Assembly: GCA_030668225.1 (NCBI GenBank)
Contig: DAOUUI010000007.1
Span: forward strand, 1 to 35,335
Source of the DNA: Deltaproteobacteria bacterium
GTDB taxonomy: Bacteria; Desulfobacterota; Deferrimicrobia; Deferrimicrobiales; Deferrimicrobiaceae
Reading direction: 5' to 3'
Length of the DNA stretch: 35,335 nt
In this document: piece by piece, positions 1 to 35,335 of the stretch
Numbering within the stretch: position 1 is the first letter of the stretch
Layout: every line of letters starts with the position of its first letter
Notes under the pieces: model-generated
What the model was told of the DNA's origin: nothing
What the model saw: only the letters and a program-made list of their open reading frames with translations
Database searches by the model: none
Translations under genes and position numbers: made by a program

Positions 1-214
1 AGCCACCCCCCCCTTTTGTTTGTAATTTTGTTCCCTGTTTTGTTTTGCTTTTTAAAATTTATTCCCCCCGTCCCGCCCCGCCACGCCGCATTCACGACAT
101 GTGCAGGGAGAGCAACGAAGCGCATGGCCGCACGGAGCCCGGTTTTCCGAGTATAGTAAACCGCTCCGTTGCGCCTTTCACGGGACATCATACAGGGAAA
201 TTCCCCTACGATAT
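1..214. other. Upstream region without a gene
   Basis: The first part (about 1-75) is low-complexity, with T-rich runs and repeated TTTTGTTT-like words, unlike the GC-rich surroundings. I see no credible gene here: the one short open frame (45-254) has no ribosome binding site and no recognisable composition. The segment probably belongs to the promoter-distal region of the regulator gene at 299. Confidence 0.4.
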
Positions 215-248
215 CATGTGGATTTCTATTGACATGTGGAGTTCTATT
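215..248 (+). repeat. Pair of 16-nt direct repeats, operator candidate
   Basis: Two copies of CATGTGGATTTCTATT-like sequence (215-230 and 233-248) match at 15 of 16 positions and are set 18 nt apart. They bracket the TTGACA at 229-234. Direct repeats near two helical turns apart around a -35 box are a plausible binding site for a dimeric or paired regulator, most simply the XRE-cupin protein encoded just downstream. Binding is inference. Confidence 0.45.
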
Positions 249-257
249 TCATAATAT
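229..257 (+). promoter_or_regulatory. Candidate sigma-70 promoter of the xre-kamA operon
   Basis: TTGACA at 229-234 is a perfect -35 box. TAATAT at 252-257 (17-nt spacer) or CATAAT at 250-255 (15-nt spacer) can serve as the -10. Transcription would start near 264 and give a leader of about 35 nt before the ATG at 299. The leader carries GGGAGG at 277-282, unusually far (16 nt) from that ATG. Confidence 0.5.
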
Positions 258-298
258 CTGGACAGTTTTACTAAACGGGAGGTTTAAATAAAAGTGCC

Positions 299-835
299 AT
301 GATCGATATCGGGGCAAGGATCAAGCATCTGCGGCAGATCAACGGCCTCTCCCAGGCCGATCTCGCCGAGCGTGCGGGCCTCACCAAGGGAACGATCTCC
401 CAGATCGAGCGGAACCTGACCTCCCCGGCGGTCGCGAATCTTCTCGAGATCCTTTCCGCGCTGAGCGAAACGCCCTACTCCTTTTTCGCCGAGGACGACG
501 AGGAGAAGGTTCTCTTCCGCAAAAGCGACTCTCTTCCCTCCGACGTCACGGGCTACCTGTCCTTCGATACCCTTCTTCCCAGGAGCCGATACCGCACCAT
601 CGTGGCGTATCGCGCCGTGATCCGGTCGGGAAGAGAGGCGCTGGCCGAGCCCGCGCACGAGGGAGAGAACTACCTGTTCGTCCTGTCCGGCAGGCTGGGC
701 CTCCGCCTGGGAACAGTGACCTACATCGCAAGGAAGGGCGACAGCCTCTACTTTCGCGCCGAGCAGGAGTACGCGTTCTCGAACAAGGGGAAGCTCCCCG
801 TCGATTTTCTGTGGGTCAAGGCAAGCGGACGGTGA
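299..835 (+). CDS. XRE-family transcriptional regulator with C-terminal cupin domain
   Basis: The 178-residue protein has an N-terminal helix-turn-helix of the Cro/C1 type (about residues 6-60, with the LSQADLAERAGLTKGTISQIE core). A C-terminal cupin-like beta-barrel follows (about 100-175, including ENYLFVLSGRLGLRLG). Regulators of this build typically bind DNA as dimers and sense a small ligand through the cupin; many control amino-acid or polyamine genes. It is the first gene before the KamA cassette, 55 nt from the kamA start used here, so it probably regulates that cassette and itself. Direct repeats overlap its promoter. The ATG is the only good in-frame start, although the GGGAGG ribosome site lies 16 nt upstream, which is long. 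The ligand is unknown. Confidence 0.88.
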   Translation: MIDIGARIKHLRQINGLSQADLAERAGLTKGTISQIERNLTSPAVANLLEILSALSETPYSFFAEDDEEKVLFRKSDSLPSDVTGYLSFDTLLPRSRYRTIVAYRAVIRSGREALAEPAHEGENYLFVLSGRLGLRLGTVTYIARKGDSLYFRAEQEYAFSNKGKLPVDFLWVKASGR

Positions 836-890
836 TCTTTAGATGATCCACACCAAACCGCCCAAGACGCGGAAAAAGACAAGGAGGATC

Positions 891-2210
891 ATGGAGACGA
901 ATCGGGAAGACGGTTCGATCCCATTGCGCAGCGCGGCGAGCCACACCAACCCTGTCGGGCTTCCGTGGCCCCAGGTGACGAGGGAGGAGTGGAACGACTA
1001 TCGATGGCAACTCTCCCATCGCATCACCTCCATCGGAGATCTGTCCGGGCTCCGTTACTTCCCCCGCGAGGAGGCGGCGCTGCTTACGCGCGTGACTGCC
1101 GCTTACCGTCTGTCGATCACCCCCTACTACCTGTCGCTCATCCGCCTCGACGACCCCGATGACCCGATCGCGCGACAGGCGATCCCGTCTCCCGACGAGT
1201 ATTACGGAATGGAGGTGGGGGAGGACGACCCGCTCGAGGAGGAGAAGGACATGCCGGTCCCCGGGCTTACCCACCGCTACCCGGACCGGTGCCTGCTCGT
1301 GGTGACGAACTTCTGCTCCATGTACTGCCGTCATTGCACAAGGAAGAGGATCTGGCCCCTCGGGGAAATGGCGAAGACGGAATTCGAGCTGAACAAGATG
1401 TTCGGATACATTCGGCGGCACGAGGAGATCCGGGATGTCATCGTATCGGGCGGCGATCCGCTCACGCTCCCCACGTCGCGCATCGAGTTCATCCTCAAGG
1501 GACTCCGGCGGATCCCGCACGTCGAGATCATCCGGATCGGCACGCGCGTGCCGGTGGTCCTCCCGATGCGGATCGACGACGAGCTGTGCGCCGTCCTTGA
1601 AAAGTACGGTCCGATCTGGGTGAACACCCAGTTCAATCACCCGCGGGAGGTGACCGCCGAGGCGAGAAGGGCGTGCGACCGCCTACTCCGCTCCGGAATT
1701 CCCGTGAACAACCAGTCGGTGCTCCTGAAGGGCATAAACGACCACCCCGAGATCATCCGGACACTCAACACTCAGTTGCTCAAGGCGAAAGTCCGTCCCT
1801 ACTACCTGTTCCAGTGCGACAATGTGCGCGGGCTGGAGCACTTCCGGACCCGCCTTTCCAAGGGAATCGAGATCATGGAAGCGCTTCGGGGACACACCTC
1901 GGGGCTTGCCATCCCGTCCTTCGTGGTCGACGTCCCCGGCGGCGGCGGGAAGATCCCGCTCATGCCCAACTACATCCTGTCGCTGGGAGAGCAGAGGACG
2001 ATCCTGCGCAACTACGAGGGGATCATCGTGAGCTATGAGGAACCGCAGAACGACGGACGCCCCTCCGCCCTTCCCGAGACGGACCTTCCGGCCCTGCGAC
2101 CGGACGTCTACCGCCTTATGACAGGAGAGATCAAGGCGCTGATCCCTGCGGGAAACGAGCGGATGGCCAAGAGAAGGAGACGGTGCGAGTCGGGCTCGCC
2201 TACAACATAA
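891..2210 (+). CDS. kamA: KamA-family radical SAM lysine 2,3-aminomutase
   Basis: This 439-residue enzyme should move the alpha-amino group of lysine to the beta position, using SAM, a [4Fe-4S] cluster and PLP. The cluster motif C142-x3-C146-x2-C149 is intact, as is the PLP lysine K354 in PGGGGK. D310 and D347 align with Asp293 and Asp330 of clostridial lysine 2,3-aminomutase, which hold the epsilon-amino group; glutamate 2,3-aminomutases carry Lys and Asn there. This predicts lysine or a very similar substrate. I chose the ATG at 891 because AAGGAGG lies just before it; an ATG at 843 would add 16 basic residues but has no ribosome site. The 3' end overlaps the next gene by 28 nt, so the cassette is translationally coupled. 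EF-P-modifying EpmB is a relative, but no EpmA or EF-P gene is nearby. Confidence 0.9.
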   Translation: METNREDGSIPLRSAASHTNPVGLPWPQVTREEWNDYRWQLSHRITSIGDLSGLRYFPREEAALLTRVTAAYRLSITPYYLSLIRLDDPDDPIARQAIPSPDEYYGMEVGEDDPLEEEKDMPVPGLTHRYPDRCLLVVTNFCSMYCRHCTRKRIWPLGEMAKTEFELNKMFGYIRRHEEIRDVIVSGGDPLTLPTSRIEFILKGLRRIPHVEIIRIGTRVPVVLPMRIDDELCAVLEKYGPIWVNTQFNHPREVTAEARRACDRLLRSGIPVNNQSVLLKGINDHPEIIRTLNTQLLKAKVRPYYLFQCDNVRGLEHFRTRLSKGIEIMEALRGHTSGLAIPSFVVDVPGGGGKIPLMPNYILSLGEQRTILRNYEGIIVSYEEPQNDGRPSALPETDLPALRPDVYRLMTGEIKALIPAGNERMAKRRRRCESGSPTT

Positions 2211-3175
2211 AACCGGCCGACCACCCCCCCGACCTGCCGGCAGACGCCTTCGAGGAGTACGACTCCGAAGCGACCGTCATTCATCTGTGCAAAGCGCTTG
2301 CCAGCCTGGGACACGAGGTGATCCGCCTGGGCGCCGGTCCCGGGATGATCGACGCCCTCCGGGAGAGCCGTCCGGACATCGTATTCAACATCGCCGAAGG
2401 AGAGGGGGGACGCTGCCGCGAGGCCCATGTCCCGGCCCTGCTCGAGATGCTCGGCATCCCGTATCTGGGATCGGATCCCTTGACGCTCTGCGTCACGCTC
2501 GACAAGCCGGTGGCCAAGAGGCTTGTCTCTTCGGAAGGATTTCCCACACCGAGGTTTTGCACGTTCCGTTCGGCCGACGAAGTCGAGGAACTGGGGCTGG
2601 CGTTCCCGGTCATCGTCAAGCCCGCATTTGAAGGGTCGAGCAAGGGGGTGCGCCTCGCCTCCCGGGCCGTCACGCTCCCCGAGGTGCGAAAAATGGTCTC
2701 TTTCGTAACCGGGAAATATATGCAGAATGCCATCGTCGAGGAATTCGTCTCCGGCCCCGAGGTGACGGTGGGACTGGTCGGCAACGGAGCCCCCAGGGTG
2801 GTCGGCGTCATGGAGATCGTGCCGAAAACGGTGCCCCACGAGGAGTTCGTCTACTCCCTCGAGGTCAAGCGCGACTGGGAAAACCAGGTCGAGTACCGGT
2901 GCCCCCCCTCCTTCCCGCCGGAGACCGTCGCCGAGATCGAACGGTGTGCCGTCGGCATCTACGGGCTCCTCGGCTGCCGGGACTTCTCCCGGATCGATTT
3001 CCGGCTCGACGGAAACATGATTCCCCAGTTCATCGAGTGCAATCCCCTCCCCGGCCTATCCCCCGGGTATGGAGATCTCCCGATCATGGCCGGGAAGATG
3101 GGAATCCCCTACACCGAACTCATCTCCGAGATCCTCTCCCACGCCATGACCCGCTTAGGGCTGAGGGATCGGTGA
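2183..3175 (+). CDS. ATP-grasp ligase, D-alanine-D-alanine ligase-like (first of two)
   Basis: The 330-residue protein is of Ddl length and has the ATP-grasp fold. It shows an ATP-binding segment FPVIVKPAFEGSSKGV (about 139-154), VEEFVSGPEVTVGLVGN near 190-206, and a metal-binding end SRIDFRLDG...ECNPLPGLSPG (about 270-296). Family members activate a carboxylate as acyl-phosphate and join it to an amine. The start is GTG at 2183 inside the end of kamA, preceded by GAGAAGGAGA. Peptidoglycan D-Ala-D-Ala ligases normally sit with mur/fts genes. Pairing with KamA and a second paralogue instead suggests amide-bond formation in a special metabolite, probably with beta-lysine as one partner. The substrate is inference. 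Confidence 0.85.
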   Translation: MRVGLAYNIKPADHPPDLPADAFEEYDSEATVIHLCKALASLGHEVIRLGAGPGMIDALRESRPDIVFNIAEGEGGRCREAHVPALLEMLGIPYLGSDPLTLCVTLDKPVAKRLVSSEGFPTPRFCTFRSADEVEELGLAFPVIVKPAFEGSSKGVRLASRAVTLPEVRKMVSFVTGKYMQNAIVEEFVSGPEVTVGLVGNGAPRVVGVMEIVPKTVPHEEFVYSLEVKRDWENQVEYRCPPSFPPETVAEIERCAVGIYGLLGCRDFSRIDFRLDGNMIPQFIECNPLPGLSPGYGDLPIMAGKMGIPYTELISEILSHAMTRLGLRDR

Positions 3176-4197
3176 TGCCGGACCTCTCCCCCAAACGCGT
3201 CGCGGTTCTCTACACCTCCGTGGAAGAGTCCCTCGAGGGCGTCGAGGGACAGATGAGGATCGAGATGGACCTCGCAGTGAGTGCGCGCGAGGTCACGGAG
3301 GCGCTCTCCTCCTTCGGGCACACCTCCCGGTGCTTCACATTCGGCAAGGATCCCGCGGCGCTGGCATCCTCGCTTCGGGAGTTCGAGGCCGATGCGGTGT
3401 TCAACCTGTCGGAGTGCCCGATGAACTCCGCACAGAAGGAACCGCACGGCGCCGCCTTCCTGGAACTGCTGAATTTCCCGTACACCGGGAACGGACCGCT
3501 TCCCCTCTCGGTGTGCAACGACAAGGCTCTCACCAAGCACATCCTGTCGTCGGTCGGCATTCCCACCCCCTCCTTCCGCCTGTATGCGGAGGTTCCCCGG
3601 GGGCGTTCCAGGCTGCGCTTTCCGGTCATCGTCAAGCCTTCCAAGGAAGACGGGTCCGCGGGGATCTCCGAGGAGAGCGTGGTCGACGATGAGGCGGGGC
3701 TGAAAATAAGGGTTGCCTACGTGATCGAAAAATACGGGCAGGAGGCGCTTGCGGAGGAGTACATCGGCGGACGGGAGTTCAACGTGGGAGTGCTCGGCAA
3801 CGGCTCCGTGGAGGAACCGTATCGCCCCCTTCCGCCCGCGGAACTCGTCTACAGGAACCCGAAGTGGCGTGTCTGCTCCTTCGAGTCGAAGTGGGACGCG
3901 GACCACCCGGCATACAACGAGATCGCGCCCGAATGCCCCGCAAAGATCCCGGACACACTCCGCGACCGGCTGGCCCGGCTGACGCTTGCGTCCGCAAACG
4001 CGTTCGGACTGTGCGGATACGCCCGCGTGGACTTTCGCATGAACGGGAACGGGAAGGCGTTTGCCCTCGAGGTAAACCCGAATCCCGACATATCGAGCAA
4101 CGCCGGCCTTGCCCGCGCCGCCAGAACCGCGGGCTTTTCCTACAAAGGTCTCATCCAGGAGATCCTCCGTCTGGGACTTTCCCGCGGGGCGCGATGA
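3175..4197 (+). CDS. ATP-grasp ligase, D-alanine-D-alanine ligase-like (second of two)
   Basis: This 340-residue paralogue of the preceding gene has FPVIVKPSKEDGSAGI (about 151-166), AEEYIGGREFNVGVLGNG (about 194-211) and YARVDFRMNG...EVNPNPDIS near 282-308. The ATP-binding and metal-binding acidic residues therefore look intact. Its substrate loops differ from the first copy (for example EVNPNPD against ECNPLPG), so the two enzymes probably add different partners in sequence. The ATG at 3175 overlaps the previous TGA by one base (TGATG), a typical coupled start. A longer upstream frame exists but would overlap the first ligase by more than 270 nt and is rejected. The product is unknown. Confidence 0.84.
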   Translation: MPDLSPKRVAVLYTSVEESLEGVEGQMRIEMDLAVSAREVTEALSSFGHTSRCFTFGKDPAALASSLREFEADAVFNLSECPMNSAQKEPHGAAFLELLNFPYTGNGPLPLSVCNDKALTKHILSSVGIPTPSFRLYAEVPRGRSRLRFPVIVKPSKEDGSAGISEESVVDDEAGLKIRVAYVIEKYGQEALAEEYIGGREFNVGVLGNGSVEEPYRPLPPAELVYRNPKWRVCSFESKWDADHPAYNEIAPECPAKIPDTLRDRLARLTLASANAFGLCGYARVDFRMNGNGKAFALEVNPNPDISSNAGLARAARTAGFSYKGLIQEILRLGLSRGAR

Positions 4198-4673
4198 GCA
4201 GGATCCGCCGGATCGAGGCAAAAGACCGGGAGGCGATCCGGAGCCTCATCGAGGGGACGAAAGCGTTCAAGGCGCACGAGGTGGAGGTGGCGATGGAACT
4301 CGTCGACATCGCCCTTACGCAGCCCGTGCAGGACGACTACCATCCGTTCGTCCTGGCCGAGGAGGATGGCGGGATTGTCGCGTACGCCTGCTTCGGCAAG
4401 AACGAGATGACCGCCGCCACCTTCGACCTGTACTGGCTCGCCACCCGCGCCGACCGGATGGGGAAGGGCTACGGGCGCACGATCGTCTCCTTCGTCGAGG
4501 AGGAGATTCGGCGGCGGGGAGGCCGCCTCCTCGTGATCGAGACGTCCTCGAAAGAGTCCTACGGCGATACGCGGGCGTTCTACGAAAAGATCGGCTGTAC
4601 CCTCGGCGCGCAGCTCCCGGACTACTACGATGAAGGGGACGACAAGCTGATCTACCTGAAACCCCTGAAGTAA
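4194..4673 (+). CDS. GNAT-family N-acetyltransferase
   Basis: The 159-residue protein has the GNAT acetyl-CoA site RADRMGKGYGRTIVSFVEEE (about 85-105), followed by a beta-strand (RLLVIETSS) and the helix DTRAFYEKIGC typical of the family's C-terminal half. It would transfer an acetyl group from CoA to an amine. The ATG overlaps the stop of the second ATP-grasp gene (ATGA at 4194-4197), so it is the last gene of the coupled cassette. Methanogens and some bacteria make the osmolyte N-epsilon-acetyl-beta-lysine with KamA (AblA) and a longer GNAT (AblB). This shorter protein may play a similar capping role, but with the two ligases the end product must be larger. Its stop is one base from the convergent addA stop. 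Confidence 0.85.
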   Translation: MSRIRRIEAKDREAIRSLIEGTKAFKAHEVEVAMELVDIALTQPVQDDYHPFVLAEEDGGIVAYACFGKNEMTAATFDLYWLATRADRMGKGYGRTIVSFVEEEIRRRGGRLLVIETSSKESYGDTRAFYEKIGCTLGAQLPDYYDEGDDKLIYLKPLK

Positions 4674-4674
4674 A

Positions 4675-7600
4675 TTACCGACTGCCCCCGTCGGGGATTC
4701 TTTCCTGGCGGCCCACATCGAACGTCTCACCCGTTTCCACGTACCAGACAAATCCGCGGGCAGGGACGTTCCATGCCTCCGAGAGGATCTCCATGTACCC
4801 CCGAACCTGTTCCGCGTAGGTCTCCTCCTGCTCCCTGTCCCGCTTTCCCGTCTTGTAGTCGATGACCCAGTGCTCCCCGGAGGCGATTCCGTCCTTTCCC
4901 GCCGCCCTCATCGGAAACCGGACGACGAGGTCGGCACGCTCCTGCTTCGACCATCCTCCCCGGCACGAAAGCATCGGGAGTTCGGTCCCGACCAGGACCG
5001 CACGGCAAAGATCCCGGTAGATCCCGCTCGCCACGATCGTGCGGCAAATCTTCCGCCATCGCTCCTCCTCCCCGTCACCCCACCGGACGGGGGAGGATCC
5101 GGGGGGAGGCCACGGGGCGAGGACCGGCGGGGCCGCCTCGAGAGCAAGGTGAACCTTGTCGCCAAACTGCCTGCCGCGCCCCCTTTCGTAAAATTCCTTG
5201 AGCGTCACCGTCGCAAGAAGCAGCGGAGGCGGCTCGGGGGTATTGGGGGTCCACTCCTTCGCGAAGGACAGGTCGGGAGGAGACGCCGGGGGAGAAGCGG
5301 CAACCGGGAGGGGCGATGATACCGCAACCTGGAGCAAGTCGCCGCCGGGGTCGTCCGGAGAGCGCTCGGAAACAAATTTACGCTTTTCCCCGGAAAACCC
5401 CGTGACCTCGCACCGGGCCGCCTCCCCGTCCGCTGCGCGGGACAGCCCGGCATGCAGCGATTCCTTAAGGACGGACCCTCTCCCCTTTGCCCCTTCCACG
5501 AGGAAAAGCCTGTCGCGTGCGCGGGTGGCTGCGACGTAGAGGAGGCGTTTCTCCTCCGCGTCCTGCTTCTTCCTTTCCCACCTTTCAAACGTTACCGTCG
5601 TTGCGCCCCCGGGAACCTGCCGGAACGCGGAGTAGGTCCGAAAACCCGGGAAGATCACCGCCGAAAGCCCGCGTACACGGTCCACCCGCAGGCCCTCCGG
5701 CGGTTTCTTTCCCCCGCGTGCCAGGTTGGCGAGGATCACCACCGGAAACTCCAGTCCCTTCGACAGGTGGATGGTGGAGATGCGCACGGCATCCTCCTTC
5801 TCCTCGAAGGAAGGGAACTCGTGCTCCGGCCTCTCTTCCTCCGTCTTCCTCCGGATCTCGGCGAGAAACGCCTTGACGGAACCCCTGGCCCCCCACTCGA
5901 AACTTCGGGCCAGCTCGGCGGCTTTGGCCAGATTCGCAAGGATCCTTTCCCCCTCGGGAAGCCGCGCTGCCACGAACTCCACGCCGGACTCCCGGAAAAG
6001 GTCCGCCAGAAGCTCCGGAAGGGACGCCCTTCCCCGTCGCGCGGAAAGCCTCGCAAGCAGGGAGAGCGCATCCCTTGTCCGCGGGGAAGAACCGTCCTCT
6101 CCCCTTGCAAGGACAGGCAAAATCTCCTCGTCCGACAGCCCGAAAAAGATCGTCTTGAGCGCAGCGTACCGGGCCGACGGGTCCGCGGGAGCGTCGATGG
6201 CGGAAAGCACCATGCGAAGGTCCTGCACCTCCTGTCTCACGAAAAACCCTTTCCGCGACGGGACCACGTGGGGAATCCCCGCCTTGTTCAGGGCGTCCCG
6301 GTACGAAGCCAGGACTTCCCCCCCCGTATCGGACCGGTACAGTACGGCGATATCACGATACGAAGCCGCTCGCTCCGGGGCTCCGACCTTATCCCTCACT
6401 GCCACCTTTCCCGCAATCTTCCGGATGAGCCCGCATAGAAATTCCGGTTCGGGAACCTCTTCTCCCAGGGAGAAGAGCGTCACGGGGGCACTCTCTCCCG
6501 CATCCTCCCGGTGGGGGACGACCGGGGAGTACGCGGGCTGGAAGTCCTCCTCCCCGGACAACACGTGGCCGAACAGACCGTTGATGGAGGCGATCAGGTC
6601 CGGACGGCTCCGGAAGTTGCGAACGAGGCCTATGGCTTCCCCTCCGCGGGCAATGAGCTCCTCCCGGAACCGGTGGTACACCTGGACGTCCGCCCTGCGG
6701 AACCCGTAGATGGACTGCTTCGGGTCGCCGACCAGAAAGAGTCGTCCGGCCCCCGACAGGGAGGAAGAGGCTTGAGCCGCCCCGCTTTCCACGTTCCCCG
6801 CAGAACCGCCGCCTGTCGAGAGAACGTTCAGCATCCCGGCCTGCAGGGGATCGGTGTCCTGGAATTCATCCACGAAAATGTACCGGAAACGCTGCGACAC
6901 CCTTTCCGCAACCTCCCGGTTGCCGCACAGAAGCCGGTTGGCGCGAAGCAACAGGTCCATGAAATCGAGCCTGCTCCCCTTTGCCTCCTCGTATGCGCTG
7001 GCCGCGACGCGGGATCGCTCGACGAGAAACCGGGCGGCCGCGTCACCCGACGGGACCTCCGCAAGCTCCCTCCAGAACCCTTTCAGGACGTCTCTCGTTT
7101 CCGCAAGCGTTGCGCCCGGCGGCATGGGGAAAAGCTTCCTGCTCCTCGTGCGGTCGGCACGGAACCCGAAGGCGGACATCCCGTCACGGGCCAATGCGCA
7201 GGCGGCGTCAAGGTCGTCCCTTTCCACCGCCTCCCAGGCCCGGGAAAGGATTCCGAGGGCCGCCTCGAAAACCGGGGTCATCTCGTGGCTTCGGTCGGTG
7301 ATCCCGCCGACGAAATCCCGAAACCACCCGGCCGCGCCGGCATATTCGCGTCTTGCATAATCGAGGAAATCGGACGGGGTCCCGAAATCGAGCGGGCCCT
7401 CCCCGAGCAGGTCGCGCTGGTAAAGACACAGCCGACGGATCATTCCGAAGACCGACTCCTGGTTTGACGTCCGGGAGAGGACACGTTCCCACATCGGGTC
7501 CGTTTCCGGTCGCCCGAACTCGGACCGCAGGAATTTCCGGAACGCGTCGTCCCAGGCATCGGACGCCTCGCCTTCCGGGATGACCTCGAAACGGGGGTCG

Positions 7601-8037
7601 ACGCCCGCCTCCGCAGGGAAGGAGAGCAGGATCCGCCGGCAGAAGGAGTGAAACGTGGTGACCGAGAGCCTCCCCACGCCGTCCACCATCTCCTCCACCC
7701 GTATCCGGAGGTCTGTCGGCACGGCATAGCCGTCGACCGGGACCCGCACGAGGGAATTCCACGAAAGGACCTGGTCCCGGATTTCGTCCAGCGATTCGGA
7801 GGACCGGCAACTGGATAACAGGAGCTCCCACCCCTCCACGACCCGTGATTTCATTTCGGCCGCCGCCTTCTCGGTAAACGTCAGCAGAAGCACCCGGTCC
7901 GGCAGCAGCTCCTTCTTCGCAAGAAAAAGGTTTGTCACGCGGGCGATGAGGGTGGCCGTCTTCCCCGTGCCGGCGGAGGCGTCCAACGCCATGTCGCGGG
8001 AAAAATCCGTGACGGCTACGTACCGGTCGCGTTCCAT
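4675..8037 (-). CDS. addA: AddA-type UvrD/Rep helicase-nuclease subunit
   Basis: The 1120-residue protein processes double-strand DNA ends for RecA-dependent repair together with AddB. The N-terminus has a superfamily 1 Walker A (ASAGTGKT, residues 20-27). The DExx box motif FVDEFQDTDPLQ lies near residue 389, followed by the QxxR-type motifs FLVGDPKQSIYGFR and VRNFRSRPDL and a C-terminal motif LLYVAATRARDRL. The last 60 residues carry a RecB-type nuclease centre, VIDYKTGK (near 1060) with downstream Q-x3-Y. The start at 8037 is preceded by GGGAGGGAG and lies 2 nt after the addB stop, so the two are co-translated. A longer in-frame extension to 8313 lies inside addB and is rejected. It is annotated RecB-like in some genomes; the partner supports AddA. 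Confidence 0.9.
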   Translation of the reverse strand: MERDRYVAVTDFSRDMALDASAGTGKTATLIARVTNLFLAKKELLPDRVLLLTFTEKAAAEMKSRVVEGWELLLSSCRSSESLDEIRDQVLSWNSLVRVPVDGYAVPTDLRIRVEEMVDGVGRLSVTTFHSFCRRILLSFPAEAGVDPRFEVIPEGEASDAWDDAFRKFLRSEFGRPETDPMWERVLSRTSNQESVFGMIRRLCLYQRDLLGEGPLDFGTPSDFLDYARREYAGAAGWFRDFVGGITDRSHEMTPVFEAALGILSRAWEAVERDDLDAACALARDGMSAFGFRADRTRSRKLFPMPPGATLAETRDVLKGFWRELAEVPSGDAAARFLVERSRVAASAYEEAKGSRLDFMDLLLRANRLLCGNREVAERVSQRFRYIFVDEFQDTDPLQAGMLNVLSTGGGSAGNVESGAAQASSSLSGAGRLFLVGDPKQSIYGFRRADVQVYHRFREELIARGGEAIGLVRNFRSRPDLIASINGLFGHVLSGEEDFQPAYSPVVPHREDAGESAPVTLFSLGEEVPEPEFLCGLIRKIAGKVAVRDKVGAPERAASYRDIAVLYRSDTGGEVLASYRDALNKAGIPHVVPSRKGFFVRQEVQDLRMVLSAIDAPADPSARYAALKTIFFGLSDEEILPVLARGEDGSSPRTRDALSLLARLSARRGRASLPELLADLFRESGVEFVAARLPEGERILANLAKAAELARSFEWGARGSVKAFLAEIRRKTEEERPEHEFPSFEEKEDAVRISTIHLSKGLEFPVVILANLARGGKKPPEGLRVDRVRGLSAVIFPGFRTYSAFRQVPGGATTVTFERWERKKQDAEEKRLLYVAATRARDRLFLVEGAKGRGSVLKESLHAGLSRAADGEAARCEVTGFSGEKRKFVSERSPDDPGGDLLQVAVSSPLPVAASPPASPPDLSFAKEWTPNTPEPPPLLLATVTLKEFYERGRGRQFGDKVHLALEAAPPVLAPWPPPGSSPVRWGDGEEERWRKICRTIVASGIYRDLCRAVLVGTELPMLSCRGGWSKQERADLVVRFPMRAAGKDGIASGEHWVIDYKTGKRDREQEETYAEQVRGYMEILSEAWNVPARGFVWYVETGETFDVGRQERIPDGGSR

Positions 8038-8039
8038 CG

Positions 8040-11000
8040 TCAACTCTCCCTCCCCGGGCGGAACCTGGCGATCTTGCGAAACGCAGGCTCCGTGATCACC
8101 CGGCGCACAAGCGCCTCCGTCTCCTCCTTCGTCCCCTCGAAGGATGGCGACACGCGGCAGTGATCCTTGAAAGGACAGGCGTCGCAATACCGGGGGGGGT
8201 ATTTCCCCGCGAAGGTGAACCGGTGATGGGGAAGCGGAGGAAACGTTCCCGAGGAGACAAGACCAAGCCATTCGGCAAGCGCGGCGGCCCACTCCCCGCG
8301 TATTTCCTCCCACTGGGAGCCGGTAACCGTCACGGTCCTGACCCCTCCTTTCAAAAAGAAGAGGGAGGCGCGGACGGAAGGGGAAAGGGTCCCGGCGAAC
8401 ACCAGGTAGACCGGGATCTGGTGGGAAAGGCCGTTGCGGATCCCGTCGATGGGAGCCTTCTCGTTCTTCCCGTCGCGGTATTTGTAATCGATGATCTCCG
8501 TCTCGCCGGATGGGCCGCGGTCTACCCGGTCCACCCTCCCCCGGAACGACGGGAGGCCTTTTTCCCCGACCGTTTCGAAGGCACGCTCCACGTCCTCGAC
8601 ACGGGTTGTATCAGGGGACTCCTGCCGGGAGCGCTCCCACTCCACGAAGCCCGCGACGTCCGTTTCGATTCCCCGGCACTGGAGACGGAAAAGACCCGGC
8701 AGGCCTGTCGGGTTTTCGCGCGCGAACCGCTCGAACGCCCTGCGCGAGGCAACCGTGGGGTCCCCCCAACCTTTCCCTTCTGCAACGTCCCTTCCGATCC
8801 GGCGAAGGACGTCATGCAGGATCGTCCCCATCTCCTGGGGGTTAAGGGAAAGACCCTCCTCCGGCTCCTCGACCGGCAGGAGTTTCACCATGTACCGGAG
8901 AAAATACCGATAGGGGCACTTCGTCAGTTCGTCCAGAGCAGAGGCACTCGCAACCCGGGGGACCGGGTTGCCGGTCCACGGGTCCGGAAAGAGCGCGTTT
9001 CCCGCTCCCCTGTGGCCCCACGCCGAAAGGGTCCCCGCAATCCGGTGCCAGGGTACCCCTTCCGCCCGGCCGGACGGCCGGAGTCCTTTGCGCCAATCCC
9101 GGAGCTCGGTCTCCCGCAGGCTCAGCGGCCCCGGTCCGGAAAGCGCCGCGAACGGGGAGCGGGGCAGGGAAAGGATGGAGATCCCGGACTCCGCCGCCCA
9201 ATCCTCCGAAAACACACCCGGACCGGTAAACTGCGAGATCAGCAGAAGCAGGTACCGGGACGGCCTTCTTGCGGTCCCATCCGCATCGGCCCGAAGCACG
9301 CTGTATGCGACCTCTTCCCTCGACGATGCAGCCGGGAGCGAGAACAGGAGTTTTTCCTCGGCGGCGTTCCCTCGCCGAAGCGACAGTGCATCGGGCATGC
9401 CCGGCTGCCGCGAAAGCCGGTTCAGTTCCGCGCGGTCTTCGTCGGGCAGGAGGGGATCTTCTTCGATCTGGGCCGGGACCAGATCCTCGTTTACGGAAAG
9501 AAAGAGAATCCGGTCGGCGGTTACCCCCCGCAGGGAGAAGAGGTCACCGGCGATCACCGCCCCCGGGGTGCGCATCGCCCCCCTTTCCCCCAGGAACAAC
9601 CGCTGCCCGGATAAAAGCGTGCGGAACCATGGCAGGGGACCCTCGGCCGGGGGCCACGGTACTACCCTCTCCGGGATACGTTCGATGTCGTCCAAAAGCG
9701 CAAGAAGCGCCGACACGGCCCGGCGGTCGCGTTCCGCCTCCCCGGTATCGTCGGTCGTCATCCGGAATTCGGAAAGCAGCAGGGAACGTATCGCCCTGGC
9801 AAGGTCCCGGTATCCGCCTGCCTCTCTTACCGGGCGCAGGGATTCCCTGAGAGACCGGATCTCGCCTTGCAGGAGCGCCAGCTGCGCCTTCCGATCTCCC
9901 TCTCCTTCTTCCGGCTCCTCCCCGGTCCTCCGCAGACCGCTTACGGCAAGGCGCTTTTCCCAGTCATCGCCCGACACCACCATGAGTTCCCGGCTCCACA
10001 CGTCCCACAAGTCGGGACGCGGCGCAACGCCCGATCCCTCTCCCGCCTGCCGCCGGTAGGGAGAGGAAAGGACATCGATCACTTTTCGCCTCGGGAAACT
10101 CTCTTCTGAAGTCTCGATCATCTGGAGCAGGACGCGGACCGGGGGAACGGACGCGAGTGGAACGGCAAGCCTTCCCGCCGTCCTGATCCCGTACTCCGCA
10201 GCAATCCTTTCCCACGCGGGGACCGCATCCTCCGCAAAGTTTCGGCAAACAAGGAGAATATCCTCGTCCGGGCGGCTGTCCAGCCACTGCCTCACTCTTC
10301 TTGCCGAAAGCCGGAACTCCCCTTCCTCATGGGGAGCAGAGAGTACGGGGAAAGGGAACGGATCGGAAGTTTCCGGCGGGAAAGGGGAGAAGGTTCTCTC
10401 CCGGAGAGTCAGGACCCCGGGAGAAGCGGCATCCCGGAGAAATTCCACGTTCCCCTCGAATGCACGAAGCAGCCGCTCCCACGTGAGCGCAGCGTAGGCA
10501 TAGGCGGGAGAGATCGCTCCATCCTCGCCAAAGACGGCAGGAAAGTAGACCGCTTCGAGCAGGCCGCTTGCCAGGAGGGCGTCAACGAGCGTCCACTGCA
10601 GGCGGGTGAAGTCGTAGAATCCGTAGAGGGTGGCGCGGAACGGATACCCGGGCTGCTCGAACCCGGCGACAGCCTCCTGGAAGATCCTCCGGCGGGACAT
10701 CCCGCCTGCGGCCGTGATCTTCCTCTCGACGGCGCGGAAGAGAAGGCGCCACTCGCCCCACCGCCTGGCCTTCGAACCCTTCCCTTGCGCGCGGGCCCTC
10801 CCTTCCGCCTCGCGAAGCGCCTCTTCCCCCAGCCACCCTTCCTCGAAGTCCGCCATGGTGCGGGAAAGGGCAGGCACGAACCCGGGCATCGCGGAAATCG
10901 CCGCGAAGTCCCCATAGCCGCCTCCGTAAACCTCCCGGACCGCGGCCATCATGGCCGCGGATGCATGCGCGGGCGGGAGCTCGCAAGGGAAGATTCCCCG

Positions 11001-11246
11001 GTGCTTGAGCAGCCGTACGGTGAAATCGTACAGCGTCATGATCGAGGAGCCGGCGGCGCTCCCCTCCCACTTGGCCGCCAGGCGTCGCAGGAGGTGCTCC
11101 CTGAGCTCGTTGGACGGCACGAGGAGCACATCCTCCCGGCCGGGTGAGCGGCCGAACGCCTCCGGGAGGCGGGAGAGGAGCCTTTCTTCGATAGCCGGGA
11201 AGGGACCGGCAAAGAGGCTGGATATTGCTTGATTACGCTCCTCCAT
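8040..11246 (-). CDS. addB: AddB-type nuclease subunit with Fe-S cluster motif
   Basis: The 1068-residue partner of AddA has a helicase-like N-terminus (VLLVPSNELREHLLRRL) without a visible Walker A, as expected of a catalytically silent helicase domain. Its C-terminal PD-(D/E)XK nuclease has EIIDYKYRDGK near residue 921. One cysteine before the nuclease (CPYRYF, near 776) and three after it (C-x2-C-x5-C near 1019) match the four ligands of the AddB [4Fe-4S] cluster that staples the nuclease domain. The start at 11246 is preceded by GGGGAGG on the minus strand. An upstream ATG at 11258 lacks a ribosome site, and longer extensions would run into the divergent methyltransferase gene. It is the first gene of a two-gene operon. 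Confidence 0.87.
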   Translation of the reverse strand: MEERNQAISSLFAGPFPAIEERLLSRLPEAFGRSPGREDVLLVPSNELREHLLRRLAAKWEGSAAGSSIMTLYDFTVRLLKHRGIFPCELPPAHASAAMMAAVREVYGGGYGDFAAISAMPGFVPALSRTMADFEEGWLGEEALREAEGRARAQGKGSKARRWGEWRLLFRAVERKITAAGGMSRRRIFQEAVAGFEQPGYPFRATLYGFYDFTRLQWTLVDALLASGLLEAVYFPAVFGEDGAISPAYAYAALTWERLLRAFEGNVEFLRDAASPGVLTLRERTFSPFPPETSDPFPFPVLSAPHEEGEFRLSARRVRQWLDSRPDEDILLVCRNFAEDAVPAWERIAAEYGIRTAGRLAVPLASVPPVRVLLQMIETSEESFPRRKVIDVLSSPYRRQAGEGSGVAPRPDLWDVWSRELMVVSGDDWEKRLAVSGLRRTGEEPEEGEGDRKAQLALLQGEIRSLRESLRPVREAGGYRDLARAIRSLLLSEFRMTTDDTGEAERDRRAVSALLALLDDIERIPERVVPWPPAEGPLPWFRTLLSGQRLFLGERGAMRTPGAVIAGDLFSLRGVTADRILFLSVNEDLVPAQIEEDPLLPDEDRAELNRLSRQPGMPDALSLRRGNAAEEKLLFSLPAASSREEVAYSVLRADADGTARRPSRYLLLLISQFTGPGVFSEDWAAESGISILSLPRSPFAALSGPGPLSLRETELRDWRKGLRPSGRAEGVPWHRIAGTLSAWGHRGAGNALFPDPWTGNPVPRVASASALDELTKCPYRYFLRYMVKLLPVEEPEEGLSLNPQEMGTILHDVLRRIGRDVAEGKGWGDPTVASRRAFERFARENPTGLPGLFRLQCRGIETDVAGFVEWERSRQESPDTTRVEDVERAFETVGEKGLPSFRGRVDRVDRGPSGETEIIDYKYRDGKNEKAPIDGIRNGLSHQIPVYLVFAGTLSPSVRASLFFLKGGVRTVTVTGSQWEEIRGEWAAALAEWLGLVSSGTFPPLPHHRFTFAGKYPPRYCDACPFKDHCRVSPSFEGTKEETEALVRRVITEPAFRKIARFRPGRES

Positions 11247-11316
11247 GGTCCTCCCCATTGTAATCGTTCCCGCACAGTCGGAAAATGGGAACGAAGGAAC
11301 AGGAGGAACGGGGGAG

Positions 11317-12093
11317 ATGAAGCCGCCGACGAAACGGGAGACGAGAGACCAGTTCGCGGGGGTCGCCAAACGGTACCGGACGAGCATCGACCACAGTGAC
11401 GCCGACGATAGGGAGATCCTCCGTTCACGCCTCGCCATGGACCCCTCCCACCTCCTTCTCGACGTGGCCACGGGAGGCGGGCACACCGCGGCGGAGTTTT
11501 CCCCCGACGTTCGGAAGGTCGTCGCCTCCGACCTCACGCCGGAAATGCTTTGCGAGGCGAGAACGCTGTCCGCCGAGCGGAAATGCCGCAACATGTCGTT
11601 CGTCGCGGCCGACGCGGAGAGCCTCCCCTTCGCATCGGAAGCGTTCGACCGCGTCACCTGCCGCATCGCGCCGCACCATTTCCCGGACCTCCCGGCGGCC
11701 GTGAGGGAGCTCCTGCGCGTTACCCGCTCCGGGGGGCTTGTCGGCATCATCGACAGCGTGGTTCCCGACGACCCTGCTCTCGACGCATTCCTCAACGGGG
11801 TAGAGAAGGTACGCGACCCTTCGCACGTGCGCAGCTACCGGATCGAGGAGTGGAACGAGGTTCTTGCGTCGGCGGGCCTTTTCCTCCTGCACGTGTCCCG
11901 CGCGTGGAAGGAGCACCCGTTCGCCGAATGGGTGTCCCGTACCGGCAAGCCGCAGGAGGTGCAACGGGAGATCGAATCCCTGTTCCTTACGGCGTTCCCC
12001 CGGGCCAGGGATTACTACCGCGTAAGGATCGAAAACGGGAAGGTGGTTTCCTACTCGGACGAGAAGGGGATCTTCGTCGGGAGGAAGACGTAA
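11317..12093 (+). CDS. Class I SAM-dependent methyltransferase (UbiE/COQ5-like)
   Basis: This 258-residue soluble enzyme has the SAM-binding motif I LLLDVATGGGHTAAEF, the acidic residue at the end of strand beta-2 (VASDLTPEML), FVAADAESLPF as motif II and VTCRIAPHHF as the post-motif region. It ends in the extended C-terminus seen in UbiE-like methyltransferases. The substrate cannot be read from sequence. The gene stands divergent from addB with only about 70 bp between starts, so both promoters lie in that gap. The ATG at 11317 follows AGGAGGAACGGGGGAG; a longer frame from 11245 would start inside addB. The 47-nt GGGGACA element follows 43 nt after the stop. Confidence 0.83.
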   Translation: MKPPTKRETRDQFAGVAKRYRTSIDHSDADDREILRSRLAMDPSHLLLDVATGGGHTAAEFSPDVRKVVASDLTPEMLCEARTLSAERKCRNMSFVAADAESLPFASEAFDRVTCRIAPHHFPDLPAAVRELLRVTRSGGLVGIIDSVVPDDPALDAFLNGVEKVRDPSHVRSYRIEEWNEVLASAGLFLLHVSRAWKEHPFAEWVSRTGKPQEVQREIESLFLTAFPRARDYYRVRIENGKVVSYSDEKGIFVGRKT

Positions 12094-12135
12094 GGTCCCC
12101 CCGCCCCCCCGGTCATCGTGCGCCAAAGGGTGTGC

Positions 12136-12182
12136 GGGGACACTCCTCTCCCGTATTCCGGAGATGAATCAGGAATGTCCCC
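12136..12182. repeat. 47-nt GGGGACA inverted-repeat element, copy 1
   Basis: The arms GGGGACACTCCT (12136-12147) and AGGAATGTCCCC (12171-12182) pair at 11 of 12 positions; the odd pair is C-A on this strand and a G-U wobble in the opposite transcript. The interior matches copy 2 at 22191-22237 in reverse orientation, with about 3 differences over 47 nt. It lies between the methyltransferase and the P-type ATPase genes. No transposase is nearby; it resembles the palindromic units mobilised by REP-associated tyrosine transposases, which is inference. Confidence 0.75.
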
Positions 12183-12231
12183 GGTTCCGAAAAGGGGTTG
12201 CCCTCTGCGGCTCACGAAATCTTTCTGTAAT

Positions 12232-14391
12232 ATGGAATCCATGGAGACCGACGGGCAGATCACCGTCTCGCGGATCTTCGTCCCTGCGATGGATTGCCCG
12301 GACGAGGAGAAGGAGATCCGGGCAGCACTGGGACGGGTCGCCGGGGTGGGCGAACTGACCTTCCACCTTTTTTCCCGCCAGGTCGAGGTCCGCCACCGGT
12401 GCGATCTGGAGGAGGTCCTCTCCGCGCTTCGCGCCATCGGCATGGAAGGGCACCCGGTGGATGAATCCCTGCGGAAAGCCGGCATCCCGGAGGCCGACAG
12501 AACCCACCTCACCACGTTCTACCTCTCCGCGGCGCTTATCATCGCGGGGGCATTCTTCCTCCTGCTTTCCCCGGGTACTCCCTGGGGGGACGGGTTCTTC
12601 CTCGTCGCGGTCCTCGCGGGAGGAGCAGGCATCGCCGTCCGGGGAGCACGGGAGATCCGCAACCGGTCCCTGGGGATGAACGCCCTCATGACGGTCTCCA
12701 TCGGCGGTGCGACGTTGATGGGGGAGTGGGCGGAAGCGGGAGTCGTCGTCACTCTTTTCGCCCTGGCCAACTACCTCGAAGCCAGGAGCCTGGACCACGC
12801 GCGGAAGGCGGTCGCCGACCTTTTCGCCTTCTCCCCGGAGACGGCCATCGTGCGCGTAGGCGGCGTGGGAGGACAGGAACGGAGCGTCGCGGCGGAAGGG
12901 GTATGCCCGGGCGACATCCTCGTCATCCGTCCCGGCGCCCGCGTGCCGGTCGACGCGAAAGTCTTCAAGGGCAGTTCCGACCTCAACGAAGCCATGCTGA
13001 CGGGGGAGGCCCTCCCCGTCGGCAAGACGGTGGGAGACCCTCTCTATGCCGGGACCGTGAACGGACGGGGCCTGCTGCTTGCGGAAGCGGTGAGGCCGCT
13101 ATCCGAATCCACCTTCGCCAGGATCCTTCGCCGCGTGGAGGAGGCCCAGTCCCGGAAAGCCCCCATACAGACCTTCATGGAGCGGTTCGCCAAGGTCTAC
13201 ACCCCCGCGGTCCTTCTCGGGGCGATACTCGTGGGAGCATTACCCCCAATCCTGGGATACGGGGCCGTGGGAACGTGGGCGTACCGGGCGCTCGTCCTCC
13301 TGGTCATCGCGTGCCCCTGTGCGATCATACTGGCCGCACCGGTGGTGACCGTCACGGCGCTGACCCGCGCAACGCGGGACGGGATCCTGGTCAAGGGGGC
13401 GAATCATCTCGAAGTCCTGGGGAAGGTCCGCGCCGTGGCGTTCGACAAGACGGGTACGCTCACCAGCGGGAAGCTCAAGGTTACCCGTGTCGGAACGATG
13501 GAAGGAGTGGACGAAACGGACGTCGTCCGGATGGCGGGGGCCGTGGAGGCGGGGTCGGCGCACCCGGCGGCCGAGGCGGTCCGGCACGAGGCCAGGCGGA
13601 GAGGGATCGCCCAGGCGGCACGGGGCACGCTGGCGCGCACGTTCGAGGTCCTCGAAGGGCGGGGCGTCTCCGCGGAGGTCGAGGGCAGACGGGTGTACGT
13701 GGGGAACCGGCGCCTCTTCGCCGAAATTGGGATTTCCTCCTCCGAACTGGATGCGTTGCTCTCCCCCCTGGAGGAAAAAGGTTCCCGAATCGTATCCCTC
13801 GTGGGCACCTCGAACGGGGTGGTGGGGACCCTCGAGATGGAGGACGAAATTCGGGCCGAGGCAAGGGAAGCCGTGCGGCGGCTTCGTTCCTTGAGGGTTG
13901 AGCACGTGGTCATGCTTACCGGGGACCACGCAGACGTCGCAAAGGAGACGGGCCGGGCGGTAGGAATCGACGAGGTGCTCTCCGGCCTGCTGCCCGACGA
14001 CAAACTGGAGAAGGTGCGGGAACTGGTCAAATCCTACGGCACGGTGGCCATGGTCGGAGACGGCGTGAACGACGCCCCGGCGCTGGCCCTTTCCTCCGTC
14101 GGCATCGCGATGGGCGCGGCCGGTTCTCCCGCCGCCATCGAGACGGCGGACGTGGCGCTCATGACCGAAGACCTGCGAAGGGTCCCGGAGGGGATCGTTT
14201 TGGGGCGCCGCATGGTGTCCGTGATCCGGCAGAACGTGGTCGCGTCGCTTACGATCAAGGCGGGGTTTCTCATCGCCGCAACGGCAGGGTTTGCCACCCT
14301 CTGGATGGCGGTGGCAGCCGACATGGGGACGACACTTCTCGTCATCTTCAACGGTCTGCGCCTTTTGCGAAACAACGGTACGGCAGGTTGA
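12232..14391 (+). CDS. Heavy-metal P1B-type ATPase, Zn/Cd/Pb exporter type
   Basis: The 719-residue inner-membrane pump exports divalent soft metals with ATP. It has an N-terminal HMA-like domain (about 1-75), then TGEALPVGK, the transmembrane metal site CPC (C361-P-C363), the phosphorylated Asp in DKTGT (D405), the HP motif in SAHPAAEA, and GDGVNDAPA near 608. A lysine in helix 7 (LTIKAGFL) and an aspartate in helix 8 (AADMGTT) match the P1B-2 signature of ZntA/CadA rather than the Cu pumps. The HMA domain has AMDCPDE instead of the usual CxxC, so it keeps a single cysteine with nearby acidic residues, a variant known from Zn/Cd ATPases. The start is uncertain: ATG 12232 or 12241; neither has a strong ribosome site, and earlier ATGs fall in the repeat element. 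Confidence 0.9.
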   Translation: MESMETDGQITVSRIFVPAMDCPDEEKEIRAALGRVAGVGELTFHLFSRQVEVRHRCDLEEVLSALRAIGMEGHPVDESLRKAGIPEADRTHLTTFYLSAALIIAGAFFLLLSPGTPWGDGFFLVAVLAGGAGIAVRGAREIRNRSLGMNALMTVSIGGATLMGEWAEAGVVVTLFALANYLEARSLDHARKAVADLFAFSPETAIVRVGGVGGQERSVAAEGVCPGDILVIRPGARVPVDAKVFKGSSDLNEAMLTGEALPVGKTVGDPLYAGTVNGRGLLLAEAVRPLSESTFARILRRVEEAQSRKAPIQTFMERFAKVYTPAVLLGAILVGALPPILGYGAVGTWAYRALVLLVIACPCAIILAAPVVTVTALTRATRDGILVKGANHLEVLGKVRAVAFDKTGTLTSGKLKVTRVGTMEGVDETDVVRMAGAVEAGSAHPAAEAVRHEARRRGIAQAARGTLARTFEVLEGRGVSAEVEGRRVYVGNRRLFAEIGISSSELDALLSPLEEKGSRIVSLVGTSNGVVGTLEMEDEIRAEAREAVRRLRSLRVEHVVMLTGDHADVAKETGRAVGIDEVLSGLLPDDKLEKVRELVKSYGTVAMVGDGVNDAPALALSSVGIAMGAAGSPAAIETADVALMTEDLRRVPEGIVLGRRMVSVIRQNVVASLTIKAGFLIAATAGFATLWMAVAADMGTTLLVIFNGLRLLRNNGTAG

Positions 14392-14399
14392 CTTAAGGT

Positions 14400-15590
14400 A
14401 TGACCCGTCCCCGGCTTCACCGAAACGTCGTCGCCCTCGGACTGGTATCCCTCCTCACCGACCTCTCCGCACATATGATCTATCCCCTTCTTCCCGTGTT
14501 CCTCACTGTCACCCTCGGGGCGGGCCCCGTCATCCTCGGGATCATCGAGGGAGTTGCGGAAGCCACCGCCTCGCTTCTCAAGCTCTTCTCGGGTGTTTGG
14601 TCGGACCGGCTCGGGAGAAAGAAACCGCTCGTGCTCGCGGGGTACTTCCTATCGTCGGTGGCAAGGCCGCTCATGGGACTTGCCTCTACATGGGGGCACG
14701 TGCTCGCGGTGCGATTCTCCGACCGGATCGGAAAGGGGATCCGAGCGTCGCCGCGGGATTCCCTTCTCGCCGCCTCCGTTGCCGTGGACGACCGGGGCCG
14801 GGCGTTTGGACTGCGGAAGGCGATGGACCACCTGGGGGCCGTGTTCGGACCCGTCGTCGCCTTTCTCCTTCTCGCGGGGGCCGGACTGTCCTACAGGTCG
14901 GTCTTCTTCCTCGCGGCGATTCCCGGGGTCGCATCTGTCGCGGCAATCCTGTTCCTGGTGCGGGACACCGGAATACCGGCACCCCGGCACACCGGGGAAT
15001 CGCTTTCCGACGGGAGCTTTCCCTCCCCTTTCCGACGCTACCTGCTGATCGTCTCCCTGTTCACCCTCGGCAACGCAAGCGACGCATTCCTCATCCTGCG
15101 GGCGGTGGACTCAGGAGTGCCCGCCGCCTGGGTGCCGCTGCTCTGGGGGGCGTTCCACTTGGTGAAGTCGTCCTTCTCCACCCACCTGGGGATCCTCTCC
15201 GACCGCTGGGGCAGGAAACGCCTGATCGTTGCCGGATGGATTCTGTATGCGGCGTGCTACGCAGCCTGGGGAATGGTGGAAGGAGTAGCTTGGATGGTGG
15301 GGCTCTTCCTCGTCTACGGGCTCTACTCGGCGGCCACCGAGGGCGCGGAGCTGGCGCTGGTTGCCGACTTCGTCCCGCCTTCGCTGCGGGGGACCGCCTT
15401 CGGATTGTTCCACCTCGCCGTGGGGATTTCCGCCCTGCCGGCAAGCATTCTGTTCGGCGCCCTGTGGGCCACGTTCGGCGCGCAGGTCGCCTTCGGGGTA
15501 AGCGCGGGGCTCGCGATCGCGGCGTCCGTTCTTTTGCTCCTGCTTACCCTCCCCAGTGCACCTCCGGAGAGCGGCCCGGCGCCTCGATGA
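14400..15590 (+). CDS. Major facilitator superfamily transporter
   Basis: The 396-residue protein has about 12 hydrophobic helices and the MFS motif A in the loop after helix 2 (SDRLGRKK), repeated in weaker form in the second half (SDRWGRKR). A further conserved-looking stretch RASPRDSLLA and FGLRKAMDHLGAVFGPV lies near residues 115-160. The substrate is unknown. It begins 8 nt after the metal ATPase stop with TTAAGGT just before the ATG, so it is probably co-transcribed and may share a role in metal or drug efflux. The last 47 nt overlap the 3' end of the convergent hydrolase gene on the minus strand. Confidence 0.87.
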   Translation: MTRPRLHRNVVALGLVSLLTDLSAHMIYPLLPVFLTVTLGAGPVILGIIEGVAEATASLLKLFSGVWSDRLGRKKPLVLAGYFLSSVARPLMGLASTWGHVLAVRFSDRIGKGIRASPRDSLLAASVAVDDRGRAFGLRKAMDHLGAVFGPVVAFLLLAGAGLSYRSVFFLAAIPGVASVAAILFLVRDTGIPAPRHTGESLSDGSFPSPFRRYLLIVSLFTLGNASDAFLILRAVDSGVPAAWVPLLWGAFHLVKSSFSTHLGILSDRWGRKRLIVAGWILYAACYAAWGMVEGVAWMVGLFLVYGLYSAATEGAELALVADFVPPSLRGTAFGLFHLAVGISALPASILFGALWATFGAQVAFGVSAGLAIAASVLLLLLTLPSAPPESGPAPR

Positions 15591-16590
15591 CCTTGAGGAT
15601 GAACGGACGGCGGCGGCCCGGCACCTCACCGAACCGCAGATCGGAGAACATCAGGATCGTTTTCTCTCCCGCGTAAGAGGTCTGCACTACAGGGAAGCGG
15701 GCGAACCACAGGTATGTTCGCACGTCCGGGATGTTCTCGACTTCCCTCACTTCCGGCACGTCCCGCCCCCTGCGGACGCGCTGTTTCCAGGAAACCGCAC
15801 CGGAAAACGGGTCCACCTCGGCCCGGATGTAGGTCTCCCCGTCGTCGATGAATCCGTTCCACGCGAACGGACCCGCCGGGAGAGGATACCGTCCCGGGCG
15901 GTCTGTAATCGGCAGGTTCGGCATCCCGTCCATCTCCTGCTGCGCCCACGCCTCCCTGACCAACCTGACGGCCGAAAGACCGTTGCCGATGTGAACTTCC
16001 CCGAGGCGGGGCAGAGCCGAGGAAGAGACTACGCGGACCCCGTGCTGCTGCGCCGCGCTTCGCACCGCATCCTCCACCCGGAGATGAAGGAAGGTCGCGA
16101 ATCCCACGTAGACGCAGAGCGCAACCATCGCGACCTGCGCAGGCGCGGCCCGGCGGCGCGACAGGAGAAGACCCGCCACGATGATCCCGGTAAAGACCAG
16201 ATCCACGACAAACAGGATGTCGAAGGACACACGGGCATCGTAAAACGGCTGGAAGATCTGCGTCCCGTAGGAATTGAGCAGGTCCAGGGCGATGTGCGAG
16301 AGCTGGCCGAGAAGCACAAGCAGGTAGAGTTTTTTCAGGTCCTTCCACTTCCCGAACTTGTAGAGCAGCAGGGCAACCAGGAGGGAAGTCACGGCGATAC
16401 CGGCGAACCCGTGCGACACTCCCCGGTGAAGCCTGAGATACATCTCGCTTCCGAGAAGGGACATCACGTTGTCGGCGTCGGGCAGGAGCGATCCTACGAT
16501 CACTGCTGCCGTTGCCTCCCGCCCGCCTCTATCCATGGGAATGGCCCGGGAGATGAGCCACCCCGTAAGTCCGTGCGTAACCGTGTCCAT
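15544..16590 (-). CDS. YdjM-like membrane-bound metal-dependent hydrolase
   Basis: The 348-residue protein starts with the YdjM/DUF457 pattern: MDTVTHG, SLLPDADN and HRGVSHG near residues 1-62. These supply the His and Asp residues thought to bind a metal. Several transmembrane helices follow (for example LYLLVLLGQLSHIALDLL, ILFVVDLVFTGIIVAGLLL), then a soluble C-terminal half of about 150 residues. The biochemical activity of the family is not settled. The start at 16590 has no clear ribosome site. A TATAAT lies on the minus strand at 16602-16607, inside the end of the fumC fragment, so the transcript could be nearly leaderless; no matching -35 is obvious. The gene runs convergent into the MFS gene with 47 nt of coding overlap. 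Confidence 0.83.
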   Translation of the reverse strand: MDTVTHGLTGWLISRAIPMDRGGREATAAVIVGSLLPDADNVMSLLGSEMYLRLHRGVSHGFAGIAVTSLLVALLLYKFGKWKDLKKLYLLVLLGQLSHIALDLLNSYGTQIFQPFYDARVSFDILFVVDLVFTGIIVAGLLLSRRRAAPAQVAMVALCVYVGFATFLHLRVEDAVRSAAQQHGVRVVSSSALPRLGEVHIGNGLSAVRLVREAWAQQEMDGMPNLPITDRPGRYPLPAGPFAWNGFIDDGETYIRAEVDPFSGAVSWKQRVRRGRDVPEVREVENIPDVRTYLWFARFPVVQTSYAGEKTILMFSDLRFGEVPGRRRPFILKVIEAPGRSPEVHWGG

Positions 16591-16602
16591 AGGAACCCGG
16601 GA

Positions 16603-16761
16603 TTATATCATAGTGCGCGGGTCAAGAATCTTTTCGCTCTCGACCTCCGGAAGAACCTTTTTTCCTCGGAGGACAGCCCGGATCGTCCTGCCCGAATGGT
16701 ACGCCTCGTGGGTGATCTCCGCCGCCTTGTCGTAGCCGATCTTGACCGCCAGGGGAGTCAC
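16603..16761 (-). pseudogene. fumC: Duplicated 3' end of fumC (52 codons plus stop)
   Basis: Read on the minus strand this encodes VTPLAVKIGYDKAAEITHEA and onward to a TAA stop. It matches the last 52 residues of the complete FumC next door at 39 of 52 positions, with 27 of the first 28 identical. At DNA level the first ~88 nt of the fragment differ at about 4 positions. It begins exactly at the stop codon of the RES toxin gene (the TGA at 16758-16760 falls within its first codons). It has no start and no fumC upstream part, so it is a remnant. It marks the far boundary of the toxin-antitoxin insertion behind fumC. Divergence increases toward its 3' end. Confidence 0.9.
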
Positions 16762-17222
16762 TTTTGCATGCGGGGATCGAAGGTAAACGGCTCCGGGCTT
16801 CCGATCCGGATATCGCGGAACTCCGGGTGGGACGGATTGAGCAGGAAATTGAATTCTTCCGGGACGAGGACAGACGGCACGCGCAGAACGACAGAGGTTC
16901 CCGCCTTGGCCCACCTTGTTCCAAGGTCTTTCGTTGCGTCGGGCGGCGGCTCGTCCCTCCAGTTCGCGGGGAGCTCTTCGACGGGAATCGACTCGACTCT
17001 TACGTCGTCCGGGATCTCTATCCGGAAGGACACGAACGACAGTGCGAAGCGTGCCTTTCCCAGGTGGATGAACAACTCGAGGGCGGCCAAGGCCAAGCTG
17101 TCGCTTGCATACACGACCGCCGTCCCCCGATTGTTCCACCGACCGCCCGCAAGGCGAGCCCCCTCGCCCAAAAAAGCGTCGCCCGCATGCCGCGCCTTGA
17201 CGATCCGCCAGGCGCGGATCAC
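16758..17222 (-). CDS. RES-domain toxin (ParT/MbcT family)
   Basis: The 154-residue protein has the RES pattern: GARLAGGRWNNRGTAVVYAS (Arg and Tyr of the active site), a Glu in LALAALELFIHL, and a late Ser in LLNPSHPEF. Characterised members inactivate cells by consuming NAD+ (NAD+ phosphorylase/hydrolase activity) or by ADP-ribosylating a target. The gene starts with GTG, overlapping the antitoxin stop as GTGA, the usual antitoxin-first coupled arrangement. The protein ends just where homology to fumC begins, so its last residues (RMQK) lie at the insertion boundary and may have been changed by it. The toxin looks full length and probably active. Confidence 0.9.
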   Translation of the reverse strand: MIRAWRIVKARHAGDAFLGEGARLAGGRWNNRGTAVVYASDSLALAALELFIHLGKARFALSFVSFRIEIPDDVRVESIPVEELPANWRDEPPPDATKDLGTRWAKAGTSVVLRVPSVLVPEEFNFLLNPSHPEFRDIRIGSPEPFTFDPRMQK

Positions 17223-17656
17223 GACAGGACGCTGTGCTCGATGCGAAGGAGAAGGTCCTCCACCTCCCGCGACCCGGCCTCCGTGCCCATCAACTCAAGG
17301 GGAATCCGGTTCCCCAGGCCGACCTGGCGCTCCCGGAGCCAGTCGCGTGCGGCATCCGCGCTTTCCAAGACCTCCTCCGCCAACGCGAACAACCGCGCAA
17401 TCCGATACAGGCGATCGCTCGTGGCGGGGGAAAGCCGCCGCAAGGGCGCACCGCGCAGCCGACCGATGGTCTTCTCGCTGACCTGAAGCGCAAAGGCGAC
17501 CTCCCGGGTAGTCAGAGCCAGAGCGTCCTTTACGCGCTCCAGGACCGGTTCGGGGAAACCCATCTCGATCAAATGGGCCATATCCATCGCCCCGGAAACT
17601 CTCTTCCCGAGGACCTTTCGTCCTCCGAGTACCTCCACGACATCCCTGCTTCCCAT
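17219..17656 (-). CDS. Xre/MbcA/ParS-family antitoxin (DUF2384)
   Basis: The 145-residue protein has an N-terminal helix-turn-helix-like region (TTREVAFALQVSEKTIGRLR) and the C-terminal toxin-binding domain of the Xre-MbcA-ParS family (RLYRIARLFALAEEVLES...ARDWLRERQVGLGNRIPLEL). It neutralises the RES toxin encoded immediately downstream and normally represses its own promoter. I chose the ATG at 17656 because GGAGGG lies 5 nt before it. A longer frame from 17695 would begin inside the palindromic promoter-operator and lacks a ribosome site. The gene follows fumC with about 57 nt between its start and the fumC stop. Confidence 0.88.
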   Translation of the reverse strand: MGSRDVVEVLGGRKVLGKRVSGAMDMAHLIEMGFPEPVLERVKDALALTTREVAFALQVSEKTIGRLRGAPLRRLSPATSDRLYRIARLFALAEEVLESADAARDWLRERQVGLGNRIPLELMGTEAGSREVEDLLLRIEHSVLS

Positions 17657-17670
17657 CTCCGCCCTCCAGA

Positions 17671-17698
17671 CATTTGTCTTTATTATATCAGACAAATG
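17671..17698 (-). promoter_or_regulatory. Palindromic promoter-operator of the toxin-antitoxin pair
   Basis: CATTTGTCT (17671-17679) and AGACAAATG (17690-17698) are perfect 9-bp inverted arms around a 10-nt core. On the minus strand the core contains a perfect -10 box TATAAT (17687 to 17682), placing transcription start near 17675, about 20 nt before the antitoxin ATG. No good -35 is seen. A repressor on the palindrome would cover the -10, the standard autoregulation of such modules. Confidence 0.7.
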
Positions 17699-17713
17699 AT
17701 GGTCAGCATACGA

Positions 17714-19096
17714 TCAAACCATCTTTCCCGGATCGAGGATCTTCTCGATCTCCTCCGGGGGGAGAATTTTCCTCTCCATGAGGATCTCCCGGATCGTCCT
17801 GCCCGAATGGTACGCCTCGTGGGCGATCTCCGCCGCCTTGTCGTAGCCGATTTTGACCGCCAGCGGGGTCACCATGGCAAGACTCTGCTCGATCAACTCC
17901 TCGCACCGCTTCCTGTTCGGAGTGATCCCCGACACGCACCGCTCCGAAAGAAGTGTGGCCGCGGAGGCAAGGATCCCGATCGATTCCAACAGGTTGCGCG
18001 CCATCACCGGGAGCATGACGTTTAACTCCAGCACCCCCAGCGATCCGCCAAGGGTCACCACCGCGTCGTTGCCGATAACCTGCGCCGATACCTGGATCGC
18101 CATCTCCAGGATGACAGGGTTCACCTTCCCCGGCATGATGGAGGACCCGGGCTGCAGGGAGGGCAGAGTGAGCTCCCCGATCCCGCACCGGGGGCCCGAC
18201 GACAGAAGCCTGATGTCGTGTGAGATCTTCATCAGGGAGGCGGCGATCCCCTTGAGCGTACCGCTGGCCGCGACGAGGGGGTCCTGCGCGCCGATCGCCT
18301 CGAACCGGTTCTCCGCGGGCCGAAAAGAAATCCCGGTGGCGGCGGCGATCTCGGCGATCGTCCTTACGCCGAATTCCGGGTGGGCATTCAGGCCCGTTCC
18401 TACCGCGGTCCCCCCGAGGGGGAGTTCCTCGAGGTCGGCGAAAGCGGAATGCACCCGCCGGATCCCATGGTCGATCTGTGACGCGTACGCGGAGAACTCC
18501 TGCCCGAGCGTGACCGGAATGGCATCCTGCAGATGGGTTCGCCCAATCTTCAGAATATCGGAGAACTCCTTCGACTTCCCTGACAGGGCGTCCCGCAGGT
18601 GCGAAAGCGCCGGGACGAGTCTCTCCGACAGCTCCCGCCGCGCCGCGATCCGGATCGCGGACGGAACCACGTCGTTGCTGGACTGGCACCGGTTCACGTG
18701 GTCGTTGGGGTGAACGGGGGAGTTTCCCCCCAGGGGCTTTCCAAGAAGTTCGTTGGCCCTGTTGGCGAGCACCTCGTTGACGTTCATGTTGGTCGAGGTG
18801 CCCGAGCCGGTCTGGTAGACGTCGAGGACGAACTGGTCGTCGAAATTCCCCTCCAGCACCTCGCGGGCGGCCCGCGAAATCGCTTCCGCCAGAGGGGGGT
18901 CGACAAGTTTCAGCCCCGCGTTGACCTCGGCGCCGAATCCCTTGATCATCGCGGCGGCATGGACGACCGGAAGCGGCATCCGTACCCCGCTCACCGGAAA
19001 GTTCTCGAAGGCCCGCTGTGTCTGCGCCCCGTAGTACGCATTCGCCGGGACGCGAACCTCCCCCATGGAGTCTTTTTCCGTTCGGAAACCGCCCAT
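17714..19096 (-). CDS. fumC: Class II fumarate hydratase
   Basis: This 460-residue cytosolic enzyme interconverts fumarate and malate in the TCA cycle without an Fe-S cluster. It shows the fumarase/aspartase landmarks: GSGTSTNMNVNEVLANRA, HPNDHVNRCQSSND (usual form has MSQSSND), and the superfamily signature GSSIMPGKVNP near residue 322. Full length matches FumC. Aspartase is the main alternative, but the SSIMPGKVNPV context and overall sequence favour fumarase. The ATG follows GGGAGGG at a good distance. Downstream lies the toxin-antitoxin pair and then a second copy of this gene's last 52 codons, so the 3' end of this gene was the insertion point. The present 3' end could be original or imported. 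Confidence 0.9.
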   Translation of the reverse strand: MGGFRTEKDSMGEVRVPANAYYGAQTQRAFENFPVSGVRMPLPVVHAAAMIKGFGAEVNAGLKLVDPPLAEAISRAAREVLEGNFDDQFVLDVYQTGSGTSTNMNVNEVLANRANELLGKPLGGNSPVHPNDHVNRCQSSNDVVPSAIRIAARRELSERLVPALSHLRDALSGKSKEFSDILKIGRTHLQDAIPVTLGQEFSAYASQIDHGIRRVHSAFADLEELPLGGTAVGTGLNAHPEFGVRTIAEIAAATGISFRPAENRFEAIGAQDPLVAASGTLKGIAASLMKISHDIRLLSSGPRCGIGELTLPSLQPGSSIMPGKVNPVILEMAIQVSAQVIGNDAVVTLGGSLGVLELNVMLPVMARNLLESIGILASAATLLSERCVSGITPNRKRCEELIEQSLAMVTPLAVKIGYDKAAEIAHEAYHSGRTIREILMERKILPPEEIEKILDPGKMV

Positions 19097-19263
19097 CGCT
19101 GCACCCTCCCGTTAATTCGATTCCCTGGCGAGCCGCCGGGATTCCGCCGCCCTGTCGCACCCCTCGAATACACCCCGGACCGAGAACGCTAATCGGCTTC
19201 GCAGCCTCCCCCTTCGCTGCCCACGCAGCTATGGAGGACAAGTCGGAGGGGGCGCATGCCGGG

Positions 19264-19905
19264 CTACTCCTCCTCCAGGTGGAGCGGCTCGTACTGGCCC
19301 TTCTCGGGAGAGTAGCCGTAGACCTTCCCCTCGCCGACCTCGAAAAACCATGCGTGCACCATGAGGCGCCCCTCCTGGGCCGCCTTCCGGACCACGGGGT
19401 AGGTTCGCAGGTTCTCCATCTGGACCAGGACGTTCTCCTCGGCGGTGATCGCCAGCCTCTCCTCCTTCGACTTCTCGGGGTAGTTGTCCTCCACGACCTT
19501 TAGCGTCCCGTCCCCGTGCTTCAGCCACTCCGTGATGTGCGGCGTCTCCGCGAAGGCCTTCCGATCCTTGTAGAGCGCATTCATCGCCCCGCAGTCGGAG
19601 TGGCCGCAGACGATGATGTCCCCGACGCGCAGGTGGTCCACGGCGTATTCGATGGCGGCACCGACCCCCGTCCCGTCGAGCGTACCGTCCGAGTACGGCG
19701 GCACGAAATTCCCGATGTTCCTGTAAATGAAAAGGTCCCCCGGCTGCCCTTGCGTGAACACCGACGGGACCACGCGGGAGTCGCAGCAGGTGATGAACAG
19801 CGCATCCGGGGACTGGCCGTGCTCGGCAAGCCTTTGGAATAGATCCCTGTTGTCGCTCCAGTACTGCTTCCGGAACTGGTGGATCCCGCTGATCAGCTTC
19901 TCCAT
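19264..19905 (-). CDS. Beta-class carbonic anhydrase
   Basis: This 213-residue zinc enzyme interconverts CO2 and bicarbonate. The zinc ligands are visible: C40 in C-x-D42-x-R44 (FITCCDSRV), and H-x2-C in CGHSDCGAMNAL. The Asp-Arg dyad of the first motif is intact, as expected of an active enzyme. It has no signal peptide and is probably cytosolic. I chose the ATG at 19905 because GGAGGAGGGG lies just upstream on the minus strand; 16 further in-frame codons to 19953 have no ribosome site. The gene is transcribed toward fumC with 167 nt between them, and divergently from the oxidase-like gene at 20148. Confidence 0.92.
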   Translation of the reverse strand: MEKLISGIHQFRKQYWSDNRDLFQRLAEHGQSPDALFITCCDSRVVPSVFTQGQPGDLFIYRNIGNFVPPYSDGTLDGTGVGAAIEYAVDHLRVGDIIVCGHSDCGAMNALYKDRKAFAETPHITEWLKHGDGTLKVVEDNYPEKSKEERLAITAEENVLVQMENLRTYPVVRKAAQEGRLMVHAWFFEVGEGKVYGYSPEKGQYEPLHLEEE

Positions 19906-20027
19906 GGCTTCCCCTCCTCCCGGCGAGGATAAGCGATGCCGCGGAAGTCTCAAGCGCTGGCGGCAAGGCGTACATCGTTCCGTTTGACATGCATTTTATC
20001 CGGAATTTCCCATTCCTCAAATTGGAT

Positions 20028-20033
20028 ATTATA
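20028..20033 (-). promoter_or_regulatory. Candidate -10 box for carbonic anhydrase
   Basis: A perfect TATAAT reads on the minus strand at 20033 to 20028, about 125 nt before the carbonic anhydrase start. No good -35 lies at the right distance; the FNR-like site at 20046-20059 overlaps the -35 position. The assignment is tentative. Confidence 0.3.
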
Positions 20034-20045
20034 CGGGCAGCACAA

Positions 20046-20059
20046 TTGACGTACATCAA
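20046..20059 (+). promoter_or_regulatory. FNR/DNR-family binding site
   Basis: TTGACGTACATCAA matches the FNR-type consensus TTGAT-N4-ATCAA at 9 of 10 specified positions. It is centred at 20052.5. If the TATCCT at 20082-20087 is the -10, the start would be near 20094 and the site would sit at -41.5, the classical activating position for the oxidase-like gene at 20148. The same site lies over the likely -35 of the divergent carbonic anhydrase. The site suggests control by oxygen or nitric oxide through a Crp/FNR protein not encoded in this window. Confidence 0.6.
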
Positions 20060-20114
20060 TGCGCACGGCGAACGGGACGTCTATCCTTGCCATAATATGG
20101 CTTTGCCAACTCGA

Positions 20115-20127
20115 GGGGAGTGTCCCC
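20115..20127. repeat. Half copy of the GGGGACA element
   Basis: GGGGAGTGTCCCC here contains one arm of the dispersed element: its reverse complement GGGGACACTCCC matches the arm GGGGACACTCCT at 11 of 12 positions. No second arm is found nearby. It lies in the leader of the gene at 20148 and also forms a short palindrome that could fold in the mRNA. Confidence 0.4.
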
Positions 20128-20147
20128 GATAACGATAGGGAGGAACG

Positions 20148-21083
20148 ATGGATCGGTACACCAAGGCATTTGTTGTCGCTGCGCTCGTATACTTTTTCCT
20201 GGCGGCCGTGCTGGGCGCCTGGATGGGGTCCGCCGCGGCTGCGGGGTGGGTTCAGTTCGCCCACGTCCATTTCAACATGCTGGGCTTCATGTCGATGATG
20301 ATCTACGGGGTGGGGTACTTCATCCTGCCCCGGTTCAACGGCCGCACTCTTCACTGGCCCTCGTGGGTGCCCCTGCACTTCTACGCAGCCAACGTCGGCC
20401 TGATCGGGATGGTGGCCACGGCGCCGGAGCGCCCCTCGACGGGATTCGCCCTGTTCGCCGGGCTGTCGGTCGTGTCGGTGGCGATGTTCGTGATCAACCT
20501 CGGCGCGACGATGCTCATCGCGCCGGCGGAGGAAGAGGAAGAAGAGGAGGAGGAGGCGCCATCCTTGCGACCGCAGGCTCCGCCGCCTCCTCAGGTGGAT
20601 ATCCACCCCGATATGCGGGTGGGGGAGATCCTGACCCGGTGGCCCCAGACGGTGGAGGTTTTCGTGGCAAACGGATTCGCCTCCCTGGGGAACCCGGAGC
20701 ACAGGGAACAGGTGAAGCAGATCCCCATTACCTTGCGGATGGCGTGCCAGCGGCACAACGTCGAACTCGGGCCGATGGTCGCCCGGCTGATTGCGTCCGC
20801 CTCCGGGACACCGGCACCCGAACCGGCCGGGGCAGGGGTTCCGCGTGGGACGGCAGGCCGAAAAGGCAAGCTTTCCCGTGGGGAGCCGATCCGCCCGGAC
20901 AGCGTTTTGGGCGATATCCTCGCCGCGTATCCGGAGACGGAGAAGGTGTTCAGGAAATATTACGGGGACGGGTGCTTTTCATGCCCCGGCCAGGCGACCG
21001 AGAGCGTCAAGCAGAGCGCGATGATGCACAACGTAAGCGAGAAGGAGATTCTAACCGACCTGAACCGGGCGGCCGGCTTCTGA
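20148..21083 (+). CDS. Haem-copper oxidase subunit I-like membrane protein fused to two DUF1858 domains
   Basis: The 311-residue protein has four helices (about 8-27, 36-60, 74-93, 99-124) resembling part of subunit I of cbb3 oxidases and NO reductases, with FAHVHFNMLGF (H39, H41) as possible haem ligands. It is too short for a complete binuclear centre, so a role as haem-b protein, NO/O2 sensor or partner subunit is more likely than oxygen reduction. A linker of nine glutamates (128-136) and a proline-rich stretch follow. A DUF1858 domain without cysteines comes next (about 150-218), then a second with C276-x2-C279 (GDGCFSCPG, about 248-311). The ATG follows AGGGAGGAACG. An FNR-like site upstream suggests induction by low oxygen or NO. 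I know of no assigned function for this fusion. Confidence 0.78.
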   Translation: MDRYTKAFVVAALVYFFLAAVLGAWMGSAAAAGWVQFAHVHFNMLGFMSMMIYGVGYFILPRFNGRTLHWPSWVPLHFYAANVGLIGMVATAPERPSTGFALFAGLSVVSVAMFVINLGATMLIAPAEEEEEEEEEAPSLRPQAPPPPQVDIHPDMRVGEILTRWPQTVEVFVANGFASLGNPEHREQVKQIPITLRMACQRHNVELGPMVARLIASASGTPAPEPAGAGVPRGTAGRKGKLSRGEPIRPDSVLGDILAAYPETEKVFRKYYGDGCFSCPGQATESVKQSAMMHNVSEKEILTDLNRAAGF

Positions 21084-21117
21084 TAGTGGACCGTCTCTGG
21101 ATCTGACGGAGGGTGCG

Positions 21118-21519
21118 ATGATCGACCGGATGCAGGAACTGCTCGAGGCGGAACGGGCGGGGGTACGATGCCTCGCTGCGATGGCGGACGAGACCCCGGA
21201 GGGGGAGAAGAAGGATTTCCTCGTTTTCCTCCGGAACGACGAGGGGCGATTTTGCGCCGGGCTGTCCCGGCTCATCCAGGAGCGGGGAGGGGTCCCTACC
21301 GACAGGGTCGGATCTTTCGCGGAAAAGGTTCTCTCCATCGAGGGAGAAGCCGAGAGGCTGGCGCTCCTCGTCAAGGGGCAGGCGTGGGTCGTCCGCAAGA
21401 TCGACGAGATCCCGCCGGGAGAGACGACCCCCGGAGAAAAGGCGTTCTTCTCCGACATGCACAAAGCCCACGTGGTAAACATCGAGGCGTGCCGGAAATA
21501 CCTCCCCGCCGCCGGATGA
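21118..21519 (+). CDS. Ferritin-like helical protein (DUF6306-like)
   Basis: The 133-residue, all-helical, soluble protein is compatible with a four-helix bundle. Helix 1 has LLEAERAGVRCLAAM, helix 2 has EGRFCAGLSRLIQERGG, helix 3 has LALLVKGQAWVVRKI and helix 4 has DMHKAHVVNIEACRKYL. Glutamates and histidines at bundle-facing positions (E11, E41, H121, E125 by rough count) could bind a di-iron centre, but no canonical ExxH pair is complete to my reading. Closest recall is the uncharacterised DUF6306 family. It begins 34 nt after the oxidase-like/DUF1858 gene with GGAGGGTGCG before the ATG, so it is probably co-transcribed and may share a role in handling NO or oxygen. Function is not known. 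Confidence 0.7.
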   Translation: MIDRMQELLEAERAGVRCLAAMADETPEGEKKDFLVFLRNDEGRFCAGLSRLIQERGGVPTDRVGSFAEKVLSIEGEAERLALLVKGQAWVVRKIDEIPPGETTPGEKAFFSDMHKAHVVNIEACRKYLPAAG

Positions 21520-21699
21520 CCCGTATCCGGCCGCGGCCGGGGGGGCGTTCGTGGCCGGCGCAGCAGCCGCAGGAGGGGGACCGGGGCGATGCAGGGGGCC
21601 TGCGGAGGAAGAGGTGCCTGCACAACACTTCAGGCGTCGCGGAGCGGGAAAACCCGGCGGGATAACCGATCGTGGCACCCTCGGGACGAACAAGATTGT

Positions 21700-21729
21700 A
21701 GTTCTTAGGAACGTCCCTGTTCTTGGGAC
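21700..21729. repeat. 27-bp dispersed repeat, plus-strand copy, with hairpin
   Basis: The 27 nt at 21700-21726 (AGTTCTTAGGAACGTCCC and nine more) recur as an exact reverse complement at 31703-31729. This copy also forms a hairpin GTCCC-TGTTCTT-GGGAC (21713-21729). It lies in the 251-nt gap between the ferritin-like gene and the cupin gene; the rest of that gap is GC-rich and shows no gene. Confidence 0.8.
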
Positions 21730-21770
21730 AGTGGTATCCTGATCGAGGAAACCGGCCGAGGGGGGGAGCC

Positions 21771-22124
21771 ATGTACACGGCGAAGTGGAGCGACATCGAG
21801 GGGAAGACGGTCACCGACCCCGAGGCGGAGGGGGTCACCATCCGCGTCCTGATGGGGGAGAACGTGGGCGCGCCGACGTTCACGATGCGCCACTTCGAGA
21901 TCGCCCCCGGCGGCCGCACTCCGTTCCACACCCACGCGTGGGAGCACGAGGTCTACGTCCTCTCCGGCAGGGGGAAGGTCCGGAATAAAGACAGTGAGCG
22001 GGAGATCGGCCCGGACTCCTTCGTCTACGTCCCTCGGGAAGAGGAGCACAACTTCGAAAACACGGGAGATTCTCCCTTCACGTTCCTCTGCGTGATCCCG
22101 TCCGCGAAACCCTGCCTGAAGTAG
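21771..22124 (+). CDS. Small single-domain cupin protein
   Basis: The 117-residue protein is a single conserved cupin barrel. Motif 1 is PFHTHAWEHEVYVLSGRG (H53, H55, E60 as metal ligands) and motif 2 contains PREEEHNFEN (H93). All four ligand positions are present, so it should bind a metal such as Mn, Fe, Ni or Zn. The reaction is unknown; free-standing cupins of this size include isomerases, dioxygenases and sensors. The ATG at 21771 follows GGGGGGAG. It lies 251 nt after the ferritin-like gene, with a 27-bp repeat between, so it may have its own promoter. It is convergent with the alternative complex III operon. Confidence 0.85.
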   Translation: MYTAKWSDIEGKTVTDPEAEGVTIRVLMGENVGAPTFTMRHFEIAPGGRTPFHTHAWEHEVYVLSGRGKVRNKDSEREIGPDSFVYVPREEEHNFENTGDSPFTFLCVIPSAKPCLK

Positions 22125-22158
22125 CGGAACCCGCTCTGAGACGTTTTTCCTCCCGTTG

Positions 22159-22329
22159 CTAGGGGCTCGCGGGGGAGTCCACGAGGCGGCGGGGACATTC
22201 CTGGTTCATCTCCGGAATGCGGGCGAGGAGTGTCCCCACCAAGCGGTCCCAATCTCGGCGAGCGGAACCGGCAGCGAGCGGGCGAAGATCGCGAGCGTAG
22301 CCGAGGGGACTTCCCCCCGCGAGCCAGGG
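22159..22329. repeat. 171-bp inverted-repeat element enclosing the GGGGACA unit
   Basis: The left end CTAGGGGCTCGCGGGGGAGTCC (22159-22180, shown as 22 nt in two overlapping words: CTAGGGGCTCGC and GCGGGGGAGTCC) is an imperfect inverted match to 22307-22329 (reverse complement begins CCCTGGCTCGCGGGGGG). The element contains the 47-nt GGGGACA unit. The part next to the right end (about 22255-22306) resembles 33121-33170 in reverse orientation. It fills the gap between the convergent cupin and actF genes and looks like a small non-autonomous mobile or palindromic element; no transposase is present. Confidence 0.6.
22191..22237. repeat. 47-nt GGGGACA inverted-repeat element, copy 2
   Basis: The arms GGGGACATTCCT and AGGAGTGTCCCC surround an interior that is the reverse orientation of copy 1 at 12136-12182; about 44 of 47 positions agree. 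It sits between convergent genes (cupin and actF) and could also act as a bidirectional structured 3' end. Confidence 0.75.
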
Positions 22330-22358
22330 TCCCAGGTCGTCCCCGATGGGGTGAGGAA

Positions 22359-23411
22359 CTACGCTTCGAGGACGCTCTCCCCGGGTTCCCGTTTCACCCT
22401 CACGAGAAGGACGAAAAGGAGAAGGAAGCAGAGGAAGTGGATCGCCAGCACTCCGAAGCGCACCGGGACGATGGGGGCAAGATAGACGAACCGTTCGACC
22501 AGGATCCCCAGCAGGATGGAGAGAGACGCGGCGAACACCACGAACGGGTTCGTCTTTGACCTGCCGGGCAAGAGAATGAAGAAGGGGACGAAGAAGTAGA
22601 AGGCGAGGATCGAGAGGGAAAGCTCGCGGAGAGGCGACGAGGATATTCTCGCCAGGAGATAACTCACCTCCTCCGGGATATTCCCGTACCAGATCACGAG
22701 GAACTGGGCAAAAAACAGCCCCACCCACAGAATGCTGAACCCGAAAAGCAGGATGGCAATGTCTTTCAGGTCGGAGCGGCCTGTCGGCCCGTGTGTCGGG
22801 GCGGGCCTTCCATGGAGAAAAGCGTAGAGGATGCCCGACAGGGCGAACCCCGCGAACAGGGACTCGATGAAGAAATAGCCTCCCAGCAGCGTGTTGACCC
22901 AGGGATACGCCAGCGACATGACCCAGTCGAACGCCATGAAGGACTGGGAAGCGACGAAAACGAAGAGATAGATGGCCGCGAACCGTTCCCTCCCCTCTTC
23001 GTCCCTGTGGGAAGCGATGGCGAATCTTCTCGCCGCAAGGTAGGCGAGCAGCAGCAGGACGAAATTTCTCCCGACGAAAAATCCCTTGTCGAACCAGATC
23101 CCCTCCCTGCCGACCCAGGGATAGGAATCCACGAAGGGCGTAAGGAACAGGAAGAGGACCGAGACGAACAACAGGAGGGGATGGACCGAGAGGAGCTCCC
23201 TCTTCACGGATGCCACCCACTTGGCCTTGATCAGGGTGCACGCCGCAACAGCGGCGATGCAGCCCTCGATGACCGAGGCCCAGAACAGAAGGGCCAGGAG
23301 AAGCGAGCCGCCGTCTTTGGCCAGGGGACCGAACTGGGTAAGCGCCACGATTCCCCCTGCGAGGACGAACAGTACGATCCGGCCGCCCGTCATTTCCGGC
23401 AACCCCTTCAT
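22359..23411 (-). CDS. actF: Alternative complex III membrane subunit ActF
   Basis: The 350-residue polytopic protein has about ten helices and ends the respiratory operon. ActF is a smaller relative of the NrfD/PsrC-type ActC and forms part of the membrane core of quinol:cytochrome c oxidoreductase (alternative complex III). Visible features are the hydrophobic blocks IVLFVLAGGIVALTQFGPLA, FVGRNFVLLLLAYLAAR and SQSFMAFDWVMSLAYPW, the last being characteristic of the ActF family. The ATG at 23411 overlaps the actD stop (ATGA), so it is coupled to it. A longer frame to 23615 lies inside actD and is rejected. No actG/actH or oxidase genes follow; the operon ends at the repeat element. Confidence 0.84.
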   Translation of the reverse strand: MKGLPEMTGGRIVLFVLAGGIVALTQFGPLAKDGGSLLLALLFWASVIEGCIAAVAACTLIKAKWVASVKRELLSVHPLLLFVSVLFLFLTPFVDSYPWVGREGIWFDKGFFVGRNFVLLLLAYLAARRFAIASHRDEEGRERFAAIYLFVFVASQSFMAFDWVMSLAYPWVNTLLGGYFFIESLFAGFALSGILYAFLHGRPAPTHGPTGRSDLKDIAILLFGFSILWVGLFFAQFLVIWYGNIPEEVSYLLARISSSPLRELSLSILAFYFFVPFFILLPGRSKTNPFVVFAASLSILLGILVERFVYLAPIVPVRFGVLAIHFLCFLLLFVLLVRVKREPGESVLEA

Positions 23412-23845
23412 TCCGTTTCCCCCGGCTCCACGGTGATCACGAACGCGTTCCCGAACTCCTCCTTCGGGACAAAACCGGAAACGCTCGGCAGACGAGCAAG
23501 GATAAGAAACCCGAAAAACGTGGACAGGGCCCCGAACAGGATCGTGAGGGCGAAGGCGATGATGACAAACGGCGGAAGGGAGACGATCGGCTTCCCCCCG
23601 ACGATGAGCGGCCAACTGAGGGACGTTAGGATCGTGAAGGCAAACCCGGTAACTGTGCCGCTCGCGGCGCCCAGGAGGGCGAAATTTTTCACCTTCGCCG
23701 GCTTCGTCGGCAGGATCTCGTCCACCTCATGGACGTGGAAAGGGGTTTCCACCTGGATTCTTTTTTGTGAAACCCCCTCCCGGGCCAGGTCGCGCAGGGC
23801 CGCGAGGAACTCCTCCCTGTCCTGGAAAACCATCCGCCTCTCCAT
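23408..23845 (-). CDS. actD: Alternative complex III subunit ActD (DUF3341)
   Basis: The 145-residue protein has a soluble N-terminal half with the DUF3341-type segment VETPFHVHEVDEILP, followed by two hydrophobic helices (about 55-80 and 92-118). This is the ActD layout; the subunit helps join the periplasmic and membrane parts of the complex and has no cofactor. Its ATG is immediately next to the actC stop, with no gap. It lies in the canonical actC-actD order. Confidence 0.86.
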   Translation of the reverse strand: MERRMVFQDREEFLAALRDLAREGVSQKRIQVETPFHVHEVDEILPTKPAKVKNFALLGAASGTVTGFAFTILTSLSWPLIVGGKPIVSLPPFVIIAFALTILFGALSTFFGFLILARLPSVSGFVPKEEFGNAFVITVEPGETE

Positions 23846-25141
23846 TTAGAGGTGCTCCATGATTTCCGTAATCGACAGCACGGGCAAGGTTTTCAGGAAA
23901 ATCAGATACGCCGTAAAGAACAGCCCGAAGCTGCCCAGGGTGATCCCCACCTCGACAAAACTGGGGGAGTACGTCCCCCACGCGTAAGGGTCGAAATCCC
24001 GGGCAAGAGACGAGACGATGATCACGAACCGCTCCACCCACATTCCCACGTTCACGAAGAGGGAGAGGACGAACAGGTATTTCACGTTGCGCCGCAGGCT
24101 CCGCACGAAAAGCGTAAGGGGGATCAAGGAATTGCAGGAGATCATGATCCAGAACATCACGGTGTAGTCCCCCAGGGCGCGGTACCGGAACTGCTCCATC
24201 TCGAAGGGGTTCCCGCTGTAGGCGGCGAGGCCGAACTCGACAATGTAGGAGTAGCTCACGATGAGGGAGGTAAAGAGGAGGATCTTCGCGATGCTCTCGA
24301 AATGGTCGTCGGTGATGTACCGGTCGAGGGCCAGGATCTTGCGCATGGGAACGACAAGCGTGATGACCATCGCCGTGCCGGAGAAGATCGCGCCGGCCAC
24401 GAAGTAGGGGGCGAAGATGGTGGTGTGCCACCCGGGGATGATGCTCATGGCGAAGTCCCACGAGACGACGGAGTGGACCGACGCCACGAGGGGAGTGGCG
24501 AACGCGGCCAGGAACAGGTAAAGCTGGTTGTAGTTCTTCCACTGCCTTCTCGTCCCCGTCCAGCCGAGGGAGAGAAAGCCGTAGATCCGTTTTGCCAACC
24601 CCTCCTTGTGCCTGCGCACGATGGCGAAGTCGGGGATCAGCCCCACGTAGAAAAAGACGACGCTCACGGTGAGATACGTGCTCACGGCGAAGACGTCCCA
24701 GATCAAGGGAGAGCGGAAATTCACCCAGAGCATCCGCTGCGTCGGGTAGGGGAAGAGGTAGTAGAACTTCCAGGTCCGGCCGAGGTGGATCAGGGGGAAC
24801 AGTCCCGCGACGAGCAGCGCGAAAACGGTCATCGCCTCGGCGGGACGATTGAAGCTGGTGCGGAACCGGGCGCGGAACAGGAACAGGACCGCCGAGATCA
24901 GCGTCCCCGAGTGGGCGATACCGACCCAGAAGACGAAATTCGTGATGTAGACCCCCCATCCCACGGGATTCATGAGGCCCGACACCCCCATGCCGGTCGT
25001 GATCTGGTAGCCCCATAATCCGAGGAGGGTGAGAAAGAGGGTGGCGGAGCATCCGAGGGCCGCAAGATACCCGATCCCCGGCCTCTTCATCGCGGCGAGG
25101 ACGTCCTGTTCCACCCGGGCCAGTTTGTCGTGTTTATCCAT
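23846..25141 (-). CDS. actC: Alternative complex III quinol-binding subunit ActC (NrfD-like)
   Basis: The 431-residue NrfD/PolySulfide-reductase-type membrane protein has about ten helices. Typical segments are NPVGWGVYITNFVFWVGIAH, SFNRPAEAMTVFALLVAGLFP and HTTIFAPYFVAGAIFSGTAM, all strongly ActC-like. It holds the quinol oxidation site of the complex and passes electrons to the Fe-S chain of ActB; whether it moves protons is debated. The ATG at 25141 overlaps the end of actB by 8 nt and follows AAGAAGAG. Eleven additional in-frame codons upstream lie in actB and are not used. Length and neighbours agree with ActC. Confidence 0.92.
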   Translation of the reverse strand: MDKHDKLARVEQDVLAAMKRPGIGYLAALGCSATLFLTLLGLWGYQITTGMGVSGLMNPVGWGVYITNFVFWVGIAHSGTLISAVLFLFRARFRTSFNRPAEAMTVFALLVAGLFPLIHLGRTWKFYYLFPYPTQRMLWVNFRSPLIWDVFAVSTYLTVSVVFFYVGLIPDFAIVRRHKEGLAKRIYGFLSLGWTGTRRQWKNYNQLYLFLAAFATPLVASVHSVVSWDFAMSIIPGWHTTIFAPYFVAGAIFSGTAMVITLVVPMRKILALDRYITDDHFESIAKILLFTSLIVSYSYIVEFGLAAYSGNPFEMEQFRYRALGDYTVMFWIMISCNSLIPLTLFVRSLRRNVKYLFVLSLFVNVGMWVERFVIIVSSLARDFDPYAWGTYSPSFVEVGITLGSFGLFFTAYLIFLKTLPVLSITEIMEHL

Positions 25142-27965
25142 GGCTCTTCTTCCCGGGGTCGCCTTTCTCTCCACTCAGATAGTACACGGAAGGATCCGTT
25201 CCCAGGCCCTCGAAAACCCGGTAGGCCCTCCCGGAGTGCGCCAGCCGGTACACCCGCGACTCCGGATCGAGGAGGTTACCGAAGGTGATGGCGCCCGTGG
25301 GACAACTCTCCGCGCAAGCCGTCGTTACCTCCCCGGACCGGACCGTGCGGGACCCGTCTTTCGCCTTGTCCTTGGCGGCACGGATCCGCTGAATGCAGAA
25401 GGTGCACTTCTCCATGACCCCCGCCCCCCGGGCCTGCAGTTCGGGGTTCAGCATTCTGTTCAATGGCTTTTCCCACCGGTGCCAGAACCAGTTGAACCGC
25501 CTCACCTTGTAGGGGCAGTTGTTCGAGCAGTACCTCGTCCCCACGCACCGGTTGTACACCTGGACGTTCAACCCCTCGGGGTTGTGATAGGCGGCGTACA
25601 CCGGGCACACCGTCTCGCAGGGAGCGGAATGGCACTGCTGGCAAAGCATGGGGAGGAAATCGACGTTCCCCGCCTCCCCGTAGAAGGGCTCGATCCGAAG
25701 CCACGACATCTCCCGGCCCTTCAGGTGGTCCTTCTTCCCGACGACGGGGATGTTGTTCTCGATGTAGCAGGCGGCAACGCACGCGGAACAGCCGTTGCAA
25801 AGCGCCAGGTCGATGGCCATGGCCCACCGGTACTCCTTGTGCACGTGCTCCGGGTAGAGGCTCTCCCTTCCGTGGTGTTGTTTTTCGTCCCTGTGGACGG
25901 GATCGGGAATCAGCCCCCGCCCCTGCTGGGAAGGGGAGCCGGAGAGGATGGGGATGGCCGCCATCTTTCCGGTTTTTCCTATGGTGACTTTCTCGATGTA
26001 CTCGATTGTCCCTCCCGTCCGTTTCTCCGTCCGAAGGGGGGGAGATTCGCCGAAGTCGCGGCAGGCCACGAAGACTCCTGCCGGGAGGCCCGGCTGAACC
26101 TTCACCGGGAGAACCTGCGACCAGCCGGAGGAGGAGGAGACGGTTACCTCCTGCCTCTCCTTGAGTCCCGCTCCCGCCGCCGTCTCCGGCGAAACCGAGA
26201 GCCAGCGCCCGTAGGAGATGGTGGTCAGGGGGTCGGGAATCTCGGAGAGGAGCGGTAATCCCCGGCTCCGCCCGTCGAAGGTCCTAAGAGACGGGGCCAG
26301 CACGAGGACGGGCTCGCCCGGTTTCATCCCTGCCTGCGCCCCCTTGAGAAGGGAGGCCGCCTTTTTCCCGTCGAGGGAGACCCGTTTCGCGGGGAGGGGT
26401 TCCTCGAAATAGCCCTGCTCGAGAAACGCGCTTCTTCCGCTTTCCCCGAACCGTTTCCGCCACGCGTCGAACAGGAAGTCCCGGTACCCTGACGCGGTCC
26501 CTTCCCCGGCACTCCCGTGGAGGAGACGGAGCAGCATGTCTCCTTCGGAGAGCGTGTCGTGAAGGGTTTTCAGCACGGGCTTCTGAAGGGAGACGATCCC
26601 CCGCCTCGGCTCGACGTCCCCCCACGACTCGAGGGAGTGGGAGAGGGGGAGGAAAAGGTCTACCTCCTGCATCGTCTCGTCCGGGAGATCGCCTATCCCT
26701 ACCGACAGCTTCGCTTTTTTAAGATTCTCCCTGAACCCGACCTCTTCCGGCAGGGAGAATACGGGGTTCGTCCGCGACAGGAACAGGACCCCGACCTCTC
26801 CCCCGCCCAGCCGGGCAGTGAGATCTTCCATGTCCCGAAAGGTCCCCACACTTTCGTAGTTCTCCCTCCTCCTGAAATCGACCAGGTCGGGGACTGCCCC
26901 CGTGACCCACTGGATCACGCAGGCCGCGCCCGCCACCTCGAGGCCTCCCGGGTGGGCCGTGGAAACTCCTCCGGCGATCACCAGGGGGCGCCTCGCGTGC
27001 GCAATGCGGTCGGCGACCTCTTGCAACGTACCGGCGGGGATCCCCGTGGCCTCCGACACGCGCTCGACGGACATCCGGGGGAGGGCTTCGGAAATCTCCC
27101 GGGGAAATTCGCCCCTGCGGGGCCCTTTTTCCATCAGATGCCGGAGTAAAAACGAGAGGAATACCGCTTCCTGCCACGGACGGACCACGATTCTCCTGTC
27201 GGCGTTCGCACCGGTCAGCGACAGATGGGGCTCCACGTGGTACCACCGGAACCCCTCCTTGCTCTTTGCCCGGGACAGCTGCCGGGTGTAGGAAACGGGG
27301 CTTACGTGCGTCTCGAGAATATCCGCTCCGACCGTCAGGAGAAAATCGGCATTCTCGATCCGGTAGCGGGGAACGTCGCGCTCTCCGAAGAGCAGGCCGT
27401 TCGCCTCTTTACCCTCGGAATGGGAATAGACCTCGAACTCGGGAAGCCTCTTAACCCCGACCTTCCCGCAGAACATGCCGATCAGCCCGGAGAGGGAGCC
27501 GGTGGTCCTTCCGGACAGGAAGAGGTTTGTCCGCCCGGAGGCACGGGAGGCGTCAAGGGTCTCCGAAACCGTGGAGAAGGCCTTCTCCCAGGAAATTCTC
27601 CGGACCTTCCCACTGCCGTTTCGCAGCATGGGAGAACCGATCCTCTTCGGGTGATACAGGCGGGTTATGGAAGACTGCCCGCGGATGCACAACCCGCCGT
27701 CGTTTACCGGATGCCCCGGGGAACCTTCGAGCTTGATCGGCCATCCTTCCCTGATCTTCACCGACACGCCGCACCCGGCGGGGCATTCCGCGCACGTGGA
27801 CGGGGAAAAGGTCGCTTCTCCGGGAAGGATCCCCTCTTCCGGGGGGAGAATGTAGGAGATGAATTTTTTCGGCCCGTTGCCGGAGCCGCAGGAGGACACC
27901 AGGGTGGAGCCCGACACCCCCCCCATGATCCTCAGGAAATCTCTTCGCTTCAACCGTCGCTTCAT
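25134..27965 (-). CDS. actB: Alternative complex III subunit ActB (molybdopterin-like plus Fe-S protein)
   Basis: This 943-residue periplasmic electron-transfer subunit starts with a Tat signal (RRDFLRIMGG) ending in a lipobox-like VSSC, in line with lipid-anchored ActB in a solved complex. The first part is a molybdopterin-oxidoreductase-like domain. The last ~230 residues form a ferredoxin domain with cysteine groups CNGCSAC, CQQCHSAPCETVC, CVGTRYCSNNC and CTFC...AESC, enough for four clusters. The N-terminus also keeps C-x2-C-x3-C-x26-C (CAECPAGCG...GGLC), the pattern of the extra [4Fe-4S] cluster of true molybdoenzymes; structurally known ActB proteins lack cofactors there. No Mo-ligating Cys, SeCys or Ser is evident. 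The ATG follows AGAGGAACGG, 12 nt after actA. Confidence 0.9.
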   Translation of the reverse strand: MKRRLKRRDFLRIMGGVSGSTLVSSCGSGNGPKKFISYILPPEEGILPGEATFSPSTCAECPAGCGVSVKIREGWPIKLEGSPGHPVNDGGLCIRGQSSITRLYHPKRIGSPMLRNGSGKVRRISWEKAFSTVSETLDASRASGRTNLFLSGRTTGSLSGLIGMFCGKVGVKRLPEFEVYSHSEGKEANGLLFGERDVPRYRIENADFLLTVGADILETHVSPVSYTRQLSRAKSKEGFRWYHVEPHLSLTGANADRRIVVRPWQEAVFLSFLLRHLMEKGPRRGEFPREISEALPRMSVERVSEATGIPAGTLQEVADRIAHARRPLVIAGGVSTAHPGGLEVAGAACVIQWVTGAVPDLVDFRRRENYESVGTFRDMEDLTARLGGGEVGVLFLSRTNPVFSLPEEVGFRENLKKAKLSVGIGDLPDETMQEVDLFLPLSHSLESWGDVEPRRGIVSLQKPVLKTLHDTLSEGDMLLRLLHGSAGEGTASGYRDFLFDAWRKRFGESGRSAFLEQGYFEEPLPAKRVSLDGKKAASLLKGAQAGMKPGEPVLVLAPSLRTFDGRSRGLPLLSEIPDPLTTISYGRWLSVSPETAAGAGLKERQEVTVSSSSGWSQVLPVKVQPGLPAGVFVACRDFGESPPLRTEKRTGGTIEYIEKVTIGKTGKMAAIPILSGSPSQQGRGLIPDPVHRDEKQHHGRESLYPEHVHKEYRWAMAIDLALCNGCSACVAACYIENNIPVVGKKDHLKGREMSWLRIEPFYGEAGNVDFLPMLCQQCHSAPCETVCPVYAAYHNPEGLNVQVYNRCVGTRYCSNNCPYKVRRFNWFWHRWEKPLNRMLNPELQARGAGVMEKCTFCIQRIRAAKDKAKDGSRTVRSGEVTTACAESCPTGAITFGNLLDPESRVYRLAHSGRAYRVFEGLGTDPSVYYLSGEKGDPGKKSHG

Positions 27966-27977
27966 CTTCCGTTCCTC

Positions 27978-28505
27978 TTACTTGTGGCAGGTGGCACAGT
28001 CCCGGGGAGCCCCCCTGGCCCTGTGGCAGGAAACGCACCACCCCATTTTCAACGAGCTTACCCTGCGGATCTTTTCCATTGCCCCCACCTGTCCGTGGCA
28101 ATTTTTGCAGTCCACGCCCGCCTTGACATGCCTCTTGTGCGAAAAGTAGACGTGCTCCGGCAAGGAGTATACCCGGTTCCACTCGATCGGCTTTTTCTCC
28201 TCGTAATGCCGTGTGAGCTTCCGGATCTCTTCCCTCTCCGTTGCGATCGTCCTGTGGCAGGACATGCATTTTTCCACGGGCGGAGCCCCCGCGTGCTTCG
28301 ACCGGTCGACGAAGATGTGACAGAAATTGCAGGGCAGGTTCAGTTTCGACACGTGGATCGTGTGGGGGAAAGCGATCGGCTGGTCGGGGCTAAGCCCCGC
28401 GCGATGCCAGGAAATCCAAAGGCCCACAGTGCCCAGGAGAAGGACCCCGAAATATGCCGATACGGCAAGAAGGGTAACCGTTTTTCTCACTTCCCCTGTC
28501 CCCAT
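27978..28505 (-). CDS. actA: Alternative complex III pentahaem cytochrome ActA
   Basis: The 175-residue protein has an N-terminal membrane anchor (about residues 10-32) and five CxxCH haem sites at C59, C80, C133, C157 and C170. The five haems and anchor match ActA, which conducts electrons from ActB toward the cytochrome c exit. The additional histidines (for example FPHTIH and FSHKRH) are placed as distal ligands in the manner of class III/c7-like cytochromes. It is somewhat shorter than many ActA proteins. The ATG at 28505 follows GAAAGGGAAC and lies 22 nt after the preceding cytochrome gene. Confidence 0.9.
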   Translation of the reverse strand: MGTGEVRKTVTLLAVSAYFGVLLLGTVGLWISWHRAGLSPDQPIAFPHTIHVSKLNLPCNFCHIFVDRSKHAGAPPVEKCMSCHRTIATEREEIRKLTRHYEEKKPIEWNRVYSLPEHVYFSHKRHVKAGVDCKNCHGQVGAMEKIRRVSSLKMGWCVSCHRARGAPRDCATCHK

Positions 28506-28527
28506 GTTCCCTTTCGTCCGGGAAGGT

Positions 28528-29832
28528 TCACGGCGAACCGCCGGGTTTTACCCGCCCGATCAGGTACCTTGCGACGGCATCGATCTCTTCCTCCGGAAGC
28601 CCGAGATTGGGCATCGACGGGAGGTCCGGGTTCACCTTGACCGGGTTCCGGATGAATCCTTTCAGCTTCTCCACGTCGCCTGCGTATTTCGGCACCACTT
28701 CGTTTAACGGCGGACCGACGACCCGGATGTCGAACTGGTGACATCCCGCGCAGTTCGTTTCGAACACGGCTTTCCCCGTTTCGGCCGCCGTCTTTCCGCC
28801 CGCAGCCGGTTCTTCCCGGGGCGCCTCTTTCGCGTGTTCCGCCTCGACCGCCTTGGCCTGCATGTTCAGGGAGGCGATCCGGTCCTGGTAGGCGTTTCCG
28901 ACCGCCGCGTGGTCGTGCACGAGTACCGCGAGAAAGATCAGGACATACAGGGTGGCTATCCGCGCGCCCGGGCCGCCTTCCTTTTTGCCGGAAGGAAGAG
29001 AGAGGATCAGGCAGACCGCAAGCGACAGGAGCAGGACGATCGCCGCAGTCGCGAACACTGTCGCGGAAAGCGCGATTTCCGGGAGGGTAACCAGATCGAG
29101 CAGCACGAAAACAGGGAGGACAAGCGTCGCAAGAAAGGTGAGTTTCGCGCCAATGTCGCGGACCAACCCCCGGTAGGAAGCGTCCGGCGCTTCCTTCCCT
29201 TCCGCAGACCGGCCGCCAAGAAGGAGAATCCCCCCGCCGGTCATCCCGAAAAAAACGGCGAGGAACAGAAGATATTTCACGACCGCGTTCCAGGAGAGGA
29301 AAAACCGGATATGTTCCCGGAGAAGGGAAAGCTTCTCCGGATTGAAGAGGACTCCGTACCCCTGGGAAAAGAGGAAAAAGGCGAAGAACAACGCCAGCAG
29401 CCCGGCGGCGCCGGACATGACATGGAACGGGGAAGGGGAAGGCGGGCGCCTCCAGGCCGACCGGTACACGTGGAGAAGGGCGAAACCGGCGACCAGGACC
29501 GCAAGGACAGCGGACCAGAAATGCCACGGCAGCGGAGTCGCATCAAAGAAAATCCGTGCGTAGATAAACCAGACGAGCAGGACAGGGACGAGGCCGAACA
29601 TGAAAAGGGCGGACTTGCCCGTCATGACGGTCTCCATCATCTCCTTCGAGAAGCGCAGATAGGCCGGGTCCCGCTTTTCCTTTCCGAGAAAGGAAAGGAG
29701 GAGAGAGACGGTCGATCCGCCGATGATGACCCCGAGGAAAGGGAGGAAAAAAAACAGGACGAGGAACAGCCCGTACTGAAGCAGGGTGTATAATTCCGTG
29801 GATAGCGGTTGCAGATTCCCCCAGGAGGCCAC
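28528..29832 (-). CDS. Polytopic membrane protein with C-terminal monohaem cytochrome c domain
   Basis: This 434-residue protein is the first gene of the operon. Residues 15-320 contain about eight or nine hydrophobic helices with several helix-embedded or loop histidines (PWHFW, LLHVY, VHDHA) that could bind b-type haem; I do not recognise the membrane domain with certainty. A hydrophilic linker leads to a class I cytochrome c domain with C361AGCH and the axial methionine M407 in SMPNLGLP. Canonical alternative complex III has a separate monohaem lipoprotein, ActE; none is found here, so this protein may supply that haem or link the complex to an acceptor. The start is GTG with AAAGGATC before it; a shorter ATG start is not evident. 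Confidence 0.78.
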   Translation of the reverse strand: MASWGNLQPLSTELYTLLQYGLFLVLFFFLPFLGVIIGGSTVSLLLSFLGKEKRDPAYLRFSKEMMETVMTGKSALFMFGLVPVLLVWFIYARIFFDATPLPWHFWSAVLAVLVAGFALLHVYRSAWRRPPSPSPFHVMSGAAGLLALFFAFFLFSQGYGVLFNPEKLSLLREHIRFFLSWNAVVKYLLFLAVFFGMTGGGILLLGGRSAEGKEAPDASYRGLVRDIGAKLTFLATLVLPVFVLLDLVTLPEIALSATVFATAAIVLLLSLAVCLILSLPSGKKEGGPGARIATLYVLIFLAVLVHDHAAVGNAYQDRIASLNMQAKAVEAEHAKEAPREEPAAGGKTAAETGKAVFETNCAGCHQFDIRVVGPPLNEVVPKYAGDVEKLKGFIRNPVKVNPDLPSMPNLGLPEEEIDAVARYLIGRVKPGGSP

Positions 29833-30143
29833 TTAGATCCTTTCTCCGAAAGATCTAATACCCTTATGACATAAGCAAAATTCCATGGCGTCCCCTGGTC
29901 GAAGAATCCGGCCCATGGCAATAATATCGCTTCGGTAATGGCCCGATCGGGAGAAATCGGATCTTTCTACTATAAGGCAGTTTCTTTCACCCCGTTTACA
30001 TTTTTTCTTTTGGCTTTTTCGCTTGATAATATGGAGCATCCGCGCCGGGAGTCCCCGACGAAACGGGGAGGGGATCGTACTCATCTATTTACCGGTGTCT
30101 CCAGGCAGGCAAGCGCCGATGCCTTGAAGGAGGGAAAACCCTG
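29833..30143. promoter_or_regulatory. Divergent promoter region, act operon and threonine aldolase
   Basis: No gene is seen in this gap. Candidate -10 boxes are TATAGT on the minus strand (29974 to 29969, toward the act operon) and GATAAT on the plus strand (30025-30030, toward ltaE); neither has a good -35. The ltaE leader carries a hairpin at 30103-30124: AGGCA-GGC-AAGC-GCC-GA-TGCCT, eight pairs with a two-base bulge. A second short stem AGGG-AAAA-CCCT lies at 30131-30142, overlapping the end of the ribosome site for the leader peptide. Confidence 0.45.
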
Positions 30144-30182
30144 ATGTGCCGCATGGTCCCATCCCAGCGTGACCGGCCATGA
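30144..30182 (+). CDS. 12-codon leader peptide coupled to ltaE
   Basis: ATG at 30144 opens a short frame encoding MCRMVPSQRDRP and ends with TGA at 30180-30182, overlapping the ltaE ATG as ATGA. It has a strong ribosome site, AAGGAGGG at 30127-30134, nine bases before the ATG. The ltaE start has no ribosome site of its own and a stop codon lies nine bases upstream in its frame, so ltaE cannot begin earlier. Coupled translation is therefore the simplest reading. A small hairpin overlaps the ribosome site. Whether the peptide itself acts is unknown. Confidence 0.5.
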   Translation: MCRMVPSQRDRP

Positions 30183-31228
30183 CAGCTCCCGTAGATCTTA
30201 GATCCGACACCGTCACGCTCCCCTCCGCGGGGATGCGGAAAGCGATGACCCACGCGAAGGTCGGTGACTCGCAGCGGGGAGAGGACCCCTCCGTTCGGGC
30301 GCTGGAGCAGTACGCGGCCTCCCTGTTCGGCAAGGAGGAGGCCCTCTTCGTCCCTTCCGGGACGATGGGGAACCTGGTCTCGGTGGCCTCGTGGACCCGG
30401 CCGGGGGACATCATCGTCGCCTCGGAGTCCTCCCACGTCGCAGGGCGCGAGGGACCGGGCATCTCGAACCTGGCCGCCGTCGCGATCCTGGGGATCGACA
30501 CCCCCGGCGGGATCTTCACGGCGGACGACGTAGCCAGGGCAATCGAGGAGGCTCCGCTGCGAAGCAGGGCGAAAGTCCGGCTGGTCACCGCGGAAAATAC
30601 CCACAACGCCGGCGGGGGTACGATCTTCCCCATCGCCTCCCTGCGGCGCATCCACAGTCTCTGCCGAAAAACCGGCATCCCGGTCCACATCGACGGGTCC
30701 CGGATCTTCAACGCCTCGGTCGCCTCCGGGGTTACGCCCGCAGACTACGGGAAGGTTTGCCGCTCCCTGATGTTCTGCCTGTCCAAGGGGCTGGGGGCGC
30801 CCGTCGGATCGATCGTCGTAGGCTCCCGGGACTTCCTCGAAGAGGCAAGGAGCGTAGGAGTACGCATCGGCGGGGGGATGCGGCAGTCCGGAATCGTCGC
30901 CGCAGGAGGTCTCTATGCGCTGCGGAACAACGTCAGGCGGATGGCCGAGGATCACGAGCACGCAAAGGCGCTCGCGCAGTCACTCGCCGACCTCCCCGGG
31001 ATCGAGGTGATCAACGCACCCGTGGAGACGAACATCGTACTCTTCCGGTGGAGGATGCCCACCGTCTCCCTCCCCGAATTCCAGGAAGCGTTGCACGAGC
31101 GGGGCGTCCTCGTAGACGACCGGTCGTTCCCGTTCTTCCGCGCCGTAACCCATTTGGGGATTGGAAAAAAGGAGATCGCCCGGGCCGTCCGGGCATTCCG
31201 CCAGGTCTTCGGGCGGGCCGCCGCATAG
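30179..31228 (+). CDS. ltaE: Low-specificity L-threonine aldolase
   Basis: This 349-residue PLP enzyme of fold type I splits threonine or allo-threonine to glycine and acetaldehyde. Typical features are the start VDLRSDTVTLPS, GEDPSVRALE, FVPSGTMGNLVS, ENTHNAGGG, HIDGSRIFN and the PLP lysine K203 in LSKGLGAPVGS. The length fits bacterial LtaE. Its translation appears coupled to a 12-residue leader peptide because it has no ribosome site of its own. A GGGGACA element follows 24 nt after the stop, before the convergent FmdB gene. Confidence 0.93.
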   Translation: MTAPVDLRSDTVTLPSAGMRKAMTHAKVGDSQRGEDPSVRALEQYAASLFGKEEALFVPSGTMGNLVSVASWTRPGDIIVASESSHVAGREGPGISNLAAVAILGIDTPGGIFTADDVARAIEEAPLRSRAKVRLVTAENTHNAGGGTIFPIASLRRIHSLCRKTGIPVHIDGSRIFNASVASGVTPADYGKVCRSLMFCLSKGLGAPVGSIVVGSRDFLEEARSVGVRIGGGMRQSGIVAAGGLYALRNNVRRMAEDHEHAKALAQSLADLPGIEVINAPVETNIVLFRWRMPTVSLPEFQEALHERGVLVDDRSFPFFRAVTHLGIGKKEIARAVRAFRQVFGRAAA

Positions 31229-31252
31229 GAGGCGTTGCCGCTGGGTTTGGGC

Positions 31253-31296
31253 GGGGACACTCCTGGTTTTCTCGTCGGAATAAAAGGAATGTCCCC
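31253..31296. repeat. 44-nt GGGGACA inverted-repeat element, copy 3
   Basis: The arms GGGGACACTCCT (31253-31264) and AGGAATGTCCCC (31285-31296) are identical to those of copy 1, but the interior is different and 3 nt shorter. It lies between the convergent ltaE and fmdB-like genes. Conservation of arms with changed interior argues that the arms are the functional part. Confidence 0.75.
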
Positions 31297-31313
31297 GGTG
31301 AGAGTGTACCCGC

Positions 31314-31583
31314 TCAGTGGCCCTTCGATCCTCGGGCGATATCCTCGGCCACCTCGCCCACCGTCTGCTTCATCATCCGGTCCGTGATCTTCTTCGAGCT
31401 GTCGCCCGGGGAGGACATCTTGGAGACCCAGTTGCCCCCTTTTCGGATGAATCCGCCGCCTCCGCCGACCTGCTTCGTGACCTTCCCGCCGCAGTGCGGG
31501 CACTTGGAAAGCGCCGAATCCGTGATCCGCTGATCCTTCTCGAACTCCCCGCACTTTCCGCACAAGTATTCGTAGGTCGGCAC
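31314..31583 (-). CDS. FmdB-family zinc-ribbon protein
   Basis: The 89-residue protein begins MPTYEYLCGKCGEFEKDQ and has a second pair CPHCGG near residue 28, giving one C-x2-C/C-x2-C zinc ribbon. A glycine-rich stretch and a charged C-terminal tail follow. These features define the FmdB putative regulatory family; the role is not established, although the name comes from formamidase/amidase gene clusters. The start is GTG at 31583 with GAGGGGGACGAC before it. It faces ltaE convergently. Confidence 0.9.
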   Translation of the reverse strand: MPTYEYLCGKCGEFEKDQRITDSALSKCPHCGGKVTKQVGGGGGFIRKGGNWVSKMSSPGDSSKKITDRMMKQTVGEVAEDIARGSKGH

Positions 31584-31702
31584 GTCGTCCCCCTCGCGTT
31601 AATTCGCAACGGTTGTATTATCGCACGATCCCGAATGCGCCGCCACACACATCAGTCCGCGTGATGCTCGCGGACGGTCGCAGGTCTCGCTCCCGCGAAA
31701 CT

Positions 31703-31729
31703 CCAAGAACAGGGACGTTCCTAAGAACT
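31703..31729. repeat. 27-bp dispersed repeat, minus-strand copy
   Basis: The sequence CCAAGAACAGGGACGTTC and nine further bases is the exact reverse complement of 21700-21726. It lies in the 290-nt gap between the divergent fmdB-like gene and the phosphoesterase gene. Unlike the first copy it is not followed by the outer GGGAC arm of the hairpin. Nothing else recognisable is seen in this gap. Confidence 0.8.
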
Positions 31730-31873
31730 CATTCTCCCCTGCGGCGGGCGCAGAGGTTTTGCGATCGGTTGCGAGTACACTGACGACGGAAGGACCCGCA
31801 TCGCTGCAGGTCCCCGGTGAGCCGGTCGGAGAAGGGGCGGAAAAGGCGTCCTGCCTGCACGGAATCATGGATA

Positions 31874-33067
31874 ATGGAGAGAAAAATCTCGCGCGGAGGT
31901 TCACGCTCCTTGTCCCTGTTCCTCATCACCTTCTTCCTGATTTACGGAAGCGCCCACGCCTATGCGCTCCTCAAAGCGAAATCGGCCCTCGGATTCGGGT
32001 GGGGGACAGTAGGCATCCTCGCACCGGCTCTCGTCGCCCTCACCTGCGCCCCCCTCATCATCTATTTCCTCGGGAAGCACGGGATGGAAGGAGCGGCCCG
32101 GGCCGTCTCCTGGGTCGGGTATACCTGGATGGGGCTTCTCTTCTTCTTCCTCTGGACGAACCTTGCCGTGGACGCGATCAACCTCGTCTTTCGCCTGGCG
32201 GGGGCGGTCTCGGGAGGCGAAAGTCCCCCCTTCCTTATCTCCGGGAAGCAACCTTTTCTCGCCCTGGTCGCTCTTTGCGTGGCGCTTGGGACCTACTCGT
32301 TCTTCGAGGCCCGGGACATCGGCGTCGAGCGGATTACGATCCGCACCGACAAGCTCCCCGCATCCACCTCCCGCATACGGGTTGCGCAGATCTCCGACGT
32401 TCACCTCGGCCTGCTCGTGCGCAACGCGAAGGCGGAGAAGATCGCCGAGGTGATCCGCCGCGTCGATCCCGACATCCTCGTCTCCACGGGGGACCTGGTG
32501 GATGCGGAGATCAACCACCTCGAGGGGCTGGCGGAGATCTTCGAGAAGATCCACCCCCGCCTCGGGAAGTTCGCCGTCACCGGGAACCACGAGTTCTACG
32601 CAGGGATAGACCAGGCGCTCCAGTTCACGCAGCGGGCGGGGTTCTCCGTCCTCCGGGGGGAGGCCGTCCAGGTGGGGGAATTCTTGCGGATCGCGGGCGT
32701 CGACGACACCGTGGGCGCGGCGCTCGGCGCTGTTCCCGGTCGCCGGGAGGCGGCGATTCTCGGGGGGACGCCCACCCCGTTGTTTACGATTTTATTGAAA
32801 CACCGGCCCCGGATCTCCAAAGGTTCGCGGGGCCTGTTCGACCTCCAGCTTTCCGGCCACACGCACAACGGGCAGATCTTCCCTTTTCGCTACGTGGTCG
32901 GGCGCCCCTATCCGAACCTGTCGGGCCTCTTTCCCCTGGGAGGATCCTTCCTGTACACCAGCCGCGGGACGGGGACCTGGGGTCCCCCGATGCGCTTTCT
33001 CTCCCCCCCCATCGTAACGGTCATCGACATCGAACGGGCGCCACGCAAAGAAGGGGGACGATCTTGA
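31874..33067 (+). CDS. Membrane-anchored metallophosphoesterase (YaeI/YkuE-like)
   Basis: The 397-residue protein has about four hydrophobic helices in the first 145 residues. A calcineurin-type phosphoesterase domain follows with all metal-binding motifs: ISDVHLG near 174, STGDLVD near 205, GNHEF near 236 and SGHTHNGQ near 328. It should hydrolyse a phosphoester using two metal ions; relatives act on lipid phosphates such as UDP-diacylglucosamine or on unknown substrates. The start is uncertain: ATG 31874 has no strong ribosome site, and GTG 31817 in the same frame is possible. A hairpin-rich segment separates it from the next phosphoesterase. Confidence 0.85.
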   Translation: MERKISRGGSRSLSLFLITFFLIYGSAHAYALLKAKSALGFGWGTVGILAPALVALTCAPLIIYFLGKHGMEGAARAVSWVGYTWMGLLFFFLWTNLAVDAINLVFRLAGAVSGGESPPFLISGKQPFLALVALCVALGTYSFFEARDIGVERITIRTDKLPASTSRIRVAQISDVHLGLLVRNAKAEKIAEVIRRVDPDILVSTGDLVDAEINHLEGLAEIFEKIHPRLGKFAVTGNHEFYAGIDQALQFTQRAGFSVLRGEAVQVGEFLRIAGVDDTVGAALGAVPGRREAAILGGTPTPLFTILLKHRPRISKGSRGLFDLQLSGHTHNGQIFPFRYVVGRPYPNLSGLFPLGGSFLYTSRGTGTWGPPMRFLSPPIVTVIDIERAPRKEGGRS

Positions 33068-33104
33068 AACCTTTCATCCTCCCTTGGCTGGTTCACGGGG
33101 CCCC

Positions 33105-33255
33105 TAGGGCTCGCGAGGGGGTCCGGCTACGCTACGCGAGCGACCTTGCGCCCGCTCGCTGCGGTTGCGCTCTTCGAACCGACCCCCGCTTTGCGGGAAT
33201 GCTTTCTTTCTCGCTCCACACGCCGCTTCGCGGACCACCCCGCATCGCCTGCGGG
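33105..33255. repeat. Palindrome-rich intergenic repeat segment
   Basis: At least four short hairpins with the same CCGC/GCGG core follow one another: 33152-33164 (CCGC-TCGCT-GCGG), 33185-33197 (CCCGC-TTT-GCGGG), 33223-33233 (CCGC-TTC-GCGG) and 33239-33255 (CCCGCA-TCGCC-TGCGGG). The first part, from CCTAGGGCTCGCGAGGG onward, resembles the right arm and flank of the element at 22159-22329 read in reverse. It fills most of the 240-nt gap between two phosphoesterase genes. An open frame runs through it into the next gene but looks non-coding. Confidence 0.6.
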
Positions 33256-33307
33256 TCCCCGGCGAAAAGTTTCAAGAACATCCCTTCGCTTTGCTAACCT
33301 GGGACTC

Positions 33308-34141
33308 ATGGGACCTTTCCTCTACGTCACCGACCTGCATGGAAACCAGCGGAAGTACGAGCGTACCCTGGCTCTGGCCGTAGAAACCGGCGCATGGCTG
33401 GTCGTAAACGGCGGCGACATGTTCCCCCACAGCAGGACGCACGGGGACCAGGAGCGGTTTCTCCAGGAATTCCTCGATCCCCACTTCGCGAAGTACCAGG
33501 AGGCGGGGATCCGGCACTTCGGATTTCCCGCCAACGACGATCTCCGCACGCATGATCCGCAATTCGACGTCATCTGCTCGCGGTATCCGCTGGTGGAAAA
33601 TCTCGCCGGCCGGAAAGTCCCGGCGGGCCCGTATGAATTCCTCGGCTTCAACCTGGTGTCCGATTTTCCCTTCCGCCTCAAGGATCGGGCCCGGATGGAC
33701 GACGGCGAATTCGCCTTCCCGGTGCAGTTCGGCACCGGGATCCTCTCCCGGCCCGGAGGGTGGGAGGAGATCCCTGACTGGATGGCGTACGCGGGGACGC
33801 TCCCCACGATCGAGGAGGAACTGGCCGCGCTCCCCGCACCGGACGATCCGGGCCGGGCCGTCTACGTGATCCACGGCCCCCCCGCGGGGCTGGGGCTGGA
33901 CGTCGTCCGGGGGGGGCAGCCGGTGGGCTCTCCCGCCACTGCCCGGTTCATCGGGAAAACGCAACCTTGCCTCACGCTCCACGGCCACATCCACGAATCC
34001 CCGGAAGAAAGCGGCGTCTGGATGGCAAACGTCGGGAAAACCGTGTGCATCCAGCCGGGCCAGTCTGCCTCCGGCCTCTCCGTCGTCGTGGGGGATCTGG
34101 AGGAGATGCGGTTCGAAAAGCGCATCCTCCCGGTCGACTGA
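33308..34141 (+). CDS. Metallophosphoesterase-fold protein
   Basis: The 277-residue soluble protein has calcineurin-type motifs: YVTDLHGN at the very start, VNGGDMFPHS near 33-42, and LHGHIHESPEESG near 223-235. The third motif, normally GNHD/E, reads PANDDL, so the catalytic-site histidine is replaced by Asp while the Asn ligand is kept. Activity may be altered. The start ATG 33308 places YVTDLHGN near residue 6, as usual for the fold; an upstream extension to 33146 would translate the hairpin repeats and is rejected. No clear ribosome site is seen. The substrate is unknown. The stop is one base from the next gene's GTG. Confidence 0.8.
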   Translation: MGPFLYVTDLHGNQRKYERTLALAVETGAWLVVNGGDMFPHSRTHGDQERFLQEFLDPHFAKYQEAGIRHFGFPANDDLRTHDPQFDVICSRYPLVENLAGRKVPAGPYEFLGFNLVSDFPFRLKDRARMDDGEFAFPVQFGTGILSRPGGWEEIPDWMAYAGTLPTIEEELAALPAPDDPGRAVYVIHGPPAGLGLDVVRGGQPVGSPATARFIGKTQPCLTLHGHIHESPEESGVWMANVGKTVCIQPGQSASGLSVVVGDLEEMRFEKRILPVD

Positions 34142-34142
34142 G

Positions 34143-35330
34143 GTGGGAAAGAGGCGAAAGACCCGTTCCCGTAAAGGCTCGAAGCGCGCCGCACTCGTCC
34201 AGATGCCGATCATCCCGACGGTCGCGGATTGGATCGCCGGGACGCCGGGTACGATTTCCCTGGGCCAGGGAGTCGTCCACTACGGCCCACCCCCGGCAGC
34301 GCTGCGGAAAATCCCCGCTTTCCTGAAAAACTCCGCCCACCACAAGTACGTCCCGGACGCCGGTCTGCCCAGGCTCAGGAAGGCGTTCGAGGAGAAGCTT
34401 CGCGCCGAGAACGGGATCGACGCCTCCGGAGGCCGCAGGATCTTCGTCACCGCCGGTGCGAACCAGGGCTTCCTGAACGCCCTGCTGTGCCTGTGCGACC
34501 CCGGCGACGAGGTCATCCTGCTGTCCCCCTACTACTTCAACCACGAGATGGCGGTGGGGCTTGCGGGCTGCCGGGCCGTCTGCGTCCCGACGGACGGCAA
34601 CTACCAGCCGCGGCTTGCGGCGATCGAGGCGGCCATAACGGCCAGGACCCGCGCCGTCGTGACGGTGTCGCCGAACAACCCGGCGGGCGTTGTCTACCCC
34701 CCCGATACGCTGCGGGCGATCAACCGGCTCTGCGCCGGACGTGGGATCTATCACGTTAGCGACGAGGCGTACGAGTACTTCACCTACGACGAGGCGACGC
34801 ACTATTCCCCCGGCTCCCTCGACGCGGAGCACACGATCTCGCTTTTCAGCATGTCGAAGTCCTACGGCATGGCGAGCTGGCGCGTGGGGTTCCTCGTGGT
34901 CCCCGAGCATCTCTTCGACGACATGATGAAGGTACAGGACACGGTGATCATCTGCGCCCCCGCCGTCTCCCAGGCCGTCGCCCTGGAAGCCCTGAAGGAA
35001 GGCCGCCGGTACTGCCTTTCCCGGCTCCCCGCCATCGCCCGGGTACGGGAGGGGATGCTCGCCGCATTTTCGCGCATCCCCGACCTCGTGACGGTCCCCC
35101 CTTCCCGGGGGGCGTTCTACTTCCTGGCGAAGATTCACACCTCGATGGACGCCCTGCCCCTCGCAGAACGGCTGGTCCGGGAGCACAAGGTCGCCGTCAT
35201 CCCCGGGGAGACGTTCGGGATCGGGAAAGGATGCTCCCTGCGCGTCTCGTACGGGAATCTTTCCGGCGAGGCTGCCCTGGAGGGGACAAAGCGCCTGGTG
35301 CGCGGCTTGATCGAAATCGTCGGCCGGTAG
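34143..35330 (+). CDS. Class I/II PLP-dependent aminotransferase
   Basis: This 395-residue fold type I aminotransferase is complete within the window. It shows TISLGQGVVHYGPPP near the start, VTAGANQGFLNALL, the VSPNNPAGVVYP motif, SDEAYEYF with the PLP-binding Asp, the PLP lysine K239 in SMSKSYGMASWRVGF, and RVSYG near the C-terminus for the substrate carboxylate. The specificity (aspartate, aromatic, methionine or alanine type) cannot be read safely. The GTG at 34143 lies one base after the previous stop; an ATG at 34203 would remove a basic 20-residue tail and is a possible alternative. Confidence 0.9.
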   Translation: MGKRRKTRSRKGSKRAALVQMPIIPTVADWIAGTPGTISLGQGVVHYGPPPAALRKIPAFLKNSAHHKYVPDAGLPRLRKAFEEKLRAENGIDASGGRRIFVTAGANQGFLNALLCLCDPGDEVILLSPYYFNHEMAVGLAGCRAVCVPTDGNYQPRLAAIEAAITARTRAVVTVSPNNPAGVVYPPDTLRAINRLCAGRGIYHVSDEAYEYFTYDEATHYSPGSLDAEHTISLFSMSKSYGMASWRVGFLVVPEHLFDDMMKVQDTVIICAPAVSQAVALEALKEGRRYCLSRLPAIARVREGMLAAFSRIPDLVTVPPSRGAFYFLAKIHTSMDALPLAERLVREHKVAVIPGETFGIGKGCSLRVSYGNLSGEAALEGTKRLVRGLIEIVGR

Positions 35331-35335
35331 GGGAA

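Follow-up and report, generated by a model that had tools for sequence, protein, structure and literature searches.

A four-helix oxidase-like unit fused to two DUF1858 domains: a candidate membrane protein of NO stress in uncultured bacteria

Introduction

The window, i.e., the whole 35,335-nucleotide stretch of deltaproteobacterial DNA analysed here, carries a gene that raises a simple question: what can a protein do that combines four helices of an oxidase-like membrane subunit with two DUF1858 domains? Subunit I of haem-copper oxidases has 12 helices in a pseudo-threefold arrangement, and according to an old idea these enzymes arose from a repeated four-helix unit. The HxH motif of NorB and CcoN binds the two haems. 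NnrS (PF05940) is a 12-helix haem protein of NO resistance and ScdA_N is a domain of the RIC/YtfE Fe-S repair proteins, and NCBIfam names TIGR03980 the 'hybrid cluster protein-associated redox disulfide domain'. Literature searches on TIGR03980, DUF6306, and the four-helix origin of haem-copper oxidases brought up nothing on the fusion described below.

The answer that we favour, with a probability of about 0.5, is an NnrS-like membrane protein of NO stress under HcpR/DNR control, probably built around a trimeric b-haem core with a dithiol partner and protecting iron and Fe-S clusters.

Domain organisation of the fusion protein

The following features were assigned to the gene:

20148..21083, + strand: fusion gene (four-helix oxidase-like unit, Cys-less DUF1858, CxxC DUF1858), 311 aa, by Pfam, NCBIfam and AlphaFold2
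20148..20522, + strand: four-helix membrane unit (aa 1-125), corresponding to a single repeat of the haem-copper oxidase/NnrS fold
20262-20270, + strand: HxH of the four-helix unit, aa 39 and 41 (the further His is H77)
20601..20768, + strand: Cys-less DUF1858 domain, aa 152-207 (best Pfam stretch)
20889..21065, + strand: CxxC DUF1858/TIGR03980 domain, aa 248-306 (NCBIfam)
20973-20990, + strand: CFSCPG motif of the second DUF1858, C276-F-S-C279

The reading frame starts with ATG, is preceded by GGAGG, and encodes, from the N- to the C-terminus, the four-helix unit, an acidic Pro-rich linker, the DUF1858 domain devoid of CxxC, a second linker, and the DUF1858 domain with CFSCPG. This layout, proposed in the original prediction, was confirmed by Pfam, NCBIfam, AlphaFold2, and conservation. 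The protein belongs to DUF1858 (PF08984; 85.9 bits, cut-off 32.2) and to TIGR03980 (70 bits, cut-off 44.95), and its CxxC domain also matches ScdA_N (E 6e-7). The likeness of aa 5-122 to COX1 (PF00115) is weak but correct, with 14.9 bits lying under the Pfam cut-off of 34.8, and with 10.7 bits against a cut-off of 28 the protein is not a member of NnrS. Its best membrane relatives by sequence are cbb3 subunits I.

The AlphaFold2 model (pLDDT 86) comprises helices 3-28, 33-63, 73-94, and 98-123 and two DUF1858 folds. Its best PDB membrane match is the NO reductase 4xyd (Foldseek probability 1.00, E weak at 0.7) and its best soluble match the DUF1858 protein 2k5e (probability 1.00, E weak at 0.16). 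The model thus has 4 transmembrane helices against the 12 of a haem-copper oxidase subunit I, and in place of the six haem/metal histidines (plus the NorB glutamate in NO reductases) only HxH and one of H58/H77 are conserved.

Conservation and predicted topology

Some match to the fusion was found in 36 of 59 relatives, and more than 12 genomes of the same family carry it entire, the whole protein being 50-87% identical in relatives. HxH (H39, H41) and CxxCPG (C276, C279, P280, G281) are among the residues invariant in all 34 aligned fusions, so that a chance open reading frame can be dismissed. Across 61 four-helix units the invariant residues are H39, H41, G46, F47, M48, M50, M51, G54, P61, F63, and N117. 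That the protein is a functionless, degraded remnant of an oxidase might be suggested by its shortness and its sub-threshold COX1 score, but is highly improbable: HxH, GFMxMM, N117, and CxxCPG are invariant across phyla and the operons are conserved, which already contradicts decay.

A third His is present in every four-helix unit, at position 58 (the end of helix 2) or 77 (the start of helix 3): F58/H77 occurs in 18 units, H58/Q77 in 39, both His in 4, and neither in none. Beside HxH, this residue would give each unit less than a complete oxidase site, which counts against the favoured reading. An exchange between H58 and H77 is at most suggestive, since a few changes on the tree suffice and independent pairs are too few.

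Positively charged residues are found at the N-terminus of the four-helix units, in the loop joining helices 2 and 3, and behind helix 4. From this placement, we predict an N-in/C-in topology, with HxH probably facing the periplasm and the DUF1858 domains in the cytoplasm.

Fused and split forms across phyla

The window sequence used alone as a query gave no match, and an alignment of 19 homologues was used to gather 80 loci. According to the record titles these come from Deltaproteobacteria/Desulfobacterota, Nitrospinota, Zixibacteria, Latescibacteria, Rokubacteria, Acidobacteria, and Nitrospirota. About 40 genomes, spread over several phyla, carry a fused form. Among the 80 named loci, the long fusion accounts for about 31, and two (L092 and L094) have a short fusion (about 223 aa) in which DUF1858 is present once; in about 38, mostly from Nitrospirota, a four-helix gene is directly followed by a separate CxxC DUF1858 gene. 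Nearly every complete locus has the membrane unit and the CxxC domain either fused or side by side. On the tree, fused and split forms separate into two clades with a single change between them (SH-aLRT 99), so fusion or fission took place about once; given this pattern and too few independent pairs, the H58/H77 exchange could not be taken as a repeated one. Fusion in one clade and retained adjacency in the other indicate that the two parts work together.

Neither a full 12-helix oxidase nor separation from NO genes, either of which would speak against the original prediction, was encountered: fused and split homologues alike keep four helices, and the link to NO is strong. The split relative L104 just passes the COX1 threshold (35.5 bits, cut-off 34.8).

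Two further observations concern related genes. The window's own genome encodes a second, stand-alone four-helix HVH protein of 144 aa (L005, contig C116, 8037-8471) behind a ribonuclease E/G-like gene; similar single units are present in most relatives. A 222-aa protein, unassigned to a family, lies beside four-helix/DUF1858 genes in two unrelated loci (L094, 6066-6734; L056, 9231-9899).

One repeat of the 12-helix fold

In hhalign, the four-helix profile aligned to NorB helices I-IV (E 1.5e-6) and again to helices IX-XI (E 3.6e-4), both E-values being those of a single comparison or a tiny set; hmmsearch with the same profile gave weak matches at both places. Longer homologues of the unit are tandem concatemers only. 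A natural triple concatemer with three HxH motifs and no DUF1858 occurs in L152 (15-1250) and L158. The 411-aa protein of genome G068 has three full units, each with HxH, and shares 58% identity over 407 aa with its orthologue in G313. A double concatemer occurs in G086 (L153, 4889-5764). In addition, the profile found three units in a 12-helix NnrS/COX1-type protein of G149 (L154, 2493-4241), which scores above the NnrS cut-off and has a DUF1858 domain at each end. This protein links the NnrS fold with DUF1858 domains and looks like a three-repeat equivalent of the window protein. Similar reading frames were noted in G070, G228, and G285. DUF2871 was considered as a known four-helix relative and dropped, as no match exceeded its cut-off.

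The natural triple concatemers show the unit to be one repeat of the 12-helix fold, so that an oligomer could rebuild an oxidase-like core. Whether the free unit does so as a homotrimer we regard as an even bet, with the concatemers arguing for it. The original view that the membrane part is too short for O2 or NO reduction therefore holds for a monomer, but not necessarily for an oligomer. Somewhat short of even odds, we would place the broader idea that the unit is a free-standing homotrimeric repeat, a living counterpart of the haem-copper oxidase ancestor before triplication that now serves NO defence together with thiol domains, the double and triple concatemers being natural intermediates.

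Gene neighbourhood and the link to NO

Downstream of the fusion, two more genes were annotated:

21118..21519, + strand: DUF6306 gene, ferritin-like fold without ExxH, 133 aa (Pfam 90.3 bits, AlphaFold2, Foldseek)
21771..22124, + strand: small cupin gene (Pfam Cupin_2, 67.4 bits), often next in the cluster

The small ferritin-like partner gene of the original prediction is thereby identified as DUF6306, which in 11 genomes is the gene directly after the fusion. AlphaFold2 models it (pLDDT 94.6) with the four-helix ferritin fold (probability 1.00, TM-scores up to about 0.8, Foldseek E 0.02 or worse). No ExxH di-iron motif was found in the window protein, so iron storage should not be assumed. 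The cupin gene lies at most two genes away on the same strand in 12 loci, some of the loci in such neighbour counts being the same contigs under two identifiers. On the other strand of the window (22359-29832), a cluster resembling alternative complex III adjoins the fusion gene, here and in relatives, with ActD (23408-23845), a large molybdopterin/Fe-S-type protein (25134-27965), and a cytochrome-type protein (27978-28505).

Ten genomes from the same family as the window share the gene order norC, norB, fusion, optionally followed by DUF6306 and the cupin gene. The NorB of these relatives is a true cNOR (PDB 3o0r from P. aeruginosa, E 6e-114) with the HLWVEG, GHH, and HGH motifs kept. An hcp gene follows the fusion in L053. 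YgbA_NO genes lie upstream of split forms in about 10 loci of Desulfobacterota-like MAGs; in E. coli, ygbA is induced by NO and regulated by NsrR (PMC5320621). In an independent study, a DUF1858 gene of Bradyrhizobium proved to be strongly induced under denitrifying conditions in dependence on NnrR (PMC6710368). Of the low-oxygen or NO module suggested originally, it is the NO half that is borne out, by the norCB, hcp, ygbA, and nfu neighbours and by the HcpR/DNR-type boxes described below, and we consider a link of the system to NO stress very probable.

The Nfu-type NifU domain gene nfu stands directly upstream in 30 loci, mainly of Nitrospirota split forms, and L103 has the order iscU-iscS-nfu-4TM-DUF1858. 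In Nitrospirota, most copies lack an HcpR-type box and adjoin nfu and a sigma-54 regulator gene, a setting that also fits a general Fe-S or redox duty and counts against the NO-protein reading. These neighbours are what would be expected of a protein of general Fe-S biogenesis or thiol redox, delivering electrons or sulfur to Nfu, with only a secondary link to NO; the proximity of norCB, hcp, and ygbA and the HcpR-type boxes, seen in several lineages that are unrelated, speak against it and make it improbable.

Crp/Fnr genes adjoin the gene in L079, L087, and others. Together with the sigma-54 activator beside the split form, they could indicate a membrane NO/redox sensor, in which haem-bound NO alters the DUF1858 dithiol and a signal passes to a cytoplasmic regulator. 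The protein, however, has no output domain (kinase, cyclase, or DNA-binding) and the neighbouring regulators are complete sensor-regulators themselves; we rate such a role as rather improbable, a shade above the Fe-S biogenesis role.

A candidate HcpR/DNR operator and the loss of norCB

Two features precede the fusion gene:

20046..20059, + strand: candidate HcpR/DNR-type operator TTGACGTACATCAA, 102 bases before the ATG of the fusion
20060..20147, + strand: deletion scar; left part matches the norC promoter of relatives, right part their norB/fusion junction

The box TTGACGTACATCAA, with ATCAA as its right half, resembles the delta-proteobacterial HcpR consensus wyTTGACnnnnGTCAArw (PMC1274295). 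Among 92 non-identical loci, boxes are present in 27, and TTGAY-N4-RTCAA occurs 29 times in the 40.5 kb upstream of the gene or operon versus 21 times in 1268 kb elsewhere, a 43-fold enrichment (Fisher p 6e-31, a value that ignores relatedness); several of the boxes counted as elsewhere also precede the same operons. The whole window genome has six TTGAC-N4-RTCAA sites and none of the reversed control pattern. Others of its boxes lie before nfu and ferredoxin, before the gene of a c77-type protein, and about 0.6 kb before rubrerythrin. The c77 family also occurs beside the fusion/four-helix system in L053 and L131. In the window's own genome, c77 (L144, contig C260) is a small Cys-containing protein with no Pfam match, preceded by an HcpR-type box, and a longer form of the family carries a ferredoxin domain.

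A search of the window genome with a Crp/Fnr query returned a single regulator (L145), which is devoid of the FNR Cys cluster and shares with HcpR1 the Pro-Glu pair described for its recognition positions; its best match in PDB is DNR (E 1.2e-28). The predicted site matches the NO-responsive, haem-dependent HcpR/DNR type rather than O2-FNR. The FNR-like site of the original prediction is real, but its type had to be corrected; control by O2-FNR was set aside, as the only regulator matched has no FNR cysteines.

By blastn against L036 and L037, the stretch before the fusion is a composite: on the left it matches their norC promoter, on the right the junction between their norB and fusion genes. 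No norB was found in the window genome (96.5% complete, 266 contigs) by two queries, the second of which finds norB in five relatives; neither hcp nor NnrS was detected there, the NnrS search matching G149 only. Thus norCB has been deleted here and its promoter left before the fusion, which outlived norCB and inherited that promoter. A short GGAGTGTCCCC-like element stands directly before the gene, at 20114-20147 of the window and upstream of the fusion in L037, L039, and L040; in these three relatives it is preceded by GGGGACAC, possibly forming a hairpin.

The position directly downstream of norC-norB, apparently behind the same promoter box, in ten relatives would suit an accessory or assembly factor of NO reductase NorCB, which inserts haem or iron or stabilises the complex, a role like that of other nor accessory genes. 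Survival of the fusion without norCB argues against a pure assembly role: the window genome and others keep the gene without norB, and outside this phylum norB is missing from the examined surroundings of most homologues. We therefore consider this role unlikely, albeit less so than those of a sensor or an Fe-S biogenesis protein. The lack of detectable norB, hcp, and NnrS in the window genome also counts against an NnrS-like NO protein.

Discussion

The favoured NO-stress protein builds on the domain layout, the conservation of HxH and CxxC, the gene linkage, the box enrichment, and the repeat relationship observed above. In such a scheme, a rise in NO would lead the HcpR/DNR-type haem regulator to bind the TTGAC-N4-RTCAA box and switch on the fusion gene. 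The four-helix unit would insert N-in/C-in, with HxH near the periplasmic side like the haem site of NO reductase subunit I, and three units may assemble into a 12-helix, oxidase/NnrS-like core binding b-haem. On the cytoplasmic side, where both DUF1858 domains would reside, the CFSCPG dithiol may link the membrane haem with Fe-S repair in the cytoplasm by accepting or handing over electrons or nitrosyl groups; in relatives, the partners of this repair could be Hcp, Nfu, and YgbA. As an outcome, the iron and Fe-S pool would be kept from nitrosyl complexes, alongside NorCB/Hcp or, in the window organism, without them.

These results connect DUF1858, a domain so far known by this name or as 'hybrid cluster protein-associated' only, with NO defence and with a minimal membrane protein of oxidase-like type in many phyla without cultured members. 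Because the repeat exists in single, double, and triple form, the idea of a four-helix origin of haem-copper oxidases becomes open to a direct test. Annotation would label some of the four-helix genes as cytochrome oxidase subunit I, and they would then wrongly be taken as evidence of respiration.

Comparison with known systems

TIGR03980/DUF1858 is usually a small soluble protein, whereas in the fusion it is tethered to the membrane and has a Cys-less copy at its side; the CxxC domain clearly belongs to TIGR03980 and is a remote relative of ScdA_N. DrpB of Thermus thermophilus, composed of DUF1858 and two DUF2249 domains, is tied to nitrate respiration (PMC6282519). It shares DUF1858 with the fusion but differs in the tandem DUF2249, and no oxidase-like unit has been described in DrpB. 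With NorB and CcoN the fusion shares the HxH helix, similar to NorB helix X (SHGHLAFFG) and likewise followed by P[RK]. Unlike haem-copper oxidases and NorB, it has neither the FeB/CuB histidines nor the NorB glutamate and has four helices. NnrS resembles the fusion in its oxidase-like membrane fold and NO context, and a DUF1858-NnrS-like-DUF1858 protein exists (L154); the difference is that NnrS consists of three repeats with 12 helices and the fusion of one repeat with four. NnrS is reported not to remove NO directly but to keep dinitrosyl iron complexes from forming in the iron pool (PMC9246220).
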